Shown here piece after piece: positions 1 to 31,972 of a stretch of 31,972 bases of DNA; position 1 is the stretch's first letter; each line of letters starts with the position of its first letter. The position numbers were made by a program, and so were the translations under genes. The stretch spans positions 64,579 through 96,550 of the forward strand of contig PDIM01010344.1 of assembly GCA_002811675.1 (NCBI GenBank), given 5' to 3'. Under the pieces are notes generated by a model. It searched no databases, was not told the DNA's origin, and worked only from the letters and a program-made list of their open reading frames with translations. The DNA is from Ichthyosporea sp. XGB-2017a (lineage: Eukaryota > Opisthokonta > Ichthyosporea).

Positions 1-1
1 G

Positions 2-220
2 GCTGTTGAAGAAAAACAGACTGTTGAAGAAGAACAGTCTGTTCAAGAAGAGCGGGCTGTTGAAGAAGAACAGGTCGTTGAAGAAGAACAAGCTGTTGAA
101 GAAGAACAAGCTGCTGTCGAAGAGGGCATTGAAGAAGAGAGGGCTGTAGAAGAAGAGCAGGTCGTTGACGAAGTGCAAAATGTTGAAAAAGAGCAGGCTA
201 TTGAAGAAGACGAGATTGTT
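2..220 (+). repeat. Degenerate 18-bp tandem repeat coding for VEEEQ(A/V) hexapeptides
   Basis: Codons for Val-Glu-Glu-Glu-Gln plus one variable residue recur about every 18 bases from the window edge to about 220, with increasing drift. The array lies inside the repeat-built gene, keeps its frame and probably continues upstream of the window. Confidence 0.8.
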
Positions 221-1996
221 GAAGAAAACCTTATTTCTGAAGAACAGGCCAATGCTGAAGATGATACCAATAATAGTGAAAATAACGACAGCAATGTGAC
301 TGTAAAAACTCCCGGTAAAAAACGTACAATCCTGCCGGAAGAGATCAAAACTGGGTCAATTTTGAGAAAGAGGTGTGCCAAAATGGAAACCCCCCTTAGA
401 TTGGATATTGAGAAAGGCAAGAATTTGACAACAGTGTATAAGAAAATGAAAACGCCTGTCCGACAAGAAATTGTGAAAGGAAAGGAGCTAAAGAAAGTGT
501 ATAAGAAAATGAAAACGCCCATGCGACAGGAAATTATGAAAGGAAAGGAGCTAAAGAAAGTGTATAAGAAAATGAACACTCCGGTTCGAAATCAAATCAC
601 CAAGGGCACGAAATTGAATAATGTGTACAAGAAGCTTGGTACTCCTGTTCGACAGGAAATAGTCAAAGGCAAAACTCTAAGACCTGTAGCTACCATTAAT
701 GAAGAAAGTGAAATGGCTCCAGAGCATGTTCCCGCTGCCGAGGAGGCGAACTTGCCAGAAGAGGGCGCAGCGGATGTTCCTGTAGTGCAAACACAAGTGG
801 CCGAAGACAAAGAAGTTGAGATTGAAGAGAGAAAGGCCGAGACCGAGAAGGTGAAATCTAGGGTTGAAGAGAACGAAGCCATGGTGGAGGAAAAGGAACC
901 CAAAGTGGAGGAGAAGGAGTCCGAACTTGATGAGAAAGAAGCCAGTGTGTATGAGAAAGACTTAGATATTGATGAAGAAGTGGAAAAAGAAGGAACAAAA
1001 GAAGTCCGCAGATCATCAAGGAAAAGAAAGACTGTAGATAGTCAAAAGGAGAAGCCAAAGAAGCAGCAGCCCAAAGCCAGAAAGACCTCATCCGAAGCAA
1101 AGACCCAAACGAATATTCCTTTAGTCTTAGAGTCAATTCCCGAGGACGAGGAATTGAAGCTCGAAGATGTGGTTCTTCCAAAGCCTAAACGCGGTAAAAC
1201 GAAAGGAAAGCAACGCAGAGTGATTCATGAAAAAGAAATGGAAGATACTCCAGAAAAAATTGTGCAGAAAAAAACAGTTGATGAGAACCCCAAAGAAACC
1301 TCAGTGACTAAAAAAGCGGGGAAAGCTACATGTGGGAGAAGAACAAGAGCACGACGTGTAGAGGAAGCTCCAATGGAAGAAAAGGAGGAGACTGAAGAAG
1401 TCAAGCCCAAGCGAAGTACCCGCAAAGCTGTAAAAGAAGTTGAAGAGGTCGAAGATGTTAAGCCCAAGCGAAGCACCCGCAAAGCTGCAAAAGAAGTTGA
1501 AGATGTCAAGCCCAAGCGAAGCACCCGCAAAGCGGTGAAAGAAGTTGAGGAGGTTGAAGATGTCAAGCCCAAGCGAATCACTCGCAAAGCGGTGAAAGAA
1601 GTTGAGGAGGTTGAAGACGTCAAACCCAAGCGAAGCACTCGCAAAGCGGTGAAAGAAGTTGAGGAGGTTGAAGATGTCAAGCCCAAGCGAAGCACTCGCA
1701 AAGCGGCAAAAGAAGTTGAAGAAATTAAGCCCAAGCGAAGCACTCGCAAAGCGTCTAAAGACCTTGAAGAAGTTGAAGAAGTGAAGCCTAAGCGAAGCAC
1801 TCGCAGGGCCGCTAAGGAAATTGAAGATATTGAAAAGGAGGAGCCTCAGCCAAAGAGAAAGCGAACATCTTCAAATAAGAACGACGTTTCCTCGGACCCC
1901 AGCCCTGCCCCAAAGCGAGCCACTCGCACCAGGGCGAAGAAGGATACAAAATCACCTGCTGTCATCACCAGACGTACCCGTTCATCGCGCAAATGA
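2..1996 (+). CDS. Repeat-built lysine/glutamate-rich, probably nuclear protein (5' end outside window)
   Basis: The frame is open from base 2 to the TGA at 1994-1996, giving at least 664 residues. No start codon precedes it in the window, so the N-terminus lies upstream. Three repeat classes follow each other. First are glutamate-rich VEEEQ-type hexapeptides (2-220). Next are five 21-residue units with the core TPxRxEIxKG (380-691). Last are eight copies of KPKRSTRKA separated by acidic KEVEEVEDV-like linkers (1403-1840). The tail is very basic (RATRTRAKK, TRRTRSSRK). There are no membrane segments or obvious globular domains, and nearly the whole chain should be disordered. The alternating basic clusters suggest nuclear location and DNA, RNA or microtubule binding. 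That is inference; I do not recognise a named family. The TP in each 21-residue unit could be a proline-directed kinase site. The gene converges on dynactin subunit 6. Confidence 0.8.
   Translation, partial: AVEEKQTVEEEQSVQEERAVEEEQVVEEEQAVEEEQAAVEEGIEEERAVEEEQVVDEVQNVEKEQAIEEDEIVEENLISEEQANAEDDTNNSENNDSNVTVKTPGKKRTILPEEIKTGSILRKRCAKMETPLRLDIEKGKNLTTVYKKMKTPVRQEIVKGKELKKVYKKMKTPMRQEIMKGKELKKVYKKMNTPVRNQITKGTKLNNVYKKLGTPVRQEIVKGKTLRPVATINEESEMAPEHVPAAEEANLPEEGAADVPVVQTQVAEDKEVEIEERKAETEKVKSRVEENEAMVEEKEPKVEEKESELDEKEASVYEKDLDIDEEVEKEGTKEVRRSSRKRKTVDSQKEKPKKQQPKARKTSSEAKTQTNIPLVLESIPEDEELKLEDVVLPKPKRGKTKGKQRRVIHEKEMEDTPEKIVQKKTVDENPKETSVTKKAGKATCGRRTRARRVEEAPMEEKEETEEVKPKRSTRKAVKEVEEVEDVKPKRSTRKAAKEVEDVKPKRSTRKAVKEVEEVEDVKPKRITRKAVKEVEEVEDVKPKRSTRKAVKEVEEVEDVKPKRSTRKAAKEVEEIKPKRSTRKASKDLEEVEEVKPKRSTRRAAKEIEDIEKEEPQPKRKRTSSNKNDVSSDPSPAPKRATRTRAKKDTKSPAVITRRTRSSRK
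380..691 (+). repeat. Five 63-bp units coding for a 21-residue TPxRxEIxKG repeat
   Basis: Units start at 380, 443, 506, 569 and 632. Each encodes K(M/L)xTPxRxxIxKGxxLxxVYK. Thr-Pro, Arg, Ile, Lys-Gly and Leu are constant while other positions vary, so selection seems to act on the peptide. Units two and three are the most alike in DNA and look like the latest duplication. Confidence 0.88.
1403..1840 (+). repeat. Eight KPKRSTRKA repeats with acidic linkers
   Basis: Eight copies of the nonapeptide KPKR(S/I)TR(K/R)A alternate with linkers of the KEVEEVEDV type. The usual period is 57 bp (19 residues), with shorter spacers after copies two and six. Adjacent copies are nearly identical in DNA, so the array probably varies in length between strains. 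Confidence 0.88.
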
Positions 1997-2222
1997 GCAC
2001 CCATTACTGCATGCACCTTCACACCATCGTTCACCACACCTCACCGCGTCTCACTTGCCCTGCTCAACTTTCACTTCTCCATAACGTCCAGCACCCCCCG
2101 CTTTATTAACTTTAATTTTTTTCGCAAAGTACTATATGCTTTTCTTTAACTTGGGGCTACGTAGCACTTGTATTTTTTTAACAAGCGATGTCAAGTTACC
2201 CCTGAAGAGAAAGAAAGCAAGC

Positions 2223-2256
2223 AAAAAAAAAAAAAAACAAAAAAAAACAAAAAAGC

Positions 2257-2300
<44 letters not shown>

Positions 2301-2327
2301 AAAAAAAGACAAAAAGGCAAAAAAAAA
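2223..2327. repeat. Long A-rich tract with a 42-nt pure A run
   Basis: Almost uninterrupted adenines with a few C and G. The pure run is 2258-2299. It lies in the 3' flank of the repeat-built gene, upstream of its putative AATAAA. It could be a simple repeat or a relic of a retroposed poly(A) tail; no retrosequence is visible next to it. Exact length is prone to sequencing error. Confidence 0.9.
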
Positions 2328-2345
2328 GTAGTTCAAGAAACCCCG

Positions 2346-2361
2346 TTTATTAAACAATAAA
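2346..2361. terminator. Two opposed poly(A) signals shared by convergent genes
   Basis: The sequence TTTATTAAACAATAAA holds AATAAA on the plus strand (2356-2361), for the repeat-built gene ending at 1996. It also holds AATAAA on the minus strand (2351-2346), for the dynactin gene ending at 2451. Four bases separate the two hexamers. Use as poly(A) signals is inferred from position. Confidence 0.6.
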
Positions 2362-2450
2362 ACCGACTTTGAATTCCCCCTCCATACTTGACCGAGTCAC
2401 AAGGAACACACCAAAGAAGAAAAGAAGGGAGCAAGGGGGGACGTATTCAT

Positions 2451-3029
2451 TTAGACACCCGCTGGGGACGAGGAGTAGCTGAGATGGTGAAATTTGGGAA
2501 GGAGATTAAGCAAAGTGTCCCTCTGTTGGAGATGAAGCAGGGAGGTGGCTGGTGGGGCATTCTGGGCTGCTGGGGAGCGAGAGAGTCTCTTTGAGCGAGC
2601 CCCAAAACACACAGTGAAGCTAGGGAGGTTGGTGTTGGCTGGGAGAACAGTGTTGATGCCGATCACGCAGGCATTGTCTATGTGGCAGTGGCGGTTAACA
2701 TGGGAGCGGGTCTCGAGGAGGTTATCACAGCCTAATGAAGAGTCCACCAGAGTTGCGCGCACCTCGAGGACATTCCCGTTGCCAATAGTGACCTTCTCCC
2801 CGTCTCTACACACCACGAGGCTCCCTTCCTCAAACACATTCCCATCCCCTATCTCGATGCATGCCCCGGGCCCGTCCACGACAAGGGTGGCCAGGGGATG
2901 CATCACACAGTTGCGCCCAATCTTGATCTGCCCTGTTCCTCGTAGCACAGCATGTTCGCACACCACACTTCCCTCCCCGATACTCACCCGCGGCCCCGAT
3001 CCCGATCCCTGGTGTCCTTTAGCAGACAT
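2451..3029 (-). CDS. DCTN6: Dynactin subunit 6 (p27)
   Basis: Encodes 192 residues, against about 190 in animals. The product is a left-handed parallel beta-helix protein of the dynactin pointed-end complex, which adapts dynein to cargo. Hexapeptide-repeat strands run from about residue 10 to 145 (VSIGEGSVV, IKIGRNCVMHP, IEIGDGNVFEEG, VTIGNGNVLEV, VIGINTVLP). The family-typical C-terminus (LHLQQRDTLLNLLPKFHHLS) matches the p27 tail, not the related p25. I place the start at the ATG at 3029, directly after a GA-rich stretch. An in-frame ATG at 3104 would add 25 hydrophobic, low-complexity residues and is unlikely. The gene is divergent from insulysin and convergent with the repeat-built gene. 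It looks more GC-rich than its neighbours. Confidence 0.92.
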   Translation of the reverse strand: MSAKGHQGSGSGPRVSIGEGSVVCEHAVLRGTGQIKIGRNCVMHPLATLVVDGPGACIEIGDGNVFEEGSLVVCRDGEKVTIGNGNVLEVRATLVDSSLGCDNLLETRSHVNRHCHIDNACVIGINTVLPANTNLPSFTVCFGARSKRLSRSPAAQNAPPATSLLHLQQRDTLLNLLPKFHHLSYSSSPAGV

Positions 3030-3402
3030 CTCTCTCTCTCTCTGTTTCCCTCTTACAATGAACAGAGACGGATTCAGACCAAAAAAAAATAGACACAAAC
3101 ACAAAAAATAAAAAAATAAAATGTTTGTTTCGGTTTTTGTTCTTTTTTATTTCTCGTTTTCTTGTTTTTCTGTTTGTTTGTCTTTTTTTCTTTTTTTCTC
3201 TTTTTTTTCACTTCTTGTTTTTTATTTATTTTTTTTATTAAAGTGTAATCCTCTGGGGTGTCTGTGGTTCAGGTTTTTGGGTGGATTCACGTACAAAGGG
3301 GGAACTGTGTATGTGCTGTACAGGAGAAGCGGAAAGAGGGATTCAACCAACCGTTGGAAGCGGACATTGATAGGTATCTCCACCTCCTTTCTTGGTGGTG
3401 TG
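3030..3402. promoter_or_regulatory. Divergent intergenic region with a 110-nt T-rich tract
   Basis: These 373 bases separate the starts of DCTN6 (-) and insulysin (+), so both promoters should lie here. A TC dinucleotide run (GA on the minus strand) abuts the DCTN6 start. The segment 3121-3240 is almost pure T/pyrimidine on the plus strand and ends in TTATTAAAG. That could be a nucleosome-depleting poly(dT) element or a 5' leader. No TATA box is convincing. Confidence 0.5.
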
Positions 3403-6400
3403 ATGAATAAAATGGGGGAGATGCGGGTTGTGGACAATGTGGTGTGCTCGGAGGAGGACAAGAGGAAGTACCGGTACGTGCAGCTGCCCAATGGGATCTG
3501 TGCTCTGCTGATCAGCGACCCGGAAACAGACTATGCCTCTGCTGCGGCGGATGTGAATGTGGGGCACTTTGCAGACCCAGAGGATCTCCCTGGACTTGCC
3601 CATTTCTGCGAGCACCTTTTGTTTATGGGAACGGAGAAGTTTCCTGGGGAGAATGATTTCTCGCAGTATCTGGCCGAGCATGGCGGGTACAGTAACGCGT
3701 ACACGTCCACGGAGAACACCAATTACTACTTTGAGGTGACCAAGAACTACTTGGAGCCCACTTTGGATCGGTTCTCGCAGTTTTTTATCGCCCCTTTGTT
3801 GAACAAGAATGCACAGGACCGGGAGATACGGGCAGTGAATAATGAGCACGAGAAGAATCTCAAATCAGATCTGTGGCGAATCATGCAGGTGGACCGAAGC
3901 ACCTCCAGTCCGCGACATCCCATCTCGAAGTTTGGGACGGGGAATCTTGCTACGCTTGAGACGGATGCGAAAAGAGATGTGCATGCAGCACTTGTGGAAT
4001 ACCACCGCAAATACTACTCGGCTAATGTAATGGGAGTAGCGATATTGGGGAAGGAATCACTGGATGAGCTTACCCGCATGTTTGAGGAGAAGTTCAGTAC
4101 GTGTGCTGATTTGGGCACCAGGTTCAGTATTGCGGAAGAGTACGGGAAAGATGTAAAGCCGTATACAGAAGATGAACTGGCTGTGCGGATTAATGTGCTA
4201 CCCGTGAAGGATATCCGCCAGCTGACTATGACCTTTATGCTGCCAGATATGCGTAAGATGTACCGGAAGAAGCCCGGCCGTTATCTATCGCATATGTTTG
4301 GGCATGAGGGACCAGGGTCTATTCTGTCTGCTTTGAAACGGAGAGGGTGGGGGCATTCCCTTACAAGCGGAGCAGGGCGAAACCAAGAAGGTTACTCGTT
4401 GTTTAAAGTCACCGTGGAAGTGACTGAGGAAGGGCTGGATCATATCGATGATATCGTGGAAGTGTTTTTTTCCTTTGTGGATTTAGTGCGAAAGGAGGGC
4501 ATCAAGGAATGGATATATAGCGAATGTCAAAAGGAAGGTGCGACACAGTTTCGGTTTAAAGACAAAGAAAGACCAACGAATCTTGTGTCATCAGTTGCGT
4601 CAAATATTCGCTTGTATGAGGGGGAGAATGTTCTCTCTGCTCCTTGGCTGTTTGAAAAGTATGATCCGGAGCTTATTGCGCATATCCTATCATTTTTTGT
4701 TCCCCAGAACATGCGCCTGATCTGTGTGGCGAAGGCATTTGAGCATATGTGTGGGTCCAAAGAAAAATGGTATGGCACAAGCTACAGTATTAGCAAAATA
4801 GATAAGAAATTACTGGATAGATGGAGCAGCGCGATGAAAAGCACGGTCAATGATTTGCATATTCCACCAGTTAATGAATTTCTGCCAGAAAAGTTTGATA
4901 TTTTAGGATGCCGCTCACCAGAAGACGTCAAAGTGTATCCAAAGCTTCTCTCTGGTGAAAGTAATTCTCGTGTGTGGTATAAACTAGATGATACGTTTAT
5001 GCTTCCAAAGGCTAACCTCTACTTTCGAATCTTATCCCCAATCGCATATGCAGACCCTACAAATTGTGTACTCACCCGTCTGTTCTCCGAGTTGGTTAAA
5101 GATTCACTTAATGAGTTTGCGTATAGCGCTGAAATAGCAGGCATTGATTATATGTTGGAGAATTGTATTCAGGGACTCGTGCTTGTGATTAGAGGGTACA
5201 ACGATAAACTGGAAGTTCTGTTTAGGAAAATTATTGAGCGCCTAACAAATTTCGAATTTACAGAGGATCGATTTGATATTATTAAAGAGCGCGTCGGTCG
5301 GAAATTTCGCAACTGGAAAGCAGAATCGTCCTATCATCACGCTGTATATATGACCACTAATATTTTGGATGAGCAGTTGTGGGACCACGAGGAAAAAGCT
5401 TTGTGTATTGAAACCATCACCTCTAACACTCTGAGGGAGTTTATTCCAATGCTTCTTATGCGTACGCGGCGAGAGTGTTTGGCTATTGGCAATATATCTG
5501 AAGCAGATGCCCTTAAAATGGATGGACTGTTGGGTGATGCTCTTTGTGAAAAATATGGAAACAGTGTTCTCTCTCCCGCTTACAATATGGCTCATCGATT
5601 TGTAAAGCTTCCAGTTGGGCAAGCCCTGTACGTGTACAACGAAGATACCCAAAATACGAATGCCGTAGATATGTACTTTACTGTTTGTGGCGTACAGGAC
5701 ATTGTGACTGCTGTTACCCTGGATTTGTTCGCTCAATTGAACAGTGAGCATTGCTTTGATGTTTTGCGCACTCATGAACAACTCGGCTATATGGTCTTTT
5801 CGTCTGTGAAGGAGCAAAACGGCATGAAAGGATTCCGAGTGGTGGTGCAATCGGACTCATCGGCGTGTTTCGTTGAGCAGAGGATTAATGCATTCTTGAC
5901 CAATTTCGAGGTAAGCTGCAGTTGAAAAACTTCGTTATACATTGTATGGTGTATGTTTCACAATGTTTCTCATTATCTAATGTGATTATCTTTTGCATTT
6001 TTGTTTGTTTAGTCTTATTTGACCGAAATGAGCTCGGAGGAGTTCTCAAATCACATGACAGCACTTAAAGACCATAAATTGGAAAAAGTAAAAACGTTAA
6101 CTGAAGAAACGCGCCGTCAATGGCATGAAATAACAGAAGACTCTCTACTGTTCGATCGAGGTAAGCATACCAAAAAGAAAACTGGAAAATACAACCATGA
6201 TAAGGATAAAAAGACGGAGATGTGTAGACACTAAACTGTAACCTTTTGTTTTCCATGTTCTCTTTTTATTTACAAATGTGAATATATAGTACATATTGAG
6301 GTGGGAGCACTGGAAAAGTTGGGAAAAGATGATGTAATGTCGTTCTACAAAAAATACATCCAATCGACCTCGCCAGAATTGCGCAAGCTTGTTATCCGCG

Positions 6401-6534
6401 TTCACGCGGCAGGAAAGGAAGTTGAAATCACCAAGGAAGACGAGCAAAACTACACAATTATCAGCGACATACGCAAATTCAAAAAGCACTGTGAGCTTTT
6501 TCCTTTGACAAGTCGGCTTGCGAATAGTCGATAG
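3403..6534 (+). CDS. IDE: Insulin-degrading enzyme (insulysin), M16A zinc metallopeptidase
   Basis: Three exons, 3403-5910, 6013-6160 and 6290-6534, join in frame to 966 residues (human IDE 1019, including its presequence). The inverted zinc motif is H67-F-C-E70-H71. The third zinc ligand is E148 in NNEHEKN. The C-terminal half keeps R789 and Y796 (LRTHEQLGY), which in the human enzyme reach into the active-site chamber. Four M16 domains are expected. The protein should cleave amyloidogenic and short peptides in the cytosol; no presequence or SKL-like peroxisomal signal is seen. I chose the first ATG of MNKMGEM. ATGs at 3412 and 3421 are possible. The frame upstream to 3121 is T-rich leader, not protein. 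The last 56 coding bases overlap the coding end of the opposite-strand gene. Confidence 0.93.
5911..6012 (+). other. Intron 1 of the insulysin gene (102 nt, phase 0)
   Basis: Donor GTAAGC after GAG at 5910, acceptor TTTAG at 6012. Splicing joins TNFE to SYLTEMSSEEF, which continues the family alignment. Without splicing a TGA follows within 15 bases. A CTAAT branch-like motif precedes a T-rich tract. Confidence 0.9.
6161..6289 (+). other. Intron 2 of the insulysin gene (129 nt, phase 1)
   Basis: Donor GTAAGC at 6161, acceptor TATATAG at 6289. Splicing gives FDRVHIEVGALEKL, matching the conserved FDRDNTEVAYL block of the family. Its TTTATT (6265-6270) is also the best poly(A) signal for the antisense gene. 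Confidence 0.87.
6265..6270 (-). terminator. Candidate poly(A) signal for the Sel1-motif gene
   Basis: AATAAA on the minus strand about 210 bases beyond the stop at 6479, inside insulysin intron 2. No nearer hexamer is present. If used, the two transcripts overlap tail to tail by about 300 bases. Confidence 0.4.
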
Positions 6535-8605
6535 AATATTTTTGCAATAAACGGGATTTTTGTTCCTGAAATGAGTTCATGAAAGTAACTAGGTTTTTGC
6601 TGTATTGTTTTTGTCTTCGAGATGCCAGTGTATGGGAAAAATAAGTTGAAGACGCCAGTGAAATCCCCTTAAAGAATTGAACGTAAGCCTTAAGACCAAA
6701 GTTCACGCCGTGAGGCTCAACACTTTCGACAAAATCTTCAACAGTAAGTTGATCTCTCTGGTCAAGCAGCTTTACACTTTGTAGCATTTTGGTATTTTCC
6801 TCCTTCGATTTAGAAGTATCAATAATCTGCAAAAGACGGGTGTCACTCTTGATACGTTTCAGTAGATGAACCAAGAATCGAGATTCAATACTCTCAACCG
6901 TTTTGATAAATGCAGCCTTGTACGCTTTGTCATTTGGCCAGCATTTTGAAAGTCGCTTCAGAGCACCCATTAAGTCTTTGGTCACATACTCGTTCTTCTT
7001 CTCACCAATTCCCACGCAGCTAATGAGAATGTATTCCATTCCCTTCTCAATGTTCTTTTCCACACCCAGACCGTTAAGATAGCATTCCCCAATGAGTTTT
7101 TGAACACTGGCCCCAACTTTTGTCTCCGAAGGATAGTCCAATTTCCAGCCAGGCTTCACCGCTGTTTTGGCGCAATAAAACGCGTCTTCCGTCATCTTTC
7201 CAGTCACAAAATACGCCTTTGCGTATAAATATGAAGCCCTCTTTCTAACCTCGAGAGAATCTTTTGCCCCCTCCCAGTAGCTCTGTTGTTGTTTCCCCTT
7301 CACGCTCTCCCAGAATGCACGTTCGCTTTCTGGCAAACTGATAATTTCATTTGAGCTTGGTAAATCCCATAAGACCTTCCCGAATGCAGCACTTTCCTTC
7401 AGATTCACGGCTTCTATAACTTCATTCAGTAGCAGCGATACTCGCTCACCAATAACTGGGTCTAATACCAAATCACTTTTGTTCCACATATCATCTATTG
7501 GAACTACAAATTGCATTCCTTGCTTTGATGAAAACGCCTGTACAAGCAAAGCATCCACTACTACCATTTTCATATCCTTGTCATCAAATGAAGCAGTCAT
7601 GAATTCATTCACATATTCCTTTCGCTTTCTCTTAATCTTCAGGTACTTTTTCATACAGCTCGCATACACCTGCATCCAGGTAACGCCAGAGGACTGTGAT
7701 CCATTGGCAATGGTGTCTTCATGGCTGTGATCCACTCGGATCCTGAGAGTTGAGCATGTTGAACGTGACAAGGGTTGTGATGTATGGTTAGTTATAGTGG
7801 CATTTTCAGCTGCCCATTGCTCTAGAAGCACACCCATCACAGATGAAGCGCGGGTATATTCTCCCTTTAACCGAAGTCTGTCAACAGCGTTTAATCTAGA
7901 GTCTTCCTCGAGGATGATGTTCAGGAAGGATGTATACCCCTGTAACCCCCTTACTATTGTGAATCTTTCCCGCATGGGGACTTTCTTTTGTATGCCTGTT
8001 CTCAGCCAGGGCCCGCTCCATACCTGACGGTGAAGATAATCCAGCCACAGCTGTGTGGCACGCTCATCTTTTCCTCCTAAACACTCCTTTACCAAATGAT
8101 GCTTTGTTTTCGTCACATCCAGAAGCAAATCTAACAATCCCTCAACAATATACAATGACCCCGCGTTTTCACATCTCTCCGGGTATGTCGGCTCGCTATT
8201 ACTAGTCCAATTATTCAAAATCCTCCTTGCCCACTCACAGTCCCAAAATGCCCGTTTCCGTTTTTCAATGGCGTGGCGAATGTCCTGTTCAAAGATTGCC
8301 TTCTTAAGCACCCTCGACGAAGATATCTTCCCGTCCTTATTCCCCTCGAATGGTGCAATGCTCTTCTGTCGGTACTTCCGAGGTTCAATTTCCCCTTCCT
8401 TCAGCGCTACGCTGCACCATCCCCTGCACCCGTGTGTAACTCTTTGCCCTACTGGGCCCCTTCTTCCTACAGCGATACAGCCAAGCCTTGGCCCCAGTCC
8501 AAGAGGAGGCTTTTCCCCATGAACAACTTGTAGAGGGATGCTGATTCTCCTCGCCCACCCAAGTTTAATCCCTGAAAGCATCCCCATATAGTTATTTATC
8601 CGCAC
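6479..8605 (-). CDS. Unknown protein with a Sel1-like motif
   Basis: One open frame of 708 residues from ATG at 8605 to TGA at 6479, with normal protein-like composition; I do not recognise the family. The first 70 residues are rich in Arg, Gly and hydrophobic residues and nearly free of acids (WARRISIPLQ, GRRGPVGQR, GCRGWCSVAL). That resembles a mitochondrial presequence (inference). At about residues 500-530, KLIGECYLNGLGVEKNIEKG fits a Sel1/TPR-like repeat. The segment before it (RASYLYAKAYFVTGKMTEDAFYCA) could be a weaker helical repeat. The rest is predicted helical and soluble. A helical-repeat scaffold or organelle factor is possible but unproven. The gene is divergent from DIS3 and converges on insulysin, sharing 56 coding bases with it. 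In-frame ATGs at 8587 and 8581 are alternative starts. Confidence 0.8.
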   Translation of the reverse strand: MRINNYMGMLSGIKLGWARRISIPLQVVHGEKPPLGLGPRLGCIAVGRRGPVGQRVTHGCRGWCSVALKEGEIEPRKYRQKSIAPFEGNKDGKISSSRVLKKAIFEQDIRHAIEKRKRAFWDCEWARRILNNWTSNSEPTYPERCENAGSLYIVEGLLDLLLDVTKTKHHLVKECLGGKDERATQLWLDYLHRQVWSGPWLRTGIQKKVPMRERFTIVRGLQGYTSFLNIILEEDSRLNAVDRLRLKGEYTRASSVMGVLLEQWAAENATITNHTSQPLSRSTCSTLRIRVDHSHEDTIANGSQSSGVTWMQVYASCMKKYLKIKRKRKEYVNEFMTASFDDKDMKMVVVDALLVQAFSSKQGMQFVVPIDDMWNKSDLVLDPVIGERVSLLLNEVIEAVNLKESAAFGKVLWDLPSSNEIISLPESERAFWESVKGKQQQSYWEGAKDSLEVRKRASYLYAKAYFVTGKMTEDAFYCAKTAVKPGWKLDYPSETKVGASVQKLIGECYLNGLGVEKNIEKGMEYILISCVGIGEKKNEYVTKDLMGALKRLSKCWPNDKAYKAAFIKTVESIESRFLVHLLKRIKSDTRLLQIIDTSKSKEENTKMLQSVKLLDQRDQLTVEDFVESVEPHGVNFGLKAYVQFFKGISLASSTYFSHTLASRRQKQYSKNLVTFMNSFQEQKSRLLQKYSIDYSQADLSKEKAHSAF
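6546..6551 (+). terminator. Poly(A) signal AATAAA, insulysin
   Basis: AATAAA lies 11 bases after the insulysin stop, within the antisense coding region of the opposite-strand gene. It is the only AATAAA close to this stop. Confidence 0.55.
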
Positions 8606-9107
8606 ACGTTGGTTTTAGATTCCTTCGAAATCCCACAGCACTGCCGCCCCTTCTTTTGCTTTGGTTATGGAGCAGGATGGGGCACCCTTATCTATATTGT
8701 ATGGTGCACTATACTCCTGCTATATCTTTTTCCCGTGGATTTGGTGGCTGGCTAGCACATCTCTCTCTGTCTGTGCCCCTCTCAGTCTCTCTCGCAGTAC
8801 AAACTACAAGTACAACACTTCATAGTGAAACACTTTACACTATTGGACAGGGAGGGTTAGGGGGTTATTGATCCACGCGGCCGGGGGGATCCACGCGGGG
8901 CCTTGTAATAATACTAATAGTACAGTAATAGAGGTCTAGGGGGGGAGAGAGTTACATGTGCAAGGGAAGGGAACTAGAAGAGAGAGGGATAGAGAGACAG
9001 AGAGTCATAACTAATGTGTGTGTGTGTGTGTGTGATTCACTACAGAGAGGAGGGGGAGGAAGTGTGTGTTTATGGTGTGGTGTATATGACTTAAGTGAGT
9101 GTGCACA
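8606..9107. promoter_or_regulatory. Divergent intergenic region upstream of DIS3
   Basis: About 500 bases between the starts of the Sel1-motif gene (-) and DIS3 (+). No gene is seen. It contains a CT/TC-rich stretch (8760-8800) and two copies of the 11-mer GATCCACGCGG (8870-8880 and 8888-8898) separated by a G run. GA-rich sequence (8940-9005) and a TG repeat follow. Promoters for both genes should be here. Confidence 0.5.
9015..9034. repeat. (TG)10 microsatellite
   Basis: Ten TG dinucleotides in the upstream flank of DIS3, about 75 bases before its ATG, probably within promoter or 5' leader. Confidence 0.95.
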
Positions 9108-11960
9108 ATGTTTAAATCAAAGACATTTGTGAAGAAGACCCGCAAAGGGGGGATTGTGAAAGTAGTGAGAGAGCATTATTTGCGGAATGATGTGTACTGC
9201 GGGAGTGAAGTGTGCGAGAAATGTGATAATGATCCAGCTTCGTTAGAGTCTGCCCCCGTGGTCAATAGTAGCGTCTGCTCCTTTCAACACTATATTCTAC
9301 CCGACACAAACGTATTACTTCACCAGACAGATTTCCTTGAACACAAGGCCATTCGCAACTGTATTATTCTGGAAACTGTCCTGGACGAAGTGAAGAATAG
9401 AAGCATATCTGTGTATCGCCGTATCCGAACACTTTGTGGAGATTCGTCCCGCAATTTCTTTGTGTTTTTGAATGAGCACTTTAAGGAAACATATGTGGAA
9501 AGGGAAGAGGGAGAAAGTGTCAATGACCGAAATGATCGGGCCATCAGGGAAGCTGTCGCATGGTATAATGAGCATTTTTTGAAACAGGATGCGGCATTGA
9601 CAGTAGTGTTGCTTAGCAATGATAACGCGAATGTGGAACTGGCCAAAAAGAACAAACTGGCAGTATACAGTGTGAGGGAATACGCTGATTCGCTAACGGA
9701 CTACCCGGAACTGCAAGACATTGTGAGCGAAGAATTTGAAGAGCAAAAGAACGCGGGCAAGGATTCTGTTTTGTACAAGGAGTATATCAGTGGGGCTGAG
9801 ATTCAAAGAGGGATTAAAAACCAAAGCCTTTTGCAAGGAACATTCAATGTAGATCGGGACTTTAGCGAAGAAGGAAGCATTATCGCAAAGGGGCAAGATG
9901 GGGGTGTGGTGCTTATCTTAGGGCAGGAAAATATGAACAGAGCGATAAAAGGCGATGTTGTTGCTGTTAAGCTACTTCCAAAGTCGGAATGGAAAAGGTC
10001 TGGGAGTGGTGAGGAAATGTCAATGACTAAGACAGGTAAAGTCGTGGGTATTGTGAAGAGAAATTGGAGACCTTATTGTGGCGTTTTGTTGAAAAAGGAC
10101 CATGTTACTTCAGGCAAGTCTGCATCCTGCTTGTTTCTCCCGACAAACCGATGCATTCCTCGTATTAGAATCAGCACTAGACAATATGATGCGTTGGCGG
10201 GAATGCGATTAGTGGTTGTGATTGACGCATGGGACAAAATTTCAAAGTACCCAAGAGGTCACTTTGTCAGGAGCTTGGGGCAGGTTGGGGACCGTAATAC
10301 AGAGAATGAGGTGTTACTGATGGAGCACGATGTACCTTACCAAGCATTTGCGCCAAAGGTTCTGGCTGACCTTCCCGATGAAACGTGGTCATTGACAGAC
10401 ACCGATCTGGCTACCCGTAGAGACCTGCGAGACATTGCGGTGTGCAGTGTGGATCCCCCAGGATGTACAGATATCGACGATGCTTTGCACTGTATTCCCC
10501 TTCCAAATGGCAATTTTCAAGTGGGTGTGCATATTGCAGACGTAACACACTTTGTTAAACCAAATACTCACGTAGATTTGGAGGCCGCCAATAGAGGTAC
10601 AACTGTCTATCTCACGGATAAAAGAATTGATATGCTTCCGGAGATTCTCGGTACAAATTTATGCTCTTTGCGCTCGAAAGTGGATAGGCTTGCCTTTTCT
10701 TGCACTTGGGAAATGACATCAGAAGGCGCTATTGTTAGCACTGACTATTTTAAAAGCATAATTCGCTCTCAGGCTTCTTTGACTTATGAAGAGGCTCAAT
10801 TGCGTATTGATGATCCGAAAGACTCTAGCGAAATTACAATCTCTTTGCGACAATTAGATCGATTGGCCAAAACACTTCGCAGAAAGCGTATGCACAATGG
10901 GGCATTGGATTTGGCATCACCTGAGGTTAATTTCAATATCGACTCTGAAACTCATGATCCGGTGGACGTGAAGACGAAAGAATTGCGGTCAACGAATCGT
11001 ATGGTGGAAGAATTTATGTTGTTGGCGAATATTTCCGTGGCGAAGCGCATTTATGAGCATTTTCCTCAATCCGCGTGCCTTAGAAGGCATCCTTCTCCAC
11101 CTGTCTCAAATTTCGAGCCTCTTGTGCAGGCGTGTAAGACAGCCGGGTTTAAAATTGATCCATCTACTTCCAAGAATTTGGCTGACTCTCTTGATTTGGC
11201 TATAAAGAGGGATACCCCCTATTTCAACGTTCTAGTACGTATTTTGGCAACTCGTTGCATGATGCAAGCCATTTACTTTTCATCCGGTTCTGTTCCTTCA
11301 GAGGAATTTAAGCATTATGGGCTAGCTACCCCAATCTACACTCACTTTACGTCTCCAATTCGTCGTTATAGCGATGTTATGGTGCATCGCGAACTTTCTG
11401 CTGCAATTGGGTGGGCCGGGGCCGTGGATGATCGACTTTTGAGTGGGGAAAAAGTGTCTGCTTTATGTGATAATCTGAATCATCGCCATCGAATGGCCCA
11501 GTATGCTGCCAGAGCATCCGTAAATTTGCATACCCATTTGTATTTCAAAGGCAAGGTGGTCGTGGAAGAGGCTTATGTATTGAAGGTGAAAAAAGATGCT
11601 GTAGTTATCATTGTACCCAAGTATGGTTTAGAAGCGCCTTTATTCTTGACAGCCAGCGAAAAAAAGGATGAGGTGGACGAGCTAGCTGATGTACTGCCAG
11701 AGGACGTGGATGCTATTGCAGTTAGTGAAGATGCCCAAAGTATTACTGTCCGTGGGCATCGCTTCCAAGTGTTTGATAAAATTGTTGTTCGGATGTCCAT
11801 CACAGCTGATGATCCTCAAAAGTCTAAGTTGAATATTGAACTCATATCACCCAAGATTGCAGGCATTTCGAAAGACATCGGTGCCAACAAGAAACGTGCC
11901 GATGATGTTGACTGTGGCCCTCGCAAAGCGAAAAAAGCAAGGGTAGAAGAAATGCAATAG
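9108..11960 (+). CDS. DIS3: Exosome ribonuclease DIS3/Rrp44
   Basis: An intronless frame of 950 residues (human DIS3 958) starting MFKSKTFVKKTRKGG, the canonical N-terminus. Domain order: Cys cluster (C31, C36, C39); PIN endonuclease with D66 (LPDTNVLLH), E94, D143 and D172; two cold-shock domains at about 220-420; RNB exonuclease at about 430-770; S1 domain to about 905. The RNB acid cluster is D449-PPGCTDIDD, and FTSPIRRYSD begins at 747. The PIN acids are intact, which identifies DIS3 rather than DIS3L. It degrades and trims nuclear RNA 3' to 5' as the exosome's catalytic subunit, including rRNA precursors. The basic tail (KKRADD, RKAKKARVEE) suits nuclear import. I use the ATG at 9108; an upstream in-frame GTG is not needed. 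Confidence 0.97.
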   Translation: MFKSKTFVKKTRKGGIVKVVREHYLRNDVYCGSEVCEKCDNDPASLESAPVVNSSVCSFQHYILPDTNVLLHQTDFLEHKAIRNCIILETVLDEVKNRSISVYRRIRTLCGDSSRNFFVFLNEHFKETYVEREEGESVNDRNDRAIREAVAWYNEHFLKQDAALTVVLLSNDNANVELAKKNKLAVYSVREYADSLTDYPELQDIVSEEFEEQKNAGKDSVLYKEYISGAEIQRGIKNQSLLQGTFNVDRDFSEEGSIIAKGQDGGVVLILGQENMNRAIKGDVVAVKLLPKSEWKRSGSGEEMSMTKTGKVVGIVKRNWRPYCGVLLKKDHVTSGKSASCLFLPTNRCIPRIRISTRQYDALAGMRLVVVIDAWDKISKYPRGHFVRSLGQVGDRNTENEVLLMEHDVPYQAFAPKVLADLPDETWSLTDTDLATRRDLRDIAVCSVDPPGCTDIDDALHCIPLPNGNFQVGVHIADVTHFVKPNTHVDLEAANRGTTVYLTDKRIDMLPEILGTNLCSLRSKVDRLAFSCTWEMTSEGAIVSTDYFKSIIRSQASLTYEEAQLRIDDPKDSSEITISLRQLDRLAKTLRRKRMHNGALDLASPEVNFNIDSETHDPVDVKTKELRSTNRMVEEFMLLANISVAKRIYEHFPQSACLRRHPSPPVSNFEPLVQACKTAGFKIDPSTSKNLADSLDLAIKRDTPYFNVLVRILATRCMMQAIYFSSGSVPSEEFKHYGLATPIYTHFTSPIRRYSDVMVHRELSAAIGWAGAVDDRLLSGEKVSALCDNLNHRHRMAQYAARASVNLHTHLYFKGKVVVEEAYVLKVKKDAVVIIVPKYGLEAPLFLTASEKKDEVDELADVLPEDVDAIAVSEDAQSITVRGHRFQVFDKIVVRMSITADDPQKSKLNIELISPKIAGISKDIGANKKRADDVDCGPRKAKKARVEEMQ

Positions 11961-12428
11961 TAGTCTTAGAGAATCTATGCCGTCATGTACCCAACCACTT
12001 CAAATATCAAACAATAAAGCAAAAGTGAAGCTGGGCATTTTATATTCGATGGTGTTGCAACAAAACCCCTTCATTCGCATCAGCTGTGCTGTCAAGTGTT
12101 ATTGTATAGATATCGATATGAAAGAAGAGGTACCCGGGCTACATTGCCAAGGGATGGAGGTTAAGGTACCGAGGCTATAATAATCACATGGCTACATGTA
12201 CAGGCTAATCCTTATGTATTGGAAATCCTATACACAAGGAGGTGAAAGAAATAAAATCCCAATGTACATAGCTTATAGGTTGTGTTTCTTATTATTTCTC
12301 ATTTGCGAGTTTTGGATTTAGGAAGGGGTAGTGTGCTATAGGTGCAGTGTTGAAGAGACTTTGGTGTTGGGTTGTTTGTGTGTGTTATTGCGTGATAAGA
12401 TCAAGGAAGACCAGAGTCTGAGGGAGAT
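11961..12428. other. Intergenic region between DIS3 and UTP13
   Basis: 468 bases holding the DIS3 3' UTR and the UTP13 promoter; no gene seen. Two imperfect copies of a GGTACC-centred block occur near 12128 and 12163 (GGTACCCGGGCTACA and GGTACCGAGGCTATA). A second AATAAA is at 12250-12255. Confidence 0.5.
12013..12018 (+). terminator. Poly(A) signal AATAAA, DIS3
   Basis: AATAAA 53 bases after the DIS3 stop. A second hexamer at 12250-12255 could serve as a distal signal. Confidence 0.5.
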
Positions 12429-15056
12429 ATGAATCGGCAGGTGAAGACGGCCTCGGGAGAGGTGTTGAAGTTGAAGACTTCTTTTAAGCGAGTGAAGGCT
12501 TTTGAAGTGCTGTACACAGGGGGAAAGGTGGTGCTGAGTGGGAATGGAAAGTTCCTTGTGTCGCTATGTGGGGAGACTATCAAGATTGTTCATGTAGAGA
12601 CTGGAGCTGTTATTAAGAAGATTGATGGTGATGGGGACACTTTTACATGCTTTGCATTGAGTGCCGATGATAGCATGCTTGTTACAGCTTCCCGTAATCT
12701 CATCATTAAAGTATGGAACATAGAGGGGGATAGCGACAAACCAATAAGGAGCTTCAAGGCTCTGGAGGGACCCATATCTACAATGTGCTTTCATCCATCT
12801 GGCACACTGTTGGCGACAGGGTCCAGTGAGGGAACTATTAAGGTGTGGGATGTTAAGCAGGGATACATTACCCATAACTTTGTCGGGTCACAGGGAGTTG
12901 TTGGCATGCTTAAGTTTTCGCCTGAAGCATCGAAATTTCTGCTATTCTCAGCGGCTGATATTGATTGTAAAGTTCGAGTGTGGAGTCTTTTGAAGAAGAA
13001 GGAGGTTCGTACTCTCTCATCCCATGTTGGAACGATTAGTGATATCGCGTTTAGTGAGAGTGGTTCGGATTTCTACACCGCGGGAAGAGACAATATTATA
13101 AATGTCTGGTCTGGGGAGGACTATTCCCTCAAGAAGACAATCCCGGTGTATGAAAGCGTTGAAGGCGTCGAAGTACTTCCCGGCAAATGGAAGAGCAAGT
13201 TTGGTTGCAAAAACCAACCAGGTGATGTGTTCATCACTGCGGGTAACAAGGGTCGTTTGAGAATGTGGAGTAGTAGTAGCGGTGAAGTGGTTTATGAAGA
13301 ACCGCTGATGGATGTCATGCCAGCAATAACTTTGACGCAGATTATTCCTAAACTGCATAAGTTAGTTACTGTGACTTACGATCATAATATCTTGGTGCGT
13401 CATTTCGATAATTTTAATTGTCCCAAGCAGATTATTGGATATAATGATGAGATTGTTGACATGAAGTTTGTTGATCCCGAGGACAGGTATGTGGCTATGG
13501 CTACAAATTCAGAGCAGCTTCGTTTGGTGGAGCTGGAAACAGGAGACTCTCAACTGATTACCGGACATACGGACATCGCCATTTGTATTGACGTGTTCAA
13601 AAAGGGTGAATTGATGGTATCTTCTTCAAAGGACGGAACCGCTCGCATCTGGAGGACTGTAATAACCGATACTGGAAAACTTTCCGTAGTATGTGTTGGA
13701 ATTTGCAGTGGGCACATTGGCGCGGTTGGGGCCTGTGCAGGAGCTCCTCGTAGTTCCAAGTTTATTGTTACGGGTAGTCAAGATCTTACTGTTAAACTCT
13801 GGGATACAAGCACATTGTTGGATCAGGGTGAAGGAGCAAAAGTGCAAAAACTAACAGCCAAGTTCACTCAAAAGGCGCACGATAAAGACATCAATGCTAT
13901 TGCCATTGCGCCAAACGACTCGTGTTTTGCAACAGGCTCTCAAGACAAAACTGCAAAAATTTGGAATGCATCTGATCTGTCGCTAATGGGTGTTGCAAAA
14001 GGGCACAAACGTGGCGTTTGGTGTGTTCAGTTTTCTCCTGTTGATCGAGTATTTGCCACTTCTTCAGGTGACAAAACTATCAAAATTTGGTCCCTGGCGG
14101 ATTTTAGCTGTCTCAAAACATTTGAGGGCCACACAAACTCGGTTCTGAAATTCGCATTTGTGACCAAAGGAATGCAAATGGTTTCAAGCGGATCTGATGG
14201 ACTGTGTAAATTGTGGACTGTAAAGACCAACGAGTGTTTGGACACCATGGATGGGCATGTTGATAAGGTTTGGGCATTGTGCGTGGGTGCCAAGGAAGAC
14301 ACAATTGTGTCGGGAGGTGGTGATTCAGTAATTAATGTTTGGAAAGATTTTAGTGAAATAGAAGAAGAGCACAACTATATGGAAGAAGAACTGCGTTTGG
14401 AAAGAGAGCAGGACTTGGCTAATGCATGCGCAGTGAAGGATTATGTGAAAGCTATGTCTTTAGCTCTTACTTTGGACAGTCCTGGTAGGTTACTAGCAGT
14501 TGTCGGCCAACTGTTGAGCTACTCAAGTGACGCATCCACGCTAGAGGCGGTAGTTCTTTCCCTGAATAAGGGTCAGCTGGCGAAGTGCTTGAAGTACATC
14601 CGTGATTGGAACACCAATTCCAAATTCGCACACACTGCACAGTGTCTCTTGCATGCAATTTTTAAGCAGTACCCCGCACAGAAGCTGATCGACTTTTTCA
14701 AGCCCACTAAAGAAAGTGTTGTCGAAGATGAGGAAGCACTTGATGAAATCGTATCGCCGGAGGAAGAGAAAGAGAAATCGCTGGAAGGAAATAGCGATAG
14801 TATTACTGTAAACATCAAGGAAATTATTGAAGGACTCATCCCTTACACGGAACGTCACCTCGAGAGAAGAAACCGACTTATGCAGGATGTTTCGTTTATT
14901 GACTACGTCTGGCAGTCCATGAAAGTAGGGGCCATTAATCCTCTCCAAGAAGATAAAGAGGTAACCTCCTCCACCGAGAAAGAAAAGCCCAAGCGCGCAT
15001 TGGAAGGTGCGAGTCACATGGAAGCTGAGCGCTCTAAGAAAGTTCGCGTGGAATAA
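12429..15056 (+). CDS. UTP13: U3 snoRNP/SSU processome WD40 protein UTP13 (TBL3)
   Basis: An intronless frame of 875 residues (human TBL3 about 808). It forms two tandem WD40 propellers, roughly residues 30-310 and 330-650, followed by the Utp13-specific helical domain. The UtpB complex member helps assemble the 90S pre-ribosome on pre-rRNA in the nucleolus. Diagnostic blocks that match TBL3 are SFKRVKAFEVLYTGG at the N-terminus, HDKDINAIAIAPND, GVWCVQFSPVDRVFATSS, FSCLKTFEGH and CKLWTVKTNECLDTMDGH. The C-terminal domain carries WNTNSK near 727 and PYTERHLERR near 806. A lysine-rich tail of about 40 residues, absent from the human protein, looks like a nuclear signal. The gene follows DIS3 in the same orientation with its own promoter gap. 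Confidence 0.97.
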   Translation: MNRQVKTASGEVLKLKTSFKRVKAFEVLYTGGKVVLSGNGKFLVSLCGETIKIVHVETGAVIKKIDGDGDTFTCFALSADDSMLVTASRNLIIKVWNIEGDSDKPIRSFKALEGPISTMCFHPSGTLLATGSSEGTIKVWDVKQGYITHNFVGSQGVVGMLKFSPEASKFLLFSAADIDCKVRVWSLLKKKEVRTLSSHVGTISDIAFSESGSDFYTAGRDNIINVWSGEDYSLKKTIPVYESVEGVEVLPGKWKSKFGCKNQPGDVFITAGNKGRLRMWSSSSGEVVYEEPLMDVMPAITLTQIIPKLHKLVTVTYDHNILVRHFDNFNCPKQIIGYNDEIVDMKFVDPEDRYVAMATNSEQLRLVELETGDSQLITGHTDIAICIDVFKKGELMVSSSKDGTARIWRTVITDTGKLSVVCVGICSGHIGAVGACAGAPRSSKFIVTGSQDLTVKLWDTSTLLDQGEGAKVQKLTAKFTQKAHDKDINAIAIAPNDSCFATGSQDKTAKIWNASDLSLMGVAKGHKRGVWCVQFSPVDRVFATSSGDKTIKIWSLADFSCLKTFEGHTNSVLKFAFVTKGMQMVSSGSDGLCKLWTVKTNECLDTMDGHVDKVWALCVGAKEDTIVSGGGDSVINVWKDFSEIEEEHNYMEEELRLEREQDLANACAVKDYVKAMSLALTLDSPGRLLAVVGQLLSYSSDASTLEAVVLSLNKGQLAKCLKYIRDWNTNSKFAHTAQCLLHAIFKQYPAQKLIDFFKPTKESVVEDEEALDEIVSPEEEKEKSLEGNSDSITVNIKEIIEGLIPYTERHLERRNRLMQDVSFIDYVWQSMKVGAINPLQEDKEVTSSTEKEKPKRALEGASHMEAERSKKVRVE

Positions 15057-15070
15057 ATTAGCCAAGATAA

Positions 15071-15076
15071 AATAAA
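15071..15076 (+). terminator. Poly(A) signal AATAAA, UTP13
   Basis: AATAAA 14 bases after the stop codon, implying a very short 3' UTR. Confidence 0.55.
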
Positions 15077-15230
15077 AAAGCAAGTGAACACAAAAGTACG
15101 ACTTCGAGCGAGCGTCTGTCAAAGGATGGCTGACTATTGTAAAGTACAATAATAATAGGTAGAGGTTTTTGAATTTTTGAACTAAGAAAAGGAATTTCTA
15201 TATATGGTGAAAATAGAAGGTAAAAGGTAA

Positions 15231-15247
15231 ATCCGCGAGTCGCGGAT
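15231..15247. repeat. 17-bp palindrome ATCCGCGA-G-TCGCGGAT
   Basis: Two perfectly complementary 8-base arms around one G, about 185 bases before the anoctamin ATG. It contains CpG steps within AT-rich sequence. It could be a dimeric transcription-factor site; no known factor is assigned. Confidence 0.6.
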
Positions 15248-15430
15248 ATAAGTAACTTTGTATTACTTGTAGGAGCCATGCTCTATTGTGTTATCCATTT
15301 TCCTTACAATTTGTTATACTCTAACTAATAAATCAGCACTGAAAGAGAGAAGGAAGAAAGGAATAATCTTAATGAGTGTATAATTGACCCCTGAGTGGAC
15401 TGATTGGCGAAGAGTTGGATAAATATCAAA

Positions 15431-18400
15431 ATGTCTAACCTCGGCGATACGACAACTCCTCAAATCTCCGTCGGGGTGGAAGAGCCCTCGATTATGATTG
15501 AGGATCTGAATGAAGAAGCTCCCGATCAATATGATTGTATAAATCAATTAGATGAGAAAACAACGGAAACCGAAGAGGAGGCTACCAAGAATCCTAGGGC
15601 ACTCAAGGTGGGACTTACTCAAATGGTTGAAACCAGCAATGCACTTGGGGGGGGCAGTAGCAAGCGGCGGAGAAGCTCTTGCAGTACATACACCCCATAC
15701 TTGAGTTATTGCACTGTCGATGGTGAACTTTTCCGCATCAGCAAAATAGTTGGTGAGAATCGATGTTGGGAAGGCAAAAGAATTGATGTTGTACTGGTAC
15801 ATCGAAAATCAGAAAATGATACGCCAAAGCTAAAGAAGCTTCGGCGAGCATTTGAGAAAGCCCTTTGGAATAAGCAATGTGTTATTAAACACACCACCGG
15901 CGGTAGAAATGATGAGTTCTGCTTTACCTTGGTGCATATACCGTACCATAGGATGGCCATTGTGGCAGAAAGTCTCAAACTGAAACTTCCACTAAAGAAC
16001 ATGGCGCAAATTAAAGAGCTGACACACACTTCTTCGTTGATGCGTCTAAGCGAAGGATGGAGCGAGTGGTGGCAACGCCAGTTGCAGATATTTAAAAGGG
16101 GCATTCCTCTTTACAAATGCGATCCAGAGACATATGCTGGAAGGTTTACTGTAAATATGCAGAACAAATTTGTTGGATATACGTCAACCTGCCCTGAAAA
16201 TGTTTTCAGTGATGCCCATCGTACGCTCATTGCAAAAGATCTCATTCACAAAACAGGAAGAAAAGAGTGCTCATACCAGTCAGTGATGCAAAAGGGGGCT
16301 TACAATTGCAGCTTCCCGTTGCACACAGGGGCACATAGTTCCACAGAAAAAGAGCGGAAGGAGACCAGCGGAATTGGACTCCATTTGCGGGCGGTTCTTT
16401 ACGATACTTGGGCGACGTATAGAAATATGTTCAAATATCAACCCATTCATCTCATTCGGGAATATTTTGGGGAGAAAACAGCTTTTTACTTTGCATGGAT
16501 GGGTCATTATGTCACTTGGTTAATATTTCCTTCTTTTGTAGGCCTTATATACCTGTTCTATGGTTTGGGTAAGTAAATTGAAAGTTTTTGATTTTGCTTG
16601 TTCCTATCATTTGTTTGCTAACATATTCAAGTCATTCAAAATATAGGAACATACAAAAACGTTTCGTATACTGAAGAAGCGTGTGATCCTTCTTACAATA
16701 TGCTCTTGTGTCAAACAACCGATGAAAAAATAGCCCCCGATGTGATGGAGACGCTAGACGAACAGTGTGAAGGCATTCAGGCGTCCACCATATTCGACAA
16801 CGACTTTACTATCGCCTTTTCTGTGTTTATGGCAGTTTGGTCTATTATGTTCATTGCTTCATGGAAAAGGTACAACAGCGAGCTTGCCTTTTACTGGGAT
16901 GTCCAAGGCATGGAGAAGGTTGACGTCGATAGGGTGCAATATTATGGCACAGTTGAACGCAAAAATCCAGTCACAGGAAAAATGGAGATGAGGTACCCTA
17001 CAGGGCAACGGACTTTGAAATATTTGTGCTCTTTTGTTACAACACTTACCTTGTGCACTTGTGTAATTATCGTTATGGTTTCTATTATTATATACAAATT
17101 GGCAACAATTGAAGACTACTCCGAAGCAAAAAGGGATCACGAGAATGAAGAAGGTCCTCTTATAGCGGCTATCACTGGAGGTATTCTCAATTTGTTTGCC
17201 ATTTTAATTCTTGGCGTAATCTACAGAAAAGTGGCTGTGGTATTGAATGACTGGGAAAATCATCGAACAGATGCAAAATATGAGGACAGGCTTATTCTGA
17301 AACAGTTCCTATTTGAATTTGTCAATTCTTACTCGTCTTTGTTCTATATTGCCTTTTTTAAAGGAAAGTTTACGGGAACGCCTCTGGACCCAAATAAGTT
17401 TTTTGGGTATCGTGCAGAGGCGTGTGCACCATACGGTTGCATGGGCGAACTTAGTATCCAGCTTGGTATCATTTTTACAGGAAAGCAAGCCTTCAGATTT
17501 GTCAAAGAAGTTCTTGTTCCCTTTTTGCACCGCAAATGGATCATTTACCGGCAGGGCCGGCCAGAAGAAATGAAATGTGAGTGGGAGAAGGATAACTGTC
17601 TCTTACCCTACCCAGGTATCTTCCGGGAGTATTTGGATATGTGCCTGCAGTATGGTTACATAATGTTGTTCACAGCAGCATTTCCTGTAGCTCCTCTCAT
17701 TGCAATATGCACAAATATTCTGGAAATAAGAATAGATGCGTCTCGATACCTTAAATACACTAAGCGACCTGCAGCGATGAGGGCCGAGAACATTGGCCGG
17801 TGGCAGTTTATAATAGAGCTTTTGAATAGTGCTAGTATTCTGACAAATGGAGCTATACTTGCATTTACTGCCGATTTTATTCCTCTCCAAGTATGGTTAG
17901 ATGAAGGAAATCCCGAGAAAATGTACTTTATTGGCAAATACGCATACAGTCAGAAGGGCAATCTGCCAACAGGGCCATATGCACAGTGTTATTATGTTGC
18001 TTACAGAGATAGAGATGGGTTCAAAACAAGTAAGTGGTCTTTTCACTTCAATATTTGAAATGTGTCAACTGTTTTCGCTAACGAAATCCTTTTAATTTTG
18101 CCTTTTGGAACATATTGTAGAGTTCTTTTATCAAGTTCTCAGTGCTCAATTTGCATTTTTCGTATGTTGGGTTGCTGGAATTTACATTCTGCAAAGAACA
18201 ATAGCGGCTGCGATACCAAGTCTCCCAAGAAAAGTGCAGTTGGCAATGCGTAAACAAGACTATGAGGCTGGCTTAGCGCTTGAAAGTATTCGGCTTGAAG
18301 ACGAAGACGAAGACGCTGAGTTCAACAGCGACGAGGAGGAAGCTGGAGGAGGAGAACACAAACCGCAGACAGAGTTAGATATAGATGGGGTCGATTTTGT

Positions 18401-18434
18401 GACTGGTTCCAATGGTCAGTTGAAAAAAGTATAA
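15431..18434 (+). CDS. Anoctamin (TMEM16 family channel/scramblase)
   Basis: Exons 15431-16568, 16647-18029 and 18121-18434 join in frame to 944 residues. Residues 85-345 match the cytosolic anoctamin dimerisation region (RIDVVLVHRKSE, VAESLKLKLPLK). The membrane domain begins with the family signature YFGEKTAFYFAWMGHY and has about ten helices up to about residue 890. TM6 has N606 (FVNSYSSLFYIAFFKG). TM7 has E647 in GCMGELSIQLG. TM8 has E739 and D743 (LEIRIDASRY), spaced like the Ca2+-binding pair of mouse TMEM16A. The Ca2+ site therefore looks usable. Whether it conducts chloride, scrambles lipids or both cannot be told. The acidic C-terminus (EDEDEDAEF, SDEEE) is disordered. I start at the ATG at 15431; the upstream TTG is not needed. 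Splice joins restore conserved sequence. Confidence 0.93.
16569..16646 (+). other. Intron 1 of the anoctamin gene (78 nt, phase 1)
   Basis: Donor GTAAGT, acceptor ATATAG. Branch-like GCTAAC at 16617-16622, about 25 bases from the acceptor. Splicing joins LFYGLG to TYKNVSY at the end of TM1. Confidence 0.93.
18030..18120 (+). other. Intron 2 of the anoctamin gene (91 nt, phase 1)
   Basis: Donor GTAAGT, acceptor TTGTAG. Branch-like GCTAAC at 18077-18082. Splicing joins DGFKT to KFFYQVLSAQFAF, the start of the last membrane helix. Confidence 0.92.
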
Positions 18435-18799
18435 TAAGTGAAGCAATGGTGCAAAATACCCACATAGCTATGAGATTTGACAATAAACTATACCCCGCGT
18501 GCTGCAGTCAACCCCCCATATATTTTCCCCTAAATTACACCCCTCCAGAGTCCAGAGGTCTTCTTTGGGTATTGGTCATTTAATTTGTGTGCAAACGGTA
18601 GTGTTTTTTGTTTTGGTGGTTACGGAGAAGTATTGCAATCTTGTGGTTTCTGTGCGTGGGGATCAGATACGCCTCATAGTGAAGGAGAGAGGTGGTGGTT
18701 GTTGCTGCCTGTGTGCAGAGGTGGTTTATTCACTTAAGGGTGGGATTGATTGATGTGCGAAGAGTATTTTCGGTGTTCTAGGCATATAGAGTAGCCGTT
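18435..18799. other. Intergenic region after the anoctamin gene
   Basis: 365 bases containing AATAAA at 18482-18487 (48 bases after the anoctamin stop) and the promoter of the next gene. No gene or strong repeat seen. Confidence 0.5.
18482..18487 (+). terminator. Poly(A) signal AATAAA, anoctamin gene
   Basis: AATAAA 48 bases after the stop, the only one before the next gene. Confidence 0.55.
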
Positions 18800-21700
18800 A
18801 TGACGAGCAGTCCTTTGTATCGCTTGGTTGACTTGGGATTGCAGCAATGGGCGGGGGAGCGAACGACGTCTTCGTGCTCAAACGACACGTGGTTATTTGT
18901 AGGCACAGACAAGGGATCCGTTTATGTATATGATTGCATAGGAGGTGCCTTTCTGTATGGGAGCAAAGAGTGCATGGGGCAAATCGGGGAGGGGGTTTCT
19001 TGCATGGCGTGTACACCCGGCGGACTCCTTGTGGTAGGAGGCACACACGGGCATCTGCTCATGATGGACTGGCTGTCGAATGTCCAGGAAGACCTAGGGA
19101 ATGTCGAGACTTTGAATGGGGAAAGATTGGGGGAATCCATTGGTTTTCTACGCTCGGAAAGTCGTCAAGATGGCTACAGTGAAATTGAGGATTTGGCTTT
19201 GTCCCCAGAATTTTCGCTCACTACAGGTTCTTTATTTATTCTATGTAAAGACAATCTTGTTCTGAAGAGAACGCGAAATAAGCTGTTTGGGTTTCGTGAT
19301 ACTGTGATTTTGAAAAATTCAGATATCAAAAAATTTCAAAGAAGCAACAGCTTTGTAGCTGGCGGTAGTTCTTTTACAACAAAACATCTCTCAATGTCAG
19401 ACGCAGATGCCTTGAATTCGTCCCCAGGCGTGGCACGCAGAAACGTTGCTAGCTTTCCATTAAGTTCCCAGGGGCAGGGGCCCACTGTCCCAGACTGCAG
19501 TGCGAGTAGTGAGTCTGTCATAACTAACCCATTTACAGGAGGTCCATTCCAGGGACGTCTTGTGTACGATGAGCCGTATTTGCTGTTTATCGCAGGCAGT
19601 GGTGTGTATGTCTACCATGCGCTCAAGGACAGACTGCTAGCTCGAGTAGGTGTGGAAAGCTTGAACAAGACAGCCTTTGGGGATGGGATCAATTCACAAC
19701 AAATAGAAGCAGACATTAGTGGGATGAAAGACATGGCTGGCTCATTCGTCTTTTCGTCGCACCACGTTGTTTACACTGAAGCCTTTTTGATTGTAAAAAG
19801 CTTCCATTTTTTGTTTTTTTGTGAGCACAGATTTTTCACCCAGGAAAAAGTGACCGAAAGTGTTCCTCTGCGTCTCATAAAGAGCTTTAAGTTTTCGAGC
19901 CCAATTTTGTGCATGTCTTTGCTGAGTAAATGTTGTCTGCTTCTTGTTTTTGAAAGTATTCCCCAAACGAATGTTGGCTCTGAAGGCGAAGAAGATGCGA
20001 ACATTTCTTTCGAATATCAAGTCGCCTTTTTTGATTTGAATTGCATGAAGCTAATTGACTTGTTAAGTATACCGAAGTCTCAAAGCCGAATGGTTGGGAT
20101 TGTTGCTCCATCGTTGTATTCTAGTGGTCAGCTAGAAAAGGAGGGATATTGCGAGTCCAGTATGTCCAAATCGTTACGATTGTACTCCCTTGCTAAAATC
20201 TTGTCAGGGAACCAATTGCCACCCGCAATGGCAAAGATTCCTAACTTCAATGAGCTTAGCAGCGATACTATTCCGACTTCCAGCATTGGCTCCGCGGGAT
20301 CAATTTGGGGTTCTCAAACTCCATCTCACAAAGATTCTTCAATGGATCATGTTATTTTACTTTTCGAGCACAAAGCGTATAGTTTAAGACCTTTACATAA
20401 TTCCGAGCACGCCTTTTGGTACATAGCAAAGCAGCGTTTCGCAGATGCACTTGTAGTGTGCGGGAAGAGTGCTAAAGTTAAAGAGTCACTGGAAGTGGCA
20501 CATGAGAGCGCGTGTGTTCAATGGGAACAAGGCCACTTGTATGGGGGCGTTCAAATCTGGGTCGAAAGTGTTCTTCCATACTGTGCACCGTCATTTTGGG
20601 TGGCTTTGTCTGATATGCTTTCTTCAGTGGATAAATTGTACTTACTGGAGCCATTTTTGCCTTTCTCGGACAGACATCTTCTCCCAGAGACCACATATAC
20701 AGAACTATTACTCTCCTATTTAAAATCAAATGCATATATTACCCTTCTTGACTGTATATTGCGTTGGCCAGTGGTTTACAATGTTTCTGTTCTTATTTCT
20801 GCCATTGCATCACGCTCTATCAATGTACTGATAGAGGCATGTGAAACAAAGTCAATGTTTGAGTGTATATTTCAATGTAAAATAGAGTCCTTTATTAAGG
20901 AAAGTAGGGACTCCATGGAGTTCAATATTTTAGGTTTTGTCAAGGGCATTGCAAAATACTCTGTATTTCTTAAGGAATTTTCCCAGAGTGAAAACCTACC
21001 AAAGATATGCAACGTGACTCCCCTCTTTTTTGCTCTTTATAAGCTCCTGGATTACAGTAATTGTCAATTGGAGGCCTGTCACATTTTATGTGGGGTATAT
21101 ACCTTGTACAAAGTGCGCCTGAGCTGTCCATTCAGCAAATATGAAGTCAGCAAGGATGCGTGTCCCCCTCACTTTGTATTAACAGGTAGGGAAGAGATTT
21201 GTGATTCAGATCACGTGAAGTTAAAATACATGAAGCTGTGCCCACCCCATCCTCTTTCGTACGCGATTTCTCATAGAATAGTAGAAAAAATATTCGGTGA
21301 CTACAACTTTACGAACGCTGATGGAGGTGAGTTACAGGTGCCATCAAGTTCAACTAGTTTGGTGTGCAGTGCTGTGGCTGAACAGTTTGAAGTTCCCATT
21401 TGTGTGCGCTTTTATGCAGCTTGTGGCTACGAAAATCCCGAGGATAGCAACAAGTTTGGTTATGTTCTTTTTTCATTGCTATTCAGATTGGACGTTCAAA
21501 AAATTCTTGATCTATTGGCGAAATCCAAAATATCGTGCGCTTCGGTAAGTGTTTGTGTTTTGTGAAGTGTACTGAAATGTTGATGGAGCGAGGCACCGGT
21601 TTCTGATTGTAAATTTGAATTTAAAGATTACCCGTAAGCTCATTAAGGAGCTTATTCTTCTCCCCCAAAATGGATGCCTAGTGACGCTTGAATCTTGCAA

Positions 21701-21905
21701 TGCCGACTTGAAGAAGGGGTTGCAGGAGCCAAATGGGGAATGGGTGGCTGATATATTACTTCGTTTATGCCAAGAAAGTCCTTTCTTTGCAACAAAGTCC
21801 GTTATTGAAGGGCTAAGAGATGAGCCATTAGCACAAATGAAGTCCGATTTGATAAAACGCTTCCTTAGTCAACGGGCATTAAAGTTCCAAGCCAAAGACG
21901 TATAA
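18800..21905 (+). CDS. Large beta-propeller plus helical-solenoid protein, HOPS/CORVET- or BLOC-2-like (unassigned)
   Basis: Exons 18800-21544 and 21627-21905 give 1007 residues. The N-terminal half is beta-rich with propeller-like strands (WLFVGTDKGSVYVYD, LLVVGGTHGHLLMMDW, LLFIAGSGVYVYHA, KDNLVLKRTRNKLFGF) and one low-complexity insert near residues 180-250. From about 530 it becomes helical. The transition (HAFWYIAKQRFADALVVCGKS, then VQWEQGHLYGGVQIWVESVLPY) resembles the propeller-to-solenoid switch of Vps11, Vps18, Vps8 or HPS5. That would suggest a membrane-tethering or vesicle-trafficking role, by architecture only. No RING finger ends the chain, so it is not a complete Vps8, Vps11 or Vps18. 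There are no signal peptide or membrane segments. The ATG at 18800 is the first in frame. Confidence 0.8.
21545..21626 (+). other. Intron of the propeller/solenoid gene (82 nt, phase 0)
   Basis: Donor GTAAGT after TCG at 21544, acceptor TTTAAAG at 21626. Splicing extends the protein by 92 residues (ITRKLIKELILLPQ...). Without it the frame stops within 7 codons. The branch site is unclear; CTGAT near 21602 is a candidate. Confidence 0.85.
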
Positions 21906-22061
21906 CTTTGTATTTTGAATGGGTTAATTGCCAATTGACGGGTTGACCAATGCAGTTGGGTCTCTAAACGTCTATCGAGTGTTTCAAGTTGTATGTTTTG
22001 TGCAATAGTCAGCGACATGTGGTTTTCTAAAGCATTTTGCATACAACAGTGATGTATGAAG

Positions 22062-22067
22062 AATAAA
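22062..22067 (+). terminator. Poly(A) signal AATAAA, propeller/solenoid gene
   Basis: AATAAA 157 bases after the stop, about 65 bases before the convergent receptor cyclase stop. Confidence 0.55.
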
Positions 22068-22130
22068 AGTACACGAAATTGGGAAGGTAGCCAGGTGATG
22101 CTCCGGTAAATAGTTGGTGAAGTTTTAGCT

Positions 22131-22136
22131 TTTATT
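22131..22136 (-). terminator. Minus-strand AATAAA overlapping the receptor cyclase stop codon
   Basis: On the minus strand the last codons read AAA TAA A, so the hexamer contains the TAA stop. No other minus-strand AATAAA occurs before the end of the convergent gene at 21905. The 3' UTR would then be only a few tens of bases, or a variant signal is used. Confidence 0.35.
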
Positions 22137-25100
22137 TGATCTCGTGATCATTCATTCCAACAGCTTTCGATAAATCGGGCAGAGGTTGATCAAAGCCATC
22201 GCTTCCTGTTAACCAATACGTTGTCATCTCCCCTTTGCCCTTTACTTGCAAAACACCACGCTCAGTAATGTAGTAACCCCCAAGTTTAGTCAAAACACTT
22301 TGAGTGGCTGAGGACATGTGGATACGTAACGCTAATCCTGCAGACTCCATCCGAGAAGCTGTATTAACAGTATCTCCAAATAGACAATAGCGCGGCATTT
22401 TGAGACCTACAACCCCTGCCACACACGGTCCGCTATGCATTCCGATGCGTAGCTGTAGCTGCGAGCCGGGGATATGGCGAATACAAAAGGACCCGATAGC
22501 GGAGAGAAGACTTAGCGACATGTTTGCAATTTCCCCTGCATGCCTGTCACCATTGCGGATTGGTAACCCCGAAACAACCATATAAGCATCCCCAATGGTT
22601 TCTACCTTGTACACGTCAAAATCATCTATTATAGAGTCAAAGCATGTGTAAAGGTCATTTAGAAGAGCCACCACTATTACCAAATACAAAAGAGAGAAAA
22701 TCCAGAAAGACCACTGTTAGCACCTCTTTTACTTGGAACTTGGAATTTTGTTACAAAAAACTTACCCTCTAACGGTGAAGAGCTTCCAGCTATGCTGGTA
22801 AAGCCCACTATATCGCTGAAAAATATTGTTACACATTCAAATGTTTCTGGTTCAACGCATTCACCCCGCTTCAACTGTTCCGAGATAGATTTCGGTAGCA
22901 TTCGACCCAGTAACTCATCAGTTCTTTCGAGAAGCTCCTTTGTCAGCTCCTTTTCGGCCATTAAATCTTTTGTTCTCTCTTGCACCAGTCCTTCGAGATT
23001 TTTAGCATAGGACTCTAACATTGATGCCATCTTGTCCATTATATCCACATTTCGGTCGGGATTAGCCTTTTTGAGATTGCTGACAAGCCATGAGAATGCT
23101 GGACGCTCGTGCGGATTCACACACACGCATCTCTGTAAGATATTGGAAATGCTCTTAGGGAAGTTGCTTACCCGATTTTGGTCTACACAAGGTGACAATT
23201 GATTTTTCATTACACGTGATACAATTTCGATGGGCTCCATATTAACACTAGCGAAAGGATAGTCCCTGTTAATGAGTTCACTCAAGATAATACCAAAGCT
23301 GTATACATCCCCTTCAATGCTACCACTGGACTGGTCGCACCCCACTATTATTCCATCTTCATTTTCCTTCAAATGCTCTGGCGCTGTCCATAAAAGAGCA
23401 TCGTAGTGACGATACGTATTGAGGTCCTCTGACTCTTCGTTTACCCATCTTTTCAATGAGCGCCAACCAAAACCTGATATTTTTAGATTCCATCTACTAT
23501 CCACAAGGCAGTTTGTTGATTTCAAATTTCCATGGTATCCAAAATATGTGGATGAGATATACTTCATGCCCTGAGCCAAATCTGTAAGGAGAGAAAACTT
23601 GAACATCCAACCCAGCTGAATAGACACTGCTATAATTATGTCCGATATACTTCCTTTGTCGTAGTATCCCAATAATACAGCAACATTTGGCGGGTCAATA
23701 CAAGCTCCAACAAATTCGGCAATGTTCGGATGGTGAATATCAATGCGCTTCTTCATCTCAACAAGTAAAAAGCGGTCAATTTCTATATTTGAAATATTTT
23801 CCAAGAGATTCACAGCACATTTGCGCTCGTGATACGTTCCATGAAGAATGAATGCTGTGTTTCGGTTTCTCCCAGAAGCAAAGGAATGTCTAGGTTCAGA
23901 ATTTTCACTTTCAAACGAAATAATTGATTTAGAGCCGGCTTTCATTTCGTCATCAAACACAATGTCATCGTAATGTACACGCCATACCATATTATTTAGT
24001 TCACGTTCACGTTGCTTTTTTTTAATAATAACCCAAACGACTAAAAAGGCGATCATAAGAGCCCCAGCTCCAGCAATTCCGGCTATAATGGCAGGGTTAG
24101 AGAACAAAGAATGCGAAGAAGATGGCTGGCCTTGAATTTCGGACATGGGATACATTAAACGAAGGTCCTTAACTAATCCACTGGAAAGAAAGCCTCCAAA
24201 GATCAATAAAGAGCTCAGGTTGAAATAAGCACACATATCGAAGGCTGGAATAATATCATACTTGCAAGGGGTGGTGGTGCTGTTTGACGCATCAAATAAT
24301 ACCATATCGAAAGAATGTAAACCCTGGGGCATAGAGGTGGCTTCATCTGGTGCCCATGAATTCTTTCTTATATTGTAAACAAAAGCTTTGGCTGAAGTAG
24401 CAGAGCTATTTTTTCCTCCAAGGACCAAAAGGCGACGACGGTCGATCGCATATATGCGATGCCTACTCAAACCGGGGGGGGCTCCAGCGGAGACACCAGA
24501 GGGTAAAGCCGTGAATGTTCTTGTGACTGTATTAATGCGATAAAAAGAACTTTCGATTCCAGTAAGCGTCTCCCCTCCGTGTAAATATATAATGCCTGGG
24601 TAAGTCACCTGATCTGGGTCGGCCACCATTGCACAGGATCGCATTTGAGGTAGCCCAGCGCCAGTGTATGAAATGGCAGACCAAGTGTTTGTCGAAGAAT
24701 CGTACTTGTAGAAGTCATTTTTCAAGGCCAAAGAAGAATCAAACCCCCCAAATACAAAGAGATAATTGGCGATGGAACAGTAGCACATAGAGTGGCGAGC
24801 CGATGGCGTGGTGCCCGACGGATTTAATTGTGTCCATACACCGGTGCTGGTACTGTATCGCCACAAATCATTTCTTGCCGAATTGCTTGTTGCTTGGCCT
24901 CCAAAGATGTACATATCACTTCCAAACATAAACGTAGCATGAAAAGCTCTCACCGGAGGTGCTCCAGGTGACGTTTCGTTGTACAATAGTGACCATGACT
25001 GCTGGTTGTAATCTAGCTGATATAGATTTCCTGTTTGGCCGTTCGCGTCTTGTCCCCCGTAAAGAAAAAACTTGTTACTGCTGGGAATGGTTTCAAAGGA

Positions 25101-26276
25101 ATGTCCTGCAAGAGGGGGAGGATTGGTGCCAATAAGCTGTAATATATTGTACACGTTAGTGGCGTTTGATAAAGTAGTGGCAAGATGGCCCGTGCCTCTG
25201 TCAACGTTTGTGCTTATCAGCTGAGACTTTAGTTGCGAGAACAAATGGTCAATGACAAAGGATGTCGGTTTTTGTGTTACTTTAGGGCATGGATCATCTG
25301 TTATTTCGGTAAACAAAGCTAACTCTTGCAATTTGTTGCATGCTAAAGTGTCATGGCAGGGAGCGAGCCCCACACCATCAACAGCGGCATCTATTAATTT
25401 GTTCCCCCCTTCGAAAGTCCCAGAGAAGCGATCTTTGAGTGATATTTCAACAGCCACATTTATATTCTTTAGAGCACTGCTAAGGATGTATCCTGAGTAT
25501 GACTTTTGAGAATTAGTTGTAGCATCGAAAAAAGTTGTTTTCCATTCATCAACGTCCACACCAACCACCCAAGTCTTTGAATTCTTTGCTGCACTCTCAA
25601 TTGCCCCCGATCCCATTCCACCGCCGACCCCGAAGATAACATCTGCGGAGTTCGCAACGGTGCGAACTGCCGCCTGTTCCCCAAGCGTGGCATCAACAAA
25701 GCTTGGCACATATTCCCCGGCCACGCGACACTCTGGACAGGCGGCATAAACACCCATCACATATCCATTTACAAATTTCCTGACAGCAGGAACAGGAATT
25801 CCCCCAATGACCCCAACAACTTTAGTGCTGGTTACCAGACCCGCAGTTACACCCGCAAGAAACCCTGCCTCATCTTCAGCAAAGATGAGACCTTGTATGT
25901 TAGCGGTGGAGGCAGTCCCATCAACAATAGAAAAGGTCTTAGATGAAAAGCGAGTGGCCGCTTCGTTGGTGATTTCCTCCCAAGCAAATCCAAGAGTTAT
26001 AATGTGATCCACCGAAGAATCACTGGCAATAGAATCAATAACTCCGACGGCTGGGTTGAGAACTTGGTACAAGCACGTGGCCGCGCCTGAACCAGACCCA
26101 TTTAGTTTATCAAAGAAGGCAATGCAGCCATCCATGGCCAATTGCCCGTACCCAATAACGATCCCATTGGACTGCAATGGGGTATTTCCAATAATCACCA
26201 CCTTGACAGCCCCACAATGGAACGGGATATTGATGATGAAGAAGAAGAGAAGCAGGAATGTTTTACCCAATCCCAT
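22132..26276 (-). CDS. Receptor guanylate cyclase: BMP/PnrA-like and Kelch ectodomain, pseudokinase, cyclase
   Basis: Exons 26276-22766 and 22673-22132 give 1350 residues. Signal peptide 1-23. Residues 24-300 match the bacterial Bmp/PnrA substrate-binding family ([59 protein letters not shown]). Residues 385-710 hold six Kelch repeats (YIFGGQ, FVFGGF, YLHGGE, VLGGK, IFGGF). One membrane helix spans about 728-751. The kinase homology domain is 800-1068; it has N823 in place of the VAIK Lys, HGN915-917 for HRD and GFG935-937 for DFG, so it is probably inactive. A dimerisation helix (1080-1140) leads to the cyclase. Metal acids are D1155 (FFSDIVGF) and D1199. E1195 and C1267 select GTP; N1274 and R1278 are kept. 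It should make cGMP on the cytosolic side in response to an extracellular ligand. A nucleoside ligand is inference from the PnrA family. Confidence 0.94.
22674..22765 (-). other. Intron of the receptor cyclase gene (92 nt, phase 1)
   Basis: On the minus strand: donor GTAAGT, branch-like GCTAAC (plus 22716-22721), acceptor AATAG. It splits the cyclase domain between SSSPLE and [10 protein letters not shown]; the join restores the conserved cyclase sequence exactly. Confidence 0.95.
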
Positions 26277-26703
26277 AGTTTTTAAATATGCCTACTTAAA
26301 CCTTAAATATCACTTTTATGCTTTGTGTCAGATTCCGGGACCCACATCATTGAAAAGCAAGGAAGCTGGGAAGGTCGATCAGACGAACAGTGAGGGTGCT
26401 TTTGAATCTAACTGTTACAGAAGAAGTTCACGTCCGTGTAAAGAGGGGCAAGGCAAGGGGGATTTATTATATCATTTATTATATCCTATGAACGAGTGAG
26501 CGGGACTTGGGTGAGGGAGCGTGAGGTTTGATAACATAAACAATATAAAGCCAGCATAGTGCAATAAAGGGTTGTTAATTTTATTATTATTTCTTGGATA
26601 AAAATAGCACCCTCGCCATCCTAATAAGGGAATAGCTGTTTTAAAGGCATGCGGTGCACAGCACGTTGCTGCCCCAACTGCAGCAGTGGGCTGTGAAATT
26701 AAA

Positions 26704-26718
26704 AGCTTTTATAATAGG
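26704..26718 (+). repeat. Dispersed 15-mer AGCTTTTATAATAGG, copy 1
   Basis: Identical to 29908-29922, about 3.2 kb away in the same orientation. Flanks do not match further. Two exact 15-mers in 32 kb is modest evidence for a dispersed element. Confidence 0.5.
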
Positions 26719-26887
26719 GTTTTAGAAGTTTAAGGAGTTATTAGACCTGATATTAGTCTGTACACATATGCATACAACAAGGAAGAACTCGGTCACATGT
26801 ACAACTGTCACATCACCCTAAAACAGCTCACCTAAAATATCCGCGGTTTTCGGGCCCATCGAAGGTCAAAGGAGCTATCTTCCGCTA

Positions 26888-26917
26888 GAAGCCTAGCTAC
26901 TCGAAGCCTAGTTACTC
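26888..26917 (+). repeat. Tandem 15-bp duplication
   Basis: GAAGCCTAGCTACTC is followed directly by GAAGCCTAGTTACTC, one mismatch. A third partial copy (CGAAGCTAC) follows at about 26934. Confidence 0.75.
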
Positions 26918-27184
26918 ACGTCCCTATTTCCCGAAGCTACACATGGTACAGTCGTCTCTCATAGAAGAGACTGCACTGTCCCCTTGGTGGTTTCCTTGCG
27001 CAATCCAGGTTAGAGTTGGCCCCCATATTGTCCCCGGTTAAATACAGTGGGCATAAGTCCTTTCGAATCTTGTCGTAAGGTAAAATTGGGATTTACACAA
27101 TGTTCCAAGCAGAAGTCTACTCGTGTCCCACTTCTGCGAGATGATGTGCTGGAATTCACTTTCGAGCCTTTGCCATTGCCATCT

Positions 27185-27190
27185 TTTATT
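27185..27190 (-). terminator. Candidate poly(A) signal for the secreted-protein gene
   Basis: AATAAA on the minus strand, about 165 bases after the stop at 27355. Confidence 0.45.
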
Positions 27191-27354
27191 TTTTTTTCTT
27201 GTCTTTCGAATCTCATTGTGCCACTAAAAAGGGATAAAGACAAAGCAATAAAAGAAAACTCACACAAAGAATAAATAGATCCATGTGATGATGAACATAG
27301 CATAGTTTCACATCTTGGCTTTGGTAGCACAACATCAAACAACAAATACACCAT

Positions 27355-27813
27355 TCAATTCTCGTACTTTGACATCTCTCTCCTCACCAAATCAGCACAC
27401 GAAGTAGATCCTTTAACGAACTCTGACGACATATCTTCTAATTGAGAATATGCCTTTGCATCGGCCACTAGGGCCGCGATTGCACCTTCTACCATTTCTG
27501 TGACTGTTCTCTTTTCCTTCCAGTCATTCACTGCATCTTGCACGGCTTGCTGACACTTCTCCTGCGGGGTGGCTTCCACTGCCTTTCCTACATGTCTCAA
27601 AAGCTCTTCGAGTTGGGTGAAGGGATTTATCTCCTTCTTCTTATCCCCTGCTGTGGCTCCGTCTGTAACTGGTGCCGGGTTAACAGGAAGGGGCGAAGGA
27701 AGGGGGTCTGCGCTACTCTCCGGGACTGGGAGGCCTTGGACAGAGCTAAGGGTGACGAGAATAACTACCAGAGATATTCCCACAAGGGCATAATTAAGAG
27801 AGGGGCTTTTCAT
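27355..27813 (-). CDS. Small secreted protein of unknown function
   Basis: 152 residues from ATG at 27813. Residues about 8-27 form a strong signal peptide (YALVGISLVVILVTLSSVQG), with likely cleavage after G27. A proline-rich linker follows (PVPESSADPLPSPLPVNPAP). A helical domain of about 90 residues completes the protein. Only two cysteines remain after cleavage (in EKCQQ and TSCADL), which could form one disulfide. The helical part (FTQLEELLRHVGKAVEA, VQDAVNDWKEKR) is amphipathic. An in-frame ATG at 27918 would add 35 polar residues before the signal, so I prefer the internal start. I do not recognise the family. No partner gene is adjacent; the closest gene is the receptor cyclase on the same strand. 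Extracellular or vacuolar lumen location is inferred. Confidence 0.65.
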   Translation of the reverse strand: MKSPSLNYALVGISLVVILVTLSSVQGLPVPESSADPLPSPLPVNPAPVTDGATAGDKKKEINPFTQLEELLRHVGKAVEATPQEKCQQAVQDAVNDWKEKRTVTEMVEGAIAALVADAKAYSQLEDMSSEFVKGSTSCADLVRREMSKYEN

Positions 27814-28100
27814 TGTTGTAGAATTGAATAAATATATCTTTGGGGTGGTGTTTGCTTCCATGCTCTCCTTGGGTATCTCAATTCCGATGGTGAACCTTTC
27901 CTTGCCTATCAATTGCAACTCAAGATTCTGAATTAAAAATAGTTTTCTATTTTTTCTATTTTTTCTTTATTTCTTTTATTTTTTCCCTCGATTTTTTCCT
28001 CGCCTGTAGGCTGTAACTACAGTCTACAGTAGCTAGCGGCTGCCGCCTGCCGGACCACCGGCGTCCGGCTGGCGGCTCTAGCCTGCTACTGATGAGTGCT

Positions 28101-28118
28101 GGAGGCTGGAAATTGGAA
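28101..28118 (+). repeat. Inverted repeat, left arm (GGAGGCTGGAAATTGGAA)
   Basis: Seventeen of 18 bases match the reverse complement of 28951-28968. The arms are about 830 bases apart, in compositionally odd sequence. They could be inverted copies of a short dispersed element or transposon ends; no target-site duplication is seen. Confidence 0.5.
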
Positions 28119-28950
28119 TTTCGAATTCTGGTTACGGTCAGGACTCAGGCGTCCCCGACTCCCGAGGCCCGAGCGTCCCGCGTCGGCGTCAGCCGCCGGC
28201 CCGCCTCCCACCGCAGCAGGCCACAGCCCACAGTAGTCAGTACCCTAGAGTGAGTAGAGTCCCTACTCTGGTCTCTGGAGTATGGAGTCTGCAGGCTGCA
28301 GCTGAGTGCTGAGTGCTGAGATTCTGGCACAGTTCGAATTATTTCTCGATATATAAATCGCTTCCTGGAATCCTCTCTAGTCACTATAAGGGCTAGGGTA
28401 TTAATAGCCCTACCTGAGTTTGCACCCTGCAGCCTGCATGTCTCCAAGAAATAAGGAACACGCTAAAAAAGCAGTTAAAAAACTTATTAACAAACATAGG
28501 TTCATCGCACGGATTCATTCATGAAATATAGTAAGTGATATAGCAGTAGATAGATTACTTTTTATGTTTTAATGTTACAACTCACAGTGTTGCTACCAGA
28601 GGCTACTTGAAAAAAACCCCAATCGACATCCCGTGCACCTTTCGTATAAGTGCGGGGTGTCTTTACCTTGTTCTTCGACCTTTGTTGGTCTTTGTTGCTT
28701 GTTTTACGGCCAATTTACTCTTCATATAGGGCTCAGAGTCCAGTCAGACACACAAGTCGTACACACAAGATACCTGACAAGATAGGGAAAATACGTTTAC
28801 AGTAGAGGGCAAGTAATTCACTTTCATTTTATTTTTTCTTTTTGCTGCCCCTCTCCCCTGTTTGGATTAACTACATGAAGTAGGATGTGAATCAATATGA
28901 ATAATTACGAGTAATTTGCCTTCGCAATCACCAACAGATCGACTTCCGAC

Positions 28951-28968
28951 TTCCAAGTTCCAGCCTCC
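28951..28968 (-). repeat. Inverted repeat, right arm
   Basis: Reverse complement is GGAGGCTGGAACTTGGAA, one mismatch from 28101-28118. A second related word (GGCTGGAGATTGGAGG on the minus strand) follows directly, so the motif itself is locally repeated. Confidence 0.5.
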
Positions 28969-29603
28969 AATCTCCAGCCTCAGTCGCCGGAGACCAAAGG
29001 GTAGGGAGCCGAGGCCGAGGCCCGAGGGAGGACCGAGGAGCGGAGGAATGGCGAGTGTGTACAGAAATATTGCCCAAAATAGTTGAATTCATATTCTCAT
29101 TGACCACTGGTTTAGAAATTAGCAGGGTGCAGAGTGTAGACTGCAGAGAGACGAGTGTACAGTTTACACAGTTGACAGTGCACTCTACACAATTCACAAC
29201 TCCTTTCTGTTCTTCACGTTTTTCAACTTTGTCTCACAGGGAGCGCGCTGCTTTTCCTTCGGCTTTTCCTTTTCGTTCTTTCCAAGTCCTTCACATTTTG
29301 CTCTCTAAAGAATTCTGGGGTTTACTTTTATTTTCCTTTAGTTGGCTGATTCATATCAAAGTGCAAACCTGATTATTAACTAGTCCATAAGGATCTCTAT
29401 CAGAACTTGTTTGTACATGTTCACAGCTCCGGTTCACAGAGGCCCTCAAAGCCAAGGTGTTCCCAAAGTTAATGTTACCGTTTTAGTTTATCTTTATCTT
29501 TCGCACCTTTCTTTTTATTTCTGTTGTGCAAGTCTTTCTTCTGACCGCTTGCACCGCCCCACCCCCCCCTTCTCATTATTTACTGTTTTTTTTGCGATTG
29601 ATC

Positions 29604-29620
29604 ACAGTACTAAGTACTGT
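29604..29620. repeat. 17-bp palindrome ACAGTACT-A-AGTACTGT
   Basis: Perfect 8-base arms around one A. The same AGTACT core recurs as a second inverted repeat at 29729-29745 (AGTACTT, 3-base loop, AAGTACT). Confidence 0.65.
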
Positions 29621-29688
29621 AATAACACCTATTCATTGAATTAATTACCAAAAACAAAAAATAAATGTTGTTACTTGTTCGCGAGGAA

Positions 29689-29710
29689 GTTGTTTGTTTG
29701 GGCCATCTGT
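29689..29710 (+). repeat. 22-bp direct repeat, copy 1
   Basis: Exactly repeated at 30029-30050. The unit ends in GGGCCATCTGT and is related to the downstream minisatellite. The two copies bracket 318 bases that contain several palindromes. Confidence 0.8.
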
Positions 29711-29907
29711 GCAGTCAAGTATCAGTCTAGTACTTATCAAGTACTGGTCAATTATGAAGTATCCTGCTACAGTTATTATAAGCGAGGATTATAAGCTACT
29801 GTAATTAAGTGCTAGAGCCTAGAAAAGGGCGGCTCGCTCGCAAATCGCAATTTTCTTCCTTAGGGTTACGTCACCTGTGCGGTGGCCGGGAGCTTATAAT
29901 ACTTCAT

Positions 29908-29922
29908 AGCTTTTATAATAGG
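29908..29922 (+). repeat. Dispersed 15-mer AGCTTTTATAATAGG, copy 2
   Basis: Identical to 26704-26718. A shortened form, AGCTTATAATA, lies just upstream at 29891-29901. Confidence 0.5.
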
Positions 29923-30028
29923 ACTGGTCAGGTAAAGGCCCGAGGGTCAGGTATGAGGTAAGTGGTAACGCTCGCAAGTTCGCTATTATTGTCGTAGTCG
30001 ACACACGCCTGCATCTTTTGTTTCTTTT

Positions 30029-30050
30029 GTTGTTTGTTTGGGCCATCTGT
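30029..30050 (+). repeat. 22-bp direct repeat, copy 2
   Basis: Exact copy of 29689-29710; runs directly into the minisatellite. Confidence 0.8.
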
Positions 30051-30134
30051 TGTTTGTTTTGGCCACTGTTGTTTTGGCCACTGTTGTTTGTTTTGGCCAC
30101 TGTTGTTTTGGCCACTGTTGTTTGTTTTGGGCCA
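30048..30134 (+). repeat. Minisatellite with alternating 19- and 15-bp units
   Basis: TGTTGTTTGTTTTGGCCAC (30048-30066, 30082-30100, start of a third at 30116) alternates with TGTTGTTTTGGCCAC (30067-30081, 30101-30115). The higher-order unit is therefore 34 bp, about 2.5 copies. The preceding direct repeat looks like a diverged founder unit. Confidence 0.9.
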
Positions 30135-30944
30135 TCAGTACACGCCGTGCACGGTACGGCACGTCGGCGGTCACAACTCCTCACATCACGCACTGTGCTG
30201 CCATCTGCTTCAGTTTTTTGGCCGTGGCTTATAGGCCAACTTTTATGCGCAAGTACATCTGCTGAGGGCATGGGCATATTTGAACATTTCAGAGTCATAT
30301 ATACACTGTATAATATAGCACGGGGCAGCTTCAGCACTTTTTTGAGGTGTCCCTTTTGAGCATATATTTATTTCCTACATCTCCCCACGCAGCCATTTAT
30401 AACCTTGAGTACAGTACGTCCCTATAGGCCATAGCACCTTGTCCTCTGTGTGCTTTTGCGAATTGCGCTTCTACGCTGTATGCGATTTTTTTGTTCCGTT
30501 TTAATCTACCTATTGCGTATTGGTGTAAGTTGGGTTCTCTTCGGAAGACTGTACTGCGCTAGAGATCCGCCCATTGTAATATAGATCGAGAGAATACGGA
30601 AAGAATCGCCTGGAAAGAAGTTCCAAGGGGTTTGCGACTGCGCTGAAATCGCTTCAGCTCATCTTTGTTTAGCCCGTTTGAATTGGTATGAAGGTCTCTT
30701 GTTTTTTTTTGTTCAATCTACCAGTTGGATTTGAGCTGTTTCGTTGATCTTTGGGTTTTGAACTTTTGATCTCGTTTGTGTTTTTGTGTTTTTTTTAAAG
30801 ATTTTATCTATTTCCGTCTAGTATTTCGCTCTTTGTTTTGACTGTGTAATCTTTGAAATTGTCAGTACGTATTTTTCTGGAATTATTAGTTTTAAAACAC
30901 AATTGATTTAACGTCTAAAAATACTGAACAAAAAAAAAGAGAAA

Positions 30945-31660
30945 ATGAGTGAAGACAGTATCACCTACGTGGAACCCCGAATCTTTTCGGGGGCAAAGGT
31001 GTTTAAACCTGTTACAGTTTTAACTGAAGGAAAAATCCTTAGCCGTAGCACTCCTATCACTTCCGAAGGAAAGACAGAAAAGAGCGGGAACTTACCAGTT
31101 TGTGTGTTTAAAGTTGATTCTGAAGCAGGGTTTTACCCTGAAGGAGAATTGGACAGAGAAGTTGTTCCCATAGATGTCAGTATTTTGAAAGCTACGAATC
31201 GCAAGGCAACAAAAGCCATTGCGGTTCGTGTTGCCAAGGAGGGAGAAGGTTAGTATACAAAATTCTATGTTCAAGGATAGTGCGACCTCTTTAACGCCTT
31301 TTTTCTTATTGTGGTTTTGTTTTCTGAACTAAAGGAAACAGCAACGTTAAAAAGCCGGCAATCAAAAGGCAGATTTTGGATAAGGCGACACAGCAATTTC
31401 TGAAAAAGTGGTTATTTAGAAATAAGGACAATCCGTATATGGGAGAAGATGAAAAGCTTGCTCTCTCAAAGAAAACAGGAATGTCCTTTGCAAAACTTAA
31501 CAATTGGTTTGTGAATGCCCGTCGTCGACTTCTATGTAAGCGCGTCACCGGCAATTCCAAAACAGAGTATGTTATAAACCCACCAAAGCGCAGTGGCCCA
31601 CTTTACTCAAGACCAATTGATTCTGATTCTGGCAATGAGCACTTAGAGACTAAATCATAG
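30945..31660 (+). CDS. TALE-class homeodomain transcription factor
   Basis: Exons 30945-31248 and 31335-31660 give 209 residues. The homeodomain is at about residues 109-171. It has the three-residue loop extension between helices one and two that defines TALE proteins (KDNPYMGEDEK; the usual PYP is PYM). The recognition helix is NNWFVNARRR with W159, F160, N162 and R164 (homeodomain positions 48, 49, 51, 53). N162 is the DNA-contacting Asn. The first half has no recognisable MEIS, PBC or KNOX domain, and the protein is short for this class. The C-terminus is Ser/Pro-rich. It should act as a nuclear DNA-binding regulator; targets are unknown. The ATG at 30945 lies after an A-rich stretch (AAAAAAAAGAGAAAATG). 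Upstream is a long T-rich, gene-free region. Confidence 0.9.
31249..31334 (+). other. Intron of the homeobox gene (86 nt, phase 1)
   Basis: Donor GTTAGT, the only one of the seven donors with GTT instead of GTA; acceptor ACTAAAG. Splicing joins AKEGE to GNSNVKKPAIKRQ just before the homeodomain. A TAG stop lies in the intron directly after the donor G. Confidence 0.88.
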
Positions 31661-31972
31661 CTTCCCTTCTTCCCTTCCCACTTGAAGTTTCGAGCTTTTT
31701 GACATAGAATATCAAATACGACCTCAAAGTGAGTCGCCCAGGCCTAGATTCGCGCTCTCATGTGTTTAAAGCATTTATAGGGGCTTGTTCACTAAATAAA
31801 AGTCGATTTTAAACTTAGATTCACTCTTCAAGTTCACGACTCTCTTACTTCTGACACTAGCTTTCTCTTCCGAGTCTGCTAATGTACTTTTTATTTTATA
31901 TTTCTAAAAGAAGAAATATTTGCAGAACATAAATAAAGTCCCATTATTTAAGTTTAATTTCTATTTATAGTA
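31661..31972. other. 3' flank of the homeobox gene
   Basis: AT-rich, no gene seen. AATAAA occurs at 31795-31800 (135 bases after the stop) and 31932-31937; either could end the homeobox transcript. Confidence 0.5.
31795..31800 (+). terminator. Poly(A) signal AATAAA, homeobox gene
   Basis: First AATAAA after the homeobox stop. Confidence 0.5.

Follow-up and report, generated by a model that had tools for sequence, protein, structure and literature searches.

A receptor guanylate cyclase with a Bmp-Kelch ectodomain suggests direct sensing of a nucleoside-like molecule through cGMP in a single-celled relative of animals

Animal receptor guanylate cyclases are known for their peptide ligands or as orphans, and the kinase-homology domain (KHD) of NPR1 is a pseudokinase. 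Fungal class C G protein-coupled receptors (GPCRs) carry ANF, BMP, OpuAC, and other binding domains, according to Krishnan 2012, which also lists a Pentaxin domain on one Capsaspora class C GPCR and BMP domains on 13 Dictyostelium receptors (PMC3251606). The word Kelch is absent from the main text of that paper, and a 2025 survey of GPCRs in close animal relatives has Kelch nowhere in its main text and BMP only in its references (PMC12716839). The available text on the Dictyostelium receptor GrlJ describes a Bmp domain followed by a seven-transmembrane (7TM) domain, 783 amino acids in total, without mention of Kelch (PMC1885808). A second Dictyostelium protein, the flytrap-bearing class C GPCR fAR1, is reported to act in folate chemotaxis, LPS binding, and phagocytosis (PMC5969738). 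Here, we describe a gene that joins a PnrA/Bmp domain and a Kelch propeller to a receptor guanylate cyclase.

Gene model and domain architecture

The stretch of DNA analyzed here, which we call the window, comprises 31,972 nucleotides at the end of contig C182 in the assembly of Ichthyosporea sp. XGB-2017a (25.06 Mb, 291 contigs). Its spliced receptor frame is free of stops and encodes one protein (Table 1), in which a signal peptide is followed by a Bmp/PnrA domain, a Kelch propeller, one transmembrane (TM) helix, a KHD, a linker helix, and a guanylate cyclase domain. The intron begins with GTAAG and ends with AATAG, and the stop codon is TAA at 22134-22132. A sequence-only reading of this DNA had given the extent of the gene and its domain order correctly; the strand and the intron are additions to it.

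Table 1. Features of the receptor gene, in window coordinates
Feature	Position	Strand	Basis or remark
Whole Bmp-Kelch receptor guanylate cyclase coding region	22132..26276	-	1350 aa after splicing
Exon 1	26276-22766	-	within a 1199-codon frame, from start codon into the intron
Signal peptide, residues 1-23	26208..26276	-	hydropathy peak; boundary by eye
PnrA/Bmp substrate-binding domain, residues 24-316	25329..26207	-	Pfam, structure model, pocket comparison
Kelch propeller, residues about 371-713, 23 modeled strands (about six blades)	24138..25166	-	Pfam, alignment, model
Single TM helix, residues 729-749	24030..24092	-	hydropathy; end by eye
KHD, residues 814-1068	23073..23837	-	Pfam, NPR1 alignment; key positions by eye
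Linker helix (signaling-helix region), residues 1085-1140	22857..23024	-	aligned with NPR1
Cyclase catalytic domain, first part, residues 1142-1170, including metal-binding D1155	22766..22853	-	Pfam, NPR1 alignment
Intron, 92 nt, GT-AG, phase 1	22674..22765	-	inferred without RNA; frame restored as in NPR1 alignment
Exon 2, rest of cyclase catalytic domain (E1195, D1199, C1267) and stop codon	22132..22673	-	

The Bmp, Kelch, kinase-type, and PF00211 domains named in the sequence-only reading were all matched with Pfam. The query was the open frame containing exon 1, for which 19 families are listed at an E value of up to 1. Bmp (PF02608) covers residues 72-305 (E = 3e-36; 125.2 bits against a cutoff of 24.1), Kelch (PF24681) matches at E = 1e-45, PK_Tyr_Ser-Thr covers 814-1068 (E = 2e-29), and the Guanylate_cyc match begins at 1142; for the part of the cyclase encoded by exon 2, PF00211 gives E = 8e-57 (C182:86785-87252). 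Neither ANF_receptor (PF01094) nor 7tm_3 (PF00003) is among the 19 families listed for this frame, in agreement with the earlier claim that the ectodomain is not an ANF_receptor domain. Hydropathy peaks at the N terminus and, within the protein, strongly only at 729-747 (2.54); the weak peaks at 139-157 (1.66) and 880-898 (1.68) fall inside the Bmp and kinase folds. The protein thus has the order of a receptor guanylate cyclase, from signal peptide through one membrane helix and KHD to cyclase domain.

The intracellular half had been described as close to animal receptor cyclases, and both Pfam and solved structures bear this out: the closest solved proteins by sequence are NPR1 chains, for the cyclase with its linker (E = 1e-98) as well as for the KHD (E = 3.5e-43). 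Residues D1155, D1199, E1195, and C1267 are identical to those of NPR1 in the alignment. Motifs of 17 and 12 residues are present in the cyclase half, and motifs of 11 and 12 residues are the same in the NPR1 alignment. We take D1155 and D1199 to be the metal-binding Asp pair and the Glu and Cys of the last two motifs (E1195 and C1267) to select guanine, and the receptor is predicted to synthesize cGMP. In the KHD, read by eye, HGN stands for HRD, N823 occupies the position of the usual Lys, and G935 that of the DFG Asp; this KHD is therefore most likely a pseudokinase. The paralog on contig C265 has Lys and Asp at the latter two positions.

The earlier observation holds, with Pfam, two confident structure models, and matches to solved structures in agreement. 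Chance is excluded because of the E values and of three paralogs with identical domain order in one open frame. It is extremely improbable that a faulty gene model has joined a bacterial-type binding protein gene to an adjoining, unrelated cyclase gene. One intron was placed here without RNA, and contig C174 has a Bmp-Kelch copy lacking its own cyclase; against this, the window gene runs from signal peptide to the start of the cyclase in one 1199-codon frame, and each of the three paralogs, which have no introns and all domains in one open frame, is a single EukProt protein. Because the whole receptor is uninterrupted in these paralogs, the fusion is no gene-model artifact, and on the same single-frame paralogs we reject separate genes as well as separate transcripts, the latter being a refuting condition named by the sequence-only reading. 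The synonymous rate is saturated.

The paralogous frames on contigs C265, C255, and C107 are letter-for-letter identical to EukProt proteins with names that start with Nk52_evm. That prefix is used for Chromosphaera perkinsii, class Ichthyosporea, in a paper on p53 homologs (PMC6981761), and Grau-Bove 2017 places the species in the Dermocystida (PMC5560861). We therefore assign the window to the genome of C. perkinsii. Bacterial contamination is ruled out by the eukaryotic genes of the window, by the intron in the receptor gene, and by the identity of the paralogs to EukProt proteins. Four products of other window genes belong to eukaryotic families, namely, Dis3/Rrp44, Utp13, insulinase, and anoctamin. 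The anoctamin gene (15404-18058, plus strand) lies in two frames, with an intron likely between 16576 and 16700. Three further frames, at 2-1996 (+), 6479-8605 (-), and 18800-21565 (+), encode 664, 708, and 921 aa and match no Pfam family at an E value of 0.001.

Ligand pocket, propeller, and proposed mechanism

Residues 24-300, previously assigned to the Bmp/PnrA family, came out as Bmp/PnrA and not as another fold, with Pfam and the structure model in agreement. For the model of the full ectodomain, the VIA rows contain the propeller only, and the Foldseek list also has PnrA and AtzT. Because those VIA rows gave the propeller only, we modeled and searched the Bmp part alone; the PnrA fold is present in it, and its best structural matches are nucleoside-bound Lbp, BmpD, and PnrA.

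The pocket-equivalent residues of the domain are Y43, D119, F168, F193, V240, D241, and K270. Alignment and spacing indicate that the aromatic sandwich (Y43 and F193) and the Asp/Lys positions (D119, D241, and K270) are kept; the corresponding pocket of BmpA is described as an aromatic sandwich of F27 and F176 with Asp98, Asp225, and Lys242, and the BmpA equivalents of D119, D241, and K270 engage ribose (PMC13325309). In the specificity loop, the pocket alignment has V40 and G44 where bacterial members carry an Asp and an Asn on the base side, reported as D24 in BmpA and N28 in BmpD (PMC13325309) and as D78 and N82 in P48 (PMC12892991). This comparison covered 13 eukaryotic rows of one alignment at first and then all 22 eukaryotic rows, among which Chloropicon is the sole row keeping the specificity-loop Asn and Gaertneriomyces is without an Asp at the D98 position. 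The earlier proposal of nucleoside gating is accordingly plausible, in that the ribose-side and aromatic positions are kept, but it finds no backing in the specificity loop. The pocket would suit a nucleoside-like ligand, with an exact identity that is not predictable from sequence.

The reading we favor, with modest confidence, is a single-pass receptor guanylate cyclase whose PnrA/Bmp flytrap would bind a small nucleoside-like molecule and whose closure would drive cGMP synthesis through the propeller, the TM helix, and a KHD-cyclase dimer. Outside the cell, the flytrap would hold the ligand between its two lobes, with the ring between the aromatic residues and the sugar side held by the conserved Asp and Lys. 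The flytrap would pack on the Kelch propeller, which would carry it on the membrane, and its closure would be relayed by propeller and membrane helix to a putative dimer of KHD and cyclase, which would then make cGMP. Stimulation upon closure is the presumed direction of regulation, and chemosensing may be the cellular role.

The receptor might instead have a ligand other than a nucleoside, with the same aromatic residues enclosing a purine base, a pterin or folate, a flavin, vitamin B6, or some other metabolite that contains a ring. We consider this a serious possibility but a doubtful one: D119, D241, and K270 are kept as equivalents of BmpA residues reported to engage ribose (PMC13325309), and the best structural matches are nucleoside complexes.

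The modeled propeller lies near residues 385-710, where six Kelch repeats had been predicted, and is closest to LZTR1 and KLHDC2. In the matched entries these are binders of proteins or peptides, and the propeller sits membrane-proximal. Both points, together with the dependence of the ligand reading on sequence and model, would suit an adhesion or docking module, in which the propeller binds protein or glycan and the cyclase is constitutive or regulated from inside. This is unlikely, as the pocket residues are kept while the whole ectodomain diverges to about 30% identity, and as the fungal cassette sits on 7TM class C receptors, a family otherwise gated by flytraps. The sequence-only reading had cast the propeller as a spacer or a second binding site. 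In the ligand-gated receptor that we prefer, the propeller probably belongs to the sensor itself rather than serving only as a spacer, because Bmp and Kelch form a conserved unit common with fungal class C GPCRs.

Related receptors in C. perkinsii and other eukaryotes

PF02608 matches six places in the genome, five of them with a cyclase downstream, and none of the six is followed by 7tm_3 on its own strand in the next 6 kb. The gene model on C174 is putative, because the cyclase there occupies frames of its own behind the Bmp-Kelch frame; the sixth Bmp match is the first of two tandem copies on the same contig. These copies (L040 and L041; 22500-36000) are identical over 5170 bp and carry a gene with Bmp and partial Kelch; a cyclase follows within 5.5 kb of the second copy only, and the pair reflects either recent duplication or an assembly artifact.

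We found at least 89 PF00211 matches in 73 groups, which is a rough gene count only. From these, 20 loci were chosen as the Bmp loci plus the best-scoring cyclase matches, so they do not sample the 73 groups at random; 18 of the 20 were scanned with Pfam as 19 proteins, the window gene (L042) was scanned separately, and L052 was left out. The ectodomains of the 13 other receptor cyclases scanned are ANF_receptor (five), OpuAC (two), laminin-G/pentaxin type (two), Peripla_BP_4 (one), NMT1_2 with CUB and EGF (one), CUB with EGF (one), and no named ectodomain (one). The OpuAC, Peripla_BP_4, or NMT1_2 ectodomains of L043, L044, L047, and L048 are of bacterial type and unexpected on guanylate cyclases. 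In the genome tables, 17 of the 46 merged ANF places have a cyclase downstream and 7 have 7tm_3 there; a cyclase also follows OpuAC at 3 of 4 places and Peripla_BP_4 at 1 of 2. At 22 of the 46 merged ANF_receptor places, there is no cyclase within 5.5 kb and no 7tm_3 within 3 kb downstream, and some of these could represent other kinds of receptor or genes that are split.

The C. perkinsii cyclase chassis thus also bears OpuAC, sugar-binding, NMT1, ANF, and laminin-G ectodomains, and ANF, BMP, and OpuAC occur on its cyclases and, as published, on class C GPCRs of fungi. On the question whether the Bmp-Kelch cassette was fused to the cyclase repeatedly, a single clade of the cyclase halves was rejected by the AU test (p = 0.0165) with the five Bmp rows among 30, where the bootstrap was not settled. 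It was not rejected with 19 rows, either for KHD plus cyclase (p = 0.35) or for the last 260 residues (p = 0.15), after removal of the C174 row, whose cyclase part was joined from two frames, and of ten others. The best reading of the window receptor is a cyclase-coupled chemoreceptor drawn from a pool of interchangeable ectodomains.

The best relatives outside C. perkinsii among the matches listed come from chytrid and blastocladialean fungi and combine Bmp, Kelch, and 7tm_3. A Bmp-Kelch protein also occurs in EukProt Opistho-2 (P0005), which we take to be Pigoraptor chileana. Our own Pfam scan of seven of these relatives found 7tm_3 in six, the exception being the Pigoraptor protein, which has a multi-pass region without a Pfam name. 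A profile search added, among the matches listed and by precomputed domains, Allomyces AMAG_08984, Siphonaria (possibly a contaminant, according to its source), Chloropicon (a transcriptome protein with Bmp, Kelch, and 7tm_3, possibly also contamination), and Prymnesium (Bmp, Kelch, and ANF). In P0156 of Prymnesium parvum, precomputed domains and sequence place Bmp-Kelch on a multi-pass region without a named Pfam family.

Homology of the ectodomain spans its whole length, through the linker and the membrane-proximal region, in a 13-row alignment in which Cys 51 and 68 are invariant and Cys 330, 671, and 682 are at least 90% conserved. We constructed a Bmp tree of 59 rows, which leaves out Olpidium and P0057 (partial domain) and includes two rows from one Phlyctochytrium protein. 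Nineteen rows form one group with support of 100/99, comprising 5 from C. perkinsii, 13 fungal, and 1 from Pigoraptor. The five C. perkinsii domains also group together (89/87). C174, Gaertneriomyces, and Pigoraptor lie on long branches at unsure positions, and the metagenome row P0038 stands beside Chloropicon, inside the wider eukaryotic set. The Bmp-Kelch ectodomain is an older eukaryotic cassette, and its homologs in chytrids and blastocladialean fungi sit on class C GPCRs.

A search for the same architecture in protists, as the sequence-only reading had proposed, gave Bmp-Kelch-cyclase only in C. perkinsii among the matches listed (120 of 206 in one search) and Bmp-Kelch on other outputs elsewhere; such searches find only proteins sharing exact words with the query, within a length range. 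The window protein itself has no named source record among the matches listed. No Bmp or PnrA guanylate cyclase appears in a title or abstract start among the matches listed for openly accessible articles. The receptor had been presented as an oddity, a view that should be broadened: its cassette is common to fungal class C GPCRs, and its family has many swapped ectodomains. All single parts are known, and the cassette has precedent on GPCRs; what appears new, among the matches listed, is its fusion to a receptor guanylate cyclase.

More tentatively, and as something approaching an even call, Bmp-Kelch may be an ancient eukaryotic nucleoside- or pterin-sensing cassette used on varied outputs, namely, class C GPCRs in fungi, receptor guanylate cyclases in an ichthyosporean, and other multi-pass proteins in one filasterean and one haptophyte. 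By swapping this and further bacterial-type ectodomains on one cGMP chassis, C. perkinsii would then have built a repertoire of cyclase-coupled chemoreceptors that does the work of chytrid GPCRs. The receptor suggests that, in a single-celled animal relative, cGMP directly reports the presence of a small nucleoside-like molecule. If so, bacterial-type metabolite-binding domains coupled to an NPR1-like cyclase in such a close relative would suggest that metabolites were sensed directly through cGMP at some point in the history of receptor cyclases. With the shared ectodomain, it can be tested how one sensor signals to a G protein in one receptor and to a cyclase in another, and the paralogs offer ready ectodomains for ligand screens.

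Comparison with known systems

NPR1/GC-A resembles the window receptor in its single membrane helix, KHD, linker helix, and cyclase catalytic domain, whereas its ectodomain is ANF_receptor in place of PnrA/Bmp plus Kelch. The Bmp-bearing class C GPCRs of fungi (Allomyces AMAG_08984 and relatives) have Bmp followed by Kelch, with the same conserved cysteines, but their output is 7TM rather than a cyclase. The Dictyostelium Grl receptors, as described, are likewise eukaryotic receptors whose ectodomain is a flytrap or of Bmp type, but they are 7TM proteins and the window receptor is single-pass; by analogy, fAR1 would be the nearest functional precedent for chemosensing. The bacterial nucleoside-binding lipoproteins PnrA, BmpD, and Lbp have the fold and most pocket positions in common with the window receptor. 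They serve ABC transporters, whereas here the domain is fused to a receptor and has other residues in place of the base-side Asp and Asn. Trypanosome receptor adenylate cyclases are reported to share the plan of flytraps outside, one membrane helix, and a cyclase inside, but with two flytraps and an adenylate cyclase in place of Bmp plus Kelch and a guanylate cyclase (PMC6027212), and by analogy they would set the precedent for a flytrap-bearing cyclase in a protist.
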